Origin: Tissierellales bacterium
GTDB taxonomy: Bacteria; Bacillota; Clostridia; Tissierellales; Sedimentibacteraceae
Direction: 5' to 3'
NCBI GenBank assembly: GCA_018433765.1
Contig: JAHDQO010000010.1
Location: 62,001-126,000, forward strand
Length of the DNA: 64,000 nucleotides
A program made the position numbers and the translations under genes. Under the pieces are notes generated by a model. The model had not been told where the DNA came from. It saw nothing but the letters and a program-made list of their open reading frames with translations, and made no database searches. Shown piece after piece: positions 1 to 64,000 of the stretch (position 1 is its first letter; each line of letters begins with the position of its first letter).

Positions 1-20
1 ATCTAGTCTGACGATTTTAA

Positions 21-170
21 TTAATGTTCTTGTTTTAAATCTCTTTCGTATAATTCACATTCTTTTAACATACATTTATTATCTATATTATGAATACAAG
101 TAACACTTCCGCATGTCTTAAAGCTTAATTTTGCAATGTTGTTTTTCATATCTTTCATTTCTTTTTTCAA
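21..170 (-). CDS. Small Cys-rich protein (DUF1540-like), 49 aa
   Basis: A 49-codon frame starts at TTG (170-168) eight bases after a perfect AGGAGG (184-179) and stops with TAA at 23-21. The first half is Lys/Met-rich. The second half carries four cysteines in the order TCGSVTC, NKC, KEC, with the short stretch VTCIHNIDNKC, which resembles the small cysteine-rich DUF1540 proteins of clostridia (usually one or two CxxxxCxxxxxC units, probably metal-binding). Function is unknown. The strong SD and the spaced cysteines are the main reasons to call it real; the TTG start and short length keep confidence moderate. It is transcribed divergently from the P-type ATPase gene. Confidence 0.6.
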   Translation of the reverse strand: MKKEMKDMKNNIAKLSFKTCGSVTCIHNIDNKCMLKECELYERDLKQEH

Positions 171-557
171 TATAAGTACCTCCTATATAATTCTTATGAT
201 AATATTATAACATTGTTCATGCAAGATGTCAAATATAAATTGCAAAATAATTTAAAAATTTTTAAAATTATATTATTAATCATTTAAAAATGAAACAGAG
301 TAATAAAACTATGCATAATAGAAATATAATTTAATAGTGCAAATACTAAAATATATTCAAGCTAAACAAACAAATTCGCAAGAATTAATTTAAAATGATG
401 CAAAAAATGTCTTAATGAAGTACAACTTATAGCGTGATACTATATTTAAACTTGTTCTGTTAACCTACAAGTTGGGAGAATAAAATATAAAATAGTAGTA
501 ATTGTGATATAATAATAAAATAGTTTAACATATGTTTATTGAAAGGAATGTATACTA
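171..557. other. Divergent intergenic region
   Basis: AT-rich spacer between the small Cys-rich gene and the ATPase gene. An inverted repeat AACTTGT/ACAAGTT lies at 449-455 and 467-473. A TATAAT at 508-513 could be the -10 of the ATPase promoter, but no good -35 lies 17 bases upstream. No open frame or RNA gene is visible. Confidence 0.4.
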
Positions 558-3185
558 ATGCATGAAAAGGACAAAAAAGAAATTATTCAAATACTTAAGA
601 CTAACGAAGAAAAAGGATTATCTAATAAGCAAGTTAACGAAAGATTATTAGATTATGGTGAAAACAGGCTAAAAGAAGGTAAACAAGATAGTTTTTTAAA
701 ATTATTTTTAAATCAGTTTAAAAGCGTACTTATAGCAATTTTGATAGCTGCTGCTGTTATATCAATAAGCATAGGAGAAAGTACAGAAGGCTTAGTCATT
801 CTTGTAATTATATTATTGAACTCAGTAATTGGTGCTAAGCAGGAAAAAAGTGCAGGAGATGCAGTAAAAGCTCTCAGAAACATGTCATCACCAAATGCAA
901 AAGTTCTAAGAGATGGAAATATAATAGAAGTTGAATCATCAAATTTGGTTCCCGGAGATATAGTTTTATTAGAAGCAGGTAGTTTTGTACCAGCTGATTT
1001 AAGATTGATTGAGACTGTTAATCTTAAAATTGAAGAATCAGCATTAACAGGAGAATCTGTACCAGTTGAAAAAAATTCAAAAAACATATTGGAACAAGAT
1101 GTTCCTCTGTCAGAGAGAGTTAATTTAGCATATATGGGTACAGTAGTTACATATGGAAGAGGAAAAGGTGTAGTAACTGCTACAGGTATGAATACTGAGT
1201 TTGGTAAAATAGCAAAGATGTTAGAACATGAAGAAGAACAGACACCTCTACAAAAGAAACTTGAAAAACTAGGTAAGATGCTGGGTATAGCTTGTATAGC
1301 AGTATGTTTAGCGGTCTTTGTATTAGGTTATATACAAGAAATAAAACTGATGGAAATTTTCATGATTTCAATAAGTTTAGCTGTAGCTGCTGTTCCAGAA
1401 GGATTACCTGCTATAGTAACGGTTATACTTGCTATTGGAATGCAGAGAATGGTTAAGAAAAATGTTTTAACTAAGAATCTTAGTTCAGTTGAAACTCTGG
1501 GCAGTACGACTATCATATGTTCTGATAAAACAGGTACACTAACACAGAACAAAATGAATGTAAAAAAAGTATTTGATGGGAAAGATGAATTAAATGTAAC
1601 CGGAAATGGATATAGTATTGATGGTAGAATAGGTGATAATTATGCCCCTAAGAAAATTAATATGCTTTTATCAGCAGCAGTACTTTGTAATGATTCAGAA
1701 CTAAAGATTGATGATGAAGGAATAATTGGAGACCCAACAGAAGGAGCACTGCTTGTATTAGGTGCAAAAGGTGGACTAAATCGTAAAGAAATGAAAGAAA
1801 AGTATCCAAGACTAGAAGAATATCCTTTTGATTCAGAAAGAAAAATGATGTCAACATTACATAATATAGATGGAAAATACATAATGCTTACTAAAGGAGC
1901 ACCCGATTCAATTATAGCTAATTGTACAAAAATAATAATTGATGGGCAAGAAAAAAATATAGAAGATTACAAAAATAGTATAAAGGAAATTAATGATAAA
2001 TGGTCAAAAGAAGCACTAAGAGTTTTAGCGTATGCTTATAAGGAACTTAAAAATGAGAATGGGCAATGGAAAATTGAGGAGGAGGAAAACAACCTAGTTT
2101 TTACAGGATTATCGGGAATGATAGATCCTCCTAGAGAAGAAGTGAAACATGCAATTAAAAAATGTAAATCAGCAGGTATCAGAGTAGTAATGATTACTGG
2201 CGACAATGCTATTACTGCTTCGGCAATAGGAAAGGAAATTGGACTTTTAGATAAGGAAACAGAAGCTGTTACTGGAAATCAAATAGATCAAATGACTGAT
2301 GAGGATTTTATAGAAAAAGTGAAAACTGTTAATGTATTTTCTAGGGTTTCTCCAGAACATAAGGTTAAAATAGTCAGTGCTTTAAAACAAAATGGTGAAA
2401 TAGCAGCAATGACAGGAGATGGAGTAAATGATGCCCCTTCTCTTAAAAAGTCAGATATAGGTATAGCAATGGGAATAACCGGTACTGATGTTTCAAAAGA
2501 AGCAGCTGATATGATATTAACTGATGATAACTTTGTCAGTATAGTTGGAGCTGTTGAAGAAGGAAGAGTAATATTTGCTAATATTAGAAAATTTGTTGGA
2601 TTTCTTATATCATGTAATATTGGTGAAATAATAATGATTTTTATTTCAATGCTTCTCGGATGGGGTTCTCCACTTTTACCTATACAATTATTATGGGTAA
2701 ACTTAATAACAGACTCTCTCCCTGCATTTGCACTCGGTCTTGAGGGAAAGGAAGATGATGTAATGAATGCTCCTCCAAGAGATCCTAATATGCCTATAGT
2801 TGATAAACATATGAAAATAGGAATAATATTTCAAAGTATAGCTTTAGCAGGTGCAGCTCTTATTTCGTATAGATATGGTTACAGCATAGACCCAAAATTA
2901 GCTAATACATTTGCTTTTTTAACACTTATAAGCGGTGAGCTGTTGAGAGCTTTCTCTGGACGATCAGAAACTCAATCATTATTTAAGATTGGATTATTTG
3001 GAAACAAATTTCTAAATATTTCAGTAGCAGCATCTTATGGATTTACAGCAGTATTACTATTTGTACCGTTTTTAAGAAATATATTTGGTATACATTTATT
3101 ATCAGGCTCACAGCTACTAATAGCATTTATGATATCTCTAATACCTTTTGCAGCTGGAGAAGTATCAAAGAAGTTAAAATTATAA
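558..3185 (+). CDS. Calcium-translocating P-type ATPase (type IIA)
   Basis: 875 aa, full length for a bacterial SERCA-like pump that uses ATP to move cations (probably Ca2+ outward) across the cytoplasmic membrane. Visible motifs: TGES in the actuator domain (about residue 165), PEGLP in TM4 (typical of type IIA Ca2+ pumps), the phosphorylation motif SDKTGTLTQ with catalytic Asp near residue 323, KGAPD in the nucleotide domain, DPPR, TGDN, and the hinge TGDGVNDAP near residue 635. A C-terminal block of membrane helices (cation-transporter C domain) follows. The start ATG is preceded by GAAAGGAATG. It stands alone and ends at a bidirectional hairpin. Substrate is inferred from the PEGL-containing subfamily; other divalent cations are possible. 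Confidence 0.92.
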   Translation: MHEKDKKEIIQILKTNEEKGLSNKQVNERLLDYGENRLKEGKQDSFLKLFLNQFKSVLIAILIAAAVISISIGESTEGLVILVIILLNSVIGAKQEKSAGDAVKALRNMSSPNAKVLRDGNIIEVESSNLVPGDIVLLEAGSFVPADLRLIETVNLKIEESALTGESVPVEKNSKNILEQDVPLSERVNLAYMGTVVTYGRGKGVVTATGMNTEFGKIAKMLEHEEEQTPLQKKLEKLGKMLGIACIAVCLAVFVLGYIQEIKLMEIFMISISLAVAAVPEGLPAIVTVILAIGMQRMVKKNVLTKNLSSVETLGSTTIICSDKTGTLTQNKMNVKKVFDGKDELNVTGNGYSIDGRIGDNYAPKKINMLLSAAVLCNDSELKIDDEGIIGDPTEGALLVLGAKGGLNRKEMKEKYPRLEEYPFDSERKMMSTLHNIDGKYIMLTKGAPDSIIANCTKIIIDGQEKNIEDYKNSIKEINDKWSKEALRVLAYAYKELKNENGQWKIEEEENNLVFTGLSGMIDPPREEVKHAIKKCKSAGIRVVMITGDNAITASAIGKEIGLLDKETEAVTGNQIDQMTDEDFIEKVKTVNVFSRVSPEHKVKIVSALKQNGEIAAMTGDGVNDAPSLKKSDIGIAMGITGTDVSKEAADMILTDDNFVSIVGAVEEGRVIFANIRKFVGFLISCNIGEIIMIFISMLLGWGSPLLPIQLLWVNLITDSLPAFALGLEGKEDDVMNAPPRDPNMPIVDKHMKIGIIFQSIALAGAALISYRYGYSIDPKLANTFAFLTLISGELLRAFSGRSETQSLFKIGLFGNKFLNISVAASYGFTAVLLFVPFLRNIFGIHLLSGSQLLIAFMISLIPFAAGEVSKKLKL

Positions 3186-3189
3186 ATAA

Positions 3190-3216
3190 AGGCCTGTTTC
3201 AACGTGAAACAGGCCT
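3190..3216. terminator. Bidirectional terminator hairpin
   Basis: Perfect 12-bp inverted repeat (AGGCCTGTTTCA / TGAAACAGGCCT) with a 3-base loop between the convergent ATPase and TPR genes. It overlaps the last codons and stop of the TPR gene. Flanks are A/T-rich rather than a pure T tract on either side. Confidence 0.8.
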
Positions 3217-4131
3217 AATAAAATATCTTCGAAAAGATCTTAGTTTATGAAGTTCTTCTAATTCTGAATCTTCTAAAATGTAATCAATTAACGATGGATC
3301 TATGTCTAAAGCTGATTTTAAATCTTCAATAGCTTGTTCATATTCTTCCTTCAGAACATGACAGCATGCTTTGTTATAGTACAAATTAGCTACTTTAGGG
3401 CTTATTTCTATTCCCTTTGCTAAAATAGATATAGCTTGTTCATATTTTTCTTCACTTTTATATAACAAACCAAGATTTAAATAACTTTCTTCATGATATG
3501 GATTAAGTTCCATTGATTCAAAAAAACACTTCTCAGCTTCTTTGTTTTTTTCAAGTCTATACATAACTACACCTATGTTAAAATAAGATATGTTATGTTC
3601 AGGATTGGATTCCTTAGCTTGGTTAAAAAGTTCTAGTGCCTTATCATATTCTTTTTCTTCTTCATGAATTGAACCTAAATTTATTAATGACCAATAATCA
3701 GTTGGATTCAGATTTAGTGAATCATTATAACTTTTTATAGTGTTTGGTATGTCATTTATATGATAATATGCACCTGCTAAGAAAAAATAAGCTTTTTGGT
3801 ATTCTGGGTCAATTTCAACGCATTTTGAAAAATACAAAACAGCTTTATTGTAATTTTGGCAATCTTGATATAGTATACCTAGTCCAAAATATGCTCTTGC
3901 TTCATCTACATCAAATTCGAGTATTTCCTGATATAAATCATGTGCTTCATCTATCTTTTCTAATTCATAATAAAGCATTGCCATATCAAGCATCATATCT
4001 ATATCTTTGTTTTCATCCATATATTCGTATGCTTTTTCATAAAATGTTAAAGCTTTCTTTAAATCATCTTCCATTATGCAGCTTTCAGCCAATACTTTAT
4101 AGTTATTATAATACCTACTTCTATTTGACAT
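3199..4131 (-). CDS. Tetratricopeptide repeat protein
   Basis: 310 aa composed almost entirely of TPR units (about eight 34-residue repeats with the W/L-G-Y-A-F-A-P pattern, for example ARAYFGLGILYQDCQNYNKA and ISYFNIGVVMYRLEKNKEA). There is no signal peptide or membrane segment, so it is probably a cytoplasmic protein-interaction scaffold. It begins 10 bases after the end of the ClpE-like gene with its own SD (AAAGGAG), so the two are probably co-transcribed. That suggests, but does not show, a role as adaptor or partner of the unfoldase. The C-terminus (about 30 residues after the last repeat) ends in the terminator hairpin. No specific function can be assigned. Confidence 0.85.
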   Translation of the reverse strand: MSNRSRYYNNYKVLAESCIMEDDLKKALTFYEKAYEYMDENKDIDMMLDMAMLYYELEKIDEAHDLYQEILEFDVDEARAYFGLGILYQDCQNYNKAVLYFSKCVEIDPEYQKAYFFLAGAYYHINDIPNTIKSYNDSLNLNPTDYWSLINLGSIHEEEKEYDKALELFNQAKESNPEHNISYFNIGVVMYRLEKNKEAEKCFFESMELNPYHEESYLNLGLLYKSEEKYEQAISILAKGIEISPKVANLYYNKACCHVLKEEYEQAIEDLKSALDIDPSLIDYILEDSELEELHKLRSFRRYFIRPVSR

Positions 4132-4141
4132 TTTATCTCCT

Positions 4142-6484
4142 TTAACTATCTAAAGCTTGTTGAGAAGAAATATTCAATTCAATTTTTTCTTCTTTCATAC
4201 TCAAAATTACTTCATCGTATTCTTTAATATCTCCTTTGAGGTATGCTTCAGATATTTCATCTTCAATATATCTTTGTATAGTTCTTCTTAAAGGTCTTGC
4301 TCCGTATTTAGGCTGATATCCTTTTTTAAGAATTAGTTCCTTAACATCATCCTGTACAATAATAGTTATATGTTTTGATTTTGCTTCAGTAACAACTTCT
4401 TTTAACATAAGATCTATAATTTGGTTCAGCTGTTCTTTAGTTAATTCACTAAATACTATGGTCTCATCAACTCTGTTAAGAAATTCAGGTCTAAATACAT
4501 TTTTAAGTGCATCTTGAACTTTTGCTTCTAATGCTTCATAATCTTTGTTTCCAAATCCTATTTTATTTGCTCTTTTATTAGTACCTGCATTAGATGTCAT
4601 TATAATAACTGTGTTTTCAAAATTTACAGTTCTTCCTTGATTATCAGTAAGTCTTCCATCTTCAAGTATTTGAAGAAGTATATTAAATATATCAGGATGA
4701 GCTTTTTCTATCTCATCAAGAAGGATTACTGAATAAGGATGTCTTCTTATTTTTTCAGTTAGGAATCCAGCTTGGTCAAAGCCTACATATCCCGGAGGTG
4801 CTCCTATTAGTTTAGAAACAGTATGTTTTTCCATATATTCAGACATATCAAGTCTTATCATAGCTTCTTCATTTTCATATAACTCATAAGCTAATGTACG
4901 AGCTAATTCCGTTTTACCTACACCTGTAGGACCAACAAATATAAATGATGAAGGTTTTTTCTTCATTCTAAATCCTGATCTATTTCTTCTTATAGCTCGT
5001 GCAATACTTTCTACTGCTTTTTCTTGTCCTATGACACGTCTATGAAGTCTTTGTTCAAGGTTCAGTAATTTTTCAGCTTCAATTTCAGTAATTTTATGAA
5101 CAGGTATTTTAGTCCAAGCTTCTATTACATAAGCTATATCTTCTGTAGTAAGATATACTTCTTCACACTGTTTTTTTAATGCATTAATTTTTTTCTCAAC
5201 TTTAATTTCGTTCATTTTGCAATCAGCAGCTTTTTCGTATTCATCATTTTGAGCTGCATCTTCTTTATCTTTGCGTATTTTGACAAGCTCTAATTTCAAT
5301 GCTTCAAGTTCAACTAATCCTTTGTTTTTAAGGTTTGCTCTTGATCCTGCTTCATCAATTACGTCAATAGCTTTATCAGGTAAAAATCTATCAGTTATAT
5401 ATCTTTCTGACATTTTTACAGCATTTTTTATAACTTCATCAGTTATTTTAACCTTATGGTAATTTTCATAGTAATTTTTAATTCCCTGCAATATTTCAAT
5501 TGATTCTTCTATAGAAGGTTCATCAACCACTACAGGCTGGAATCTTCTTTCTAAAGCAGTATCTTTTTCTATATGTTTTCTATATTCATCTAAAGTAGTT
5601 GCACCAATTATTTGTACTTCACCTCTAGCAAGTGCTGGTTTTAGTATATTAGCGGCATTCATAGCTCCGCCTTCTGCTTCTCCTGCTCCTACAATATTGT
5701 GAACTTCGTCTATTACAAGTATTACATTGCCGCTTTTTTTGGCTTCATCTAATATAGCACGCATTCTAGATTCAAATTGTCCTCTAAATTGAGTTCCAGC
5801 TACTACAGAAGTAAGGTCTAAAAGGTATATTTCTGTATTAAATAATTTTACTGGAACTTGCTTTTCAACAATTCGTACAGCAAGTCCTTCGGCTATAGCT
5901 GTTTTTCCTACTCCCGGTTCTCCTATTAAAACTGGATTGTTTTTAGCACGTCTGTTTAAAATTTGTACAACTCTATCAATTTCTCTTTCTCTTCCTATGA
6001 TTCTGTCGATTTTTCCTAATTTTGCTTGATTTGTAAGATTTATCCCGTAAGTGTCTAGATATTTTCTTTTTCTTTTCTTGATTTTTTCTTTAACTCTTGC
6101 TCCGCCTTTTCCTGTATCCTTTTTTTCATTTCCCTCAGGTTGAAATTCTTTATTTCCACTGTTTTTAAGACCAGAAAAAGCTGAATTCATAAGATTCATT
6201 ATTGAATTTATTTCGTTATTATTACCTTCACCTTCATTATTTGTATTATTAGTATTTTCAGCGATCTGTTCTAAATCTATATCATCCATAATTTCAGAAA
6301 GCTGATTATTTATATTTTCAAAATCTTCAGGTTTAAGCCCACTTTGATTAAGAATTTGCTGCATTGGAGCAAGTCCTTGCTTTTTGGCACAAGGTATACA
6401 TAATCCAAGTGTTTGCATTTTACCATCAACTAGTTTATTTACATATATAACTGCAACGTTTTTCTTGCATACTGAACACATCAT
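4142..6484 (-). CDS. ClpE/ClpC-type AAA+ unfoldase with N-terminal zinc finger
   Basis: 780 aa Hsp100 protein. It opens with a C4 zinc finger (CSVC at residues 3-6 and CIPC near 29-32), as in ClpE and McsA, instead of the double Clp-N domain of ClpC. An Asn/Glu/Lys-rich linker follows, then AAA-1 with Walker [14 protein letters not shown] (about residue 187), a UVR-like coiled middle domain ([20 protein letters not shown]), AAA-2 with [12 protein letters not shown] (about residue 523), and a C-terminal D2-small domain. Expected role: ATP-dependent unfolding of substrates for ClpP or disaggregation under stress. Start ATG follows AGGAGA by 7 bases. The downstream TPR gene is in the same operon. 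No tandem CtsR heptad (GGTCAAA) is visible upstream; a different palindrome is. Confidence 0.88.
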
Positions 6485-6535
6485 AATATCATCTCCTAAA
6501 AAGCATATTTAAATATATCATAACAAAATTTACTT

Positions 6536-6560
6536 TTCAACTAAAGTTTACTTAGTTGAA
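6536..6560. promoter_or_regulatory. Palindrome upstream of the ClpE-like operon
   Basis: Perfect 9-bp inverted repeat TTCAACTAA / TTAGTTGAA with a 7-base spacer, about 52 bases upstream of the clpE-like start. The position fits an operator or promoter-proximal site, but the binding protein is unknown. It does not look like a CtsR or HrcA (CIRCE) site. Confidence 0.4.
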
Positions 6561-6609
6561 TTATTACTTTATAATAAAATATTCAATAAAATTTTTTTCT
6601 TATACTGAG

Positions 6610-7695
6610 TTAAATTACATTCTTATCTTTATAATAAGCAATTATTAGGTCAACAACTAAACCATAACTTTTTATACCCTCAGGTTGATTGGTAGATTTA
6701 AGAAATCTATCGTTGTTTTTACTTCCAATTTCAGCAGTTTTACCCTTATATTGTAACCAAAATGCACTCAAATAATTTAAATCAGTTAATAAATTATCGG
6801 AAAAGTTTGCTGCTACGTCTCTATACATGTCTTTATTGTCAGAATATAGTGCATTAGTGCAATATATAAGAGCTGATACATAACCAGAATATTCAAAATA
6901 TTTATCATTACTGTTAATACAAGCTAAAAATGATATAAAATTAGCTTCATTTTCTCGTGCAAAACCTCTTTGATGTGCCATTTCATGGCAAACAGTAAAT
7001 GGTATTTTAAATTGGGGTTGATTAATATTTATGTTAGCTTCATTAGTAAAAGGGTTATATATACCAGTGTAATTTAATTTACACATTATTTCAGAAGCTA
7101 ACATTGGCTTTGGTTTACTAAAATTTCCTTTAGGAATAAAATCATAAATTTCAGATAAATAGGAATAAACTAATTCACTGTTGTCAAATATATATTTGTA
7201 ATTTTCAGGAATGAACGTTATACCTTGTTCATCTTCAGGCATATGAGACCTTAGTTCATTTGTTTTATCTGTGAGATAATCACATACTTCCTTTAATTCA
7301 TTTGTTGAAGGAAGACTAACTTCAAGCCCTGCTAATTTGTCTAAACTATATCTATAATTGTTTATACCCCAGAAACACCAAAATATAAGCTGAAATGTAA
7401 ATATAATAATGCATATATTAAATATATAATTAATTAGTCTTTTTATTGAAAAATCCTTTATTATAAATATTAATTTGATAATTATGACTAGAAATAATAT
7501 AATAATACAAATTTCACCTGTAGAAAAAGGAAAAACACTAAAAAAACTACTTAAAACAGATACTATTTTTAAATATATATTTTGTGAATAAACATATTCT
7601 ACAGATTCTATATTATTCGAACATAAATATAAAATTACATTAATTAATAATATACAGCTTATAATATATATTATTTTAATAACAATTTTTTTCAT
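6610..7695 (-). CDS. DUF3810 family membrane protein with HExxH-like motif
   Basis: About 361 aa. Three hydrophobic segments fill the first 120 residues: a signal-anchor-like IIYIISCILLINVILYL, then two more including ICIIILFLVIIIKLIFII. A large, presumably extracytoplasmic, domain follows containing CHEMAHQRGFARENEANF. That is an HExxH zinc-peptidase motif with downstream ExxxF, characteristic of DUF3810. Function in the family is not established; a membrane-tethered metallopeptidase is the natural inference. I chose the ATG at 7695, which gives a normal positively charged N-terminus (MKKIVIK); a TTG at 7734 would add 13 residues. SD is weak for both. It is monocistronic, transcribed away from the aspartokinase region. 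Confidence 0.72.
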   Translation of the reverse strand: MKKIVIKIIYIISCILLINVILYLCSNNIESVEYVYSQNIYLKIVSVLSSFFSVFPFSTGEICIIILFLVIIIKLIFIIKDFSIKRLINYIFNICIIIFTFQLIFWCFWGINNYRYSLDKLAGLEVSLPSTNELKEVCDYLTDKTNELRSHMPEDEQGITFIPENYKYIFDNSELVYSYLSEIYDFIPKGNFSKPKPMLASEIMCKLNYTGIYNPFTNEANININQPQFKIPFTVCHEMAHQRGFARENEANFISFLACINSNDKYFEYSGYVSALIYCTNALYSDNKDMYRDVAANFSDNLLTDLNYLSAFWLQYKGKTAEIGSKNNDRFLKSTNQPEGIKSYGLVVDLIIAYYKDKNVI

Positions 7696-7958
7696 AATAA
7701 GTAAATTCCAATTCTCTATTTTCGTTATAGTCAATATTTAATTTTCATTTTACTTTGTGCATTTTAATTTACATTTTTTATATTATAGTATACTTTTCTT
7801 AAGCTAAAATTAAATTTAAATAAATAACTCATAAAATTTAATAGTTGTATTATACCACTAAAATATGCTAATAATAAAGAATAATTGGGTATTTGTTTAA
7901 AATAAATTAACAAAATTATTAAGCTAAACATAATATATTTATACAGAGTTTATGAATA

Positions 7959-8125
7959 TAAAAGATAAAAGATAAAACTAAATGAGTAACGAGGAACGAT
8001 AAACTAGTAACATGGTAGCTTTACTAACGTAAAGCAATATGAAATGAGAATTAATGGTGGCTTTACTTACCGCAAAGCATTTGTCATCATGAGCGCAATG
8101 AAATGGAGTCGAAGGATCTTGTTTT
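7959..8125 (+). repeat. Composite dispersed repeat block
   Basis: Part of the 660-base gap before the aspartokinase gene. Modules in order: AAAAGATAAAAGATAAAAC, AATGAGTAACGAGGAACGA, ACTAGTAACATGGTAGC, the perfect hairpin GCTTTAC-TAAC-GTAAAGC (8018-8035), a second imperfect hairpin copy, then TCATCATGAGCGCAATG with GTCGAAGGATCTTG. The same modules recur in at least nine other gaps of this window. There is no open frame and no transposase. The rest of the gap (7740-7958 and 8126-8286) is plain AT-rich DNA. Confidence 0.75.
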
Positions 8126-8286
8126 ATTAATATTGGAAGTCTTTAAAAGACAAAGATAAGAAATTGAGTAATAATTATCAACTTAAGTAGAGAAAAGAAA
8201 TATATTATTTCTTGTAAATTACTTGCACCGAGTAGTACACTATTAAATTTTTTGTGGGATTTATGCATACATATGTGTTAAAATTG

Positions 8287-8315
8287 TTGACAACTATATT
8301 TGATTATGGTAGCAT
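8287..8315 (+). promoter_or_regulatory. Promoter for the aspartokinase gene
   Basis: TTGACA at 8287-8292, a 17-base spacer, and TAGCAT (4/6 of consensus) at 8310-8315, about 40 bases upstream of the TTG start. I looked for a lysine riboswitch or T-box between promoter and gene and found no room for one. Confidence 0.6.
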
Positions 8316-8355
8316 TGTTAATATTGCCGACTGATAGAAGGGGGAGAGTTGTAGA

Positions 8356-9672
8356 TTGTTAAAAGTAGCAAAATTTGGAGGTTCTTCAGTAGCAGATGCT
8401 TGTCAATTTAAGAAAGTTAAAGATATTATAGAGGCGGAAAAAAGTAGAAGATATGTTGTTGTTTCAGCTCCTGGAAAAAGGCATAGTGAAGATAATAAGA
8501 TTACAGATTTACTTTATTTATGTCATGCTCATATTAAGTATTCTGTACCTTATGAACAAGTTTTCAATATTATCGCAAAGAGATATCAAGGTATAATAGA
8601 AGAACTGGGATTAGACATAGATATTAATTATTATTTAGATGATATAAAATCTAATATTAATGATGATGTGAATATTGATTATCTGGTAAGCAGAGGTGAA
8701 TATCTTAATGCAATAATAATGGCTGAATTATTAGGATATGATTTTGTAGATGCAAAAGATATAATATTTTTTAATTATAATGGTCAAGTAGATTTTGAAA
8801 AAACTAATAATAAAATAGTAGAAATGTTAAATAAACATAAAAAAGCTGTTATACCAGGATTTTATGGAATACTGGAAAATGGAAAAATTAAAACTTTTTC
8901 TAGAGGAGGTTCTGATATTACAGGTTCTATTATTTCTAAAGCAATAGGTGCTGATATATATGAAAACTGGACGGATGTGTCGGGTTTTTTGATGGCTGAT
9001 CCAAGAATAGTTGATAATCCAAAGCAGATAAATAAGATAACATATAGAGAGCTAAGGGAACTTTCTTATATGGGTGCAACAGTACTCCATGATGAAGCAA
9101 TATTCCCTGTAAGAGATGCGAGTATACCAATAAATATACGAAATACAAATAATCCTGATAATAGAGGTACTATTATTATAGACGGTGAAGATTCAGACGA
9201 TTCAAAAAATCAAGTCATTACAGGAATTGCAGGTAAAAAGAATTTTACTGTAATTGCAATTCATAAGGAACATATGGCAAATGAAGTTGGTTTCATAAAG
9301 AAAGTACTAGAAATTTTTGAAGAAAAGAATATAAGTATAGAGCATATACCTTCTGGTATAGATAGTGTATCAATTGTTATTTCAAGTGAGGATATTGAAC
9401 AGTATCTTCACGATATAGTAGAACAAATAAAAATTAAATGCAATGCTACATCGGTTAAAATATATGAAAACATGGGTCTGGTAGCTACAGTTGGTAGAAA
9501 TATGGTTTATAAAAAAGGCGTTGCAGGTAAGCTTTTTACTGCATTAGGTGAAAATGATGTAAATATTAGAATGATAGATCAGGGTTCTAGTGAAATAAAC
9601 ATAATTGTAGGCGTAGAAAATAAAGATTTTGAGAAAGCAATAAAAGCCATTTATGGTGCATTTGTTAAGTAA
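8356..9672 (+). CDS. lysC: Aspartate kinase
   Basis: 438 aa monofunctional aspartokinase: L-aspartate + ATP to 4-phospho-aspartate, the first step toward lysine, diaminopimelate, threonine and methionine. Evidence: KFGGSS at residues 6-11, SAPGK, SRGGSDITGS in the kinase domain, WTDVSGFLMADPR, and two C-terminal ACT segments (about residues 300-438, e.g. VIAIHKEHMANEVGF and ATVGRNM) that sense amino acids. The TTG start is preceded by a strong SD (GGGGGAGAG). The gene is single, with its own promoter and terminator. Which end product inhibits it cannot be read from sequence. Confidence 0.93.
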   Translation: MLKVAKFGGSSVADACQFKKVKDIIEAEKSRRYVVVSAPGKRHSEDNKITDLLYLCHAHIKYSVPYEQVFNIIAKRYQGIIEELGLDIDINYYLDDIKSNINDDVNIDYLVSRGEYLNAIIMAELLGYDFVDAKDIIFFNYNGQVDFEKTNNKIVEMLNKHKKAVIPGFYGILENGKIKTFSRGGSDITGSIISKAIGADIYENWTDVSGFLMADPRIVDNPKQINKITYRELRELSYMGATVLHDEAIFPVRDASIPINIRNTNNPDNRGTIIIDGEDSDDSKNQVITGIAGKKNFTVIAIHKEHMANEVGFIKKVLEIFEEKNISIEHIPSGIDSVSIVISSEDIEQYLHDIVEQIKIKCNATSVKIYENMGLVATVGRNMVYKKGVAGKLFTALGENDVNIRMIDQGSSEINIIVGVENKDFEKAIKAIYGAFVK

Positions 9673-9699
9673 AGATTAAGAAAATATTGGTTTAGAAAT

Positions 9700-9735
9700 A
9701 GAAAAGATTCCAAATGTTATTTTGGAATCTTTTCT
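9700..9735. terminator. Bidirectional terminator
   Basis: Perfect 15-bp inverted repeat (AGAAAAGATTCCAAA / TTTGGAATCTTTTCT) with a 6-base loop between lysC and the convergent nitroreductase gene. The A/T ends of the stem provide U-rich 3' ends in both directions. Confidence 0.85.
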
Positions 9736-9749
9736 ATATTAATTTAATA

Positions 9750-10619
9750 TTAAATATTGCAATAACTTACTATTTTGTAGTTTTCAGGTACATTATATTC
9801 TTTATCAGGTTTACCCATATTCCAACTTAAATCAAAAATTGTTTGGTCAACTATTAATTCAAAATACAGCATTGATATTCCTGAATCAATTTTTTCTTCA
9901 TATTCACTAGTATTTTCATCATCTCTAATTGTAAGAATAAGCATACCATCATCAAGTATAAATCTCCAAGGCTGTCTGTTTAATGTAGATGGAGCCATTC
10001 TAGCATAATGTAGTGCTTCTAGTAGTCCCATTTTCTTTAAATCAGAAAGATCTGCATTGTTATCCCATTCTTTATAATAAACAATATCTTGAATCTTGTA
10101 TCTAAAAGAGGTATTGTCATTTACAACATCAATTTCTGATTTAGAATAATTTTCACCAACTTGTATTGGATTTATTATTTTTGTTTTATTTGCATCATAT
10201 CCTAATGCAATCAATGCACATATTTCTTTATCAGTAGTTATATTAAGTTTTTCTTTAATTATGTCACTATTTGGAAAAGTAATCCAACAAGAATTTACTC
10301 CTAGATTAAATGCTTTAAGTAGTATTTTTTCACCTAAGTAACCTGTGTTTTCTATATGATACTCATTTTTATCTGATAGTATAATCAAATAGTGAGGTGC
10401 TTCAATCATTCTTCCTAAGTAACCAGCAGTACCATTTAATTTATCAAACACTTTGTCCTCATTGTTATCTTTTATTATTATTTCGTTTTCTATTGTACTA
10501 ATTAATTTTCCACAGTTCGTAGAATATTGTAAAATTTCATTAATAATTTTTTCTGAAACTTTAGTTTTTTTATAATCTCTTACGGATTTTCTTTCTGTAA
10601 TTAGTTTTTTATAGTTCAT
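9750..10619 (-). CDS. Nitroreductase family protein (TM1586-like)
   Basis: 289 aa. The N-terminus (ITERKSVRDYK) is the flavin-binding opening of nitroreductases. The FMN-contacting stretch ARMAPSTLNRQPWRF appears late (about residue 215) instead of near residue 35, the arrangement of the TM1586-type putative nitroreductase family, in which two half-domains are fused. A Gly-rich middle contains ALIALGY. Expected activity: FMN-dependent NAD(P)H oxidoreductase, substrate unknown. SD GGAGGG precedes the ATG. It is transcribed convergently to lysC and appears monocistronic. Confidence 0.82.
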   Translation of the reverse strand: MNYKKLITERKSVRDYKKTKVSEKIINEILQYSTNCGKLISTIENEIIIKDNNEDKVFDKLNGTAGYLGRMIEAPHYLIILSDKNEYHIENTGYLGEKILLKAFNLGVNSCWITFPNSDIIKEKLNITTDKEICALIALGYDANKTKIINPIQVGENYSKSEIDVVNDNTSFRYKIQDIVYYKEWDNNADLSDLKKMGLLEALHYARMAPSTLNRQPWRFILDDGMLILTIRDDENTSEYEEKIDSGISMLYFELIVDQTIFDLSWNMGKPDKEYNVPENYKIVSYCNI

Positions 10620-10639
10620 ACTTATTCCCTCCTTAATAA

Positions 10640-10800
10640 TTATTAAATTAGACGGTTGTTAAATTTGTGATTCTTCGCCTAAATTAGTAAGTAAATAGTT
10701 AATAGTTGTTAAATAAAACTAGTAATTTATAAACTCTTAACTTTTATCTTATATTATTTTCGTAAGTAAAACTTCTATTAACTATAAACTATTAGCTGTA
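10640..10800. repeat. Degenerate dispersed-repeat remnants
   Basis: Short echoes of the repeat modules seen elsewhere (AATAGTTAATAGTTGTTAA, AAACTAGTAATTTATAAAC, TTAACTATAAACTATTA). The block is eroded and its limits are uncertain. No coding potential. Confidence 0.35.
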
Positions 10801-10805
10801 ATTTT

Positions 10806-11597
10806 TCAACTGTTTTTATGGTCTATTTTTGTCAAATAATAATTACTTATTTTAGTTGACATTTTTATTGGAGAGAATTTAGGTAGTATAGATAGGAGTT
10901 TATTTTTAGAACCTACAACATGAACCATTTCATTGTTTTCTAAAGCTTCAAATCCTTCCTTAGCAACTCTTTGAGGCGATAACAAATTTTTAAATATTCT
11001 TGTTTCACCACAATGCTCAGATTTTAAAATAAAGTTAGTTTTAGTTGGTCCGGGACATAAAGCAGTTACTTGAATATTATGAGGTTTCAATTCAACTGTT
11101 AAAGCAGACGAAAAAGATAATATAAAAGATTTTGTTGCAAAGTATACAGCCATATTTGGACCAGGTTGAAACGCTGCTGTAGATGATACGTTTAGTATTT
11201 TACCATTTCCTTTTATTATCATATCGTTAGTAATTAATTTAGTTAAGTGAACTATAGCAGAAATATTTAATTGTATCATATCAAGTTCTTTTTCTAAAGA
11301 GGTTTCATTGAATGGCCCATAAGTGCCAAATCCAGCATTGTTAACAAGAACATCAATGTCAATTTTCTTTAGTTTTATAAATTTATATAAATTATCTATG
11401 TTTTCTTTTATAGTTAAATCTCTTGCAAACATTTCAACATTTGCTAATTTAGATAAGCTATCTTTTGCATTTTTTAAATTTTCTTTATCTTTAGAAACTA
11501 TGACTAAATCATAATAATTCATAGCAAATTCTTTTGCTAAAAAAAAACCTATTCCACTACTTGCTCCTGTAATTAATACTGTTTTTTTCTTTTTCAT
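10806..11597 (-). CDS. Short-chain dehydrogenase/reductase
   Basis: 263 aa classical SDR with Rossmann motif TGASSGIG (residues 10-17), NNAG (about 88-91), catalytic Ser in VSSTA, and catalytic YFATK (Tyr-Lys) followed by the PGPTKT loop. It is an NAD(P)(H)-dependent oxidoreductase; the short-chain acyl/keto reductase-like subgroup (DltE/YqjQ style) is a guess. No membrane segment. It is preceded on the same strand by the UPF0316 gene with a 110-base gap containing an inverted repeat, so co-transcription is uncertain. Substrate cannot be assigned. Confidence 0.87.
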   Translation of the reverse strand: MKKKKTVLITGASSGIGFFLAKEFAMNYYDLVIVSKDKENLKNAKDSLSKLANVEMFARDLTIKENIDNLYKFIKLKKIDIDVLVNNAGFGTYGPFNETSLEKELDMIQLNISAIVHLTKLITNDMIIKGNGKILNVSSTAAFQPGPNMAVYFATKSFILSFSSALTVELKPHNIQVTALCPGPTKTNFILKSEHCGETRIFKNLLSPQRVAKEGFEALENNEMVHVVGSKNKLLSILPKFSPIKMSTKISNYYLTKIDHKNS

Positions 11598-11655
11598 AAA
11601 ATCACCACAAAGTTATTATTCCCATGGTGTATGTAGATATTCAAATTTTTTAAAC

Positions 11656-11690
11656 CTTTCAGATTGTTGACAGTATCAGCAATCTGAAAG
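11656..11690. other. Inverted repeat between UPF0316 and SDR genes
   Basis: CTTTCAGATTG at 11656-11666 pairs with CAATCTGAAAG at 11680-11690. Neither side has a T tract (both are A-rich), so it is a poor intrinsic terminator. It may instead be an mRNA hairpin or operator upstream of the SDR gene. Confidence 0.45.
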
Positions 11691-11707
11691 AAAAATGTGA
11701 GTTATTT

Positions 11708-12238
11708 TTATTTTTTAATGTAACCACCTTTAACAATTTTAGTCTCATTAACTATTATGACTGCATTTTCCACTGTGGATTGAATGAGTTTTACAACTTC
11801 ATCAATTCTTTTTCTTTTAAGATGTATAAATAAAATTTCTCTTTTTTGTTCTTTACCTTGACCTTCTATTATTGTAACACCAAAGTTATTATCTCTAAGT
11901 AGGGAGGCAAGCTCGGAACCATTTCCACCTTTTACTATTACTTGAAGAGAAGATAAGCCTACTGCCAATTTAGATTCTAGTAGTACACCTATATAATTAC
12001 CAACAGAGAATGCTAAACAGTATACTAATACTTTAAACGGATCTTGAGTGATGTTTTGTAAAACTGAATTTACTACAAGTAACCAAATAAGTACTTCAAA
12101 AAAACCTAAAATAGCACCGACTAATTTTTCTCCCTTACTTACTAAAACAATTCTTAAAGTTGAAATAGATACTTCAATGATTTTAGCAAAGAAAATTACT
12201 ATATACAACGCTATACCACTAATTTCAAAAATACCCAT
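11708..12238 (-). CDS. UPF0316 (DUF2179/DUF5698) membrane protein
   Basis: 176 aa. Three hydrophobic segments lie in residues 5-90 (ALYIVIFFAKIIEVSISTLRI, LVGAILGFFEVLIWLLVV, VLVYCLAFSVGNYIGVLLE). A cytoplasmic DUF2179 domain follows (QVIVKGGNGSELASLLRDN, ILFIHLKRKR). This matches the YebE/UPF0316 family, whose function is unknown; the DUF2179 fold may bind nucleotides or ions. Start ATG follows GGAGG. Length is normal for the family. Confidence 0.85.
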   Translation of the reverse strand: MGIFEISGIALYIVIFFAKIIEVSISTLRIVLVSKGEKLVGAILGFFEVLIWLLVVNSVLQNITQDPFKVLVYCLAFSVGNYIGVLLESKLAVGLSSLQVIVKGGNGSELASLLRDNNFGVTIIEGQGKEQKREILFIHLKRKRIDEVVKLIQSTVENAVIIVNETKIVKGGYIKK

Positions 12239-12399
12239 AAATATACCTCCTGAAATTTCTTATTTTTTCAAAAAATACAATAGATTAAATATTATTAAAA
12301 ATCTTAGCAAATATTACTACAACTACAATTAAAATGCAATAGTTTTTTATAAAAATTTTCGATTTTTATTTGAATAAAATTATAAAGGTGATAAAATAA

Positions 12400-12461
12400 A
12401 TTTAAAATTCAAAAATTCAAAATTCAAAAATGCAAATCAATTCAAAATTTAAAATGCAAAA
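12400..12461. repeat. AATTCAAAA-type low-complexity repeat
   Basis: Five to six imperfect copies of AATTCAAAA/TTTAAAATGCAAAA just upstream of trmB. A shorter echo is found at 19793-19810. Probably slipped-strand or dispersed-repeat debris. Confidence 0.5.
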
Positions 12462-12484
12462 TATTAATGAAAGGGAACAGTTTT

Positions 12485-13123
12485 ATGAGACTTAGACATG
12501 TAGAAAATGGATTTGATATATTAAACAAACATCCTAAAGTAATAACAAAACCTGAAAAATATAATAAAAAAATAACTAATTTTTTTAATAACAATAATCC
12601 TATACATATAGAATTAGGATCTGGTAAAGGTAAATTTCTAACAGAAATGGCTAATTTATATCCAAATATTAATTATTTTGGATTTGAAAAAGACACGAAA
12701 GTCATTTATAGATGGATAAAAAAAATTAATAAAGATTGTCCTGATAATTATTATATAATTCATTCTAATGCGGACATGCTATTAGAAATTTTTGAGGAAA
12801 AAAGTATAGAACGTATTTATCTTAATTTTTCAGATCCTTGGCCTAAACCGAGACATCATAAAAGAAGATTGACGGACAAGCAGTTTTTAGATTTATATGA
12901 AGTTGTTCTTAAAAAACAGGGAGAATTGCATTTTAAAACAGATAACAATGATTTATTTGATTTTTCATTGTTACAGCTAAAAGAAAATGGATGGCAAATA
13001 AAATTAGCAACAAGAGACCTTCACAAAAGTAATTATGTGGAGGATAATGTAATGACAGAATATGAAGAGAAATTTGTAATTGAAGGAAAGAACATTAACA
13101 AACTTGTTGCTTTTAAAAAATAA
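12485..13123 (+). CDS. trmB: tRNA (guanine-N7)-methyltransferase
   Basis: 212 aa SAM-dependent methyltransferase that forms m7G46 in tRNA. Motifs: SAM-binding ELGSGKGKFL (about 44-53), FEKD for the ribose-binding acidic site, FSDPWPKPRHHKRRL (the hallmark TrmB motif, about 118-132), and the C-terminal T-x-Y-E (MTEYEEKF). Start at 12485 is chosen because AAAGGGA (12470-12476) sits 8 bases before it; the ATG at 12467 lies upstream of that SD. Two small genes follow on the same strand within 40 bases. Confidence 0.95.
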   Translation: MRLRHVENGFDILNKHPKVITKPEKYNKKITNFFNNNNPIHIELGSGKGKFLTEMANLYPNINYFGFEKDTKVIYRWIKKINKDCPDNYYIIHSNADMLLEIFEEKSIERIYLNFSDPWPKPRHHKRRLTDKQFLDLYEVVLKKQGELHFKTDNNDLFDFSLLQLKENGWQIKLATRDLHKSNYVEDNVMTEYEEKFVIEGKNINKLVAFKK

Positions 13124-13160
13124 AACTATACTGATAATATATAAGGAGAATTAAAATATT

Positions 13161-13442
13161 ATGTTAATTTATTTTGCAGTTATAAATATAATATCGTTTA
13201 CAGCTGTTTATATAGATAAGAAGAAAGCAAAAAAGCATAAGTGGAGAATAAGGGAGAATCATCTACATGCTTTATCTCTATTAGGTGGTGCCATTGGAAC
13301 AGTAATTAGTATGACTACCTTTAATCATAAAACAAAAAAAGTAAGGTTTTGTGTTATAACAGCGACATTACTTTTTATAAATATATTAGTTTATATAAAA
13401 TTGTTCTTTCCGAAATTATTAATTTTTTTTATTAATTGCTGA
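13161..13442 (+). CDS. DUF1294 membrane protein
   Basis: 93 aa. Hydrophobic N-terminus (IYFAVINIISFTAVYI), a conserved basic stretch DKKKAKKHKWRIRE followed by LLGGAIGTVISM, then TFNHKTKK and a final membrane helix. This is the DUF1294 pattern (small inner-membrane protein). Function is unknown. SD AAGGAG lies 37 bases after trmB, so it is likely in the same transcript. Confidence 0.8.
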   Translation: MLIYFAVINIISFTAVYIDKKKAKKHKWRIRENHLHALSLLGGAIGTVISMTTFNHKTKKVRFCVITATLLFINILVYIKLFFPKLLIFFINC

Positions 13443-13453
13443 AGGAGTAGACC

Positions 13454-13921
13454 ATGAAAAAAACAAATGCTATACGATTGTTAGAATCAAAAAATATAGA
13501 TCATGAAGTTTTAACATATGAAATTGTTGATGGAAAAATAGATGGCATTTCAGTAGCAAAAAAAATTAGTCATAATCCTGATTATGTTTTTAAAACTTTA
13601 GTTACTCTTGGAAATAGTAAAAGTATATATGTATTTTGTATTCCTGTAGAGTTTGAACTAAATTTAAAAAAAGCCGCTAATGCAGTAAAAGAAAAGAAAA
13701 TTGAAATGCTGCCGTCTAAAGATTTATTTAAGTTTACAGGATATGTTAGAGGAGGCTGTTCACCAATAGGAATGAAGAAGAATTACATAACTGTTATTGA
13801 TGAAACAGCTAGTATTCAGGAAAAAATAATTTTTAGTGGAGGGGCTATTGGTATACAAATAATGCTTAATCCAGATTGTTTACTAAAAATTGTTAATGGT
13901 AAATATGCAGATTTAACTTAA
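13454..13921 (+). CDS. YbaK/EbsC-type Cys-tRNA(Pro) deacylase
   Basis: 155 aa of the YbaK/ProX-like trans-editing family, which hydrolyses mischarged aminoacyl-tRNA (typically Cys-tRNAPro). Characteristic features: TNAIRLLESKNIDHEV at the start, VFKTLVTLG containing the catalytic-region Lys, the VKEKKIEMLP loop, and RGGCSPIGMKK (GxxSPxG motif) near residue 100. SD AAGGAG precedes it; it is the third gene of trmB-DUF1294-ybaK, and seven bases after its stop the aroF leader promoter begins. The specific tRNA cannot be proved from sequence. Confidence 0.88.
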   Translation: MKKTNAIRLLESKNIDHEVLTYEIVDGKIDGISVAKKISHNPDYVFKTLVTLGNSKSIYVFCIPVEFELNLKKAANAVKEKKIEMLPSKDLFKFTGYVRGGCSPIGMKKNYITVIDETASIQEKIIFSGGAIGIQIMLNPDCLLKIVNGKYADLT

Positions 13922-13927
13922 AAGTTG

Positions 13928-13956
13928 TTGACATGAAATAGTGATTAACGTATAAT
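13928..13956 (+). promoter_or_regulatory. Consensus sigma-A promoter of the aroF-pheA leader
   Basis: TTGACA (13928-13933), exactly 17 bases, TATAAT (13951-13956): a perfect consensus promoter. Transcription would begin near 13963, about 30 bases before the leader-peptide ATG and 370 bases before aroF. Confidence 0.88.
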
Positions 13957-13993
13957 ATTTTCTAATACATTCGAAAGAAATGAGAAATGTCAA

Positions 13994-14104
13994 ATGATAA
14001 TTAATAAAAACTTTGCAAATACAAAACAAAATTATTTTAATAACTTTTTTAGCTTTTTCTGGGGCTTTTTTAGCGCTGGATTTTTCTCTTGCAGTAAAAC
14101 TTAA
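13994..14104 (+). CDS. Phe-rich leader peptide of the aroF-pheA operon
   Basis: 36-codon open frame, ATG at 13994, TAA at 14102. It has ten Phe codons, one Tyr and one Trp; the core reads FFSFFWGFFSAGFF (codons 18-31). This strongly recalls the pheA/pheST leader peptides of enterobacteria. It lies between a consensus promoter and an intrinsic terminator upstream of DAHP synthase and prephenate dehydratase, enzymes of Phe synthesis. The SD is weak (GAGA about 8 bases before the ATG). Inferred role: ribosome stalling at Phe codons when Phe-tRNA is scarce. The peptide itself probably has no function after synthesis. Confidence 0.78.
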   Translation: MIINKNFANTKQNYFNNFFSFFWGFFSAGFFSCSKT

Positions 14105-14183
14105 TAAATGTTTTAGAAAAAGCTAATAAACTTAAATAAAGAAATTTTAAGCCGCGAGTTTATTACTCGCGGTTTTATTTTTT
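14051..14183 (+). promoter_or_regulatory. Transcription attenuator (competing RNA pairings)
   Basis: Three pairings are visible. Region 1, AGCTTTTTCT (14051-14060, within the Phe codons), is perfectly complementary to region 2, AGAAAAAGCT (14115-14124). The stretch TAATAAACT (14124-14132) is complementary over 9 bases to AGTTTATTA (14157-14165), which is the loop and 3' edge of the 5' arm of the terminator. The terminator stem is CCGCGAG/CTCGCGG (14152-14158 / 14166-14172) followed by a U run. A ribosome stalled on the Phe codons would mask region 1 and free region 2 to compete with the terminator. Stabilities were not calculated; the proposed antiterminator is A/U-rich and may need extension. 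Confidence 0.68.
14152..14183 (+). terminator. Attenuator terminator upstream of aroF
   Basis: 7-bp G+C-rich stem CCGCGAG/CTCGCGG, 7-base loop, then TTTTATTTTTT. One of the best intrinsic terminators of the window, placed 145 bases before the gene it would silence. Confidence 0.88.
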
Positions 14184-14217
14184 ATATACTAGAAAAACTT
14201 TTCTAGTATATAAAAAA
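14178..14217. repeat. Perfect 19-bp inverted repeat
   Basis: TTTTTTATATACTAGAAAA (14178-14196) and its exact complement (14199-14217) separated by two bases. It starts inside the U tract of the attenuator terminator and leads into dispersed-repeat DNA (to about 14300: AACGAGAAACGAGGAAGTAG, TTTTACTACGTAAAAC). It could form a hairpin at the 5' end of a read-through aroF mRNA. Confidence 0.75.
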
Positions 14218-14300
14218 CGAGAAACGAGGAAGTAGTAACGAGTTTTTACTACGTAAAACAAATACAATGTTACTTTTTACTAATTATTAGTTTTTCGTTT
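14218..14300 (+). repeat. Dispersed repeat block before aroF
   Basis: Contains ACGAGAAACGAGGAAGTAG, GTAACGAG and the hairpin TTTTTAC-TAC-GTAAAA, related to modules at 7959-8125, 29517-29880 and elsewhere. It separates the attenuator from the aroF SD. Confidence 0.6.
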
Positions 14301-14328
14301 AAAATAAAATTAAATGGAGGGTAGTTAT

Positions 14329-15339
14329 ATGATAATTGTTATGAAAAAAGACGTAAAAATGGAACAAACAAAAAAGCTTAAAGAAAAGGTAGAAAATTTA
14401 GGTTTAAAAGTAATGATAACAATAGGAGAAGGCCAAAGTATACTAGCTCTAGTAGGTGACACACAAAAAGTTGAAACAGAAAAATTTTCTAGAGAAGAGG
14501 GTGTTGAAAAAGTATTAAGAGTTCAGGAACCTTATAAGCTTGCAAGTAGATTTGTTAAAAAAGATGATACTGTTATTGATGTTGAAGGTACAAAAATAGG
14601 TGGCGATAATCTTGTTTATATAGCAGGTCCGTGTTCTGTTGAAACTGAAGATCAAATAGTTAAAACAGCTAAGGCTGTTAAAGAGGCAGGAGCACATTTT
14701 CTCAGAGGTGGAGCATTTAAACCTAGAACATCTCCGTATAGTTTCCAAGGGTTAGGCATAGAAGGATTGAAACTTTTACGAAAAGCCAAAGAAGCTACTG
14801 GGCTTCCTATAGTGACAGAGTTATTAGATTCTAATGATTATGAAGTAATTAATGAGTATACAGACATTATCCAAATTGGAGCAAGAAACATGCAGAACTT
14901 TGCATTGCTTAAAAAGGTAGGTAAAAGTAATAAGCCTATTTTGCTAAAAAGAGGGATGTCTTCAACAATACAAGAATTCTTAATGTCAGCAGAATATATA
15001 ATGTCAGAAGGAAACGAAAAAGTTATACTTTGCGAGAGAGGTATACGAACATTTGAAACATATTTAAGAAATACTATTGATTTAAATGTTATTACAGTCA
15101 TTAAGCAAGTTTCACATTTACCAATTATTATAGATCCTAGTCACTCTACAGGAAGATGGAATATGGTGGAACCTTTGTCTAGAGCAGCAGTAGCTATGGG
15201 CGTACATGGACTAATGATAGAAGTGCATAATGACCCAGATAATGCATTATGTGATGGAGCACAATCATTAAAGCCGCAAAATTTCAAAAGATTAGTTGAT
15301 AATACTAAAAAAATATATGAAGTTACTAAGGAGATTTAA
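14329..15339 (+). CDS. aroF: 3-deoxy-7-phosphoheptulonate (DAHP) synthase, AroAIbeta type
   Basis: 336 aa. Condenses phosphoenolpyruvate and erythrose-4-phosphate to DAHP, first step of the shikimate pathway. The N-terminal ~75 residues form the ferredoxin-like regulatory domain typical of Thermotoga-type DAHP synthases (MIIVMKKDVKMEQ, VEKVLRVQEPYKLASR). The TIM barrel contains YIAGPCSVE (metal Cys), GGAFKPRTSPYSFQG, QIGARNMQNF, LLKRGM, IDPSHSTG and EVHNDP. Start 14329 is used since GGAGG (14316-14320) overlaps the ATG at 14314. It overlaps no gene but is followed after 2 bases by pheA. Control is most likely by the Phe attenuator upstream; the N-terminal domain suggests additional allosteric feedback. 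Confidence 0.95.
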   Translation: MIIVMKKDVKMEQTKKLKEKVENLGLKVMITIGEGQSILALVGDTQKVETEKFSREEGVEKVLRVQEPYKLASRFVKKDDTVIDVEGTKIGGDNLVYIAGPCSVETEDQIVKTAKAVKEAGAHFLRGGAFKPRTSPYSFQGLGIEGLKLLRKAKEATGLPIVTELLDSNDYEVINEYTDIIQIGARNMQNFALLKKVGKSNKPILLKRGMSSTIQEFLMSAEYIMSEGNEKVILCERGIRTFETYLRNTIDLNVITVIKQVSHLPIIIDPSHSTGRWNMVEPLSRAAVAMGVHGLMIEVHNDPDNALCDGAQSLKPQNFKRLVDNTKKIYEVTKEI

Positions 15340-15341
15340 CT

Positions 15342-16175
15342 ATGGTAAAAGTAGGCTACCAAGGAGTACGTGGAGCATATAGTGAAATAGCTGTATTAAA
15401 GTATTTTAAAGGAGAAGCTGACCCTGTTTCATATAAAGGATTTAAAGAATTAATAGAAGCTGTAGAAAAGGGAGAAGTTCAATATGGCATGCTTCCTGTA
15501 GAGAATAGTACTACAGGAACTGTTACTAAATCTGTAGATTTGCTAAAAGACTATAATATAAATATTGTAGGAGAAGAATATGTTAAAGTTGAGCATAATT
15601 TAATAGTTCTTCAACAAACTTTAGAAGAAGATATAAAAGAAGTATATTCTCATCCAGAAGCATTGAAGCAGTGTGATGAATTATTTGAAACAAATCAACA
15701 GATGCGTCCCATAGCTTATATAGATACAGCTAAAAGTGTTGAATATATAAAGAAAGAAAATTGTAAGCATAAAGCAGCGATTGCAAGTAATAGAGCAGCT
15801 GAGATTTATAATCTTAAAATTTTAAAATCTAATATACAAGATAACAAATATAATACAACAAGGTTTTTAGTAATATCTAATTCTAAAAAAGTAATAGAAA
15901 ATGGAGATAAAATCAGCTTATATTTGATAACTTCTCACAAAGCTGGTGCTTTATTTGAAGTAGTGAAAGTTTTTGCTAATAACAATATTAACATGTTGAA
16001 GATAGAATCAAGACCAATACAAAACAAACCTTTCGAATACTGTTTTTATATAGATACAGAAGGAAATGTTCAAAATTCTAAAACAAAACAATTTCTAAAA
16101 GAATTAAAAAAGCAGTGTATAGAACTAAAAGTTTTAGGTAATTATGTTAGTGGAAAAAGAGAGGAAAAACTCTAA
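15342..16175 (+). CDS. pheA: Prephenate dehydratase
   Basis: 277 aa monofunctional enzyme: prephenate to phenylpyruvate in phenylalanine synthesis. Substrate-domain motifs: GYQGVRGAYSE (residues 4-14), LPVENSTTGTV (the NST motif), SHPEALKQC, KHKAAIASNRAAEIYNL, and NTTRFLVI (the catalytic Thr-Arg-Phe). A C-terminal ACT domain (about 195-275) includes SHKAGALFEVVKVFANNNINMLKIESRP with the ESRP Phe-binding signature. It is translationally coupled to aroF (2-base gap) and ends at a terminator. No chorismate mutase domain is fused and none is in the window. Confidence 0.95.
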   Translation: MVKVGYQGVRGAYSEIAVLKYFKGEADPVSYKGFKELIEAVEKGEVQYGMLPVENSTTGTVTKSVDLLKDYNINIVGEEYVKVEHNLIVLQQTLEEDIKEVYSHPEALKQCDELFETNQQMRPIAYIDTAKSVEYIKKENCKHKAAIASNRAAEIYNLKILKSNIQDNKYNTTRFLVISNSKKVIENGDKISLYLITSHKAGALFEVVKVFANNNINMLKIESRPIQNKPFEYCFYIDTEGNVQNSKTKQFLKELKKQCIELKVLGNYVSGKREEKL

Positions 16176-16212
16176 AACCTTACTAAAATTCACGTAAGGT
16201 TTTACTTTTTTT
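16174..16212. terminator. Terminator of aroF-pheA
   Basis: AAAACCTTAC / GTAAGGTTTT 10-bp stem (16174-16183 / 16194-16203) followed by ACTTTTTTTT. It overlaps the pheA stop and the 3' end of the convergent EamA gene, so it may serve both. Confidence 0.85.
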
Positions 16213-17085
16213 TCTACCAGTAATAATAAATACAGATGAAATTATTAAAAATGTTCCAAAAACTTGAGTTAAAGTTATTTTTTCACCTAAAGTAAACATA
16301 CTTGCTACTATTGTAATAACAGGAAGCAGATTAATTAAGATAGTGCATATAGTTGTACCTAATTTTTCAAGAGAATAGACGTATAATAAGTATGATAATG
16401 CTGAGCAAATTACTCCTAAATATAATACATGTAAAATGGGTATAATTGTAACACTATGCCAATCTACAGGATTAAAAGGAAGTAGTATTAAGAAAAAAAA
16501 TGTACCAAATAAAGTTTGATAATATGTTATAGTAAGTATAGTATATTTTTCGTACAAAGGTTTTGTAAATAAATTATATAAAACCCAAGATAAAGAAGCT
16601 AATAACATTAATATAATTCCTTTTAGAGAAAAAAATGAGGAAGTAGAAGTATTTATTCCAACTACAAAACATACTCCTATAACAGATATTAAAACACTTA
16701 ATATTTTTTTAAGAGTAAAAGGTTCCTTATATACTATTGAATCTAAAACCATAGCTAGTACAGGAATAGTACTCAAAAGAATAGAACCTAAAGAAGCTGA
16801 TACGTATTTAAGACCTGTATTCTCAAATAAGAAGTATAAAAAGATACCTATAAATCCAGATAAAATAAATAATTTGCAATCTTTCTTTTCCATTTTAGAA
16901 TTAGGTTCTTTAAACTTTATAATAATAAACAATATAATTGATGCAATCAAAAATCTATAAAAAGCTAAAGAAAGTGGAGTAAAACATGTTAATGCAACTT
17001 TTGTACTAATAAAAGAAAATCCCCAAAATATACAAGTTAAAGTCATAGCGAAATATGATTTTGTTGAATTTGAAATATTGTTCAT
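16183..17085 (-). CDS. EamA/DMT-family transporter
   Basis: 300 aa with about ten hydrophobic helices arranged as two EamA repeats (first TLTCIFWGFSFISTKVAL ... GSILLSTIPVLAMVLDS; second GIILMLLASLSWVLYNLFTKPL ... GTTICTILINLLPVITIVAS). This is the drug/metabolite transporter superfamily, cytoplasmic membrane. The family includes amino acid and metabolite exporters; the substrate here is unknown, and convergence with Phe genes is not evidence for aromatic export. SD AGGAGG is present and the frame ends in a basic tail (RKKSK). Confidence 0.87.
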   Translation of the reverse strand: MNNISNSTKSYFAMTLTCIFWGFSFISTKVALTCFTPLSLAFYRFLIASIILFIIIKFKEPNSKMEKKDCKLFILSGFIGIFLYFLFENTGLKYVSASLGSILLSTIPVLAMVLDSIVYKEPFTLKKILSVLISVIGVCFVVGINTSTSSFFSLKGIILMLLASLSWVLYNLFTKPLYEKYTILTITYYQTLFGTFFFLILLPFNPVDWHSVTIIPILHVLYLGVICSALSYLLYVYSLEKLGTTICTILINLLPVITIVASMFTLGEKITLTQVFGTFLIISSVFIITGRKKSKTLREF

Positions 17086-17333
17086 AACGTATTCCTCCTG
17101 TAAATCAATATGCTAAATATAGTATTTTAATTAATTTAAAATATATTAAAAAAAATACTAAAAATAGTATATAGAATAATATTGTATTTTGTTTTAATAT
17201 TATATAAATAAATTAAGTTAATTTACAAACAATACAAGTATAGCATTAAATAATAAATTATTAAATGAAAAAATTATAATGTTTAGGAATTAAAGTTAAA
17301 CATTATTAATAAATTGAAAGGATTATTTATTTT

Positions 17334-18020
17334 ATGAATGTAAATTTATTTATTACAGCAATTACTCCCGGAATTGCATTAGCTCTTATCATTTATCTTA
17401 CAGATAGATTTGATAGAGAACCTATTAAACTTTTATTAAAAGTATTTTTCGGAGGAGCTGTAGCTATTTTACCAACAATTCTAATTGAAAGATTTCTTAT
17501 GTCGTTTAATATATTTAGTGGAATTGTAGCAGCATTTTATACAGCATTTGTAGTAGCAGGTTTTTCAGAAGAATTAATGAAAAGATTTGTTGTAACAAAA
17601 TTAGCTTTTAAACACCCAGCTTTTAATGAAAAATTAGATGGGATAGTATATTGTGTTTTTTCTGCATTAGGATTTGCTACAGTTGAAAATGTTATGTATG
17701 TAGTATTTAGATTTGCAGATGTAGAAAGTGTAGGGTTATATAGAGCTATATTATCTGTTCCTGCACATATGCTCTTTGCAGTTACTATGGGATATTATCT
17801 TTCTATGGCTAAATTTACTGTAGATCAAGACAAAAGTAGATATTATTATAGAAAGTCATTAACATCTCCTTTAATTTTGCATGGTATCTTTGATTTTATA
17901 TTGATGTCACAACAGCCTATTTTAATGCTGTTCTTTATTCCTTTTGTTATTTATTTATGGAAAGTAAATTTACAAAAACTTAATAAGTATTATAAAGAAT
18001 CTAAAGATAGATTTAATTAG
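17334..18020 (+). CDS. PrsW-family intramembrane metalloprotease
   Basis: 228 aa, about seven hydrophobic segments. Conserved PrsW/CPBP-related features: FDREP after TM1, FSEELMKRFVV (EE-K motif, putative catalytic Glu pair), FSALGFATVENVMYV, VPAHMLFAVTMGYY and LILHGIFDFIL (His ligands). PrsW in Bacillus cleaves the anti-sigma factor RsiW; the substrate here is unknown and no anti-sigma gene is adjacent. SD AAAGGA lies upstream. The 3' end overlaps the convergent hydrolase gene by 4 bases. Confidence 0.85.
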   Translation: MNVNLFITAITPGIALALIIYLTDRFDREPIKLLLKVFFGGAVAILPTILIERFLMSFNIFSGIVAAFYTAFVVAGFSEELMKRFVVTKLAFKHPAFNEKLDGIVYCVFSALGFATVENVMYVVFRFADVESVGLYRAILSVPAHMLFAVTMGYYLSMAKFTVDQDKSRYYYRKSLTSPLILHGIFDFILMSQQPILMLFFIPFVIYLWKVNLQKLNKYYKESKDRFN

Positions 18021-18907
18021 CTGTTAAAAAATTCTAGTGTTGTCTTATAAATAAATTTTTTGAAAAAGACATGTGAAGTAAGATGACCGGCTGGAAGCAT
18101 ATATTTTTTTGGATGATTTAATTTATCCCATAAATCATTTGATGCATTTCTTGGTATAAATATGTCAAACAAAGCATTAAACATTATCACGTCTTTTTTA
18201 TTGAGCAGGCCTGCAAAAACAGAAGCATCATACCTAAAACAACTTGGCAGATTTGTTAAGTCATCTATGCTTTTGAAATCTTTACATATTTTACAAAAAT
18301 TCTTATGCTTCTGTGTACAAAGCTTAGAATTACAAGGACTATCTGGTGATTCATATCGGACGCGTAAAACTTTAGTAGCTATACTGTGCCAAGTTATATG
18401 TTCAAAATTGCCTCCTGTTACAACAAAAGAAGCTTTTTTTATCCTGTTATCAAGAGCTTTGCTGATTACAGAAATAATTCCACCTAGACTAAAGCCTAAA
18501 ATATTTATAGTATTAATGTTGAATTCAGTTAAAATACTACAGCAAGCTATTATATCGCTTACAGATTGGTTGAATCTTTTTTCAATATCTTCAGTGAACC
18601 CACTTAAGAAAGCAGTATCATCAACCTTCCTGTCGTAGTGATATGGTAAAATAGGTAATATTACGTTATATCCATTTTCACAAAACTTTTTAGCATAAAA
18701 AATTAAATATTTTAAATTTCTTTCTCCCATACCATGCACAATAATAATACTATCCTTAGAATGTTTACATGGAAAATATAAACATTTAACTTTATCCAAA
18801 ATAGGATTATTTGTTTTATACAAACTATTAAAATATATTGTTTTTAATCCAGCATTATTTTTAATTTCAAAATTTATTTTTTCTTCAGGTTTATTTAAAA
18901 CATACAT
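18017..18907 (-). CDS. Alpha/beta hydrolase
   Basis: 296 aa alpha/beta-hydrolase fold: IIVHGMGERN (oxyanion HG motif, about residue 55), nucleophile elbow GFSLGG (about 138-143), a possible acid in FDIFIP near residue 247, and catalytic His in PAGHLTSH (about 275). A Cys-rich insertion (CNSKLCTQKHKNFCKICKD) in the cap region could bind metal and is not usual for simple esterases. No signal peptide, so cytoplasmic. Substrate unknown. Upstream DNA to 19037 is shared with trmN6. Confidence 0.75.
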   Translation of the reverse strand: MYVLNKPEEKINFEIKNNAGLKTIYFNSLYKTNNPILDKVKCLYFPCKHSKDSIIIVHGMGERNLKYLIFYAKKFCENGYNVILPILPYHYDRKVDDTAFLSGFTEDIEKRFNQSVSDIIACCSILTEFNINTINILGFSLGGIISVISKALDNRIKKASFVVTGGNFEHITWHSIATKVLRVRYESPDSPCNSKLCTQKHKNFCKICKDFKSIDDLTNLPSCFRYDASVFAGLLNKKDVIMFNALFDIFIPRNASNDLWDKLNHPKKYMLPAGHLTSHVFFKKFIYKTTLEFFNS

Positions 18908-19030
18908 AATACATACGACCTTTCCTATAAACTACTAGTTCTTCGTTTCTTATTACTCGCTTTTTTATATTATAGCATAATTTGGATATATTAATTTTAA
19001 ATAAATTAAAATATTTATACAGTTCTTTTA

Positions 19031-19039
19031 TGCTATAAT
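19031..19039 (+). promoter_or_regulatory. Extended -10 promoter before trmN6
   Basis: TGCTATAAT: a TGn extended -10 with perfect TATAAT at 19034-19039; the -35 region is AT-rich without a TTGACA. Initiation would fall near 19046, very close to the SD, so the transcript would have an extremely short leader or another promoter contributes. Confidence 0.5.
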
Positions 19040-19055
19040 GAAACGGGTGAAAATT

Positions 19056-19793
19056 ATGGACAATATTATTTTAAAAGAAAACGAAAAAATAGAGGATCTT
19101 CAATGCAAAGGTCTTAAAATTATACAGAATAAAAAAGGATTTTGTTTTGGTATGGATGCAGTATTGTTAGCAAATTACTGTGACTTAAAGAAAAATTCTA
19201 AGATAGCTGATCTTGGAACAGGAACAGGTATTATTCCTATTTTGTTATGTGGTAAAAAAAATGTTTCACAAGTAATAGGCTTGGAAATACAGGAAGAAGT
19301 AGCAGAAATGGCTGTAAGATCAGTTAAAATGAATAATTTAGACAATAAAATAAACATATTAAATATTGATTTAAATGATGCAGAAAATTATTTAAATATA
19401 AATTCATTTGATGCAGTAGTAACAAATCCTCCTTACAAATTACCGAATAGCGGAATAATTAATCCTAGTGATAAAAAAGCTATATCACGACATGAAATAA
19501 AATGTACATTAGAAGACATTATTAGGACTTCCAGTAGATTACTTAAGCACCATGGAAGATTGTTTATGATACATAGACCTCAAAGGTTAGCCGATATTTT
19601 ATGCCTATTAAGACAATATAAATTAGAACCAAAGCATATTAGGCTAGTACATCCTAAAGTTGCAGAAAAGCCTAATATGGTACTTATAAAAGCGGTTAAA
19701 GCCGCAAACAGAGAATTGAAATTTGATAAGCCCTTATATGTTTATAATAATGATGGAAGCTATACAGAGGAAATTTATAGGATATATAATTAA
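19056..19793 (+). CDS. trmN6: tRNA1(Val) A37 N6-methyltransferase (YabB/TrmN6 family)
   Basis: 245 aa SAM-dependent N6-adenine methyltransferase. It contains the family's QNKKGFCFGMDAVLLA opening, SAM motif DLGTGTGIIPILL (about residue 50), GLEIQEE, and catalytic NPPY (about 127-130). The B. subtilis counterpart YabB sits at the same place ahead of rsmI and abrB. Start at 19056 is preferred because the upstream ATG (19038) overlaps the TATAAT box; CGGGTGA at 19044-19050 is the SD. Product: m6A37 in tRNA1Val by homology. Confidence 0.88.
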   Translation: MDNIILKENEKIEDLQCKGLKIIQNKKGFCFGMDAVLLANYCDLKKNSKIADLGTGTGIIPILLCGKKNVSQVIGLEIQEEVAEMAVRSVKMNNLDNKINILNIDLNDAENYLNINSFDAVVTNPPYKLPNSGIINPSDKKAISRHEIKCTLEDIIRTSSRLLKHHGRLFMIHRPQRLADILCLLRQYKLEPKHIRLVHPKVAEKPNMVLIKAVKAANRELKFDKPLYVYNNDGSYTEEIYRIYN

Positions 19794-19795
19794 AT

Positions 19796-19945
19796 TCAAA
19801 ATTAAAAATACTAAAAAGTACTTATGTAAAACTTTATGAATTGAGAAATGAAAAATGAGAATGGAGAATTAATGGTAGTTTTACTTATGTAAAACAATAT
19901 TAAATGAGAAACGAAAAACGAGTGACGAGAAACATGGAAAGGATA
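19796..19945 (+). repeat. Composite dispersed repeat block
   Basis: Carries AGTACTTATGTAAAACTTT, GAATTGAGAAATGAAAAATG, the perfect hairpin GTTTTAC-TTAT-GTAAAAC (19878-19895), then TTAAATGAGAAACGAAAAAC and GAGTGACGAGAAACATGG. It fills the gap between trmN6 and rsmI, which are otherwise adjacent genes in related genomes. Confidence 0.75.
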
Positions 19946-19955
19946 GATTAAGATT

Positions 19956-20783
19956 ATGGCGGGGAAATTATATGTTTGTCCTACTCCTATAGGAAACTTG
20001 GAGGATATTACATTAAGAGTATTAAATACTTTAAAAGAAGTAGATTTTATTGCTGCTGAAGATACAAGACATACAATAAAGTTATTAAATCATTATGAAA
20101 TAAAAAAGCAGCTTACTAGTTATCACGAACATAATGAAAGAGATAAAAGTACGAAAATTATCGAAAGAATATTGTGTGGAGAAGACTGTGCTTTGGTATC
20201 AGATGCTGGAATGCCGGGTATATCTGATCCGGGTGAGATATTGATAAAAGAAGCTATAATGCAAGATATACAGGTAGTAGGTCTTCCGGGGCCGTCTGCT
20301 TCATTATTGGCACTTGTTGTATCAGGTCTTAGAACAGATAAATTTATTTTTGAGGGCTTTCTACCGAGCAAGAATAATGAAAGAAAGAATAGATTAAAAG
20401 ATTTTGAATGGGAGAAAAGAACAATAATTTTTTATGAATCACCATATAGATTAAAAAAGACGTTAAAAGATATGAGAGAAATTTTAGGTAATAGAAAAAT
20501 TTCTATTGCTAGAGAACTTACAAAAAAATATGAAGAAATTTCAAGAGGTACTATTAATGAGATATTTGATAAATTTGGAGATAGAGAAATTAAAGGCGAA
20601 ATTGTTATTATAGTTGAAGGTAATGTTAAAGACAAGATAATTGAATATGATATTACTATTGAGGAACATATAATGCAGTATATTGATAAAGGATATAGTA
20701 AAAAAGAAGCAGTAAAATTAACTGCAAAAGATAGGAAACTACCTAAAAATGAAGTTTATAAGAAATCTTTTGGAATAAAATAA
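19956..20783 (+). CDS. rsmI: 16S rRNA (cytidine1402-2'-O)-methyltransferase
   Basis: 275 aa tetrapyrrole-methylase-fold RNA methyltransferase that 2'-O-methylates C1402 of 16S rRNA. Motifs: LYVCPTPIGNLEDITLR (residues 4-20), AAEDTRHT, SYHEHNE, LVSDAGMPGISDPG, LPGPSA and FYESPYRLKKTL. Length is normal. SD (GGAAAGGAT) lies within the end of the repeat block. Genomic neighbours trmN6 and abrB match the conserved origin-region order. Confidence 0.95.
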   Translation: MAGKLYVCPTPIGNLEDITLRVLNTLKEVDFIAAEDTRHTIKLLNHYEIKKQLTSYHEHNERDKSTKIIERILCGEDCALVSDAGMPGISDPGEILIKEAIMQDIQVVGLPGPSASLLALVVSGLRTDKFIFEGFLPSKNNERKNRLKDFEWEKRTIIFYESPYRLKKTLKDMREILGNRKISIARELTKKYEEISRGTINEIFDKFGDREIKGEIVIIVEGNVKDKIIEYDITIEEHIMQYIDKGYSKKEAVKLTAKDRKLPKNEVYKKSFGIK

Positions 20784-20808
20784 AAAAGCCTTTAAGGCTT
20801 TTTTATTT
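20782..20808. terminator. Bidirectional terminator rsmI/abrB
   Basis: AAAAAAGCC-TTTAA-GGCTTTTTT (20782-20804) with A tract before and T tract after, overlapping the 3' ends of both convergent genes. Confidence 0.9.
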
Positions 20809-21045
20809 GTTTTGAAATTCTTCTACACATTTACGACAAACATTTTTACCTTTGAAATTAATTAATTCATCGGCATTACCACAAAAAATACAAGCTGAAC
20901 TGTATTTTTTTAGTATAATTTTGTCACTGTCAGTGTAAATTTCAAGGGCATCCTTGATATCAATGTCAAGTGTATTCCTTAATTCCTTTGGAATAACTAT
21001 CCTGCCCAAGTTGTCAACCTTTCTTACAATACCTGTCGATTTCAT
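20803..21045 (-). CDS. abrB: AbrB-family transition-state regulator
   Basis: 80 aa. N-terminal swapped-hairpin AbrB DNA-binding domain: STGIVRKVDNLGRIVIPKELR (residues 3-23) and IDIKDALEIYTDSDKIILKKY, as in B. subtilis AbrB and SpoVT. The short C-terminus carries CIFC ... CRKC, a zinc-knuckle-like element in place of the usual multimerisation domain, a common clostridial form. Likely a global regulator of post-exponential and sporulation genes. It has its own promoter and is transcribed against rsmI. Position next to rsmI/metG matches abrB in Bacillus. Confidence 0.92.
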   Translation of the reverse strand: MKSTGIVRKVDNLGRIVIPKELRNTLDIDIKDALEIYTDSDKIILKKYSSACIFCGNADELINFKGKNVCRKCVEEFQNK

Positions 21046-21081
21046 TGCATACCTCCCATAGACAAAGGCCTAGTACTAATT

Positions 21082-21110
21082 ATAATATTAAAAAATAAGA
21101 AAAATGTCAA
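21082..21110 (-). promoter_or_regulatory. abrB promoter
   Basis: On the minus strand TTGACA (21110-21105), 17 bases, TATTAT (21087-21082), followed by a 36-base leader to the ATG. A SD (GGGAGG) is present. Confidence 0.72.
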
Positions 21111-21221
21111 TAGTTATAATTTTTGAGAATAAAATGTAGTAATATGTCTATAAAGATAATATACTAAAAATGCTTAAATTGCAATAAAATATAATATAAA
21201 TTTTTTTTTGAGGTGAATAAA

Positions 21222-21797
21222 CTGAAAAAAATATGGTTTGGTCTTATTATTTTAGGCATTTTCTTCTCAGTAGTAAACAATAAAGTCGAAATAGTTAATG
21301 AAGTATTGTTTACTGATTTACAGGAATCTATTGAACTTGTAATTAACTTGATCAGTGTAATGGCATTTTGGATGGGATTAATGCGTATAGCTGAAAAATC
21401 AGGACTAGTAAAAAATTTAAGTAAATTAATAAATCCAATATCTAAAATTCTATTTAAAGAAATTTCAAAAGCCCCTAAAGCCCTTAATGCAGTAGTTTTA
21501 TGTTTAGCTGCAAATATGTTTGGACTAGGTAATTCAGCTACTGCACTAGGAATAAAAGCGGTTCAAGAAATGCAAAAGTTAAATTCAAATAAAAAGAGAG
21601 CTACAAATTCAATGTGCATGCTACTTATAATCAATATGTCATCAATTCAGCTTTTACCATTAGGAATAATAAAAATACGAGCGGATGCAGGTGCTATTAA
21701 TCCAACAGATATTATGGTGCCTACCATAATAACAACTACAATATCTACGATAACGGGTATTTTATGTGCAAAATATTTTGAAAGGCGGGGAGAGTAA
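21222..21797 (+). CDS. spmA: Spore maturation protein A
   Basis: About 191 aa nucleoside-recognition (Gate) domain membrane protein: IWFGLIILGIFFSVVN, VINLISVMAFWMGLMRIAEKSGL, PKALNAVVLCLAANMFGLGNSATALG, MCMLLIINMSSIQLLP. SpmA and SpmB act in spore core dehydration and heat resistance. Start choice: the GTG at 21213 lies inside the SD (GAGGTG, 21210-21215), so it cannot be read from that SD. The CTG at 21222 has correct spacing and gives a normal N-terminus (M)KKIWFG. CTG starts are rare, so GTG remains the alternative. One base separates its stop from spmB. Confidence 0.88.
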   Translation: MKKIWFGLIILGIFFSVVNNKVEIVNEVLFTDLQESIELVINLISVMAFWMGLMRIAEKSGLVKNLSKLINPISKILFKEISKAPKALNAVVLCLAANMFGLGNSATALGIKAVQEMQKLNSNKKRATNSMCMLLIINMSSIQLLPLGIIKIRADAGAINPTDIMVPTIITTTISTITGILCAKYFERRGE

Positions 21798-21798
21798 A

Positions 21799-22317
21799 AT
21801 GGTAAATGTTTCGGATTATATTATTCCTATAATAATTGCTGTAATTATGACATATGGAATTATTAAAGGGGTTGACGTATATAGTGAATTCATCAATGGA
21901 GCTAAAGATGGTATAAAAACAATATTTAAAATATTACCTTACATAATTGCTATTTTCTTTGCAATTAATTTATTTACTAAGTCAGGTGCTGAGAATTTTG
22001 TGATAAAAATTATTTCTCCTATAGCAAATTTAATAAAATTTCCTCCACAGCTATTATCTTTAGTAATAATTAGACCTTTATCAGGAGGAGGCGCATATGG
22101 TGTAGTGAAAAATCTTTTGGATTCATATGGTGCTGATTCATATATAGGAAGATGTGCAGCGGTTATGATGGGGTCTGCTGAAACTATTTTTTATACAGCT
22201 GCTGTTTATTTTGGCGCTATAGGCGTAAAAGATTCAAGATATACTATAAAAGCTGGGCTTATTTCTCATGTAGCAGCAATTGCAGCCGCACTAGTAATTT
22301 GTAAAATTTATTTTTAA
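21799..22317 (+). CDS. spmB: Spore maturation protein B
   Basis: 172 aa second Gate-domain protein of the spm pair: IIPIIIAVIMTYGIIKGVDVYSEFINGAKDG, FPPQLLSLVIIRPLSGGGAYGV, MMGSAETIFYTAAVYFGAIGVKDSRY (the conserved GSAETIFY). Start ATG 21799 follows GGCGGGGAGAG. A GTG at 21766 would overlap spmA. Membrane protein needed with SpmA for core dehydration in Bacillus. Marks the organism as an endospore former or a recent descendant of one. Confidence 0.93.
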   Translation: MVNVSDYIIPIIIAVIMTYGIIKGVDVYSEFINGAKDGIKTIFKILPYIIAIFFAINLFTKSGAENFVIKIISPIANLIKFPPQLLSLVIIRPLSGGGAYGVVKNLLDSYGADSYIGRCAAVMMGSAETIFYTAAVYFGAIGVKDSRYTIKAGLISHVAAIAAALVICKIYF

Positions 22318-22323
22318 ATATAC

Positions 22324-22384
22324 TTGACAAAAACAATTTACACAGAGTATACTGTTTATAAACAATATATACAGTATACTCTGT
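22324..22384 (+). promoter_or_regulatory. Promoter and GntR-type operator of the gntR-ABC operon
   Basis: TTGACA (22324-22329), 18 bases, TATACT (22348-22353). A perfect 14-bp inverted repeat ACAGAGTATACTGT (22342-22355) / ACAGTATACTCTGT (22371-22384) covers the -10 and start region. Placement predicts autorepression by the GntR protein encoded 25 bases downstream. A near copy with the same 29-base arm-to-arm period occurs at 58531-58573. Confidence 0.82.
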
Positions 22385-22408
22385 ATTTTTTTAAAAAGGA
22401 TGATGTTA

Positions 22409-22774
22409 ATGAAAATTGTAATTTCGAATTCGAGTAAAGAACCTATATATGAGCAAATAACAATGCAAATCAAAGAACAAATAATTAAAGGTGTCGTTAT
22501 TGAAGGAGAGATGCTTCCATCAATAAGAAAACTTGCAAAGGAACTTCAGATAAGCGTTATTACTACTAAGAGAGCTTATGAAGAATTAGAGAAAGATGGA
22601 TTTATTAGAGTTATTCCCGGTAAGGGAACTTTTGTAGCTCCTCAAAGTAAAGACCTATTGAGAGAAAAAAGATTAAAAATTATTGAAGACAAATTAGCAG
22701 AAATAATAGATGAAAGCAAGCTGTTAGATATAAGTTTAGAAGAAATTATAAATATGCTAAAACTCCTCTACTAA
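22409..22774 (+). CDS. GntR-family regulator, YtrA subfamily
   Basis: 121 aa, a winged HTH with only a short C-terminal tail, as in the YtrA group that controls ABC transporter operons. Motifs: EPIYEQITMQIKEQIIKG, EGEMLPSIRKLAKELQISVITTKRAYEELEKDGFI split across the HTH, and GKGTFVA. The ATG at 22409 is preferred (AAAAAGGA SD 8 bases upstream); ATGs at 22400 and 22403 overlap the SD. It is the first gene of the ABC operon behind a large palindromic operator and probably represses it in response to an antibiotic or cell-envelope signal. Confidence 0.9.
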   Translation: MKIVISNSSKEPIYEQITMQIKEQIIKGVVIEGEMLPSIRKLAKELQISVITTKRAYEELEKDGFIRVIPGKGTFVAPQSKDLLREKRLKIIEDKLAEIIDESKLLDISLEEIINMLKLLY

Positions 22775-22870
22775 AAAGATAAGAGATAAAAGTGGAAGAT
22801 TTGTAATTGTAAGTAATAGTCTTTTAAATAAGTTAGTTGGAAAGTAGAAAGTTGTCTAGTTGACATAGAA
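22775..22870 (+). repeat. Dispersed-repeat remnant
   Basis: AAAAGATAAGAGATAAAAG and AGTAATAG-like fragments related to the GATAAAAGATAAAAGTT module. Lies inside the gntR-ABC operon; no terminator is seen. Confidence 0.4.
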
Positions 22871-22892
22871 GTTTTAAAATTAGGAGGAAAAA

Positions 22893-23768
22893 ATGGATAA
22901 GATTTTAGAGGTAAATAATGTTAGTAAAAAATATAAAAATTTTGACTTAAAAGATATCTCTTTTTCTTTAGATAAGGGCTATATTATGGGATTTATAGGG
23001 CCTAATGGAGCTGGTAAAACAACAACAATAAAATTAATAATGAACTTGATAAATAGAGATTCAGGATTTATAAAAATTTTTAGCAAAGATAACATTAAAA
23101 ATGAAAAAGATGTAAAAGACAAAATAGGTTTTGTTTATGATCAAAGTTATTACTTTGAAGATATGAATTTGAAAGATAATACAAAGATTATATCTCCATT
23201 TTACAGCAAATGGAATCAAAAGAAGTTTGAATATCTAATTAAAAAATTTGGTCTAGAGATGAAATTTAAGGTTAAAGATTTATCTAAAGGTATGAAGATG
23301 AAATTCTCTCTTGCTGTTGCATTATCTCATGAAGCAGAACTGTTAATAATGGATGAACCTACATCGGGGCTTGACCCTGTTTTTAGAAGTGAAATATTGG
23401 ATATTTTAAGAGAATACATACAAAATGAGAATAGAAGTGTTTTGTTTTCAACACATATAATTACAGATTTAGAGAAAACAGCAGACTATATAACTTTAAT
23501 AAACAAGGGAAAATTACTTTTTTCAGATGAAAAAGACTTAATTATAGAAAAATACTCTGTAATTAAAGGGAGCTTAGAAATCTTAGATAATGGACTTGAA
23601 AAAAAATTTGTTGGAATAAAAAAACATTCATATGGGTTTGAAGGACTAACCGATAGTTCAAACTTTATGAGAAAAAAATTTGGCGATAGCATTATAATTG
23701 ATAAACCTAGTCTTGAGGATATTATGTTGTATATGGTAGGTGAAAAACATGAAACAATTAATATTTAG
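22893..23768 (+). CDS. ABC transporter ATP-binding protein (YtrB-like)
   Basis: 291 aa. Walker A GPNGAGKTTT (about 37-46), signature LSKGMKMKFSLAVAL (about 130), Walker B LLIMDEPTSGLD, H-loop FSTHI. A ~80-residue C-terminal extension (KGSLEILDNGLEKKF onward) is typical of the ATPases paired with GntR-YtrA regulators. Strong SD AGGAGG. Its 3' end overlaps the next gene by 20 bases, indicating coupled expression with that permease. Confidence 0.92.
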   Translation: MDKILEVNNVSKKYKNFDLKDISFSLDKGYIMGFIGPNGAGKTTTIKLIMNLINRDSGFIKIFSKDNIKNEKDVKDKIGFVYDQSYYFEDMNLKDNTKIISPFYSKWNQKKFEYLIKKFGLEMKFKVKDLSKGMKMKFSLAVALSHEAELLIMDEPTSGLDPVFRSEILDILREYIQNENRSVLFSTHIITDLEKTADYITLINKGKLLFSDEKDLIIEKYSVIKGSLEILDNGLEKKFVGIKKHSYGFEGLTDSSNFMRKKFGDSIIIDKPSLEDIMLYMVGEKHETINI

Positions 23769-24366
23769 GAGTATGTATCTTCAAAAAAGCAGTATTAAGT
23801 GGATAATAGGTTATTTGGTATTTGCTTTTTTGGTTGTAGATGAGTTTATCAGTAACAATGGTTTGTTTTTTATAATAATTCCAAGTATGACATACATATC
23901 GTACTTTATAAGCGAGCAGCTTGAAAATATATATAAAACAGGTACTATTTTGAACAGTATGCCAGTAGATAGAAAAAGTGTAGTAATAAATAAATATTTA
24001 TCTATATTTATATTATATTTTATGAATCTTTTTATTGGAATTGCTATATTTTATATTTTTAAGATTTTAAACATCATTTCATATAATCTAGAAAATGTAT
24101 CAAATGGAATAATAGTATCGTTATCCATATCAATTATAATTGCAGGCATAGGAATACCAAGTATTTTAAAATTTAATGCATGGCTATCAAAAATAATCAA
24201 TGTTTTAGCTTTTGTAATTATTATGAACATCATAATCCCAATTAAAAATATAATTGGTTTAAATGCATTAGAGAATAAAAGCAGAATATTTCTGATTATA
24301 TCTGTTTTGATATACATAAGTTCTTTTGTGCTTTCACTAAAAATATATAAAAATAAAGAGTTCTAA
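23749..24366 (+). CDS. ABC-2 type permease (first of a pair)
   Basis: 205 aa with about six hydrophobic helices and the soluble motif LNSMPVDRKSVVINKYLS characteristic of the ABC2_membrane_5 permeases in YtrA-type operons. Start ATG 23749 is used with GGTGA as SD; the GTG at 23740 is part of that SD. It partners the preceding ATPase. Substrate unknown; related systems affect cell-wall antibiotic resistance. Confidence 0.85.
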   Translation: MKQLIFRSMYLQKSSIKWIIGYLVFAFLVVDEFISNNGLFFIIIPSMTYISYFISEQLENIYKTGTILNSMPVDRKSVVINKYLSIFILYFMNLFIGIAIFYIFKILNIISYNLENVSNGIIVSLSISIIIAGIGIPSILKFNAWLSKIINVLAFVIIMNIIIPIKNIIGLNALENKSRIFLIISVLIYISSFVLSLKIYKNKEF

Positions 24367-24369
24367 TAA

Positions 24370-24478
24370 AGAATCAAGTAACTAGTAATAAAAACGAAGA
24401 ATATGGTGCGAAGAACATTTCAGTTCAGTGTATTTCCGTGTTCTTCTGTGGTTAATTAATATATTTAACAACCGCCTA
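24370..24478 (+). repeat. Dispersed repeat block inside the ABC operon
   Basis: AAGTAACTAGTAATAAAAACG, then GGTGCGAAGAACATTTCAG, TTCAGTGTATTTCCGTGT and TTCTGTGGTTAATTAA. The CCGTG-type module recurs at 29747-29795, 51850-51897 and 62075-62120. Confidence 0.7.
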
Positions 24479-24509
24479 GATTAATCAAAAGTAAAGGAGT
24501 GAGTTTATA

Positions 24510-25181
24510 ATGAATATTATTACAAATATGTTTAGAAAAGATTTAATTTTATTAAAAAATAATAAGTATATTTTATTTTTTTTAATTTTTCCCTTATCTA
24601 TGGGACTATCATTGTTTCAAACTAGTAATATACAACAAGCTGCAGTAAATACAATTATGGGTATTCTTTTTACTGCATATGTTTTAGTAACTTATGTATT
24701 TGGATTAGAGGACAGAAATAAATTTAATATTGTGTTTAGCAGTTTTCCTGTTAATAGAAACTTAATTGTATTGTACAAATATATATTTATTATTTTAACT
24801 TTTGTAATAGGTGTTTTATTGACTTGTATAATACCATTTACAACCATTGTTTTTAGCAATAAAGGAGTAATAAATACTCAAATTATAAGGTTCGCGTTTA
24901 TTGTATATATTATTTATTTTATGATATATTTACCTGTGTATTTTAAAATAGGATATTATAAAATGAGAAAAGTTAATACACCTTCGTATCTTTTAGTAAT
25001 TTTAATGCCCTTTTTAATACCTAAATTATCTAAAAACGAAGTTTTAAATAAAATATTTATAAGCATTTTAAATTCAATAAAAAATGTTTTCCTTAATCAG
25101 TCAGGTATTATTTTTCTGTTAATTTTAATGTTTGTATCATTTTTAATATCTTTGAATATTTTTTCACGGCGTGAATTTTAA
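24510..25181 (+). CDS. ABC-2 type permease (second of a pair)
   Basis: 223 aa, about six hydrophobic helices, with FSSFPVNRNLIVLYKYIF, the same signature as SMPVDRKSVVINKY in the preceding permease, so the two are paralogues that may form a heterodimer. SD AAAGGAG. The dispersed repeat separates the two genes. Ends 112 bases before the next ABC system; a TTGACA at 25228-25233 may belong to an internal promoter, but its -10 is unclear. Confidence 0.83.
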   Translation: MNIITNMFRKDLILLKNNKYILFFLIFPLSMGLSLFQTSNIQQAAVNTIMGILFTAYVLVTYVFGLEDRNKFNIVFSSFPVNRNLIVLYKYIFIILTFVIGVLLTCIIPFTTIVFSNKGVINTQIIRFAFIVYIIYFMIYLPVYFKIGYYKMRKVNTPSYLLVILMPFLIPKLSKNEVLNKIFISILNSIKNVFLNQSGIIFLLILMFVSFLISLNIFSRREF

Positions 25182-25293
25182 TTTAAATAAATAAACTAAA
25201 TATGTTATAATGTTGCAGACAATTAGTTTGACAGTTTGTGTAACTAATAAAACATAGTAAAATTAACGCATATACAATTTTATGGAGGTAAAA

Positions 25294-26070
25294 ATGCTTA
25301 AAGTTAACAATCTAAAAAAAGTCTTTAAATTAAGCAAAAAACAAATGGCTTTAGGAAAGACAAAAGATAAATATAAAAATGCAGTAAATGGTATTGATTT
25401 TACTGCTAATCCGGGTCAAATTTTTGGCCTATTAGGACCTAATGGTGCAGGAAAAACAACTACTCTAAGATGTTTAGCTACTCTAATAAAACCAACTGAA
25501 GGAGAAATATTCTTTGATAATATAAATGCATTAAAGAATGAAGAACAAGTTAGAAAAAAAATATGTTTTCTTACAAATGAATTAAAATTAGATGAGTTTT
25601 TTACACCAAATTATACAATAAACTATTTTGGAAGTTTATACGGTCTTACAAAAGAACAAATACAAAAAAAGAAAGAAATATTATTTAAACGATTTGAAAT
25701 AGACAGCTATCAGGAAACTAAGATAGGCGAGTTATCAACAGGAATGAAGCAGAAACTATCTATAGCTGTCAGCCTTGTACATGATCCTGAAATAATTATA
25801 TTTGATGAACCTACAAATGGTTTAGATATTGTAACAGCAAGAAGTGTTACTGACTATCTTGTTGAGTTAAAAAATAAAGGTAAAACAGTTATTATTTCAA
25901 CACATATTATGAGTGTTGCACAACATTTATGTGATGAAATAGCGATAATTATAGATGGTAAAATTAAAATAAATGGCTCATTAAATCATATTTTGCAATC
26001 AACTGGAAAAGAAAACCTTGAAGATGCGTTTTTTGAATTATATGTTCAGAGCAAAGGGGGTAAAGAATAA
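25294..26070 (+). CDS. NatA-like ABC transporter ATP-binding protein
   Basis: 258 aa. Walker A GPNGAGKTTT, signature LSTGMKQKLSIAVSLV, Walker B IIIFDEPTNGLD, H-loop ISTHI. N-terminal strand KVNNLKKVFKLSKKQ and the order with a large permease match the NatAB sodium-exporter type. Start 25294 is chosen because GGAGG (25284-25288) overlaps the ATG at 25282. Its stop overlaps the start of the permease (TAATGA). Confidence 0.9.
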   Translation: MLKVNNLKKVFKLSKKQMALGKTKDKYKNAVNGIDFTANPGQIFGLLGPNGAGKTTTLRCLATLIKPTEGEIFFDNINALKNEEQVRKKICFLTNELKLDEFFTPNYTINYFGSLYGLTKEQIQKKKEILFKRFEIDSYQETKIGELSTGMKQKLSIAVSLVHDPEIIIFDEPTNGLDIVTARSVTDYLVELKNKGKTVIISTHIMSVAQHLCDEIAIIIDGKIKINGSLNHILQSTGKENLEDAFFELYVQSKGGKE

Positions 26071-27287
26071 TGAAAAATTTTATGTTAATATTAAAAAAAG
26101 AATTGGCACGTGTATTTACAGATAAGAAATTAGTATTTAATTCTTTTATTTTACCACCTTTGATATTAGTTGTTATTTACACTATTATGGGAAGCCAAAT
26201 AGATAAATTAGAAAAAGATATAGATACTCATGTATCAGATGTTTATATACAGCAAGCACCTCAAGAATTTTTAGATTTGATTGTTGATGCAGAGAATGTT
26301 AATACTTTTACAGAAGTAAAAGATGATGAAATTCAAAATATTAAAGATGATATCTATGAAGGTGAAACAGATTTATTAATTATTTTTGATGACGATTTAA
26401 TTAGTAAAATTGCTGACTATAAGACGGCTGAAGATGTTCCCGAAGTGAAAACATATTACAATCCAAGCGAAGAATATTCTCAAAAAGCTTATAATCAATT
26501 TATATCATATTTAGATGATTACGAAGATACAATAATAGCTAAAAGAGTTGAAAAACCAAAATATCTCAATGCTTTTGATATAAATAGAACAAATGAAGAT
26601 AAACATATTGTTAATGAGAAAAAAGCTGCTGGTAAAGGGTTAGGTATGCTTTTGCCAATGCTGTTGATGATATTCTTGTTTTCATCAGCAATGGGTGTTG
26701 GAATTGATATGATTGCAGGAGAAAAAGAAAGAGGTACTATGGCTACACTGCTTATTACACCTGTAAAAAGATATCATATAGCTCTTGGAAAAACAGTAAG
26801 TTTAGGAATTATATCTATAGTTGCATCAATATGTTCTTTTGCTGGACTACTAGTAACACTTAAAACAGCACCACAAGTTCTTACGGGAAGTTCAAATATA
26901 GATATGGGAGTTATGCAGTATGGTTTTACAGAACTTTTTATGCTCCTTACAGTTATGATATCAGTTGTGTGCATATTTGTAGGTTTAATATGCTTGATAT
27001 CTATATTTGCTAAAACTGTAAAAGAAGCAGGTACGATGATATCGCCAGTATATATGGTCGTTATGATAGCAGCATTCTTAAATATGTTTTCTAAAGCAAC
27101 ACCTCAATTATGGCAGTTTGCTGTACCAGTTTATGGAACTACAATTGCAATAAAATCTATTTTTTCTTTTGAGATGACATGGATTAAATGGTTAGTAACA
27201 TGTGGCTCATCATTAATTATTGCTGCAATACTAATTTTGGTAATAGCTAAAATGTTTAATAGTGAGAAAATAATGTATAATAAATAA
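26070..27287 (+). CDS. NatB-like ABC-2 permease with extracellular domain
   Basis: 405 aa. One N-terminal helix (VFNSFILPPLILVVIYTIMG), then a ~165-residue predicted extracytoplasmic domain rich in Asp/Glu (residues about 35-195), then five to six helices (LGMLLPMLLMIFLFSSAMGVGIDMIAGEKERGTMATLLITPVKR contains the conserved EKERGT motif, here cited only as a landmark). This is the NatB/YhaP/CcmB-like ABC-2 family. Together with the preceding ATPase it may export Na+ or a toxic compound. Ends at a terminator. Confidence 0.88.
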   Translation: MKNFMLILKKELARVFTDKKLVFNSFILPPLILVVIYTIMGSQIDKLEKDIDTHVSDVYIQQAPQEFLDLIVDAENVNTFTEVKDDEIQNIKDDIYEGETDLLIIFDDDLISKIADYKTAEDVPEVKTYYNPSEEYSQKAYNQFISYLDDYEDTIIAKRVEKPKYLNAFDINRTNEDKHIVNEKKAAGKGLGMLLPMLLMIFLFSSAMGVGIDMIAGEKERGTMATLLITPVKRYHIALGKTVSLGIISIVASICSFAGLLVTLKTAPQVLTGSSNIDMGVMQYGFTELFMLLTVMISVVCIFVGLICLISIFAKTVKEAGTMISPVYMVVMIAAFLNMFSKATPQLWQFAVPVYGTTIAIKSIFSFEMTWIKWLVTCGSSLIIAAILILVIAKMFNSEKIMYNK

Positions 27288-27307
27288 CCTAAATTCAAAT
27301 TAACAAG

Positions 27308-27344
27308 AGTCTTCCATAAATTTTTTCATGGGAGGCTTTTTTTT
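27308..27344 (+). terminator. Terminator of the ABC operon
   Basis: AGTCTTCCAT / ATGGGAGGCT stem (two G-U pairs) followed by seven T. Confidence 0.85.
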
Positions 27345-27432
27345 AAAATAAATTTAAAATTAGGTATTTTTAACACTACAAAAAAATTGATTTTTAAGTT
27401 ATACTATAATTAAGAAAAAATGGAGGAACATA

Positions 27433-28557
27433 ATGGGATTATTTAATTTTATCAAGAGTCAATTTATTGAAGTTATTGAATGGACAGATATGGCGAAAAA
27501 TGAATTGGTTTATAGATTTCCAGTTGAAAATAAAGAAATAAAAATGGGGGCTCAACTAACTGTAAGAGAGTCACAGATGGCAGTATTCATTAATGAAGGT
27601 CAAATAGCAGATGTATTTAGTGCTGGAAGATATCAATTAACAACAGAAAATCTTCCTGTCTTAACTAAATTAAAATCATGGAAGTATGGATTTGATTCAC
27701 CATTTAAAGCAGAAGTATATTTTGTCAGTACAAAACAATTTACTAATCAGAAATGGGGAACTTCAAGACCTGTTATGATGCGTGACCAAGATTTTGGACT
27801 TTTAAGAATAAGAGCATTTGGCATTTTTTCATATAGAGTAAATGATCCTGCAATTTTTCTAAAAGAATTATTTGGTACAAGCAGCAGCTTTACTACAGAA
27901 GATATACAAGAGCAGTTATCAAAGATGACAGTTTCGTCATTATCAGATTTATTAGCAGAATCACAAATACCTGCACTTGATTTTTCAATGAATTATGATG
28001 AATTAAGTATGCAGGGAAAACAGAAGCTTCAGCCTAAATTCAATAAATTTGGTTTTGAGTTAAGTTCATTTTTTATAGAAAACATCTCACTTCCTGATGA
28101 TGTAGAAAAAGCAATGGATAAAAGAACAACTATGGGTGTTTTGGGAGATATGAGTAAATTCACTCAATATCAGACTGCGGAAGCAATACGAGATGCAGCT
28201 AAAAACGAAGGTGGCGGATTAGCTTCAGCAGGAGCTGGAATAGGAGTTGGTTCAGCTATTGGAAAAGCTATGTCAGGAGCATTTAATCAAGAAAATAATG
28301 TTACTGATAAGCCTATGATAATATGTCCCAATTGTGGTAAACAGATCAAAGCATCAAGTAAGTTCTGTCCTGAATGTGGAGGAAAAGTAATTACTGATAA
28401 AAAACATTGTATAAAATGTAATGCGGAAATTAAGTCAACAGCAAAATTTTGTCCTGAGTGCGGAGCTAAACAAGATGAAAAATTAAAATGTCCTAAATGC
28501 GGTACAGAATTAAAACCCGGAGCTAAATTTTGTCCTGAATGTGGAAATAAAATGTAA
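27433..28557 (+). CDS. SPFH/Band-7 domain protein with three zinc ribbons
   Basis: 374 aa. Residues 20-225 resemble the SPFH 'virion core protein' family (IEWTDMAKNELVYRFP, FGIFSYRVNDPAIFLKELFG, FGFELSSFFIENISLPDDVEKAMDKR). A Gly/Ala-rich linker (GGGLASAGAGIGVGSAIG) follows, then three tandem C4 zinc ribbons: CPNCGKQI..FCPECG, CIKCNAEI..FCPECG, CPKCGTEL..FCPECG. No transmembrane segment. Members are sometimes linked to membrane-stress functions, but no role is established. It has its own terminator and is placed between the ABC operon and a small membrane protein. Confidence 0.88.
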   Translation: MGLFNFIKSQFIEVIEWTDMAKNELVYRFPVENKEIKMGAQLTVRESQMAVFINEGQIADVFSAGRYQLTTENLPVLTKLKSWKYGFDSPFKAEVYFVSTKQFTNQKWGTSRPVMMRDQDFGLLRIRAFGIFSYRVNDPAIFLKELFGTSSSFTTEDIQEQLSKMTVSSLSDLLAESQIPALDFSMNYDELSMQGKQKLQPKFNKFGFELSSFFIENISLPDDVEKAMDKRTTMGVLGDMSKFTQYQTAEAIRDAAKNEGGGLASAGAGIGVGSAIGKAMSGAFNQENNVTDKPMIICPNCGKQIKASSKFCPECGGKVITDKKHCIKCNAEIKSTAKFCPECGAKQDEKLKCPKCGTELKPGAKFCPECGNKM

Positions 28558-28581
28558 GCATTTATATTATATATTTTAAAG

Positions 28582-28620
28582 ATCAGAAGATGTCAATGAT
28601 TAACAGTCTTCTGATTTTTT
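28582..28620 (+). terminator. Terminator of the SPFH gene
   Basis: ATCAGAAGA / TCTTCTGAT stem (28582-28590 / 28607-28615) followed by TTTTTTATTT. Confidence 0.87.
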
Positions 28621-28888
28621 TATTTAAGAATGAATGTGTATATTCCTGAATTTAACCAAATATTAATGTGTAATTAATAATACCTTAATAAAGTAATAAG
28701 AACGTATTAATAAATATTCTTTATAATTGAATTAAGCATTTACAGAACTTGTGTTAAGATTATATTTTACAGTGCATTTCAATTAACTGTCACATTGTTA
28801 GATAATAAAAATAATATATTTATAATTAATTTAACATGCATAAGTGGCATTTTTAAATAAAAAATAAACTAATAAAGAAGGTGAAATT
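28621..28888. other. AT-rich spacer
   Basis: No frame, hairpin or clear promoter stands out. A SD (GAAGGTG) for the next gene lies at its end. Confidence 0.3.
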
Positions 28889-29131
28889 ATGTTATCTACT
28901 ATATTTGGAATAGGCATGTTTTTCATATTTTTAGCAATAGCTTTTAAAGTAGGATTTGTTTTATTAAAAGTTTTTTTCGGACTCTTAGGAATAGTATTAT
29001 TAGTTGTGTTGACTCCTTTATTTATACCTTTAGCTGCATTAGGTGTCGGAGTGCTTTTTGTCGCTGCAATACCAATATTAATTATTGGTATAATAGTAAT
29101 GATTTTTAAAGGATTATTTTTCTTTATATAA
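28889..29131 (+). CDS. Small hydrophobic membrane protein, 80 aa
   Basis: Almost entirely hydrophobic: STIFGIGMFFIFLAIAFK, then VFFGLLGIVLLVVLTPLFI and LAALGVGVLFVAAIPILIIG, i.e. three to four membrane helices, ending IFKGLFFFI. SD AAGGTG lies 7 bases upstream. I do not recognise the family. Such short polytopic proteins near SPFH or phage-shock-type proteins are known, but the intervening 330 bases and a terminator make co-transcription with the SPFH gene unlikely. Confidence 0.65.
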   Translation: MLSTIFGIGMFFIFLAIAFKVGFVLLKVFFGLLGIVLLVVLTPLFIPLAALGVGVLFVAAIPILIIGIIVMIFKGLFFFI

Positions 29132-29218
29132 ATTAACTTTTAATATTATCAATTCTTTTCTTGACAAATATGGATATTTTATGTATAGTTTTTATTGAAA
29201 TTCAAATATTAATATAAA

Positions 29219-29516
29219 GACTATGAAAGAAAGAGTAAGTTTAAAGTCATATTTAATAGAGAGCCAGATAAGGTGAAAGCTGGTATATGACGTTAAATTG
29301 AAGATGGTTCTTGAGTTGTATGCCTGAAACAAGAGTAAGGTATAACGGTTTTATATCCGTTAAATATATAAAGGTTAAGTTAAATGCAAAACTTAGAATT
29401 TAAAATTAGATTTAGATGATTTAACCTCGTGAGATATAAATTGTGAGATTTATATAAAAAAGAGTGGTAACACGGAATACTTCGTCTCTTGGCATGATGC
29501 TAAGAGGCGTTTTTTT
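29219..29516 (+). promoter_or_regulatory. T-box leader (probably Met-responsive)
   Basis: Stem I elements AGAGAGCCAGATAAGGTGAA and AGCTGG, a candidate ATG specifier at 29320-29322 followed by CCTGAAAC, the antiterminator T-box AGAGTGGTAACACGGA (29461-29476; TGGT can pair with the ACCA end of tRNAMet), and a terminator with stem CGTCTCTTGGC / GCTAAGAGGCG (29483-29509, one G-U) followed by seven T. Consistent with control of metG by uncharged tRNAMet. The specifier assignment is by position only. Confidence 0.82.
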
Positions 29517-29880
29517 ATGAAATGAGAAATGAGTAACGAGAAACTAGTAACATGGTAGTTTTGCTTACACAAAACAAAAATAATATAATAAATTTTTAAA
29601 AAAACTATTAATTAATAAGTATCATCTTGAGCGCTAGTCGAAGGATCTTGTGTTTGATTAGAAAAAAGCTAATTAGTTGGACTTTATGAAATGAAAATTT
29701 AAACCTTGTTACTAGTTAATCGTTTCTAATTACTCGTTTTTTCAGGGTGCGAAGCACATTTCCGTGTCATTCTGTGTAATTCCGTGGTTAATTAAAAAAG
29801 ATTTACGAAGTATGAGTAAATCAACATTGTTACTAGTTACTAGTTATTCGTTACTCGTTTATCAAAAAAAGGAAGGAAGT
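29517..29880. repeat. Long composite dispersed repeat between T-box and metG
   Basis: About 360 bases. It contains ATGAGAAATGAGTAACGAG, AACTAGTAACATGGTAG, GTTTTGC-TTACA-CAAAAC, ATCATCTTGAGCGCTAGTCG and AAGGATCTTGTGT, GCACATTTCCGTGTCATTC, TGTGTAATTCCGTGGTTAAT, and reverse-oriented TTACTAGTTATTCGTTACTC. A frame open from 29764 runs through this repeat into metG and is not its true start. Confidence 0.8.
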
Positions 29881-29886
29881 TTTAGT

Positions 29887-31824
29887 ATGAACAAAGGTAA
29901 GTATTATATTACTACAGCAATAGCATATACTTCTGGAAAACCTCATATAGGAAACACTTATGAGATTGTTTTGACTGACAGTATTGCTAGATTTAAAAGA
30001 TTAGTTGGATATGATGTGTTTTTTCAAACAGGAACTGATGAACATGGACAAAAAATACAAATAAAAGCAGATGAAGTAGGCAAAAAGCCGCAAGAATTTG
30101 TTGATGAAATAGCTTCTGAAATAAAGAGCATATGGGATTTAATGAATACAAGCTATGATCAATTTGTTAGAACAACAAATAAGGATCATAAAGCTGTAGT
30201 TCAAAAAATATTTAAAAAATTATATGAGCAGGGAGATATTTATAAAGGCGAGTATGAAGGATGGTACTGTACACCTTGCGAATCTTTCTTTACTGAATCA
30301 CAATTAGTTGATGGTAAATGTCCTGACTGTAATGGAGAAGTAAAGAAAGCAAAAGAAGAAGCATACTTTTTTAAACTAAGCAAATATGCGGATAGGCTTA
30401 TAAAACATATAGAAGAGCATCCAGAATTTATTCAGCCAGAGTCAAGAAAAAATGAAATGATCAATAACTTTTTGAAACCCGGTCTTCAAGATTTATGTGT
30501 TTCAAGAACATCCTTTAATTGGGGTGTACCTGTAACATTTGATGAAGGGCATGTTGTATATGTTTGGATAGATGCACTTAGCAACTATATTACATTCTTA
30601 GGATATGACCCTTATGGTGACAATGGAGAACTTTATAAAAAATATTGGCCAGCGGATGTTCACCTTATAGGAAAAGATATATTGAGATTCCACACAATTT
30701 ATTGGCCTATTTTATTAATGGCTTTAGGCGAAGAACTTCCAAAACAAGTATTTGGTCACCCCTGGCTTCTAGTTGGCGAAGGTAAGATGAGTAAATCAAA
30801 AGGCAATGTTATTTATGCTGATGATCTTGTAAAACATTTTGGAGTAGATGCAATAAGATATTATCTACTACATGAGATGCCATTTGCACAAGACGGAACA
30901 ATAACTTATGAGCTATTAATAGAAAGAATAAATTCTGATCTTGTAAATATTCTAGGGAATCTTGTAAACAGAACAATTACTATGATTAATAAATATTTCG
31001 ACGGTGAAATTTTAGAACCAAAAGAAAAGGAATTAATTGATGATGAATTAATAAAATTAGCACTTGAAACACCTACTAAAGTAGAAGCTAAAATGGATCA
31101 ATTAAAAGTAACAGATGCAATAGATGAAATATTTACTTTATTACGAAGAAGTAATAAATATATTGATGAAACAATGCCTTGGGTTCTAGGAAAAGATGAA
31201 AGTAAAAAAGACAGACTTGCAGCGGTCTTGTATAATTTAGTTGAGGCAATAAGATTTTCAGGTGTTTTAATTTCACCATTTTTACCTGAAACAGCTGAAA
31301 AAATATTTAAACAAATAAATACAGAAAAAACTACTTGGGATACTTTAAAAGAGTTTAATGGAATAAAAGTAGGAAGTAAAGTAGGAAATCAAGAAATATT
31401 ATTTGGAAGAATAGACGCCAAGAAAAAGCTTGCAGAAATGAATAGCAAACCACAAGGTAAAGAAGAAAAAAAAGAAAATAAATCTAATAAGAAAGAGAAA
31501 GATATAATATCTATTGATGATTTTGATAAACTTGATTTTAGACTTGCTGAAATTGTTGAAGCGAAGAAACATCCTGATGCTGATAAATTATTAGTAATGC
31601 AGCTGATGGTTGGTAAAGAAAAACGTCAAGTAGTTTCAGGAATAGCTAAATATTATGAACCACAAGACCTTATAGGTAAAAAAGTGATACTTGTGTATAA
31701 CCTTAAGCCTGTAAAATTGAGAGGTATAGAATCACAAGGAATGATATTAGCTGCTACAAAAGGTAAAAAGCTAAGCTTAGTTACAACTTTGGAAGAATTA
31801 AATAGCGGAGCTAAAATAAGCTAG
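29887..31824 (+). CDS. metG: Methionyl-tRNA synthetase
   Basis: 645 aa class I synthetase charging tRNAMet. Motifs: HIGH-equivalent KPHIGNTYE (about residues 20-28), a zinc knuckle CTPC...CPDC (about 129-150), KMSKS at about 300 (GEGKMSKSKGN), the anticodon-binding helix region, a Lys-rich linker (EEKKENKSNKKEKD), and a C-terminal tRNA-binding OB-fold (DFDKLDFRLAEIVEAKKHPDADKLL). Start 29887 chosen: AAGGAAGGAAG lies 8-18 bases upstream and MNKGKYYITTAIAY is the family N-terminus. Fourth position in the conserved origin cluster. Confidence 0.96.
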   Translation: MNKGKYYITTAIAYTSGKPHIGNTYEIVLTDSIARFKRLVGYDVFFQTGTDEHGQKIQIKADEVGKKPQEFVDEIASEIKSIWDLMNTSYDQFVRTTNKDHKAVVQKIFKKLYEQGDIYKGEYEGWYCTPCESFFTESQLVDGKCPDCNGEVKKAKEEAYFFKLSKYADRLIKHIEEHPEFIQPESRKNEMINNFLKPGLQDLCVSRTSFNWGVPVTFDEGHVVYVWIDALSNYITFLGYDPYGDNGELYKKYWPADVHLIGKDILRFHTIYWPILLMALGEELPKQVFGHPWLLVGEGKMSKSKGNVIYADDLVKHFGVDAIRYYLLHEMPFAQDGTITYELLIERINSDLVNILGNLVNRTITMINKYFDGEILEPKEKELIDDELIKLALETPTKVEAKMDQLKVTDAIDEIFTLLRRSNKYIDETMPWVLGKDESKKDRLAAVLYNLVEAIRFSGVLISPFLPETAEKIFKQINTEKTTWDTLKEFNGIKVGSKVGNQEILFGRIDAKKKLAEMNSKPQGKEEKKENKSNKKEKDIISIDDFDKLDFRLAEIVEAKKHPDADKLLVMQLMVGKEKRQVVSGIAKYYEPQDLIGKKVILVYNLKPVKLRGIESQGMILAATKGKKLSLVTTLEELNSGAKIS

Positions 31825-31859
31825 TAAAATTAAAGTTATAATTATTAGGTGGTGAAATT

Positions 31860-32414
31860 TTGAATAATATTAATTTCTATGATGTCATTTTAATAATAAG
31901 TATTATTTTGGTTATAACAAATATTAAATCTATGGCACAATTAAAGAAAGAGAAATTCACAACACTTTACACTATTAATGATGATAATAAGGGAATAAGA
32001 ACATTAGGATTAGTATTTTTTGGTATAATGGCTGCTTCTATTGTTTTAATAATAATAAGTGCTATTAGCAGCCAAGGATTAACTTCAAATGAACTTACAC
32101 AAGTTGCATCTGTTATACTTTTATTTGTAGGAGTATATTTACCTTTAATTAGAAAAACAAAGATAACCGATAAGGGTATTGTTAAGAATGGTTCACTAAT
32201 TAAATGGGAAGATATAAAATTTATAGAATATCCTAAAAATAAAGTTGATGCTAAGGGTAAAGTAAAAGCTAAAATTAATTACAATACTAAATATAATAAG
32301 CCTATAAATGTTGAAATAGCATTTAAACAAGATGGAGAAGATATATTAAAATTTAAAGAAATAACTAAGCAATGCAGAAAAAAAGGTAAGAAATCTAAAA
32401 CAAAAAGTAAATAA
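31860..32414 (+). CDS. Predicted membrane protein (DUF5673-like)
   Basis: 184 aa, TTG start 7 bases after GGTGGTGA. Three hydrophobic segments: INFYDVILIISIILVITNI at the N-terminus, TLGLVFFGIMAASIVLIIISAI and VASVILLFVGVYLPLI. A cytoplasmic C-terminal domain with ITDKGIVKNGSLIKWEDIKFIEY, a PH-like membrane-associated layout found in DUF5673-type proteins, and a very basic tail (KKKGKKSKTKSK). Between metG and tatD in the same direction, 36 and 28 bases apart, so probably co-transcribed. Function unknown. Confidence 0.75.
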   Translation: MNNINFYDVILIISIILVITNIKSMAQLKKEKFTTLYTINDDNKGIRTLGLVFFGIMAASIVLIIISAISSQGLTSNELTQVASVILLFVGVYLPLIRKTKITDKGIVKNGSLIKWEDIKFIEYPKNKVDAKGKVKAKINYNTKYNKPINVEIAFKQDGEDILKFKEITKQCRKKGKKSKTKSK

Positions 32415-32442
32415 CTACATAATATTATAAGGAGAAAAGATT

Positions 32443-33207
32443 ATGCTTATAGATAGTCATGCACATCTTGATGACAGTAGTTTTGATAATGATAGAGAAG
32501 AAATAATACGTGATTTAAAAAATAATGATATAGATATTGTGTTAAATCCAGGTTCAGATATGGCTTCGTCAATAAAGTCTGTATCTTTGTCACAAAAATA
32601 TGATTTTATATATTCAGCAGTTGGATATCATCCTCATGATTCTAAAGATATGACAGAAGAAACTTTAGATGTATTAAAATCTTTAACTAAAAAAGAAAAA
32701 GTTGTAGCTATAGGAGAAATAGGTCTTGATTATCATTACGATAATTCGCCAAGAGATGTTCAAAAAAAATGGTTTAGAGAACAGATTCGATTAGCAAAAG
32801 AATTAAATCTTCCCTACATAGTTCACGATAGAGAAGCACATGAGGATATATTAAATATAATGAAAGAAGAATCATATGATGGTATGACTGGTATTTTACA
32901 TTGTTTTTCAGGTAGTGTAGAACTTGCTAAAGAGTTTATAAAAATGGGATTTTATATTTCTCTTGGTGGTCCTATAACCTTTAAAAATGCTAAAAAGCCT
33001 AAGCTAGTTGCTAAAGAAATACCATTAAGGCATCTATTGATAGAGACTGATTCTCCATATCTTACTCCTGTCCCTAATAGAGGCAAAAGGAATGAACCAA
33101 CATATGTAAGATACGTAGCTGCTGAAATTGCAGCAATAAAAGAAATTCCTTTTAATGAAGTAGCTGTAAAAACAGGAGAAAATTTTAAAAAACTTTTTAA
33201 ATTATAA
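32443..33207 (+). CDS. tatD: TatD-family metal-dependent DNase
   Basis: 254 aa TIM-barrel hydrolase. Metal ligands: DSHAHLDD (residues 3-10), GEIGLDYH (Glu at about 91), VHDREAHED, LHCFSGS (about 150) and ETDSPYLTP (about 202). B. subtilis YabD holds the same position after metS. Acts as 3'-5' exonuclease/DNase in repair by homology. SD AAGGAG. A terminator follows 110 bases downstream. Confidence 0.94.
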   Translation: MLIDSHAHLDDSSFDNDREEIIRDLKNNDIDIVLNPGSDMASSIKSVSLSQKYDFIYSAVGYHPHDSKDMTEETLDVLKSLTKKEKVVAIGEIGLDYHYDNSPRDVQKKWFREQIRLAKELNLPYIVHDREAHEDILNIMKEESYDGMTGILHCFSGSVELAKEFIKMGFYISLGGPITFKNAKKPKLVAKEIPLRHLLIETDSPYLTPVPNRGKRNEPTYVRYVAAEIAAIKEIPFNEVAVKTGENFKKLFKL

Positions 33208-33214
33208 TTCCTAA

Positions 33215-33300
33215 AAAAATAACTAGAAACTAGTAATTAGAAATTAGTAACATGGTAGTTTTACTGACGTAAAATATAATATAATTATTAACTATAAAAT
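33215..33300 (+). repeat. Dispersed repeat block after tatD
   Basis: AACTAGAAACTAGTAATTAG, TTAGTAACATGGTAGTTTTA and the hairpin TTTTAC-TGAC-GTAAAA, then AATTATTAACTATAAAAT. Same modules as the other blocks. Confidence 0.65.
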
Positions 33301-33317
33301 CGATTATTAATTGTAAT

Positions 33318-33358
33318 AAAAGGTCTTTGGAAGATTAATCCCAAAGACCTTTTTACAA
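33318..33358 (+). terminator. Terminator downstream of tatD
   Basis: AAAAGGTCTTTGG / CCAAAGACCTTTT (33318-33330 / 33341-33353), 13-bp perfect stem. Confidence 0.88.
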
Positions 33359-33454
33359 ATATTAGTCAAATAAACAAAAATTCAACATTATAATGGCTTG
33401 AATAAAATTATAGAATATATGTATACTTAAACAGTTAAAAAAGTTAAACTAAAA

Positions 33455-33572
33455 ATATAAAACTAGTAATACAGTAATATAAAAGATAAAAATTAAGGTT
33501 AAGAGTGAAAAACTATGGTAAATTAATAACATAAATTAGTCTTTACTCGTTTATTCATTACTAGTTTATTTG
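33455..33572. repeat. Dispersed-repeat remnant before the 3D-domain gene
   Basis: AACTAGTAATACAGTAATAT, AAAGATAAAAATTAAGG and reverse-oriented TTACTCGTTTATTCATTACT with AGTTTATT. Weaker matches than the longer blocks. Confidence 0.5.
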
Positions 33573-33588
33573 AAAGGAATGAAATAAA

Positions 33589-34329
33589 GTGAAAAAGAAC
33601 AAAATAGTGTATGTTTCTGTAATAATTTTTATGATAGCCATATATTTTATTGCTAATAATAAGAATGTTGAATCATATCAAGAAAAGGTTAGTACATACA
33701 ATCAGAAAGAGGTACAATTAATAAAGCATAATTATCCTAAGATTGAAAAAAAATATATTCCTATAAAAGAAGCAATACCATTTTCTACAATAATAGAAGA
33801 AAGCTCAGAACTTTATGAAGGTGAAGAAGAATTATTAGCTGAAGGTAAAGATGGTGCAATTGAAACTATTTGTTTAGAAGAATATCTAAATGGAAAACTT
33901 ATTGATAAAACATACTGTATAGAGTATAGTATAATAAGACCTGAAAATAGGGTAGTGAAAGTTGGCACAAAACAAAAGGTTGCAGAGTCAAAAGGCGATT
34001 TAAATTATTCTAGTAGTATGATAATGTCAGCAACAGCTTATGATTTATCATTTGAAAGTACTGGAAAAAATCCTGGAGATAAAGGTTACGGTATAACATA
34101 TTCAGGTACACAGGCAGGACCGGGAACTGTTGCGGTAGACCCTAATGTAATACCATTAGGAACTAAATTATATGTAGAATCATTAGATGGTTCTGAAGAT
34201 TATGGTTATGCTGTAGCTGAAGATACTGGCGGAGCAATTAAAGGAAATAAAATAGATCTGTTCATAGGAGACAGTAAAGAAGTTAAAAAGTTTGGAATTA
34301 AAGAAGTTAAAGTTTATATCTTAAATTAA
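33589..34329 (+). CDS. YabE-like protein with G5-type and 3D domains
   Basis: 246 aa exported protein. GTG start after AAAGGAATG; N-terminal signal/anchor KIVYVSVIIFMIAIYFIA. Residues about 45-130 resemble a G5 domain (AIPFSTIIEESSELYEGEE, NRVVKVGTK). The C-terminal ~95 residues are a 3D domain with its three Asp: MSATAYDLS, VAVDPNVIPLGTKLYVE, AEDTGGAIKGNKIDLFI, the lytic-transglycosylase-like core of Rpf/MltA-related proteins. Expected role: peptidoglycan remodelling at the cell surface. Position between tatD and rnmV equals yabE of B. subtilis, though it is shorter (YabE has about 437 aa with DUF348 repeats). Confidence 0.9.
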   Translation: MKKNKIVYVSVIIFMIAIYFIANNKNVESYQEKVSTYNQKEVQLIKHNYPKIEKKYIPIKEAIPFSTIIEESSELYEGEEELLAEGKDGAIETICLEEYLNGKLIDKTYCIEYSIIRPENRVVKVGTKQKVAESKGDLNYSSSMIMSATAYDLSFESTGKNPGDKGYGITYSGTQAGPGTVAVDPNVIPLGTKLYVESLDGSEDYGYAVAEDTGGAIKGNKIDLFIGDSKEVKKFGIKEVKVYILN

Positions 34330-34344
34330 TAAGAATAATATTGT

Positions 34345-34535
34345 AGAACAATATTAAACGAGAAACGAGTAACTAGCAACGAATAATATGGTAGTTTTGC
34401 TTTTGCAAAACATTAAAATATATAAATTTTCTCAAGAAAATTTAAACCATTAATTATCAACTATCAACTATAAAATAATAAGAGTATTTATTAATGATAG
34501 TCAAAGGATATTGTGTTTTATTTGTTTGTAAATTA
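34345..34535 (+). repeat. Composite dispersed repeat block
   Basis: ACGAGAAACGAGTAACTAGC, ATATGGTAGTTTTGC-TTTT-GCAAAAC, AATTTTCTCAAGAAAATTTAA (imperfect hairpin also found at 51970-51995), TTATCAACTATCAACTATAA, and AATGATAGTCAAAGGATATTG, an eroded copy of the GAGCG...GTCGAAGGATCTTG module. Confidence 0.7.
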
Positions 34536-34592
34536 AAAGTTGATAGTTTGAAATTTTAAATTAAAATCGTATTGAAAGGAATATTACTAAAC

Positions 34593-35126
34593 ATGATAAA
34601 AGAAGTCATCGTAGTAGAAGGGAAAAATGATATTTCTGCCGTTAAACAAGCTGTGGATGCTGAAGTTATTGCAACAAGCGGATTTGGCTTAAAACGTGAA
34701 GTGCTTGATAGAATAAAGCAAATTTCTAAAACAAGAGGAATAATAATATTGACAGATCCTGATTATGCTGGAAAGAAAATTCGACAAGGTATTTCCCGGG
34801 AAATCGACAATTGCAAACATGCTTTCATTCCACAAAAAAAAGCAACTAAAGATGGTGATATAGGCATTGAAAATGCTAGTCCTGAGCAAATACGTGAAGC
34901 TCTAAAAAATGCAAGAGCAGAAATAATTAAAGAACGACAAGAATTTAGTCAGGATGATATGATAAAAAATAATCTTATAGGAAATGATAATGCATCTAGA
35001 AGAAGAAATGTAATTGGACAAAGTCTTGGAATAGGTCACTGTAGTGCAAAACAGTTTTTAAAAAGATTGAATAACTATGGAATAACAAGAAAAGAATTTG
35101 AACAGTCAATATTAAAGGTGAAATAA
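34593..35126 (+). CDS. rnmV: Ribonuclease M5
   Basis: 177 aa TOPRIM-domain RNase that matures 5S rRNA in Firmicutes. Motifs: VVEGKNDISAVKQA (TOPRIM Glu), ILTDPDYAGKKIR (DxD), then ENASPEQIREAL and NASRRRNVIGQSLGIGHCSAKQFLKRLN in the C-terminal helical part. Start 34593 is used (AAAGGA 12 bases upstream); a TTG at 34572 precedes that SD. Two bases separate it from rsmA, as in Bacillus. Confidence 0.94.
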   Translation: MIKEVIVVEGKNDISAVKQAVDAEVIATSGFGLKREVLDRIKQISKTRGIIILTDPDYAGKKIRQGISREIDNCKHAFIPQKKATKDGDIGIENASPEQIREALKNARAEIIKERQEFSQDDMIKNNLIGNDNASRRRNVIGQSLGIGHCSAKQFLKRLNNYGITRKEFEQSILKVK

Positions 35127-35128
35127 AT

Positions 35129-35989
35129 ATGGAAGAAAAAAAACTATATTCTCCCAAAGTAATGAAAGAGATACTAGAAAAATATGGGTTTAAGTTTAGT
35201 AAAGGTTTAGGACAAAATTTTATAATAGATAAAAATGTTATTGATAATATATGTGATTCTGCTCAAATTGATGATAAAACAGGAGTTATAGAAATTGGCC
35301 CGGGGTTAGGTACATTGACTCAAAGTTTGTGTAAAAGGGCTAAAAAAGTTATAGCTATTGAAATTGATTCAAGTTTAAAAGAAGTTCATAAAGAAACTTT
35401 ACCATATAAAAATTTAGAATTAGTATACGAAGATTTTCTAAAATTAGATTTAGATAAATTAATAGATGAAAAACTTGCTGGATTAGAAGTTAAAGTAGTA
35501 GCAAATCTGCCCTACTATATAACTACTCCTATAATCATGAAGATACTTGAAGGCAGGCATAGAATAAGTACAATAGCAATAATGATACAGAAAGAAGTAG
35601 CACAGAGATTGGTTGCTGATCCCGGAACAAAAGAATATGGTGCAATTACGCTTGCAGTAAAGTATTATTCTAGCGCTAGAATCGCAATGATAGTTCCTAA
35701 TACTGTTTTTATACCAAAACCAAAGGTTGATTCAGCGGTTGTAGTTTTTAATGTGCTTGAGCGTCCGGTTGTTAGTGTTGAAAATGAAAAACTTTTATTT
35801 GAAATAATAAAAGCATCCTTTGGTAAGAGAAGAAAAACACTTTTGAACTCGTTGAGCAGCGGTTTATCATACAGCAAAGATGAAATAAGAGAAGCGTTAG
35901 AAAGCTGTAAAATAGATATGTCTATAAGAGGCGAAAAACTTTCTATAGAACAATTTGCACATATTGCAAATAATTTAATTAAAAAGTAA
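35129..35989 (+). CDS. rsmA: 16S rRNA dimethyladenosine transferase
   Basis: 286 aa (KsgA). Converts A1518/A1519 of 16S rRNA to m6,2A. Motifs: GQNFIID (N-terminal QNF), EIGPGLGTLT (SAM site, about residue 54), IEID, NLPYYITTPI (catalytic NxPY, about 127), and C-terminal FGKRRKTLLNSL. Coupled to rnmV. Completes the conserved rnmV-ksgA pair. Confidence 0.96.
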   Translation: MEEKKLYSPKVMKEILEKYGFKFSKGLGQNFIIDKNVIDNICDSAQIDDKTGVIEIGPGLGTLTQSLCKRAKKVIAIEIDSSLKEVHKETLPYKNLELVYEDFLKLDLDKLIDEKLAGLEVKVVANLPYYITTPIIMKILEGRHRISTIAIMIQKEVAQRLVADPGTKEYGAITLAVKYYSSARIAMIVPNTVFIPKPKVDSAVVVFNVLERPVVSVENEKLLFEIIKASFGKRRKTLLNSLSSGLSYSKDEIREALESCKIDMSIRGEKLSIEQFAHIANNLIKK

Positions 35990-36060
35990 TCGTAAAACAC
36001 CTCTATTATACATATACATTAATAGTAAAGTTATTAGTGTGATGTTTTGGAGGGGAATTT

Positions 36061-37599
36061 ATGAATAAAGACTATAGAATAATGAAATTTTTTAAGCCTA
36101 CAGATAAATTAAGTAAGGCTAAAGGGTACATGAGATTCGAAACTAGAGGTACAAGGGGAACTTTTAATATAACAGTTGAGAATATATCAAATCAGGATGA
36201 TATTAGTGAAATTTACATACTAAAAAACAACAAAGAAAAGATTAGATTAGGCAGTATAAACAGTAAGAAGGGTACGATTACTAAAAATATTTCAATAATT
36301 AATTTAGATAATAAAAATACACCAATAGAAGATTTTGATATATGTATGGTTTCTAAAAATAATAAGCCGGTATTATGTACTACAATATTTAGCAATAAAG
36401 ATGTTGATTATAGTTCATTAGTAATGAGTGAAACTAATAAAACAATAACTAAAAAAACAAGTACAGCGAAAATAGAAACTAAAAAATATGAAAATCAAAA
36501 AGTACATAAAACAGAAAATATAGAAAAAACAAAAGAAATTAAAATAAATAGTGAAGGTAAAGAAGAAAATAAGACAATAAAAATAGATAGTGTAAATAAG
36601 CAGGAAGAAGATATTAAAGAAATAGAGATAGATAGTGTAAGTAATCAAGAAAAAGATACTAAAGAAATAGAAACAGATAATGTAAGTAATCAAGAAGAAG
36701 ATACTAAAGAAATAGAGATAGATATTGTAAATAATCAAGAAGAAGATACTGAAAAAATAGAGATAGATAGTGTAAGTAATCAAGAAGAAGATACTAAAAA
36801 AATAGAGATAGATAGTGTAAGTAAGGAAAAAGAAGATGCTGAAAAAGTAGAAAAAGAAAGTGTAAGTAATCAAGAAGAACATACTGAAGAAATAGAGATA
36901 GATAGTGTAAAAGATTTAGAAATTGAAAAAGCAGATGAATTGAAAAAAGAAATTGATGAAAAAGATAGAGAAGCCCAAATAGCTAGTGCAATAGCTGAAA
37001 AAATTGTAAACTTTAAAGATAAAATGGAGTTACCAAATAAACAAAAAGACATAACATTCAAAAAAGATGAAGAAATAAAAAATAGAAGAAGTAATACAAG
37101 AAAGACAGTCACCAGAGAGGAAAGAACAAAATCTAAAATAAAACAGGAAAATGAAAATGAATATACTAGAATATATGATATTTTAGATAAATTTGAAAGA
37201 ATAGAACCTCTTAAAGATGATATTAAAGGACTAAAGTGGTGGAAAATAAGTTATGATGATAAAAGTATATATAGAGGATTTTTACCATTCTTTAATCAAA
37301 TAATAAGTGTTTATTACCCTTATCCATTAACAAATAGAGTTACTACATGTCAAAATTTAATGAAAAAACATGGATTTTATATATTTGGTATATATGAAGA
37401 AAAAAATAGGATTGCAAAATATGTTTATGGTATACCCGGTAAATTTTTAAGAGAAGAGCAGCCTTATAGAGGTATTACAGGATTTAAAAATTGGTCTTAT
37501 AAAAACAATGAAGTATTAGATGGGGATTATGGATTTTGGCTTGCATTTATTAGTGCAGTAAATGGAGATATAACAGATCCTCCAAAGATAAGCAAATAA
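36061..37599 (+). CDS. Hypothetical protein with 15-residue tandem repeats
   Basis: 512 aa, three parts. N-terminal ~120 residues form a beta-rich domain (GYMRFETRGTRGTFNITVENI, EIYILKNNKEKIRLG) seen in clostridial proteins of unknown function. The middle (about 130-340) is highly charged and probably coiled or disordered, containing 7-8 copies of a 15-residue unit close to EIDSVSNQEEDTKEI. The C-terminal ~145 residues are a folded aromatic-rich domain (LKGLKWWKISYDDKSIYRGFL, HGFYIFGIYEE, YGIPGKFLREEQPYRG, GDYGFWLAFI). No signal peptide or membrane helix. SD GGAGGGG. I cannot assign a function; a spore-associated or structural role is only a possibility. Confidence 0.82.
   Translation: MNKDYRIMKFFKPTDKLSKAKGYMRFETRGTRGTFNITVENISNQDDISEIYILKNNKEKIRLGSINSKKGTITKNISIINLDNKNTPIEDFDICMVSKNNKPVLCTTIFSNKDVDYSSLVMSETNKTITKKTSTAKIETKKYENQKVHKTENIEKTKEIKINSEGKEENKTIKIDSVNKQEEDIKEIEIDSVSNQEKDTKEIETDNVSNQEEDTKEIEIDIVNNQEEDTEKIEIDSVSNQEEDTKKIEIDSVSKEKEDAEKVEKESVSNQEEHTEEIEIDSVKDLEIEKADELKKEIDEKDREAQIASAIAEKIVNFKDKMELPNKQKDITFKKDEEIKNRRSNTRKTVTREERTKSKIKQENENEYTRIYDILDKFERIEPLKDDIKGLKWWKISYDDKSIYRGFLPFFNQIISVYYPYPLTNRVTTCQNLMKKHGFYIFGIYEEKNRIAKYVYGIPGKFLREEQPYRGITGFKNWSYKNNEVLDGDYGFWLAFISAVNGDITDPPKISK
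36580..36915 (+). repeat. 45-bp in-frame tandem repeats
   Basis: Seven to eight imperfect copies of a 45-base unit (core GATAGTGTAAGTAATCAAG) encoding variants of EIDSVSNQEEDTKEI. Because the period is a multiple of three, copy-number change would lengthen or shorten the protein without frameshift. Confidence 0.9.
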
Positions 37600-37603
37600 A
37601 ATC

Positions 37604-37632
37604 TGTACAAAATACTATAATTTTGCTATAAT
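37604..37632 (+). promoter_or_regulatory. Promoter of the phospholipase C-like gene
   Basis: TGTACA (37604-37609), 17 bases, TGC-TATAAT with the -10 at 37627-37632 (extended -10). Confidence 0.6.
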
Positions 37633-37672
37633 ATTAAGACAAATTAAGTAAAAATTAGGAGATGTATAAAAA

Positions 37673-38272
37673 ATGCCTCGGATTAGCACGCATATGCATT
37701 TTGGTAAACTGTTACTTGAAAGTTCAGATGATGATGTTGACATACATAGTTTCATTATAGGTTTAGTTGCACCAGATACTTTTACAGATGATAAAGCTTT
37801 TGAACATTACCATTATGTAGATGAAGATGGAGATATTTCCGTAAAAGAATTTTATGAAAGTTTTGAATGGGGTAAATTCAATTTAAAGCAAAAGTCATTT
37901 GTTTTAGGATATTACTGTCATTTATGGCTTGATGAATATTACAAATTTAATGCAAGTAAACTAACCTTACACAATAATAATGATTTGCCTAATGATGAGC
38001 TAGGACACGCTGTAAAGAATGTTTTATTTTATTATGATAAAAAAGTAATTAATGGTTTTTATGATAAGATAAAAGACAATTTTAAAGATTATAATTTAAG
38101 ATTAGATATAGAAAAACTTAATGCAATAGACTTGAATAGAGCTAATCAATTTGTTTTAGATTTTTTAAACACAAGTGTTGCTGATTCAATAGATACAGAT
38201 TTAATAGAAGAAGAAGAATACTTAAAATTTATTTATAAAAGTGTTGATAAATTTTTAAACTCACTAAATTAA
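37673..38272 (+). CDS. Zinc-dependent phospholipase C-like protein
   Basis: 199 aa. Begins MPRISTHMHFGKLLL and contains SFIIGLVAPDTF, AFEHYHYVDEDG and LGYYCHLWLDEYY: the His/Asp pattern of the zinc-dependent phospholipase C / S1-P1-nuclease-like PF00882 family. No signal peptide, so it is probably a cytoplasmic family member of unknown substrate and not a secreted lecithinase. SD TAGGAG lies about 13 bases upstream. Ends in a terminator. Confidence 0.78.
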   Translation: MPRISTHMHFGKLLLESSDDDVDIHSFIIGLVAPDTFTDDKAFEHYHYVDEDGDISVKEFYESFEWGKFNLKQKSFVLGYYCHLWLDEYYKFNASKLTLHNNNDLPNDELGHAVKNVLFYYDKKVINGFYDKIKDNFKDYNLRLDIEKLNAIDLNRANQFVLDFLNTSVADSIDTDLIEEEEYLKFIYKSVDKFLNSLN

Positions 38273-38303
38273 CCCCTTAAAAGGGGTTCTTTTATAATTT
38301 TTA
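38271..38303 (+). terminator. Terminator
   Basis: AACCCCTT-AA-AAGGGGTT (38271-38288) followed by CTTTTATAATTTTT; the stem overlaps the stop codon of the preceding gene. Confidence 0.82.
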
Positions 38304-38406
38304 AGTACTTCAAAATAATATTTTATAATGTAAAACTATATGATTTAAAAATTGATATTTAAAGTGTTAGTTATAAAAAAATACTAGAATTCTTGGAGAT
38401 GATATA

Positions 38407-39036
38407 TTGAAATATAAATACGTAATATTTGACTTTGATGGAACTCTAGCAGATACTGAAAAAATTAACTTTAACATTTTTCAACAGCTTTCTGATAAAT
38501 ATAACTTTAAAAAGGTAGCTATCGATGAAATTCATCAGCTAAAAAAAATGAGTGCAAAAGAAGTGATAGATTTTTTAGGTATAAAAAAGAGAAAAATTCC
38601 TCTTGCAATAAAGTACGGAAAAAAAATACTTAAGAAAGATATTCATAATGTAAAACCTTGCAAAGAAAATATTAAAACTATTTTGGGAAAATTAAAAGAT
38701 AGTGGTGTTAAACTTGGGGTTTTAACTACCAATTCTCAAAACAATGTAAATATTTTTTTAGAAAATAATCAAATAGATTTTTTTGATTTTGTCGAAAGTT
38801 CTTCACTGTTTGGTAAGGAAATAAAATTTAAAAAAATAATTAAAAATAAAAAACTAAACAGTCAAGACATACTTTATGTTGGGGATGAAATAAGAGATAT
38901 AAAGGCAGCACATCTTTCTCATGTAAAGATAGCATCTGTAACTTGGGGATATAACAGTATTGAAGCTTTAAAAAGACATAATCCAGATTACTTAATAAAC
39001 AATCCTGAAGAACTGCTTTCGATATGTCAATATTAA
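38407..39036 (+). CDS. HAD-superfamily hydrolase (phosphatase)
   Basis: 209 aa. Motif I FDFDGTLADT (residues 8-17, nucleophile Asp), a helical cap, motif II LTTNS (about 104), motif III Lys before the final motif, and motif IV GDEIRDIKAA (about 160). Closest to phosphoglycolate-phosphatase/beta-phosphoglucomutase-like members; substrate unknown. TTG start 5 bases after GGAGATG. Followed 27 bases later by the sirtuin gene. Confidence 0.87.
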   Translation: MKYKYVIFDFDGTLADTEKINFNIFQQLSDKYNFKKVAIDEIHQLKKMSAKEVIDFLGIKKRKIPLAIKYGKKILKKDIHNVKPCKENIKTILGKLKDSGVKLGVLTTNSQNNVNIFLENNQIDFFDFVESSSLFGKEIKFKKIIKNKKLNSQDILYVGDEIRDIKAAHLSHVKIASVTWGYNSIEALKRHNPDYLINNPEELLSICQY

Positions 39037-39063
39037 TTTTAAATATAGAAAGGAACACTTATT

Positions 39064-39792
39064 ATGAATGAAAAAATCTTAAAGTTAAAGGAAATAATAG
39101 ATAATAGTAATTATATAGTTTTCTTTGGAGGAGCAGGTGTTTCTACAGAAAGTAATATACCTGATTTTAGATCTGAAACGGGTTTGTATAATGCAGTTAG
39201 AAAATATAATTATTCCCCTGAAGAAATGTTAAGCAGAGAATTCTTTAATAATAATACAGATACATTCTATAAATATTATAAAGAAAATATTATGTATTTA
39301 GATGCAAAGCCAAATGATGCTCATATTGCTTTGGCTAAACTAGAAAATATTGGAAAACTTAAAGCTGTTATAACACAAAATATAGATGGACTACATCAAA
39401 AAGCTGGCAGTAAAAAAGTATATGAACTTCACGGTTCAATACTTAAAAATTATTGTATGAATTGTAAGGAAGAATATTCAGCAGAGTACATAAAAACACA
39501 AGATGGTATACCACACTGCAGTATATGTAATAGTACAATAAAGCCTGATATTGTTCTATATGGTGAAGGTCTTGATAATGACGTAATAAATAAATCAGTT
39601 GAGCACATAATAAAATCAGACACACTTATAGTAGGCGGGACATCTTTAGTAGTGTATCCAGCAGCAGGTCTTATTAATTATTTTAAAGGTAAAAACTTAG
39701 TACTTATCAATAAAACATCTACACCTTATGATAGAATGGCTAATTTAGTTATAAATGAGTCCATAGGAAGTGTATTAAGACAAATAATTTGA
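39064..39792 (+). CDS. NAD-dependent protein deacylase (Sir2 family)
   Basis: 242 aa sirtuin. NAD site GGAGVSTESNIPDFRSETGLY (the GAGxS...IPDFR core, about 22-38), TQNIDGLHQKAG (about 102), catalytic HG (ELHGS, about 122), zinc ligands CMNC ... CSIC (about 131-158), and GTSLVVYPAA. Removes acyl groups from protein lysines using NAD+. Length normal for CobB/SrtN types. SD AAAGGAA. Probably co-transcribed with the HAD gene. Confidence 0.93.
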   Translation: MNEKILKLKEIIDNSNYIVFFGGAGVSTESNIPDFRSETGLYNAVRKYNYSPEEMLSREFFNNNTDTFYKYYKENIMYLDAKPNDAHIALAKLENIGKLKAVITQNIDGLHQKAGSKKVYELHGSILKNYCMNCKEEYSAEYIKTQDGIPHCSICNSTIKPDIVLYGEGLDNDVINKSVEHIIKSDTLIVGGTSLVVYPAAGLINYFKGKNLVLINKTSTPYDRMANLVINESIGSVLRQII

Positions 39793-39891
39793 AGAAAAAC
39801 GAATGAAAACAACTGAAAAATATATAATGTTCGTATTATGATTATTTTTCCTCGTTTTCCTATTGTTTTTTCATAAATAATATAATATTTC

Positions 39892-39936
39892 TTGCAACAA
39901 TACGAAAATTATGCTAAAATATGTAGCATAATTTTC
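39892..39936 (+). promoter_or_regulatory. Promoter and palindromic operator of glutamine synthetase
   Basis: TTGCAA (39892-39897), 17 bases, TAAAAT (39915-39920). A perfect 13-bp inverted repeat GAAAATTATGCTA / TAGCATAATTTTC (39904-39916 / 39924-39936) with a 7-base spacer overlaps the -10. It does not match the GlnR consensus TGTNAN7TNACA. The regulator is unknown. Confidence 0.65.
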
Positions 39937-39953
39937 AAATAGGAGGGGAAAAG

Positions 39954-41846
39954 ATGAGTAACAGAATATTTACAATCAAACCAGAGAATCACAACAAAAA
40001 AGATTTAACAGTAATTTTACAGGATCACCCAGAAATCCAATATGTATCGTTCATGGGAATAGATATAGGTGGAAATGGAACGGATGAAAAGATACCTATA
40101 AGTTTATTCTTAAAAGACATTGATGAAATGCTTAAATATGGAATTCAAACAGATGGCTCTAGTGTTGAACTTCAAGGTATAGCAACTCTATGTAATGCAA
40201 GAGTAGATTTGCTGCCTGATTTAGCAGCAAATTGGTTTGTAGATTATAATTATGACTATTATAATGATGAAAATGGACTGCCAGTAGGAACATTAAGAAT
40301 ACCTGCATTTCTTGTTCACGATAATAAGGAAGTATGTTCAAGATCTATACTAAAAAGAATAATTAAAAATTACAATGTTAAGATTAGAGAATTATTTAAC
40401 AAAAAGCCTGAGCTAGCTAAAAAGTATGGTTTTAATACAGAAGACATAAGTGAAGTAATATTGACTTCAGCTACAGAATTGGAATTGTGGGTTCAAACAC
40501 CAGAAGACAAAGCCGATCTAGAAGCATTATCAACATCACAAGCACTTAAAGAACAGTATTGGAAAAGAACTCATGGGACTGTAAGAACTGCTCTTGAAAA
40601 ATGCATTGTTGAGCTTGAAAAATATGGACTTGAACCTGAAATGGCACATAAAGAGGTTGGTGGTATAGCTAATAAAATAGGAACCACTGGTAAACTTAAA
40701 TATGTTATGGAGCAGTTAGAGATAGACTGGAAATATGCTGATGCACTTCAAGCAGCAGACAATGAAATTCTAGCTAGAGAAATTATTGAAGATTTATTTA
40801 GAAATCATGGATTAGAAGTTACTTTTCAAGCGAAACCATTAGAAGGAGTTGCAGGTAACGGAGAGCACACTCATATGGGTGTAGCAGTAAAACTTAAGAA
40901 TGGTAGATATGTAAACTTATTTACACCACAAAACATGAAAAAAGATTTCTTAAGCGAAATAGGTTTTGGTGCATTAATGGGTTTACTAAGAAACTACGAC
41001 ATAATAAATCCTTTTGTTACAGCAACTAATGATGCATTTAACAGGCTTAAACCGGGATTTGAAGCACCTATTTGTGTAGTTACTTCACTGGGCATAACAA
41101 AAGAAATACCATCAAGAAACAGATCAATATTAGTTGGTGTGATTAGAGATATGTCAAATCCATTAGCAACTAGATTTGAATTAAGATCTTCAAATCCTTT
41201 GTCAAATACTTATCTTGTATTGGCAGCTTCATATCAGTGTATATTAGACGGAATTATAGCTGTAGTTGAATCAAATAAGACTACAAATGAGCTTGAAGTT
41301 GAAATATCAAAAGAAGTAGGGACAGAAAGTTTCTATCTAGAGAAAGATAGAGCGTATAGAAGTGAGTATGATGTGTTTGAACATTATACTGAAGAAGAAA
41401 GAGATAGATTATTTGGAAAAGCTCCTGCGACAGTTTGGGAAAATATCCAAGGACTAAACTGCTGTGAAGATAAACTGGAAATTTTAAAACTAGGAGAAGT
41501 ATTTACTAATGCATTAGTAAATTCCTATAAACTTGTTACAATAGACAAATGGTCAGCTGAGCTTAAAGGGAGAATAATACCAAACAACATAGAAATAATA
41601 AGAAGTTTAAAAAGGCTGCATGATGAAAGTCCTACTGATTTAGATGTTGTACATTGGGAAAGAATATTGGCATTGAAACAAGAACTTATGAAGGATAGTT
41701 TAAATAAGAAATCCTTATTTACTGTTATTCGAGAGGCGTTAGATAAGTCAGATTATTCTATAGCTTCAGAAAAGCAAAAAATTATGAATGAAAAGATGAC
41801 TGAAATAAGAAATCTATATGCAGAATATAAAAGAAATATATTTTAA
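39954..41846 (+). CDS. Glutamine synthetase family protein, long form
   Basis: 630 aa. Shows the GS beta-grasp signature TDGSSVELQGIATLCNARV (about residues 63-81) with VDLLPD, the ATP/Glu site KPLEGVAGNGEHTHMG (about 300-315), and RSSNPLSNTYLVLAASYQCILDGI near 430. Ordinary GSI is about 440-470 aa. The extra ~170 residues lie mostly in an N-terminal/middle helical insertion (residues 125-280) and a helical C-terminus. Comparable long enzymes occur in clostridia beside or instead of GlnA. Expected reaction: glutamate + ammonia + ATP to glutamine, but this divergent type has not been shown here to do so. SD AGGAGGGG. Monocistronic with own operator and terminator. Confidence 0.85.
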   Translation: MSNRIFTIKPENHNKKDLTVILQDHPEIQYVSFMGIDIGGNGTDEKIPISLFLKDIDEMLKYGIQTDGSSVELQGIATLCNARVDLLPDLAANWFVDYNYDYYNDENGLPVGTLRIPAFLVHDNKEVCSRSILKRIIKNYNVKIRELFNKKPELAKKYGFNTEDISEVILTSATELELWVQTPEDKADLEALSTSQALKEQYWKRTHGTVRTALEKCIVELEKYGLEPEMAHKEVGGIANKIGTTGKLKYVMEQLEIDWKYADALQAADNEILAREIIEDLFRNHGLEVTFQAKPLEGVAGNGEHTHMGVAVKLKNGRYVNLFTPQNMKKDFLSEIGFGALMGLLRNYDIINPFVTATNDAFNRLKPGFEAPICVVTSLGITKEIPSRNRSILVGVIRDMSNPLATRFELRSSNPLSNTYLVLAASYQCILDGIIAVVESNKTTNELEVEISKEVGTESFYLEKDRAYRSEYDVFEHYTEEERDRLFGKAPATVWENIQGLNCCEDKLEILKLGEVFTNALVNSYKLVTIDKWSAELKGRIIPNNIEIIRSLKRLHDESPTDLDVVHWERILALKQELMKDSLNKKSLFTVIREALDKSDYSIASEKQKIMNEKMTEIRNLYAEYKRNIF

Positions 41847-41858
41847 TATAAATTAATT

Positions 41859-41893
41859 AAAAAAGCTTCTAATTTTTTAGAAGCTTTTTTCTT
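41859..41893 (+). terminator. Terminator of the glutamine synthetase gene
   Basis: AAAAAAGCTTCT / AGAAGCTTTTTT (41859-41870 / 41879-41890), 12-bp perfect stem with T run. Confidence 0.92.
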
Positions 41894-42186
41894 GAAAAAA
41901 TCTCATAATAAATTATAATAAATATAAAGGTTTTTATATAATTTCCGATATAAAACATATAAGTATAAATAGTTGCATTTAACATTTAAGAATGCAACTA
42001 TATTGTTAACTGAAAATTTAAATATGGATATAGATTATTTGTTTAAATATATAAATATGCATTTCTAAACATAATACACTTCAATATTAACTTCTAAAAC
42101 AAAATAAATCTATTTTGGTTATATTGTAGATTATAGCTTATAAGGGAAATTAAAGTCTTATAATATAACAAAGAGGGGAAAACATA
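41894..42186. other. Spacer with one hairpin
   Basis: AGTTGCATT (41971-41979) pairs with AATGCAACT (41991-41999). No T tract follows, and it does not match the conserved core of a c-di-GMP riboswitch. Otherwise AT-rich. SD GAGGGG ends the region. Confidence 0.35.
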
Positions 42187-44451
42187 ATGAGTTCTGAAAA
42201 TATAAGCTTTGATAAACATAATAAGGTAGAGAAAACGAAAGACAAAGATGATGATACTATAGATAAAATAGGGGTTAATAACATACAACAAGACATTATA
42301 GTAAATAACGAAAAAGAAGTGAAAGAATGCAATAAAGAGTCTAATTTTAAGAATTTATTTGAAAATATGCTCTATGGATTTGCTGTGCATAAAATGATAT
42401 TTAATGAAAACGGAAATCCAAAAGATTTTATTTTTTTGGATATAAATTCTGCATTTACTGATATAACAGGATTAGGTAAGGATGTATTAGGAAAAAGAGT
42501 TTTGGAAGTACTGCCAAATATAGAGAAATATTGGATAAACAAATTTGGACAAGCCGTTAAAACTAATGAAATTCAGAAATTTGAAGATTATATGCAGGAA
42601 TTAAATAAGATTTTTTCTGTTACGGTATTTTCACCTAAAAAAGGGTACTTTGCAACTATTATTGAAGATGTAACTGACTTCAAGAAAAGAGAAGTCGATT
42701 ATAGAAATATTTTTGAAAATTCACCAATAGGTATTTTTAAAACTACATTTCAAGGAGAGTTAATAAGTTATAATACTGCTTTTGCTAAAGTGTTTGGTTT
42801 TAGAGATATTGAACAAATGTCCAGAAATGTTAAATATGTTTATGATTTATATGGAAATAAAAAAGATCTTCAAAAAACTTTAGAACTATTATCAACTAAA
42901 AAAAGAATAAAGGACAAAATTTTTAAAATAACAGATATGTACAATAAACTTATGATGTGTAAAATGAATTTAATATATTATAAGGATAAAATATTGGACA
43001 AAGATATGATAGAAGGAACTGTTGTAGATATTACTGAAGACGTAAAAAGAAAAGAAATGATTAAAATCAGTGATAAAGGTTTAAAACTAATTGTAGATGC
43101 CTCTGATATAGCTAGTTTTGATTTTAATCTTGAAACAGAAAAGTTCAATTATAGTGGTTATTTATTCAGACATTTAGGGTATACAAATAATGATATTAAA
43201 TATACTAAAGATTATATTTTTTCTTTAATTCATCCAGAAGATGAGCTAGAATTTAGAAAAAGAATGTTAAATGTATATAATAATTTAGATAAAGATATAA
43301 TGGAATACAGAATAAAATCGCATAATGGAGATTTTTTTTGGGTCAGGATTACTGTACAAGCAGTTAAAAGAGATAATATGGGTAGAGCTTTAAGAATATT
43401 TGGTGCTCTCAGAATAATAAATGAAGACAAAAGTAAACAAGGTAGAATCAAATATTATACAGAACATGATACATTGACTGAGTTGTATAATAGAAATCAT
43501 TTTAAAAATACTATGATAAAAGTTACGGTGAATGAGCCTACAGGTATGATTATATATGACTTTGATGGATTAAAAATGTTAAATGATACGTATGGATTTC
43601 ATGCAGGTGATAAAGCACTCAAAACTTTTAGTGATACTTTGAGGAGAATTTATTCTGAAAACAGCAAAATTTTTCGAATAGGTGGAGATGAATTTGCTGT
43701 AATTATTCATAATAAGGATAGAGAATATATAGAGCAAAGAATGGACTTATTGAGAACAGAGATAAGGAAAATTGATTCAATACAAGGGTTTAGTGTATCA
43801 GGAGGATACAGTTATTGTCATAACAATGAAATTATGGAAAGACTGTACAGGGAAGCAGAGGAAGCAATGTTCAGGAGAAAACTTCTTAAAGGTAAAAGCT
43901 TTAGAAGTGAGATGATAAAATCCTTGAAAGCAACACTTAACGAAAAAACTCATGAAACAGAAAAGCACAGCAGTAGAATAGAGCAAATAGCAGTTAAGAT
44001 AGGATATAAACTAAATTTAGATAGTAAATCGTTGGATGATTTAAGACTTATGTCTGTTCTGCACGATATCGGAAAAATAGGAATACCTAATACAATATTA
44101 AATAAACCAGATAAATTAACAGAAGAAGAATGGAAGATAATGAAACAGCATAGTGAAATTGGTTATAGAATTGCTGTAAATATGAGAGATTTGTCAGGCA
44201 TTGCAGAAGGAATATTGTATCATCATGAGAGGTGGGATGGTGGTGGATATCCTGAGGGCTTAGGAAAAGAAAAGATACCATTGATATCAAGAATCATTGC
44301 CGTTTCCGATGCGTATGATGCTATGACAAATGATAGAGCGTATAGAAAAGCTATGAGTTGTGAAGATGCACTTAAAGAGATAGAAGTAAATAGTGGAACA
44401 CAATTTGATCCAGTTGTAGTAGACGCTTTTTTTAAAACTTATAAATCTTAG
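42187..44451 (+). CDS. PAS-GGDEF-HD-GYP cyclic-di-GMP protein
   Basis: 754 aa cytoplasmic sensor. Charged N-terminus, then three PAS-like segments (about 55-160, FENMLYGFAVHKMIF; 165-290, RNIFENSPIGIFKTTF; 295-415 with the PAC stretch MEYRIKSHNGDFFWVRI). Then a GGDEF domain with intact RIGGDEFAV near residue 497, and an HD-GYP domain with LHDIGKIG (about 625), HHERWDGGGYPEGL and DAYDAMTNDRAY. Both synthetase and phosphodiesterase motifs look catalytic, so it could make or break c-di-GMP depending on the signal. No membrane helix. Followed by nagA after 20 bases, possibly co-transcribed. Confidence 0.93.
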   Translation: MSSENISFDKHNKVEKTKDKDDDTIDKIGVNNIQQDIIVNNEKEVKECNKESNFKNLFENMLYGFAVHKMIFNENGNPKDFIFLDINSAFTDITGLGKDVLGKRVLEVLPNIEKYWINKFGQAVKTNEIQKFEDYMQELNKIFSVTVFSPKKGYFATIIEDVTDFKKREVDYRNIFENSPIGIFKTTFQGELISYNTAFAKVFGFRDIEQMSRNVKYVYDLYGNKKDLQKTLELLSTKKRIKDKIFKITDMYNKLMMCKMNLIYYKDKILDKDMIEGTVVDITEDVKRKEMIKISDKGLKLIVDASDIASFDFNLETEKFNYSGYLFRHLGYTNNDIKYTKDYIFSLIHPEDELEFRKRMLNVYNNLDKDIMEYRIKSHNGDFFWVRITVQAVKRDNMGRALRIFGALRIINEDKSKQGRIKYYTEHDTLTELYNRNHFKNTMIKVTVNEPTGMIIYDFDGLKMLNDTYGFHAGDKALKTFSDTLRRIYSENSKIFRIGGDEFAVIIHNKDREYIEQRMDLLRTEIRKIDSIQGFSVSGGYSYCHNNEIMERLYREAEEAMFRRKLLKGKSFRSEMIKSLKATLNEKTHETEKHSSRIEQIAVKIGYKLNLDSKSLDDLRLMSVLHDIGKIGIPNTILNKPDKLTEEEWKIMKQHSEIGYRIAVNMRDLSGIAEGILYHHERWDGGGYPEGLGKEKIPLISRIIAVSDAYDAMTNDRAYRKAMSCEDALKEIEVNSGTQFDPVVVDAFFKTYKS

Positions 44452-44471
44452 GAGGAAATAGTAAATCAAAA

Positions 44472-45611
44472 ATGAAAAAATTAGTTATTAAAGGTAGCAA
44501 TATATATACATCTTTAGGTAGAAAAAAAGGATTTATTTTAATAAATAATAAACACATAGAAGAAATAAATGAAAATATAGATATAAATAATGACTATGAA
44601 ATATTAGATGCAGAAGATAATTATGTTATACCGGGATTTATAGATATACATATACATGGTGCTGGTGGATATTCTGCTAGCACAAATGATAGTAATGAAA
44701 TTCTTCTAATGTCAAAATATTTAGCTAAAAATGGAGTAACAGGTTTTCTGCCAACTATTGGAAATGGAAATAAAGATAAGATAATTTCAGATATACGAAC
44801 TATATGCAAAGCTATTGGAAATGAACAAGGTGCAAAAATACTTGGTATACATTTAGAAGGACCATTTTTAAATCCTGATATGAAAGGAGCTTTCAACAAG
44901 GAAGATTTAATAAAGCCAAGTGTTGAGATAATGAAGGAATTCATTGATGCTTCTGAAGGAAATATTAGGAGAGTATCAATGGCACCAGAGTTAGAAGGTT
45001 CAAAAGAGCTAATTGAGTTTTTAGCTAAAGAACAAATAGTTGTAGCTGGTGCACATACAAATGCTTCTTATGAAGAAACTATAAAAGGAATAGATTGGGG
45101 TATAACTTTATCTAATCATACTGCTAATGCACAAAAAGGTATTCATCATCGTGAACCGGGAGCTTTAGGAGGATATTTAATAGATGATCGTGTAAATTGT
45201 GAAGTAATTGGTGATTGTCTGCATGTTCATCCAGAAATACTTAAGTTAATAATAAAAATAAAAACTCCAAAAAGAACCTGTGTTGTGTCAGATTCAATGT
45301 TAGCTGCGGGGTTAAAACCGGGTAAATACACATTTATGGGTAATGAGGTTATAGTTGACGAAAAGGGATACTGTAGATATAAAAATGGAACAATTGCAGG
45401 AAGTTCAGCTAAAATGGATAAGATATTCATAAATCTTATTAAATTAGGATATAGTTTTGAGGAAAGCATAGTGATGAGTGCTCTAAATCCTGCATTGTTT
45501 AGCAAAATAACTTTAAAAGGTATTATACAAGAAGGAATGTATGCAGATATAATAATTTTAGATAAAAATATGAATGTAGTTAAGACAATTATTGAGGGAA
45601 ATATTATTTAG
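44472..45611 (+). CDS. nagA: N-acetylglucosamine-6-phosphate deacetylase
   Basis: 379 aa amidohydrolase: GlcNAc-6-P to GlcN-6-P plus acetate, in amino-sugar and cell-wall recycling. Motifs: PGFIDIHIHGAGGY (HxH, about 55-68), LEGPFLNPDMKGA (Glu metal ligand, about 128), AGAHTNASYEE (His), LSNHTANAQKGIHHREPG, and catalytic Asp in VVSDSMLAAG (about 275). AGGAGG lies 15 bases before the ATG, an unusually long spacing. No nagB or transporter is adjacent. Confidence 0.93.
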   Translation: MKKLVIKGSNIYTSLGRKKGFILINNKHIEEINENIDINNDYEILDAEDNYVIPGFIDIHIHGAGGYSASTNDSNEILLMSKYLAKNGVTGFLPTIGNGNKDKIISDIRTICKAIGNEQGAKILGIHLEGPFLNPDMKGAFNKEDLIKPSVEIMKEFIDASEGNIRRVSMAPELEGSKELIEFLAKEQIVVAGAHTNASYEETIKGIDWGITLSNHTANAQKGIHHREPGALGGYLIDDRVNCEVIGDCLHVHPEILKLIIKIKTPKRTCVVSDSMLAAGLKPGKYTFMGNEVIVDEKGYCRYKNGTIAGSSAKMDKIFINLIKLGYSFEESIVMSALNPALFSKITLKGIIQEGMYADIIILDKNMNVVKTIIEGNII

Positions 45612-45619
45612 TAATTTTT

Positions 45620-45660
45620 ATATCACCAACCGTTTTAGAAAGCGGTTGGTGATATTTTTA
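45620..45660. terminator. Terminator after nagA
   Basis: ATATCACCAACCG / CGGTTGGTGATAT (45620-45632 / 45643-45655) 13-bp stem then TTTTTA; may also serve folT from the other side. Confidence 0.88.
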
Positions 45661-45730
45661 TGCTACTTGGTTTTGTGAATAATAGCTGTATTGATATTAT
45701 ACAGTTAATATTTTGCATTATCTTTTATTA

Positions 45731-46504
45731 CTATTCAATTCTCAAAGCTTTTATTAAGATAACTAAAACAATAGAAAATAAAGGAATCATAATATAATTA
45801 GTAACTATCCTAGTAGGTAAAAATATTAAAAAACCCTTACTAAAAAGAATTGAGAGAAAATAAGTATTTAGTATCAAGGAAGTTATAATTTGAGTGATAC
45901 AAACAGTTGAATAAATTTTATCAAATGAATATAAAATACTCCTATTTTTAAAGTTTTTAGAAATATATATTGGTAAAATAATATATCCAACAGTAACGGC
46001 TAAAAATATTATAGTTACAAATGCTGGAACTTTATTATTATTAAAATATATTCCATTATTAAAAGTTAAAACTCCTTTCATATAAAATGCTGAAGTTAAT
46101 AATATTGAAATAAATATTATAAAAATAGCATTAATAATATTGAAATTAACTTTATTGTCAATTTTGCCTGAACGAATAAGTTTATAAAATAATCCGGGTA
46201 TCATACCTGTCAGTGCAGTACTAAGAGTAAATGCAGGATGATAAACTCCTCCTTGAGGATTAATAAAATATCCAATAATGTCAGCTATTCCTCCAGATAA
46301 AAACCCCGCAATAGGACCATAAATAATTCCAGCTAAAATTATAGGTATATTAGAAAAATTAATTTTCAAAGCTGGGAATCCTACTATAGGTATAACAAGT
46401 CCCAAAATTCTTGCAAGTATAATACTTACAGCTGTTAAAAAACTTAAACTAGTTAATGTTTTGGTTGTAAAAAATTGTGATGAATTTAAAGTATTACTCT
46501 TCAT
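45731..46504 (-). CDS. folT: ECF transporter S component, folate (FolT)
   Basis: 257 aa, about six hydrophobic helices. Family motifs: FPALKINFSNIPIILAGIIYGPIAGFLSGGIADIIGYF (conserved core, cited in part) and GGVYHPAFTLSTALTGMIPG. FolT binds folates and works with the shared EcfA/A'/T module, which is not in this window. Length exceeds the ~175-aa FolT norm because of a longer loop and extra helices in the second half. Regulation by a THF riboswitch directly upstream strongly supports the folate assignment. SD AAGGAGG. Confidence 0.92.
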   Translation of the reverse strand: MKSNTLNSSQFFTTKTLTSLSFLTAVSIILARILGLVIPIVGFPALKINFSNIPIILAGIIYGPIAGFLSGGIADIIGYFINPQGGVYHPAFTLSTALTGMIPGLFYKLIRSGKIDNKVNFNIINAIFIIFISILLTSAFYMKGVLTFNNGIYFNNNKVPAFVTIIFLAVTVGYIILPIYISKNFKNRSILYSFDKIYSTVCITQIITSLILNTYFLSILFSKGFLIFLPTRIVTNYIMIPLFSIVLVILIKALRIE

Positions 46505-46511
46505 AAAAAAA

Positions 46512-46661
46512 CCTCCTTAAAATTGTAGTGAGTAATACTTCCGCAAATTAAAAGGAGTTTCCTAGTAAACAGCGGAAGCGATAAGATACCGCAGAATTAA
46601 TATTCTTTCGTTTAAGAGCAACCTCCCATCTCTTAACACTTTACGCATCTTACCTACTCTG
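46512..46661 (-). promoter_or_regulatory. Tetrahydrofolate (THF) riboswitch of folT
   Basis: Read on the minus strand from 46661: GTAGGTAAGATGCG, TAAAGTG, AGAGATGGGAGGTTGCTCTT, ACGAAAG, then GCGGTATCTTATCGC, matching the class-I THF aptamer core (GUAGAU-like P2 half, CGUUAAGUGU-like, GAUGGGAUGUCG-like and CGAA/GCGGU elements). P2 is TAAGAT/ATCTTA. Expression platform: CTTCCGC (minus, 46578-46572) can pair with GCGGAAG (46544-46538), and an anti-SD CTCCTTTT (46557-46550) can pair with the SD AAGGAGG (46518-46512). This suggests translational control, off when THF is bound. Confidence 0.88.
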
Positions 46662-47023
46662 TTATTTAATTAAACTAAAAATTTGTTTTACTTTATATAA
46701 CATAATAATATAATAATGATGAAAAGTCGATAATTTGTCGATAATAATTTTTAAAAGTTTTGTTATTAATTTCTATTAGAATAAAATGTAATTCTTGATA
46801 TTTGTTATCAAATTTTATATACTATAATGTATTAGTAGTTTATTATGATAAAAAATGATATAGCAAAGAATAATTGTCATGGAATAACGCTTATTATATA
46901 TGAACTATGTTAAATGTATTTGTAAATACATTTAGGTGAAGATGATACACATGAAGGATGGATATTTGAGGTACAATAGATTTTAAATTGAAATCTAATA
47001 ATACTATGAAAGAAGGAAATTAA
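46662..47023. other. Divergent intergenic region
   Basis: Holds promoters for folT (minus) and the DUF1385 gene (plus), neither with clear boxes. A 10-bp inverted repeat AAATGTATTT / AAATACATTT lies at 46912-46933. An 11-codon frame at 46951-46986 behind AGGTGA is too short to support. In many clostridia rpmE lies upstream of DUF1385; it is not here. Confidence 0.35.
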
Positions 47024-47947
47024 GTGGGAGAAACAAAAAGAACAAGCATTGGAGGTCAAGCCTTAATAGAGGGTATAATGATGAAAGGCCCATACAAACT
47101 TGCGACAGCAGTAAGACGTCCAGATGGAGAAATTGAATTAAAATCTCAAAAAATAAGTTCAGTTTTTAAAGGCAAGCTTTCAAAGATCCCTTTGGTAAGG
47201 GGAAGTATAATGCTTATTGATGCAATGGTTACTGGTATTAAAGAATTAATGTATTCAGCTGAATTTTATGAAGATGAATATGAAGAGGATAAATTAGACA
47301 AATTTTTAAAAAAGGTGTTTAAAGACAAAGCTGAAAAAGCCATTATATATACATCTATAGTTTTAGCGTTGGTTTTTTCTATAGGTATATTCATAATAGG
47401 TCCATCATTATTAACGAACTTTTTAGTAAATAAGATAAACAATTCAATTGTATTAAATCTTATTGAAGGTATATTAAGAGTTGCACTTTTTATTTTATAT
47501 GTAGTGCTTATATCTAAAATGGATGATGTTTATAGGGTGTTTCAATATCACGGGGCAGAACATAAAACTATATACTGCTATGAGAATGGTGAAGAATTAA
47601 TAGTAGAAAATGCAAGAAAATATTCAACACTTCATCCCAGATGTGGAACAAGCTTTATAGTAAATGTGCTTATTATAAGTATAATAGTATTTTCGTTTTT
47701 TGGATGGCCTGGTCCCTTAAAAAGAATACTTATCCGACTAATAGCGCTACCAGTAATTGCAGGTATTTCTTATGAAATAAATAGATTTATAGGACGAAGT
47801 GACAGTAAAATAGCTAGAATATTTGCTTATCCAGGATTCTTGATTCAAAAAATTACAACAAAAGAACCTGATGATTCTATGCTTGAAGTAGCAATTGTAG
47901 CATTATCAGATGTTATTCCAGAGAATAGGAATGACGATGTATGGTAA
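47024..47947 (+). CDS. DUF1385 (YqhQ) membrane protein
   Basis: 307 aa. GTG start after AAGGAAA. Hallmarks: SIGGQALIEGIMMKGP at residues 6-21, PLVRGSIMLIDAMVTGIKEL, and the metal-motif-like YHGAEHKTIYCYENGE (about 182) plus ARKYSTLHPRCGTSF. Four or so membrane helices (residues 105-165 and 210-250). A conserved protein of unknown function next to prmC and prfA in many clostridia. Its end overlaps prmC by 7 bases. Confidence 0.9.
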   Translation: MGETKRTSIGGQALIEGIMMKGPYKLATAVRRPDGEIELKSQKISSVFKGKLSKIPLVRGSIMLIDAMVTGIKELMYSAEFYEDEYEEDKLDKFLKKVFKDKAEKAIIYTSIVLALVFSIGIFIIGPSLLTNFLVNKINNSIVLNLIEGILRVALFILYVVLISKMDDVYRVFQYHGAEHKTIYCYENGEELIVENARKYSTLHPRCGTSFIVNVLIISIIVFSFFGWPGPLKRILIRLIALPVIAGISYEINRFIGRSDSKIARIFAYPGFLIQKITTKEPDDSMLEVAIVALSDVIPENRNDDVW

Positions 47948-48828
47948 AAAAGACTGTAGAGCAAATTCTGAAAGAAGGCGTACAGCTTATTGAAGAAAGG
48001 GATTATAATAATCCCTTTCTTGATGTTCAAATTATTTTAGCTTATTTAATAAAAAAAGACAGAATATATTTACATATACACAAGGACGAAATAGTTAAAA
48101 AAGATGTCGAAGAAGAATATTTTGAGATGATAAAAAAGAGAAATATAGGTTATCCTTTACAATATATGATTAATAAACAAGAATTTATGGGATTAAATTT
48201 TTATGTTGAAGAAGGTATACTTATACCAAGACCTGATACTGAAATATTAGTAGAGAAAATTATTAATATAGTTAAAGATAAGTTTATTAATAAAGAAGTA
48301 AGTATTTTAGATATAGGTACAGGAAGCGGAGCAATAGCAGTAAGTTTAGCATACTACTTAAAAAACTCTAAGGTTACGGCTGTAGATATTTCAGATCAAG
48401 CAGTTAAAATAGCCGCAATAAATGCAGAAAAAAATGAAGTGAAAAATATTAAAATAATTAAAGGGGATTTATTTAATAATCTAAATTTAGAAAGTGAAAA
48501 ATTTGATATAATAGTATCAAATCCACCATATATAGAAACTGATGAAATAGAAAAACTTCAAAAAGAAGTATCAGATTTTGAACCTAAAAAAGCACTCGAT
48601 GGAGGAAAAGACGGTTTAAAATATTATAAAGAAATAGTTAAAAAATTTAGTCAGTTTTCTAATTCAAAAAGTATATTGTCGATGGAAATTGGGTATAACC
48701 AAGGAAAAGCAGTGAAAGATATTTTACAAAATTCTAATTTATTTGATAATATAGAAATAGATAAAGATTTATCAGTAAATGATAGGGTAATTACAGGGTA
48801 TAGGAATAATTTAAGAGGTGAACAATGA
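47941..48828 (+). CDS. prmC: Peptide chain release factor N5-glutamine methyltransferase
   Basis: 295 aa. Methylates the Gln of the GGQ motif in release factors, consistent with prfA three genes downstream. N-terminal helical substrate domain (QYMINKQEFMGLNFYVEEGILIPRPDTE), SAM motif ILDIGTGSGAIAVSLA (about 121), and catalytic NPPYIE (about 194). Starts within the DUF1385 gene and overlaps the next gene by 4 bases (ATGA), so translation is coupled. Confidence 0.95.
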   Translation: MVKKTVEQILKEGVQLIEERDYNNPFLDVQIILAYLIKKDRIYLHIHKDEIVKKDVEEEYFEMIKKRNIGYPLQYMINKQEFMGLNFYVEEGILIPRPDTEILVEKIINIVKDKFINKEVSILDIGTGSGAIAVSLAYYLKNSKVTAVDISDQAVKIAAINAEKNEVKNIKIIKGDLFNNLNLESEKFDIIVSNPPYIETDEIEKLQKEVSDFEPKKALDGGKDGLKYYKEIVKKFSQFSNSKSILSMEIGYNQGKAVKDILQNSNLFDNIEIDKDLSVNDRVITGYRNNLRGEQ

Positions 48829-49535
48829 TAAAGAAAGGCAGATTATATGGCATTGGAGTAGGACCGGGAGATTCAGAAATGCTTACTTTAAAAGCATATA
48901 AAATACTAAATGAATCAGATATAATTTTTTGCCCTGAAAAAAATAAGGGTCAAGGTAGTTTTGCATATGATATAATTAAATCAAAGATAAAAGAAAATAT
49001 AGAAATAAAGTATTTGACATTTCCAATGAAGTACAATCAAAATGAATTGAATAAATCTTGGGAAGAAAATGCTAACGAAGTGTACGAAGAAATAAAAAAT
49101 GGTAAAATTGTTTCAATAATTACCATAGGTGATCCAGCAGTTTACAGTACATATATGTATCTAATTTCATTCTTAAAGGATAAAGGAGTAGATATAAATA
49201 CTATATCTGGAATACCATCTTTTTGCTATATGGCTGATAGTCTAAATTTACCTATCGCAGAATGGAATGAAGCTTTTGCAGTTGTACCTTTGAGAAAGGA
49301 CAATATAAAACTGCTTGAAGATACACTTGATATTATAGATAATGTTATAATAATGAAACCTACTAATAATTTAGAAGGTTTGATAAAAGTTATAAAAGAA
49401 AGAAAATTACAAGATAACTTTATTTTGATGATGAAATGTGGAACAAATGAAGAAAAAGTGATTAAGAATGTTGATAACATTAAAAATATCCCTTATCTTT
49501 CGTCAATAATAATAAAAAAGAATAGGAAAATATAA
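48825..49535 (+). CDS. Precorrin-2/cobalt-factor II C20-methyltransferase-like protein
   Basis: 236 aa tetrapyrrole methylase: GRLYGIGVGPGDSEMLTLKAYKIL (residues 5-28 region), ADIIF-type DIIFCPEK, the TIGDPAVYSTYMYL motif (about 106), and SGIPSFCYMADSLNLPIAEWNE, all typical of CbiL/CobI, which add the C20 methyl of the corrin ring. No other cobalamin genes are nearby; it sits between prmC (4-base overlap) and a nitrilase-family gene. Either it serves a cob cluster elsewhere or it has been recruited to another role. Confidence 0.85.
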   Translation: MIKKGRLYGIGVGPGDSEMLTLKAYKILNESDIIFCPEKNKGQGSFAYDIIKSKIKENIEIKYLTFPMKYNQNELNKSWEENANEVYEEIKNGKIVSIITIGDPAVYSTYMYLISFLKDKGVDINTISGIPSFCYMADSLNLPIAEWNEAFAVVPLRKDNIKLLEDTLDIIDNVIIMKPTNNLEGLIKVIKERKLQDNFILMMKCGTNEEKVIKNVDNIKNIPYLSSIIIKKNRKI

Positions 49536-49538
49536 ATT

Positions 49539-50345
49539 ATGGAATCAGGTGTTAAATTATCTGTTGCTCAAACTCAGTGTGTAGTAGGTGATATACCTAA
49601 GAATTTGAATAATATAAAAAAATATGTTAAAAAAGCAGTTGAAGATAACTCTAATTTTATTATATTTGGTGAAAGTGCTTTAACAGGATATACTTCAAAT
49701 AAGGAAAATATCTGTTTTATTAACAAGGAAGATAGTATATTTACTGAATTAAAACATACAGCCAAAAAAGGTAATATTAACATTTTATTTGGTGCTAATA
49801 TAATAGATAACAATAATACATATAATTCATATATATGTGTAGATAATAATGGCGAAATATCATATTACAATAAAACACATTTAGGAAAAAAAGAAGAACT
49901 AATTTTTAAAAAAGGTAATGTTCTGAGGGTTTTTGAAAACAGTGTAATGAATTTTGGATGTGCTGTATGCATAGAAAGCCATATACCAGAAATATTTACT
50001 TATTATTCTGCAAAAGGTGCAGAAATAGTATTTGTACCATTCGCATCTCCTATAGTTTCAGGAAGCAGAAAAGATATATGGGAAAAATATTTAAGGGCTA
50101 GAGCTTATGATAATGGTATTTATATTGCTGCTGTTAACATTGTAGGAGATAACGGAGTAGGTTTAGAATTTTCTGGTGGTATGATGATTGTAGATCCAAA
50201 AGGCAATGTTATTGATGAATATTATGATAAAAAAGAAAAAATTATAACAGTAGAAGTATCTAGAGAATATATTAGAAAGATAAAGAGTAATAAGAAAAAT
50301 TTTTTCAAGTATAGAAGATATGAATTGTATAATATTGATTATTAG
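49539..50345 (+). CDS. Carbon-nitrogen hydrolase (nitrilase superfamily)
   Basis: 268 aa. Catalytic triad elements: Glu in FGESALTGYTS (about residue 45), Lys in YNKTHLGKKEE (about 112), Cys in GCAVCIESHIPE (about 146). Also the fold-typical RARAYDNGIYIAAVN and MMIVDPKGNVI. It hydrolyses an amide or nitrile; branch 10-like, substrate not deducible. It starts 3 bases after the CbiL-like gene, so it belongs to the DUF1385-prmC-cbiL-like operon. Confidence 0.88.
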   Translation: MESGVKLSVAQTQCVVGDIPKNLNNIKKYVKKAVEDNSNFIIFGESALTGYTSNKENICFINKEDSIFTELKHTAKKGNINILFGANIIDNNNTYNSYICVDNNGEISYYNKTHLGKKEELIFKKGNVLRVFENSVMNFGCAVCIESHIPEIFTYYSAKGAEIVFVPFASPIVSGSRKDIWEKYLRARAYDNGIYIAAVNIVGDNGVGLEFSGGMMIVDPKGNVIDEYYDKKEKIITVEVSREYIRKIKSNKKNFFKYRRYELYNIDY

Positions 50346-50365
50346 GTAAGCTTAAACACAGCAAT

Positions 50366-50394
50366 TTGCTTACAAAACAATCATGTGATATAAT
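50366..50394 (+). promoter_or_regulatory. prfA promoter
   Basis: TTGCTT (50366-50371), 17 bases, TATAAT (50389-50394). A GTAAGC/GCTTAC inverted repeat just upstream (50346-50372) may terminate the preceding operon. Confidence 0.6.
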
Positions 50395-50425
50395 ACAAAA
50401 TCGATATACTAAATGAGGTGAAACT

Positions 50426-51496
50426 ATGTTAGAGAAACTAGATTTTCTTGAAGAAAAATATAAAGATTTAAGCAATAAAATAGCTGATCCAGAAATTATT
50501 AGTCATACACAGAAATGGCAGAAGCTTGTTAAAGAACATTCCCAAATTGAGCCGATAGTAATAAAATATAGAGGATATAAAGAAGTAACAGATCAGCTTT
50601 CAGAAGCAAAGGAAATGCTTAAAGATAAATTAGATGATGATTTTAAAGAAATGGTTAAAGAAGAAATTAAAGAACTAACCGAAAAAGAAGAAGTATTAAC
50701 TGAAGAATTAAAAATTCTCCTTGTACCGAAAGACCCTAATGATGCTAAAAATGTAATTGTAGAAATAAGAGCAGGTGTTGGTGGAGATGAAGCAGGACTA
50801 TTTGCAGGTGACTTATTTAGAATGTATTCTCGTTATGCAGAGAGACAAAGATGGAAGATTGAGCTTATGAGTTTAAGCGACCAGGGAGTTGGAGGATACA
50901 AAGAAGCAATATTTATGATTAAAGGTAAAGGTGCATATTCTAGGCTTAAATATGAAAGCGGTGTTCATAGAGTTCAAAGAGTGCCATCTACTGAATCAAG
51001 CGGTAGAATACACACTTCATCTGCTACAGTTGCAGTACTACCAGAAGCAGATGATATAGACATAGAAATAAGTCCTAATGATGTTAGAGTTGATGTGTTT
51101 AGATCATCAGGTAATGGAGGACAGAGTGTAAATACGACTGACTCAGCAGTAAGACTTACACATATACCATCAGGTATAGTGATTTCATGTCAAGATGAAA
51201 AATCGCAGTTGAAGAATAAAGATAAAGCATTTAAAATATTAAAGGCTAGATTATTTGATAAATATCAGCAGGAACAAAATGCAGAAGTAGCAGAAGCAAG
51301 AAAAAGTCAAGTAGGTTCAGGAGATAGAAGCGAAAGAATTAGGACATACAATTTTCCACAGGGAAGAGTAAGCGATCACAGAATAAACCTTACTTTATAT
51401 AAACTAGAAGCCTTTCTTGACGGAGATTTAGACGAAATGATAGATGCATTAACTACATCAGATCAAGCAGAAAAACTTAAAAAAATAGAAGACTAA
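50426..51496 (+). CDS. prfA: Peptide chain release factor 1
   Basis: 356 aa RF1, reading UAA/UAG. Landmarks: helical N-terminal domain, [24 protein letters not shown], stop-codon tripeptide region [18 protein letters not shown] (PxT of RF1; RF2 would have SPF), and GGQ in [18 protein letters not shown] (about residue 233). SD GAGGTG. Target of the PrmC encoded upstream. Confidence 0.96.
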
Positions 51497-51513
51497 AATT
51501 AAGATAAAGAACT

Positions 51514-51572
51514 AAAAGATAAAAGTTAAGAGTTATTATTAATACAACTAAACTTTTATCTTTTTTACTTTT
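51514..51572. terminator. Terminator-like inverted repeat after prfA
   Basis: AAAAGATAAAAGTT (51514-51527) and AACTTTTATCTTTT (51551-51564), 14-bp perfect with a 23-base loop and trailing TTACTTTTT. The arms equal the GATAAAAGATAAAAGTT dispersed module, so the terminator appears built from two opposed copies. Confidence 0.6.
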
Positions 51573-51590
51573 TCGATTTTAACTGTTCAC

Positions 51591-51830
51591 TTATATAATG
51601 CTGTACATAGTTTCAGCATCATCTTTTGGAGCATGCTCTAGAATTTTTTCAACTTTTATCTTCATTGTTTTAGCACCGAAAACAATTTCTATTTCATCGC
51701 CGACAGCTACTTCACTGCCAGCTTTTACACACTTACCATTAATTGAAACCTTTCCTAATTCACATGCTTCTTTTGCAACAGTTCTTCTTTTAATAATCCT
51801 TGAATTCTTTAAAAATTTATCTATTCTCAT
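51591..51830 (-). CDS. rqcP: S4-domain RNA-binding protein RqcP (YabO)
   Basis: 79 aa. S4 domain throughout: MRIDKFLKNSRIIKRRTVAKEACELG, KVSINGKCVKAGSEVAVGD. Matches B. subtilis YabO/RqcP in size and motif (KRRT, SINGK), which helps RqcH add Ala tails to stalled nascent chains on 50S subunits. SD AAAGGAATG. It is transcribed toward prfA and shares the gap with repeat DNA upstream. Confidence 0.88.
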   Translation of the reverse strand: MRIDKFLKNSRIIKRRTVAKEACELGKVSINGKCVKAGSEVAVGDEIEIVFGAKTMKIKVEKILEHAPKDDAETMYSII

Positions 51831-51847
51831 ATTAATTCATTCCTTTC

Positions 51848-52132
51848 TTTTTAACCACGGAAACACACGGAAGGACACTGAATTGTGCTCCGCACTTATA
51901 TAATTGATAGTGTATAGTTGATAGTTGATGAAATGAGAATGAAGAATGGAGAAATGAGAATTAATGGTTTAAATTTTCTTAAAGAAAATTTATTATATTA
52001 TTTCTGTTTTGCATAAGCAAAACTACCATGTTCCTCGTTTATCGTTACTAGTTCCTCATTTAATACTGTTTTACATTAGTAAAACTACCATTAATTCTCC
52101 ATTCTCAATTCATATAAATTATTATACATTTA
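51848..52132. repeat. Long composite dispersed repeat block
   Basis: In order: AACCACGGAAACACACGGAAG, ACACTGAATTGTGCTCCGCAC, TTGATAGTGTATAGTTGATAG, GAATGGAGAAATGAGAATTA, AAATTTTCTTAAAGAAAATTT, then the module set inverted: GTTTTGCATAAGCAAAAC, TACCATGTTCCTCGTTTATC, GTTACTAGTTCCTCATTTAA, GTTTTAC-ATTA-GTAAAAC, ACCATTAATTCTCCATTCTC. The two orientations face each other. Confidence 0.82.
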
Positions 52133-52205
52133 TATCCAAGAAAAGACAATACTTTTACAATAATGATTGACTTATAGAATTAATTGAAACTTTACATTTA
52201 TACTA

Positions 52206-52259
52206 TTGACATTTGAAGGAACAGGTGCTAATATTAAGCAAGACTGACCAGTCGGTCAG
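52206..52259 (+). promoter_or_regulatory. Promoter and TetR-type operator of the RND export operon
   Basis: TTGACA (52206-52211), 17 bases, TAATAT (52229-52234), then CTGACC-AGTC-GGTCAG (52244-52259), a perfect 6-bp dyad in the TetR style covering the transcription start. The operon's own TetR gene lies at 56486-57067, so autoregulation is expected. Confidence 0.8.
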
Positions 52260-52287
52260 AGATTATATTTAGCAGGAGGAGTTAAGA

Positions 52288-53412
52288 ATGGGCAAAAAAA
52301 TTATTATCATTATTTTAACTGTTATGCTGATATTTACAATTAGTGGATGTACGTCATCAGATAATGAAGAAGCTAAAAGTGTACATAAAGATGAAGCGTA
52401 TACAGCAGTTGAAATAGAAACTTTAGAACAGAGTGACATCTTTGTTGAGAACATCTTACCAGCAAAAGTTTATGCAAGTAAAGATGTTTTTGTTATGCCA
52501 AAAATAGTGGGAAAAGTTGAAAAAATAAATGTTAGTGTTGGAGATAAAGTACAAAAGGATAATATATTATTTGTATTGAATAAAGAAGATATACAAAAGC
52601 AAGTAGATCAATCTAAAATTGCATATGAAGCAGCAATAGCAAATTATGATATGACAATAGAACAAATAGACAATGCTAAAACTGCATTTGAAAGGTCTAA
52701 AAAGTTATATGAAGAAGGAGCTTTGTCACAAACTCAATATGAGCAGGCAGAACTTGCTGCATCAGATAAAACATTAGAAGTGGCTGAAAAGGGACTCAGT
52801 AAGGCAGAGATTGTTTATCAGCAGGCAATGGACGCTTTAGATAATATAGAGGTTAAAGCTCCTATAAGTGGAACAATAACTTCTATTGACATAGAAGTAG
52901 GAGAGTATGCTTCAACTGCACAACCATCTATGACAATAATGGATGTAGACGAAGTTTCAGTACAATTAGGAGTTACAGAAAATCTTATTAATAAAATAAA
53001 AAAAGGTGATACAGTAGTTCTAGAAATACCATCAGCAAATTATAAAGAGGATTCTGTAATAAATTCAGTAGGTTCATCTGTAGATGTAAGGACAGGCTTA
53101 TATCCTGTTAAAATAGAAGTTGGCAATACTGGAACAATAAAACCGGGCATGTTTGCTGAAGTTAATATAAAGACAGATAAAAAAGAAAATGTATTAGCAG
53201 TAAAAAGTGAGGCAGTACTAGAAAGAGAAGGAATGTATTATGTATATACTGTAGATAAAGATAAAGCAGTAAGAAAAGAAGTGAAAATAGGGGTAGATAC
53301 AGGATTAAGTATTGAAATTATAAGTGGATTAGAAGTCGGTGATAAAGTAATAATTAAAGGCCAAAATTATATAAATGATGGTAGTAAAATAAAAGTAATA
53401 AGGGGTGAATAA
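52288..53412 (+). CDS. RND efflux membrane-fusion (adaptor) lipoprotein
   Basis: 374 aa. Lipoprotein signal with lipobox ISGC (Cys21) after a hydrophobic stretch, so it is anchored to the outer face of the membrane. Biotinyl/lipoyl half-motifs VEKINVSVGDKVQKDNIL and KAPISGTITSIDIEVGEYAS flank an alpha-hairpin (about 105-185, with QLEQA-like ALSQTQYEQAELAAS). Beta-barrel and membrane-proximal domains follow (KPGMFAEVNIK, GLEVGDKVIIKG). Stop is 2 bases before the RND pump gene. Bridges pump and TolC-like protein in related systems. Confidence 0.93.
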   Translation: MGKKIIIIILTVMLIFTISGCTSSDNEEAKSVHKDEAYTAVEIETLEQSDIFVENILPAKVYASKDVFVMPKIVGKVEKINVSVGDKVQKDNILFVLNKEDIQKQVDQSKIAYEAAIANYDMTIEQIDNAKTAFERSKKLYEEGALSQTQYEQAELAASDKTLEVAEKGLSKAEIVYQQAMDALDNIEVKAPISGTITSIDIEVGEYASTAQPSMTIMDVDEVSVQLGVTENLINKIKKGDTVVLEIPSANYKEDSVINSVGSSVDVRTGLYPVKIEVGNTGTIKPGMFAEVNIKTDKKENVLAVKSEAVLEREGMYYVYTVDKDKAVRKEVKIGVDTGLSIEIISGLEVGDKVIIKGQNYINDGSKIKVIRGE

Positions 53413-53414
53413 GA

Positions 53415-56400
53415 ATGCTTTCAAAATTTTCAGTTAAAAGACCTATTACTATATTAATGATTATATTCATTGTTATATTAATTGGATTTGTTTCACTTAC
53501 TAAACTCCCAATTGATTTACTACCTAAAATAGAAATGCCTATTGCAATAGTTCAAACATCATATTCGGGTGTTGGGCCTCAAGAAATCGAGAAGCTTGTA
53601 ACTAGACCTTTAGAGGAATCTTTATCAACAGTTGATAATATAGAGAGTATCTCATCTATGTCAACAGAAGGTAGTTCAATGGTTATTTTACAATTTGATT
53701 TTGGAACTGATATGGATTTTGCATCTTTAAAAATGCGAGAAAAAATTGATGTTGTAAAAGGATATCTACCAGACGATGCAACTGATCCTATGGTCTTTAA
53801 ATTTGACCCTAATGCTATGCCCATCATGGCATTATCAATATCTAGTTCAGGTGATATAGCAACTACCGGTCATATTGCAGAAGATATTGTTAAACCAAGA
53901 CTAGAAAGAATTGAAGGGGCAGCTTCTGTAGACATAATTGGCGGATTAGTTAAAGAAATACAAGTAAAACTTTTAGGAGAAAAAGTTCAAGGATATGGTA
54001 TCAGTTCGGATTATATAGCACAAATTCTTATGTCAGAAAATCTTAATTTACCTGGAGGATCTGTAAATAAAGGAAAAAATGAACTTACTGTAAGAACTAT
54101 AGGAGAATTTCAATCATTAGAAGAAATAAGAAATTTGAATATTTCGTTACCAAATGGTGGAACTGTACGACTTAAAGATATTGCTGATGTTAATTTTGTT
54201 AATAAGAAAAAAACAACAATTTCAAGACTTAATAACAAAGATACTCTTCAATTATCAATAATGAAGCAGTCAGGCGTAAACACTGTTAACGTATCAAAAG
54301 AAATAAATAAAGAAATTGACCAATTAAGAAAAGATTATCCTAACTTACAAATAGATACAGTATTTGACCAAGCGGAGTTCATTAATCTTGCTATACAAGG
54401 AGTTGCAAATAATGCAGTTGTAGGTGGATGTTTAGCTGTACTTATATTATTTCTTTTTTTAAGAAGTATAAAATCAACAATAATAATTGGGCTGTCAATA
54501 CCTATTTCAATCATAACTACATTCATATTATTGTATTTTACAGATATAACCTTGAACATGATGACACTAGGAGGATTAGCTCTTGGAATAGGTATGCTCG
54601 TAGATAATTCTATAGTTGTATTAGAAAATATTTATAGGCATAGATCTGAGGGTCTTGGAATTAAAGAGTCAGCAGTAGTAGGTGCTAATGAAGTTGCAGT
54701 AGCAGTTACAGCATCTACACTTACTACGATAGCAGTTTTCCTTCCTATAGTTTTTGTTCAAGGAATTACATCAACTATATTTAAAGAGCTGGCTATGACA
54801 GTTACATTATCACTCATAAGTTCATTAGTAGTATCTTTGACATTAATACCTATGATGTCATCAAAACTATTAACAATTAATAAAAAATTAATTACAAGAG
54901 AAGAAAATATTAAAGAAAATAGAGTTAGAAAGATATATAAGAGAATTTTAGGATGGGGATTAAAACATAGATTTATAACTGTAGCTATATGTGTATTCAT
55001 ATTTATAATAAGTATAACTTCTATGGCAAGTATGGGTGCAGCCTTTTTCCCACCAACTGACGAAGGACAGATAGATGTTAGTGTAAGTTTACCAGCAGGC
55101 TCAGAACTTTCAGATACAGATAATACTACAAAGGAAATTGAAAATTTAATATCCAGTATTCCTGAAATAAAGTATGTTTCTTCTAGTATTGGATCAGCAG
55201 GAACATATAGTTTTGGCGGAAGTACTGGAAACAGTGCAAGTTTAACTGTAATGTTGAAAAGCAGAGACGAAAGAGAAAAATCAACTTTTGAAGTAGCAGA
55301 TACAATAAGAAATATTGTAAAAGACATTCCCGGTGCTGAAATTAATGTATCAGTATCTTCAACCATGTCAATGGGCGGTTTAGGAGGAAATGGTTTGAGT
55401 ATTAGTATAGCTGGTGATGATATAGATATATTAAATACAATAAGTGAAGATTTTGAAGATTTAATTGCAAAAGTAGAGGGAACACGAGAGATAACTTCTT
55501 CTATTTCAGAAGGTATTCCAGAAGTTCAAGTATTAATAAATAGAAATAGAGCTTCTCAATATGGATTAACATCTGCTCAAATAGCTAATGGAGTAAAAAG
55601 TTCAATATCTGGTAAATCTGCAACAAAATTTAAATATGAAGGCGATGAAATAGATGTAATAATCAGAGGAGATGATATATATAATCAAAGCATATCAAGC
55701 CTTGAAATGACACCAATCACAACGCCATTAGGTACTACAGTACCTTTATCACAAGTTGCAGATGTTAAGATTTCAAAAGGGCCAATAAGCATAAATAGAG
55801 AAGATCAAACAAGAGTGGTTAGTGTAAGCTGTGACGTATTTAACAGAGATGTTCAAACTGTAGCAAACGAGGTAAGTTTACTGCTTGATGATTATGAGAT
55901 GCCTAGGGGTTATTCTTATAACTTTGGCGGAGAAACTGAACTTATAAATGATGCGTTTAAAGATTTAGCGTTAGCTCTAATAATGGCTGTAATACTTGTT
56001 TATATGATTCTTGCAGCTCAATTTGAATCTCTTATTCAGCCTCTATCAATAATGTTTACTGTACCGTTAGCATTATCTGGAGGTGCTTTAGGTCTATATT
56101 TAACAGGAACAATATTAAGTGTACCTGCGCTTATTGGCTTCATTATTCTGGTTGGTATAGTTGTTAATAATGGTATTGTACTTGTTGATTACATAAATAC
56201 TAGAAGAAAAAAAGATAAAGATAGAATAGAAGCTATTAAAAATGCAGGTGCTGTAAGATTAAGACCAATTATGATGACTGCATTAACAACAATATTAGCT
56301 TTAGTACCTCTTTCTTTAGGAATAGGTGAAGGTGCAGAATTAGAACAGCCACTTGCAATAGTTGTAATAGGAGGACTTCTTTTATCAACAATTTTGACAT

Positions 56401-56519
56401 TAGTTTTTATTCCTGTTATGTATACAATATTTGATGATATTTCGAGATTCTTCAGAAAGAAATCTTTAAAAGGAGATGATGCTGAATGGAAGTCAAAACA
56501 AGCAAAAAAAGTGCAATAA
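53415..56519 (+). CDS. RND-family efflux pump (AcrB/SwrC-like)
   Basis: 1034 aa, twelve membrane helices and two large extracytoplasmic loops (about 35-330 and 560-860). N-terminus SVKRPITILMIIFIVILIGF; TM4 reads GIGMLVDNSIVVLENI. Where AcrB has the proton-relay pair D407-D408 this has Asp-Asn, and the AcrB K940 region reads GIVVNNGIVLVDYIN, a pattern shared with many Gram-positive HAE1-like pumps. Proton-driven export of lipophilic or amphipathic compounds is expected; SwrC of Bacillus exports surfactin. Coupled to the adaptor upstream; its 3' end contains the TetR start. Confidence 0.94.
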   Translation: MLSKFSVKRPITILMIIFIVILIGFVSLTKLPIDLLPKIEMPIAIVQTSYSGVGPQEIEKLVTRPLEESLSTVDNIESISSMSTEGSSMVILQFDFGTDMDFASLKMREKIDVVKGYLPDDATDPMVFKFDPNAMPIMALSISSSGDIATTGHIAEDIVKPRLERIEGAASVDIIGGLVKEIQVKLLGEKVQGYGISSDYIAQILMSENLNLPGGSVNKGKNELTVRTIGEFQSLEEIRNLNISLPNGGTVRLKDIADVNFVNKKKTTISRLNNKDTLQLSIMKQSGVNTVNVSKEINKEIDQLRKDYPNLQIDTVFDQAEFINLAIQGVANNAVVGGCLAVLILFLFLRSIKSTIIIGLSIPISIITTFILLYFTDITLNMMTLGGLALGIGMLVDNSIVVLENIYRHRSEGLGIKESAVVGANEVAVAVTASTLTTIAVFLPIVFVQGITSTIFKELAMTVTLSLISSLVVSLTLIPMMSSKLLTINKKLITREENIKENRVRKIYKRILGWGLKHRFITVAICVFIFIISITSMASMGAAFFPPTDEGQIDVSVSLPAGSELSDTDNTTKEIENLISSIPEIKYVSSSIGSAGTYSFGGSTGNSASLTVMLKSRDEREKSTFEVADTIRNIVKDIPGAEINVSVSSTMSMGGLGGNGLSISIAGDDIDILNTISEDFEDLIAKVEGTREITSSISEGIPEVQVLINRNRASQYGLTSAQIANGVKSSISGKSATKFKYEGDEIDVIIRGDDIYNQSISSLEMTPITTPLGTTVPLSQVADVKISKGPISINREDQTRVVSVSCDVFNRDVQTVANEVSLLLDDYEMPRGYSYNFGGETELINDAFKDLALALIMAVILVYMILAAQFESLIQPLSIMFTVPLALSGGALGLYLTGTILSVPALIGFIILVGIVVNNGIVLVDYINTRRKKDKDRIEAIKNAGAVRLRPIMMTALTTILALVPLSLGIGEGAELEQPLAIVVIGGLLLSTILTLVFIPVMYTIFDDISRFFRKKSLKGDDAEWKSKQAKKVQ

Positions 56520-57067
56520 TAAATGCAGCTAGTTCTATGTTTCAGCAAAAAGGATATCATGAGACTAAGATGAATGAAATAGCTCAAAAAGCAGGTATAG
56601 GAAAAGGAACAGTCTATGAGTACTTTTCAAGCAAGCAAGAGCTATTTGAAGAAGTGTGTATAATAAAATTAAATGAACTTTATCTTAGTATTGAAGAAAT
56701 AGCAAATAAAAAAATAAGCTTTAAAAGTAAAGTAATTGAAATATTTAAACATAAATTTAAAAATATGAATGTGCAAAAAGGCTTAGCAGAAAGCTTTTTT
56801 GCACAAGGGGATCTTATATCTGTAAGAATAAAAAAGGCGTTCTTTGAAAATATGTATAAAACATATATGAAAATAATATACATAATTCAAGAAGGTATAG
56901 ATGAGAGAATAATAAAAGAAGATATAAACATAGAAATGATGGCTTCTTATATAATAGGAGTTTCCAATCAATATTTAGGAATGAAATTGTTTTATTTAGA
57001 TGTGAAAGAAGAAGATATAAATTTTGAAAAAATGTTGGATTCTCTGCTAGAGGGATTCGGAAATTAG
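56486..57067 (+). CDS. TetR-family regulator of the RND operon
   Basis: 193 aa. N-terminal HTH: KKSAIINAASSMFQQKGYHE, TKMNEIAQKAGIGKGTVYEYF, SSKQELFEEV. The C-terminal ligand domain is divergent, as usual. It overlaps the RND gene by 34 bases in another frame with SD AAAGGAGA inside that gene, so expression is tied to the pump. Likely binds the CTGACC/GGTCAG dyad at 52244-52259 and represses until a pump substrate binds. Confidence 0.92.
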   Translation: MEVKTSKKSAIINAASSMFQQKGYHETKMNEIAQKAGIGKGTVYEYFSSKQELFEEVCIIKLNELYLSIEEIANKKISFKSKVIEIFKHKFKNMNVQKGLAESFFAQGDLISVRIKKAFFENMYKTYMKIIYIIQEGIDERIIKEDINIEMMASYIIGVSNQYLGMKLFYLDVKEEDINFEKMLDSLLEGFGN

Positions 57068-57139
57068 TCATTTTAAAATATAAGTATTTAATATATAATT
57101 AAACTGGAATTTTGTATTTGAATGGAGGAGGAATAAAGA

Positions 57140-58315
57140 ATGAACAAAAGAATACTAGTTATCGTAGTATTGGTATTTATGCTTAGTTTGACACAAGCAG
57201 CAGTTGCAGATGAAGTAGTTGAAACAACAGAATTAGAAAATACAGAAAATTTACCTTTAGAATTAACGATAGATGAGGCAGTTAAATTAGCAATAGAAAA
57301 CAGTAGTGAGATATGGAAAATAGATTCAGAAATAGCGGAAGCTAAAGATTTAGTAAGAGTGCAGAGCAATACAAAAAGTGATTTAAAAGATAAAATGGAT
57401 AGAATGAATGAATTTGGTATAATGATTCCAAGTGATAATTATGTAAATGTTATGCTTACGGAAAAAGGTTATTATACAAAAGCAGCTAAAATGCAGTTAA
57501 CATTAACTGAATATGGTAAAGAACAGTTGCTTAAAGGAATTGAAATAAATGTTAAATCTGCTTACTATAAAGTTTTATTAGCTCAGAAAGCAGTTATGTT
57601 AAATGAAAAAAAACTCAAAGAAGCAGAAGATCAATTAAAAATATTAGAAGTAAAATTTGAAAATGGTACTGCAACAAAACTCGATATACTTCAAGGAGAA
57701 TTAGCTGTAAATCAAGCTAGTACAGATATAGATAATGCAGAAGACAGTTTAGCTTTAGAACTTTTATCTTTTAAAAATACTTTAGGATTACAATTGGATA
57801 AAGAAGTTATTCTTACAGAAGATATTGAATATATTCCTTTAGAAGAGACAGATATAGATAAATTAATTAATCAAGCTAAAGAACAGAGAATAGAAATACT
57901 GCAAGCTAAAGAAACTCTAGAAGTACAAAAAATTGAACATGAGGCATATACAAGTTATTATACCTCTCTAAATTGGAAATATAAGAATGCAGTGAGAAAT
58001 CTAGATTATGCTGAAAAAAGTTTAGAAAACTCATATAAGGATGTAGAGTTAGACGTACGAAAAAAATACCTAGAACTTGTAAAGGCTGAAAGAGCATTAA
58101 ACAATATGGATACAACTATTGAATTGTCAAAAGAAGCAGTGAGGATAACAGGTTTGTTCTATGAGTATGGAATGGCTACTGCATTGGAAGTACTGGATGC
58201 AGATACTAAGTTAACAGAAGCAGAAATAGGCAGATATCAGCTGCTAGTATCATATAATATAGCAAAAATGATGTTTAATAATGCTTGTGAATTAGGAATG
58301 CCGCAGATTAATTGA
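57140..58315 (+). CDS. TolC-like protein without obvious beta-barrel
   Basis: 391 aa, signal peptide (ILVIVVLVFMLSLTQAAVA, likely cut near residue 24). Two OEP-type alpha-helical halves: LTIDEAVKLAIENSSEIWK / YYKVLLAQKAVMLNEKKLKEAE / KFENGTATKLDILQGELAVNQA, then LDVRKKYLELVKAERALNN / YEYGMATALEVLDADTKLTEAE. TolC proteins are usually 430-490 aa. The segments between helical hairpins that form the outer-membrane barrel are very short here (e.g. SYYTSLNWKYKN). In a monoderm it might form a helical conduit through the wall; that is inference. SD GGAGGAGG; 72 bases after tetR. Confidence 0.85.
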   Translation: MNKRILVIVVLVFMLSLTQAAVADEVVETTELENTENLPLELTIDEAVKLAIENSSEIWKIDSEIAEAKDLVRVQSNTKSDLKDKMDRMNEFGIMIPSDNYVNVMLTEKGYYTKAAKMQLTLTEYGKEQLLKGIEINVKSAYYKVLLAQKAVMLNEKKLKEAEDQLKILEVKFENGTATKLDILQGELAVNQASTDIDNAEDSLALELLSFKNTLGLQLDKEVILTEDIEYIPLEETDIDKLINQAKEQRIEILQAKETLEVQKIEHEAYTSYYTSLNWKYKNAVRNLDYAEKSLENSYKDVELDVRKKYLELVKAERALNNMDTTIELSKEAVRITGLFYEYGMATALEVLDADTKLTEAEIGRYQLLVSYNIAKMMFNNACELGMPQIN

Positions 58316-58317
58316 TA

Positions 58318-58462
58318 GTTGATAATTGATATTTAATAGTTAAAGGTAGTTTTACTAATGTAAAACAATATTAAATGAGAAATGTGTAACGAGAAACTAG
58401 TAACATGGTAGTTTTGCTTACACAAAACAGAAATAATATAATAACTAGTTTATCGTCTAACA
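58318..58462 (+). repeat. Composite dispersed repeat block
   Basis: GATAGTTGATAATTGATATT, AAAGGTAGTTTTAC-TAAT-GTAAAAC, TTAAATGAGAAATGTGTAAC, GAGAAACTAGTAACATGG, TAGTTTTGCTTACACAAAAC, AACTAGTTTATCGTC. It has high identity to the 29517-29600 block. Confidence 0.78.
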
Positions 58463-58468
58463 TGAAAG

Positions 58469-58500
58469 AAAGATTTCTAGATTAAGAAATCTTTTTTTTA
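58469..58500 (+). terminator. Terminator of the RND operon
   Basis: AAAGATTTCT / AGAAATCTTT (58469-58478 / 58485-58494) followed by TTTTT. Confidence 0.85.
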
Positions 58501-58513
58501 TTTTAAAATTTAA

Positions 58514-58573
58514 TTGACAAAATTATTCGCACAGAGTATATTGTATATATTGTTTATATACAGTATGCGCTGC
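58514..58573 (+). promoter_or_regulatory. Promoter with GntR-type operator, copy 2
   Basis: TTGACA (58514-58519), 17 bases, TATATT (58537-58542). The dyad ACAGAGTATATTGT (58531-58544) / ACAGTATGCGCTGC (58560-58573) has the same sequence core, arm spacing (29 bases) and overlap with the -10 as the operator at 22342-22384, with a degenerate right arm. Confidence 0.72.
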
Positions 58574-58585
58574 TTGTGTGACAGT

Positions 58586-58601
58586 CTTACAAAATTGTAA
58601 G
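58586..58601 (+). promoter_or_regulatory. Candidate BceR-type response-regulator site
   Basis: CTTACAA-AA-TTGTAAG; it fits the TNACA-N4-TGTAA pattern described for BceR-like regulators of ABC transporters. A second dyad ATCTTAAGAT follows at 58616-58625. No two-component genes are in the window, so the regulator would act from elsewhere. Confidence 0.5.
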
Positions 58602-58723
58602 TTACTATTAAGACTATCTTAAGATAATTTTAATCCAAACTTAATAGAAAATAAAGAAGTTTTTTAATTAACTATGTTAGGATATTAAAGTAAATTATGG
58701 TAAGACAGATTTGGAGGTGAAGT

Positions 58724-61216
58724 ATGTCTATTATTGTTAAGTTTATATTGAGAAATATAAAAGAGAAAAAGTTTAGAACATTTTTAATATTAATTTCTAT
58801 AATGATGTCTAGTGCATTAGTTTTTGCATCTCTAGCAATTTCTACTACAGCAGAAGATATGATTATAGACAATTATAGGAAATTTTTCGGTAGTGCAGAT
58901 ATTACTGTAAATGCAGGAATGAACATGAAAAATTCTTTTATTTCTCCCTCTCTGTTAGATGATTATGACGATGGTATAAAGTATGTTGCAGGAGAGGTAG
59001 TAACAAGTGGAGAGTATAAGCACAATGATGAAACTATACGGTTAACATTAGAAGGTTATACTTTAGATGATTTAGAAAAAATGTACTCTATAGTACCAGC
59101 TAACAAGTACAATTTAGAACCTTTTAAAGGAAAGAAAGCCATAATTGGAAAGGGTATAGCGGAGAAATACGGATTAAAACTTGGTGATTCTATGGGAATA
59201 AAAATGATGGGAACTACTAAGTGGTTTACAATTTCTGCAATTTCAGAACCTAAAGGTCCTTTTGACAGTTATGGGGGAAGTGTTTATATTGTTGTTCCTA
59301 GAGAAACTTTAGCAGGTTTTTATGATGAAAGAGGAAAAGTTCAAACATTATACGTAGGTCTTGAAAATCCTGAGTTGCAAGATGTAGCAATACAGAAGCT
59401 CTCTCAAGCTTATCCTTATTATAGAGTTGATGCAACTATTCCTAAAGCTGATTTGGAGAAAGAAACAGAGCAGATTTCAACTATTTTCTTAATAATGGCA
59501 ATGTTTGTTGTAATTTTGAGTGTGTTTATTATATATACTTCATATAAAGTTATTATGATGGAAAGACTTCCGATTATAGGTACGTTTAGAAGTATTGGTG
59601 CTACTAAGAAAATCACTAATAGAGTTATGAAGATAGAAAGTTTAATTTATGGTGTTATAGGAGGAATTTTAGGTATTATTTTAGGAATTGGTATTTTATA
59701 TTTAATGACTAAGCAAATTATGTCTACGGAATTAAGTAGTGGAGGTACAGTTATACACTTTAAATTTAGTCAATTACTTATAGCTTTTATATTTGCAATA
59801 GTTTTAGCATATATAAGTTCAACAAGACCTATAAAAAAAGCGTCAAAGGTTCCGCTTAAAGATGTTATATTAAATAAACTAGAAGTAAAGCCTAAAAGAA
59901 AAAAATTAAAATTGATTATTGGGATTATATTTTTTAGTTTTGGATTGGGAGCACCTTTTGTTGCACCTAAAAACACAGTTATAAATGTTATAAGTATGTT
60001 TTTACTTATTCCTGCTGTAATTTTTATTGTACCTTATATAACAAATATATTTTTAAAGGTATTTGAGAAATTTTATGGATGGATTTTCGGTAATGAAGGA
60101 ATAATAGCAACTCAAAATTTACGAAATAACAAAAGTAATGTTAACAATATTACCTTACTTGGAATATCAATTGCTGTTGTTCTGATGATTAATATCTTAA
60201 GTTACAGCATGGCACAAGATACTATCAGTTATTATGGTAATTATAAGTATGATATTAATGTTTACACATGGCCCTCAAATAGGACAGCGGAAAGCATTTT
60301 GTTAAGTGTAGATGGTGTTGAAGATACTTATGGTACATATTCGCAATATGATGTAGATATTGTAGATAAAGATTCTAAAATTACTGTTATAGATGGTGTA
60401 GATCCTAGTAAATATCTGAATTATATGAACATATCTACTGAAGAAGAAAATATTCAAGAAATTTTAGATAAGTTAAGTGATGAAAGAAATATTATTATTA
60501 CATATTCACTTAAAGATAAGCTTGGAGTGCAAAAAGGCGATTATTTAAAACTCAAAACAAGCAGAGGTGTTTTACCTTACTGTGTAATAGGATATTTTGA
60601 TTCTGAAAGATTTGGCGGAAGTCACTGCCTTATAGCTGATAGATATATTAAGTCTGATATGGCAAAAAAAGAATATGGTGAAATTTATATAAAAACGAAT
60701 AAAGACCCTGAGGTGGTAGCAGAAAGCATTAGAGAAAAGTTTAAAAACAGACCTGCATATATAACTACACTTAATGAACAAGAACAGCAGAATCTTCAAG
60801 GTACAGAAAAAATCATGGGTATTTTTAAAGGCTTTAGTATCTTGGCATTGATAATTGGAGTGTTCGGTGTTTTCAATAATTTAATAATTAATTTTATACA
60901 AAGAAAGAGATCATTAGCTGTGCTAAGGTCAATTGGTATGAACAAGAAACAGTCAATCAAAATGATATTTGTTGAAGCATTTACAGGAGGATTGATTGGA
61001 AGTTTAGTAGGAATTTGTATGAGTGGATTATTGATTTATGCTGTATGTAAGGTGTTTGAATCAATGGAAGGTAGTATGAATAACTTTGTTAAGTTGTCTG
61101 GAGCTACTTTTATAGAAGCTTTATTAATTGGTATTATTATAACTATAATTGCTTCAATAATTCCAGCATTAAAATCTTCCAAACTTAATATTATTGAATC
61201 AATTAAATATGAATAG
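58724..61216 (+). CDS. FtsX/MacB-type ABC transporter permease, two-domain
   Basis: 830 aa. N-terminal helix after FILRNIKEKKFRTFLILISI, a large extracytoplasmic MacB-PCD domain (about 45-245), three helices (about 250-390) with the FtsX core RLPIIGTFRSIGATKKITNRVMKIESLIYG. Then a second set: helix near 410-445, second periplasmic-type domain (about 500-690), and a final FtsX unit (GVFGVFNNLIINFIQRKRSL, LRSIGMNKKQSIKMIFVEAF). It does mechanotransmission-type export rather than channel transport in known MacB/LolCDE relatives. SD GGAGGTG. Partner ATPase, adaptor and TolC-like genes follow directly. Confidence 0.9.
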   Translation: MSIIVKFILRNIKEKKFRTFLILISIMMSSALVFASLAISTTAEDMIIDNYRKFFGSADITVNAGMNMKNSFISPSLLDDYDDGIKYVAGEVVTSGEYKHNDETIRLTLEGYTLDDLEKMYSIVPANKYNLEPFKGKKAIIGKGIAEKYGLKLGDSMGIKMMGTTKWFTISAISEPKGPFDSYGGSVYIVVPRETLAGFYDERGKVQTLYVGLENPELQDVAIQKLSQAYPYYRVDATIPKADLEKETEQISTIFLIMAMFVVILSVFIIYTSYKVIMMERLPIIGTFRSIGATKKITNRVMKIESLIYGVIGGILGIILGIGILYLMTKQIMSTELSSGGTVIHFKFSQLLIAFIFAIVLAYISSTRPIKKASKVPLKDVILNKLEVKPKRKKLKLIIGIIFFSFGLGAPFVAPKNTVINVISMFLLIPAVIFIVPYITNIFLKVFEKFYGWIFGNEGIIATQNLRNNKSNVNNITLLGISIAVVLMINILSYSMAQDTISYYGNYKYDINVYTWPSNRTAESILLSVDGVEDTYGTYSQYDVDIVDKDSKITVIDGVDPSKYLNYMNISTEEENIQEILDKLSDERNIIITYSLKDKLGVQKGDYLKLKTSRGVLPYCVIGYFDSERFGGSHCLIADRYIKSDMAKKEYGEIYIKTNKDPEVVAESIREKFKNRPAYITTLNEQEQQNLQGTEKIMGIFKGFSILALIIGVFGVFNNLIINFIQRKRSLAVLRSIGMNKKQSIKMIFVEAFTGGLIGSLVGICMSGLLIYAVCKVFESMEGSMNNFVKLSGATFIEALLIGIIITIIASIIPALKSSKLNIIESIKYE

Positions 61217-61227
61217 AGGTGTATAAT

Positions 61228-61899
61228 ATGGAGTCAATAATTGAAACAAAAGATTTATGTAAAACATATAAATTAGGTGATTTAGATGTACAAGTGCTTA
61301 AAGATATCAATCTAGAAGTAAAAAAGGGAGAATTTGCTTCAATAATGGGACCTTCAGGTTCTGGAAAAAGTACTCTTTTATATCTAATTGGAGGACTAGA
61401 TAGACCTACATCAGGTAATATAAAAATAAATGGAAAAGATATTTCTAAAATGAAAGATAAACAAGAAAGTGAAATGAGGCGTAAAGATATAGGATTTGTA
61501 TTTCAATTTTATAATTTAATTCCTAATTTAAATATAGAAGAAAATATTATGCTTCCGATATTACTGGATGGGAAAAGAGTAAAAACTTATAAGGATAATC
61601 TAGATAAAATTTTAGAAATAGTAGGACTTTCAGAAAGAAGAAAGCATACTCCAAGAGAATTATCAGGAGGTCAGCAGCAGAGAGTTGCAATTGCTAGAGC
61701 ATTAATAAATGAACCGGAAATTATTCTTGCTGATGAGCCAATCGGAAATCTAGATAGTAAATCAGGAACTGAAATTATGGAGTTATTTCAAAAGATTAAT
61801 TTAGAACAAAATAAAACTGTTGTACAAGTAACTCACTCAATGGAAGCATCACAATATGGCACAAGAGTCATAAAAGTAAAAGATGGAAAAGTTTATTAA
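61228..61899 (+). CDS. LolD/MacB-type ABC ATP-binding protein
   Basis: 223 aa. Walker A GPSGSGKSTLLYLIGG (about 37-52), Q-loop FVFQFYNLIPNL, signature LSGGQQQRVAIARAL (about 138), Walker B ILADEPIGNLDSKSG, H-loop THS. Start ATG 61228 follows AGAGGTG; the GTG at 61219 lies in that SD. 11 bases after the permease. Energises the two-domain FtsX-like permease. Confidence 0.93.
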   Translation: MESIIETKDLCKTYKLGDLDVQVLKDINLEVKKGEFASIMGPSGSGKSTLLYLIGGLDRPTSGNIKINGKDISKMKDKQESEMRRKDIGFVFQFYNLIPNLNIEENIMLPILLDGKRVKTYKDNLDKILEIVGLSERRKHTPRELSGGQQQRVAIARALINEPEIILADEPIGNLDSKSGTEIMELFQKINLEQNKTVVQVTHSMEASQYGTRVIKVKDGKVY

Positions 61900-62124
61900 G
61901 ATAAAAGATAAAAGTTAAAAGATAAAAGTTATGGTATCTTTACTAACGTAAAGCAGAAAAAATGAGAAACGAGTGATTAGAAACTAGAAACATGGAAGTT
62001 TTATTAATGTAAAAACAAATATTGAATGAGAAAAGAATTTCATCAACTATCAATTATACACTATCAACTATATAAGTGCGGAACACAATTCAGTGCCATT
62101 CAGTGTGTTTCCGTGGTTAAACAA
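61900..62124 (+). repeat. Composite dispersed repeat block
   Basis: AAGATAAAAGATAAAAGTTA repeated, TATCTTTAC-TAAC-GTAAAG, ATGAGAAACGAGTGATTAG, AAACTAGAAACATGGAAG, ATCAACTATCAATTATACAC, AAGTGCGGAACACAATTCAG, TGCCATTCAGTGTGTTTCCG, TGGTTAAACAA. It sits inside the ABC export operon; a long open frame starting at 62026 reads through it and is not the true adaptor start. Confidence 0.8.
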
Positions 62125-62142
62125 GAAAGGAATGAGTCAATT

Positions 62143-63177
62143 ATGAAAAAACAAATATTTTTAGTGTTAGTTATGAGTATGATATTATTAGTAGTAGGGT
62201 GTGGACAAAAAGCTGAAGTTGATCAACCTACTGTAAACGAAGGAGCTCTACCTGAAGAGCCAGTGCAAAAAACAGTTCAAACATTCGGAACAGTTCAAAC
62301 AAAAGATGTGCAAGGAATTATGTTAGATTTACCTGCTAATATAGAAAAAATTCATGTGCAAGAAGGAGATAAGGTTAAAAAAGGAGACGTATTAATAACA
62401 CTTAATTTAAAAGAAATAGAAGGTCAAATTCAAGAAAAAGAAGATGCATTAAGAGTTTCAAAACTTGAAGTTGAAAAAATGACTGCTCAGAAAGATGATA
62501 ACAGTCAAATAGTTCAAGCTGAGAATAATTTACAAAGCTTAGAAGATGAATATAATGAGCTTAATAATGAATTGAATAATAAAGCTGAATTTCTAAAAGA
62601 AGGAGCAATTTCACAAAACGATTATGACGAATTCAAAAAAACTGTAGATAATAAAGCAAAAGAAGTTGAGAATAGTAAAATATCTTTGGAAAGTTTAAAA
62701 CAAAATTCAGAAGTTAATAAGAAAGTTGATGTTTTAAATCTAGAAATAAAGAAACAGAATGTTGAAGCTCTTGAACGTTCACTTGAAATACTTAACGATA
62801 AAATTAAAAAAAGTGGTTTAGAGGGAAATAAAATTATATGTGATGTTGAGAATGGCGTTATAAACAAAATTTATAATGCAGTAGGAGATAGATTAAATCC
62901 AGAAAAACAAATTATGAGTATTTTAGATATGGATACTTTAGTAGTTAAAGCTAATGTAGTTGAAGATTTTATTAAAGATGTTTCATTAGGTAATAAAGCT
63001 ACAATTATACCATTAGCAGATACTTCAAAACAGTACGAAGGTAGTGTTACTAGGATAGCTAACATGGCAGTTGTTGATAACGGTGAAACGGTGATACCTG
63101 TTGAAATAACAGTTGAAAATGTTGATGAGTTTCTGCTTCCAAATTCTAATGTTAATATACAAATCATAGCAGAATAA
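62143..63177 (+). CDS. Adaptor (HlyD/MacA-like) lipoprotein of the ABC export system
   Basis: 344 aa. Signal QIFLVLVMSMILLVVGC with lipobox VVGC (Cys20). One biotinyl-lipoyl half NIEKIHVQEGDKVKKGDVLITL (about 75), a long alpha-hairpin (about 95-235, with LEDEYNELNNELNN and EGAISQNDYDEFKK), and a beta-barrel part (LDMDTLVVKANVVEDFIK, GNKATIIPLADTSKQYEG). Start 62143 uses SD GAAAGGA. The hairpin is longer than in the RND adaptor at 52288. It is placed between the ABC ATPase and a TolC-like gene, as macA would be. Confidence 0.9.
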   Translation: MKKQIFLVLVMSMILLVVGCGQKAEVDQPTVNEGALPEEPVQKTVQTFGTVQTKDVQGIMLDLPANIEKIHVQEGDKVKKGDVLITLNLKEIEGQIQEKEDALRVSKLEVEKMTAQKDDNSQIVQAENNLQSLEDEYNELNNELNNKAEFLKEGAISQNDYDEFKKTVDNKAKEVENSKISLESLKQNSEVNKKVDVLNLEIKKQNVEALERSLEILNDKIKKSGLEGNKIICDVENGVINKIYNAVGDRLNPEKQIMSILDMDTLVVKANVVEDFIKDVSLGNKATIIPLADTSKQYEGSVTRIANMAVVDNGETVIPVEITVENVDEFLLPNSNVNIQIIAE

Positions 63178-63229
63178 TATATTTGACTTTTTAAAATTAA
63201 ATATTAAAATAAGCATAAGGAGGAAAGAA

Positions 63230-64000
63230 ATGAATAAAAAATTATTTGTTACTATAATACTAGTTTTGATGCTCAGTTTATCTCAGATAGTGTTAGCTAA
63301 TGATACTAATACAGCTGATTCGGAAAAGCTTAAAAATAGCCTATTAGAAATATCAATAGATGATGCAGTAAAAATAGCAGCAGAAAACAGCAGTGAATTA
63401 ATAAAAAACAAAATACAGATGTCAGATGCAGATGATTTAATTAGAGATAGAAGTAAAGGAAAAAATTCATCAAAGAATCAATTAGAAGGAGAAGGTTTTT
63501 ATAATGGTGATTATTTATCTGCTATGTTACATAAAAATGGATACTATTTAAAAGAAGCTAAAATACAAAAACTTACTTTAGAAAAAGGCAAAGATCAAAT
63601 ATTAAAGAGTTTAGAAATAAAAACAAAATCAGCATATTATAATGTTTTATTAGCACAGAAAACTGTTGAACTAAATGAAAAAGTATTAGCAAAAGCAAAA
63701 GAAAACTTGAAGGTACTAGAAATAAAGTTTGATAAAGGCTCTGTAACAAAACTTGATTTATTGCAAGGACAATTAGCAGTTAATCAAGCACAAACAGAAC
63801 TAGACAATGCAGCGGATAGTTTATCATTAGAGATTTTGTCTTTTAACAATACTTTAGGACTTCCATTTGACCAACAAATTGTACTAACAGATGAAATAGA
63901 ATATTTAGAAGGTAATGAAATAGATTTAGAAAAATCTATAAAAAAAGCAAAAGAAAATAGATTGGAAATAATAACTGCTAAAGAAAATTTAGAACTAACA
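63230..64000 (+). CDS. TolC-like protein, second paralogue (partial)
   Basis: 257 codons to the window end, no stop. Signal peptide LFVTIILVLMLSLSQIVLA. It aligns through its length with the TolC-like protein at 57140: shared LEISIDDAVKIAAENSSELIK, NGYYLKEAKIQKLTLEKGKD, SAYYNVLLAQKTVELNEK, KFDKGSVTKLDLLQGQLAVN and NTLGLPFD. The same short loops stand where a beta-barrel would be, at least in the first half seen. SD AGGAGG. Last visible gene of the MacB-like export operon. Confidence 0.87.
   Translation, partial: MNKKLFVTIILVLMLSLSQIVLANDTNTADSEKLKNSLLEISIDDAVKIAAENSSELIKNKIQMSDADDLIRDRSKGKNSSKNQLEGEGFYNGDYLSAMLHKNGYYLKEAKIQKLTLEKGKDQILKSLEIKTKSAYYNVLLAQKTVELNEKVLAKAKENLKVLEIKFDKGSVTKLDLLQGQLAVNQAQTELDNAADSLSLEILSFNNTLGLPFDQQIVLTDEIEYLEGNEIDLEKSIKKAKENRLEIITAKENLELT

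Follow-up and report, generated by a model that had tools for sequence, protein, structure and literature searches.

In standard teaching, attenuation by leader peptides is a proteobacterial way of controlling amino acid genes, and T-boxes are its counterpart in Firmicutes. A short, Phe-rich open reading frame (ORF) ahead of the aroF and pheA genes of a Tissierellales bacterium raises the question of whether this operon is controlled by a leader peptide. The locus lies in a stretch of 64,000 nucleotides of contig JAHDQO010000010.1, called the window here. We consider it very probable (roughly 0.8), from the window and related loci, that the leader is a ribosome-mediated transcription attenuator that reads the charging of Phe-tRNA, the Phe-rich ORF most likely acting as a supply gauge that halts transcription when Phe is plentiful. 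The ORF, its pairings, the terminator, their conservation and covariation, and a codon composition matched to the operon are all seen in the sequence. The attenuator proposed in the initial annotation is supported, with the correction that it is no isolated oddity but a member of a large clostridial family of aromatic leaders.

Organization of the leader region

The features of the region are collected in Table 1. The promoter, the frame with ten Phe codons, the strong terminator, the two exact complementarities and the two downstream enzymes were all claimed in the initial annotation, and each was found again.

Table 1. Coordinates of the aroF-pheA leader region in the window and of the leader of the second aroF in the same genome
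Feature	Position	Strand	Basis or remark
Promoter TTGACA-17-TATAAT	13928..13956	+	12/12 consensus positions; putative function
Leader ORF, 36 codons, 10 Phe + 1 Tyr + 1 Trp	13994..14104	+	sequence, residue pattern
Segment 1	14041..14060	+	N-F-F-S-F-F codons themselves; pairs with segment 2
Phe codon core FFSFFWGFFSAGFF	14045..14086	+	sequence
P1 hairpin within ORF	14059..14079	+	arms 14059-14066 and 14072-14079; two Phe codons at loop
Segment 2	14115..14134	+	beyond stop codon; partner is segment 1 or segment 3
Intrinsic terminator	14149..14185	+	stem-loop 14149-14175 and T tail; 5' arm/loop 14157-14165 is segment 3
aroF, DAHP synthase	14329..15339	+	PRK08673 / DAHP_synth_Bsub; ATG at 14329; GGAGGG at 14316-14321
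pheA, prephenate dehydratase with ACT domain	15342..16175	+	domain match
L199, Tyr-rich leader of second aroF in the window's genome	G000:C32:21436-21540		tyrA after aroF

The attenuator region (13928-14329) begins with a perfect sigma-70 promoter; promoter-like sites showed no enrichment over shuffles (2 found, 3.5 expected). The leader ORF encodes the peptide MIINKNFANTKQNYFNNFFSFFWGFFSAGFFSCSKT, whose residue pattern, FSFFWGFFSAGFF, is also present in relatives. The Shine-Dalgarno sequence before 13994 is poor, being not of the GGAGG type, and in the window leader the longest match to the Shine-Dalgarno region is AGAAA; with the AGAAA part counted, 65 of 68 leaders have a match of at least 4 nt to AGAAAGGAGGTGATC. 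The ten codons for the product amino acid ahead of aroF-pheA are what is expected of a leader-type attenuator, as is a terminator before the gene, here the sole one in 13700-14330, where shuffles gave a mean of 0.1.

Between the attenuator and aroF, at 14210-14310, lies a palindromic interspersed repeat of the AAACGAGAAACGAGG...TTTTTCGTTT type, directly preceded by an AT-rich inverted repeat at 14178-14217. Positions 13900-14330 gave 39 matches in the bacterium's own genome, mostly on the palindromic repeat, of which six copies were inspected. The operon is flanked by genes that by resemblance we take to be trmB (upstream) and prsW (downstream), and the gene order around it (window 12467-18020; L207, L208) seems common to L010 and L011. 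The aroF genes at these two loci are 67-68% identical to that of the window, though they come from a different family of organisms.

A family of aromatic leaders in Clostridia

The window has a GC content of 28%, and 6 of its 743 short ORFs, the leader included, carry at least eight Phe per 20 amino acids, so that the leader ORF alone is weak evidence and conservation has to decide. A search with aroF gave at least 80 named loci, with matches in 51 of 61 related genomes. In the 450 bases 5' of 108 related aroF genes, ORFs with at least ten F, Y or W per 20 amino acids were present in 30 cases, compared with 0/108 on the reverse strand and 2/540 dinucleotide shuffles. The six ORFs of the window might suggest that T-rich upstream sequence at this GC content yields Phe codons by chance, but these counts and the residue pattern common to the compiled leaders leave that explanation a practically negligible probability.

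From the 108 aroF loci, 27 leaders were chosen by eye, and the pattern common to the leader peptides resembles FYFSWGFYFSAGYF..KK. At E 0.01 a profile of 17 leaders had matches in 52 genomes among 391 of the class, some of the weak matches being unclear. It listed 53 places, of which three were unfetched (the own genome, G173 and the second place of G066), and 9 of the 50 fetched were omitted because the leader ORF was unclear or very short (L157, L159, L162 to L168). At E 0.001 a profile of 28 leaders matched 15/398 in the phylum and 20/150 among relatives; matches in G809, G795, G564 and the second place of G042 were left out. Removal of unclear places gave 68 leaders, and later 94 distinct ones, from Clostridia and other Bacillota, most of them ahead of aroF. 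L199 and L201 are manual additions, two further entries (L270 and L294) are duplicates, and a leader was seen at L205 but stands outside the set. Since L292 has neither a terminator found by the script nor a recognised shikimate gene downstream, it is probably false, and 93 rather than 94 leaders are believable. Sources among the loci listed include Clostridium ganghwense, C. frigoris and Tepidanaerobacter. The distribution is patchy: the window's own family is represented by 27 genomes, of which just two, the window's genome (G000) and G023, are among the matches, while 20 are listed as having none and five are not listed singly. Comparison of 17 leaders with Pfam and NCBIfam, allowing E up to 1, brought up three families from Pfam and one from NCBIfam, each with one member, at best E values of 0.037 and 0.11. 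The leaders, as probable supply gauges, form a widespread and little-described group in Clostridia.

Other kinds of aromatic leader were seen as well. A different Tyr-rich type precedes aroF at L022 (NYYYYYYFYCYIKKLHKYIYKG) and L025, both in the window's own family. Much shorter aromatic leaders (e.g. MKNNVFAFYFAYYFMKPYF) precede aroF at L035, L073, L079, L096, L098, L105, L111 and L118; seven of these eight come from MAGs and one from a relative, and by eye each is followed by a terminator-like hairpin. They look like further independent designs.

Alternative pairings and folding of the window leader

Positions 14051-14060 are complementary to 14115-14124 at 10/10 positions, and 14124-14132 to 14157-14165 at 9/9. 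The first of these, pairing 1:2, extends to 14041-14060 with 14115-14134 and reaches a score of 31, which 0 of 200 shuffles equalled; it provides the competing pairing of an attenuator. The second, pairing 2:3 (AATAAACTT with GAGTTTATT), has nine of nine pairs and a weak energy, and in the window alone gives p 0.086 against shuffles. Its hairpin has -5.7 kcal/mol compared with -16.9 for the terminator, the medians over 68 leaders being -9.25 and -14.35. P1 has -9.5 kcal/mol in isolation and is displaced by 1:2 in the fold of the whole leader.

RNA folding had been proposed as a check on the switch, and this check failed to reproduce it: equilibrium folds with modelled ribosome states favoured the terminator in every state once its 3' arm had emerged, and 2:3 reached at most 0.16 (at transcript end 14168) and then 0. 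Because the terminator dominates at equilibrium, read-through and switching would have to be kinetic. The same dominance is what would be expected of a plain terminator that constantly damps read-through behind a small ORF with no regulatory role; we regard this as very unlikely, given the support across the family for P1, 1:2 and 2:3 and the match between leader composition and operon described below.

Conserved RNA elements across the family

Family members share P1 within the aromatic codons and an element 2 able to pair with the 5' arm/loop of the terminator, often with a competing segment 1. The arms of P1 are the complementary codons of S-W-G and S-A-G, which flank the aromatic codons. 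P1 keeps 452 of 636 pairs across 53 distinct arm pairs, while 2000 shuffles of the 3' arms reached a maximum of 446 (the count passes over 4 of the 68 leaders, owing to gaps in the peptide alignment). The inner pairs covary, as in AGCCGCTA with TAGCGGTT (L047), AGTCTGTGGTA with TACCACCGGCT (L068) and AGCCTATGCTA with TAGCATCGGCT (L080). A G.G mismatch is preserved in 39/53. For the Ser of SAG, 48 of 50 leaders use AGC, compared with 19% (688/3601) in the operon genes. Our guess is that P1 paces the polymerase and the ribosome.

After the aromatic block, Cys is found in 43 and Lys in 47 of 68 aligned leaders, and neither P1 nor codon reading explains either residue. Such conservation with no evident role in codon sensing would suit a nascent-chain arrest peptide, for which TnaC is the model, that halts its own ribosome in response to a free aromatic metabolite. 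We hold this to be unlikely, as Phe and Tyr swap freely and track the operon in a way that suits codon reading, P1 accounts for the S-W-G and S-A-G residues, and the window leader keeps the post-block pattern only partly (SCSKT).

The commonest element 2 pairing is that of CTAATGAG with CTCATTAG; others are TTCTAAGG with CCTTAGAA (L186), CCAGTGAG with CTCACTGG (L047), TGCCTGCGG with CCGTAGGCG (L191) and GAAAGAGT with ACTCTTTT (L195). The common element (CTAATGAG and near forms) stands in frame 1 in 20/29 leaders, in frame 0 in 8/29 and in frame 2 in 1/29, and being read in different frames it is kept as RNA, not as peptide. Among the 32 leaders lacking it, there are 12 in which at most 3 of 67 foreign terminators equal the pairing with the leader's own terminator. 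Over the 68 leaders, 2:3 reaches p<=0.05 in 33 (35 do not), with a Fisher sum of 380 on 136 df that is overstated by the kinship of the leaders; 1:2 does so in 27 (41 do not; Fisher sum 352). In a repeat set of 26 further leaders, 25 have a terminator, and the respective counts are 9/25 for 2:3 (16 not significant; Fisher sum 117, 50 df) and 10/25 for 1:2 (15 not significant; 124, 50 df). The script's choice of terminator was plainly poor in L050. P1, 1:2 and 2:3 are supported as sets against shuffles, about half of the single leaders not being significant alone, and the relatedness of the leaders means that the Fisher sums and composition tests overstate.

The position of segment 1 varies. 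A significant 1:2 is present in 27 leaders, and in 23 of them segment 1 starts at codons 2 to 5, in many the L-I-G-K stretch, with element 2 mostly inside the ORF. In the window leader, L010, L011, L195, L271 and L273, segment 1 is the Phe codon run, and element 2 lies near or beyond the ORF end in the ones measured (window, L010, L011 and L195). The p values for 1:2 are 0.005 (window), 0.06 (L010), 0.18 (L011), 0.025 (L195), 0.015 (L271), 0.020 (L273) and 0.015 (L016), and for 2:3 they are 0.035 (L271) and 0.043 (L011), with L010, L016 and L273 not significant. Comparison with relatives, also proposed at the outset, has come out in favour of the attenuator: the nearest aroF-pheA leaders (L010, L011, L016, L271 and L273) retain the Phe-rich frame and a terminator, although the pairings are uneven when taken singly.

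Codon composition and the downstream operon

A Phe share of at least 0.7 was found in 10 of 11 leaders of aroF-pheA or pheA and in 3 of 49 leaders of operons with tyrA (Fisher p 3.9e-8 with a cut chosen after the data had been seen; p 7e-7 by a rank test, which needs no cut; both without kinship correction). The exceptions are L279 (0.55) in the pheA group and L110, L074 and L169 in the tyrA group. Of the 49 operons with tyrA, 30 showed no pheA, in some cases owing to the end of the contig or of the fetched stretch. The earlier set of 68 leaders, at a cut of 0.75, gave 7/7 and 1/37.

The contrast also occurs within single genomes. The second aroF of the window's genome has a leader with the peptide MVNSSFNNLNCIYYYYLGYYYSKGNLLCN, its own TTGACA..TATAAT promoter and GGAGG site (both by eye), and a terminator (2:3 p 0.02); the two leaders of this genome have F9Y1 and F1Y7. 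The corresponding pairs are F8Y1 and F0Y8 in G845, and F8Y2 and F0Y5 in G058, these two genomes being of one genus, so that the split covers two lineages. Aromatic leaders were also found ahead of sodium:solute symporter genes (L153, L161, L269 and L277), which suggests a link to the uptake of aromatic amino acids.

We think it likely that one old leader-peptide family with a common RNA frame runs the Phe/Tyr branch in Clostridia and in scattered other Bacillota, with a codon mix retuned to the operon: leaders of aroF-pheA would have almost only Phe, those of aroF-tyrA almost only Tyr, and those of whole shikimate operons and of some sodium symporters a mixture. As part of the same reading, duplication of the first enzyme would have given each copy a separate gauge. 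E. coli achieves comparable control by means of TyrR and several isozymes, as against two peptides here. The family offers naturally varied codon mixes whose operon outputs are known, and would be useful for studying how leaders are retuned between amino acids.

T-boxes and other RNA families

The genome of the window's bacterium has 22 matches to the T-box (RF00230), 19 of them over the cut-off, and none of the 22 is at either aroF locus. The first gene behind three of the matches is pheS, tyrS and trpB, respectively, the match before trpB being slightly under the cut-off (89.4 compared with 93 bits). With T-boxes and leader peptides in one genome, the organism appears to sense tRNA charging both ways, and the presence of T-boxes on pheS and tyrS and of leaders on two aroF operons makes a division of labour between the two kinds of sensor testable.

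At gathering score, Rfam gave only a T-box (29214-29492) and a THF riboswitch (46568-46663) in the full window, and no match at 12 related loci. At the leader itself, each of the 32 matches obtained with E up to 10 was under its gathering score; among the families compared, Phe_leader (RF01859) scored 16.4 bits on the other strand, with a cut-off of 55. These results bear on the idea that the leader, or P1 within it, works as an RNA aptamer or a protein-binding site, serving a riboswitch or an RNA-binding repressor, with the ORF secondary. P1 as a conserved hairpin with its preserved mismatch would agree with such a role, but it is small, lies within a conserved reading frame and has aromatic codons as its loop, and together with the lack of Rfam matches at the window locus and the 12 others this makes the idea highly unlikely.

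Proposed mechanism

For the attenuator reading Phe-tRNA charging, we infer a start site, translation, stalling, termination and read-through as follows. RNA polymerase would start at about 13963, with a ribosome following it along the 36-codon ORF. When Phe-tRNA runs short, the ribosome would stall in the Phe codons that make up segment 1, leaving segment 2 (14115-14134) free for the 5' arm/loop of the terminator, and transcription would continue into aroF-pheA. With ample Phe-tRNA, or with an untranslated leader, segment 2 would pair with segment 1, the terminator at 14149-14175 would form, and transcription would stop.

Comparison with known systems

The enterobacterial pheA leader (RF01859) resembles that of the window in having a Phe-rich leader ORF, alternative hairpins, a terminator and pheA downstream. 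It differs in that here aroF comes first, the codon block contains P1, and there are sister leaders for Tyr or for Phe and Tyr together; the two may be convergent in origin. The T-box is likewise a sensor of tRNA charging that controls termination, as we propose for the leader.

We found no description of the clostridial leader family in the passages covered, which come from a literature with few subscription journals and, for PMC6429828, from its text. Two published sets of upstream ORFs come close to it. In the parts of the report seen, Stav 2019 (PMC6429828) studied five genomes, C. novyi NT among them, and gave two uORF candidates beside shikimate genes, coding Phe and Tyr. As described in the available text of Brewer 2021 (PMC8632094), uORFC-13-1 lies upstream of aroF, has a U-run uORF with at least one Phe and a terminator just downstream, and is represented by 24 examples, from Acholeplasma and environmental sequences only. 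Compared by description, these uORFs may include members of the clostridial family. MAGs, two of them labelled Acholeplasmataceae, are the source of three of our leaders (L064, L081 and L066, which is nearly identical), and these three are a lead to a family shared with uORFC-13-1. For Firmicutes, attenuators with a His leader were reported in 2010 (Naville and Gautheret, PMC2965389) and 2022 (PMC9413887); from the portions of these papers available, they too are leader-peptide attenuation amid the usual T-boxes, and differ from the aromatic leaders in having His codons and his genes.
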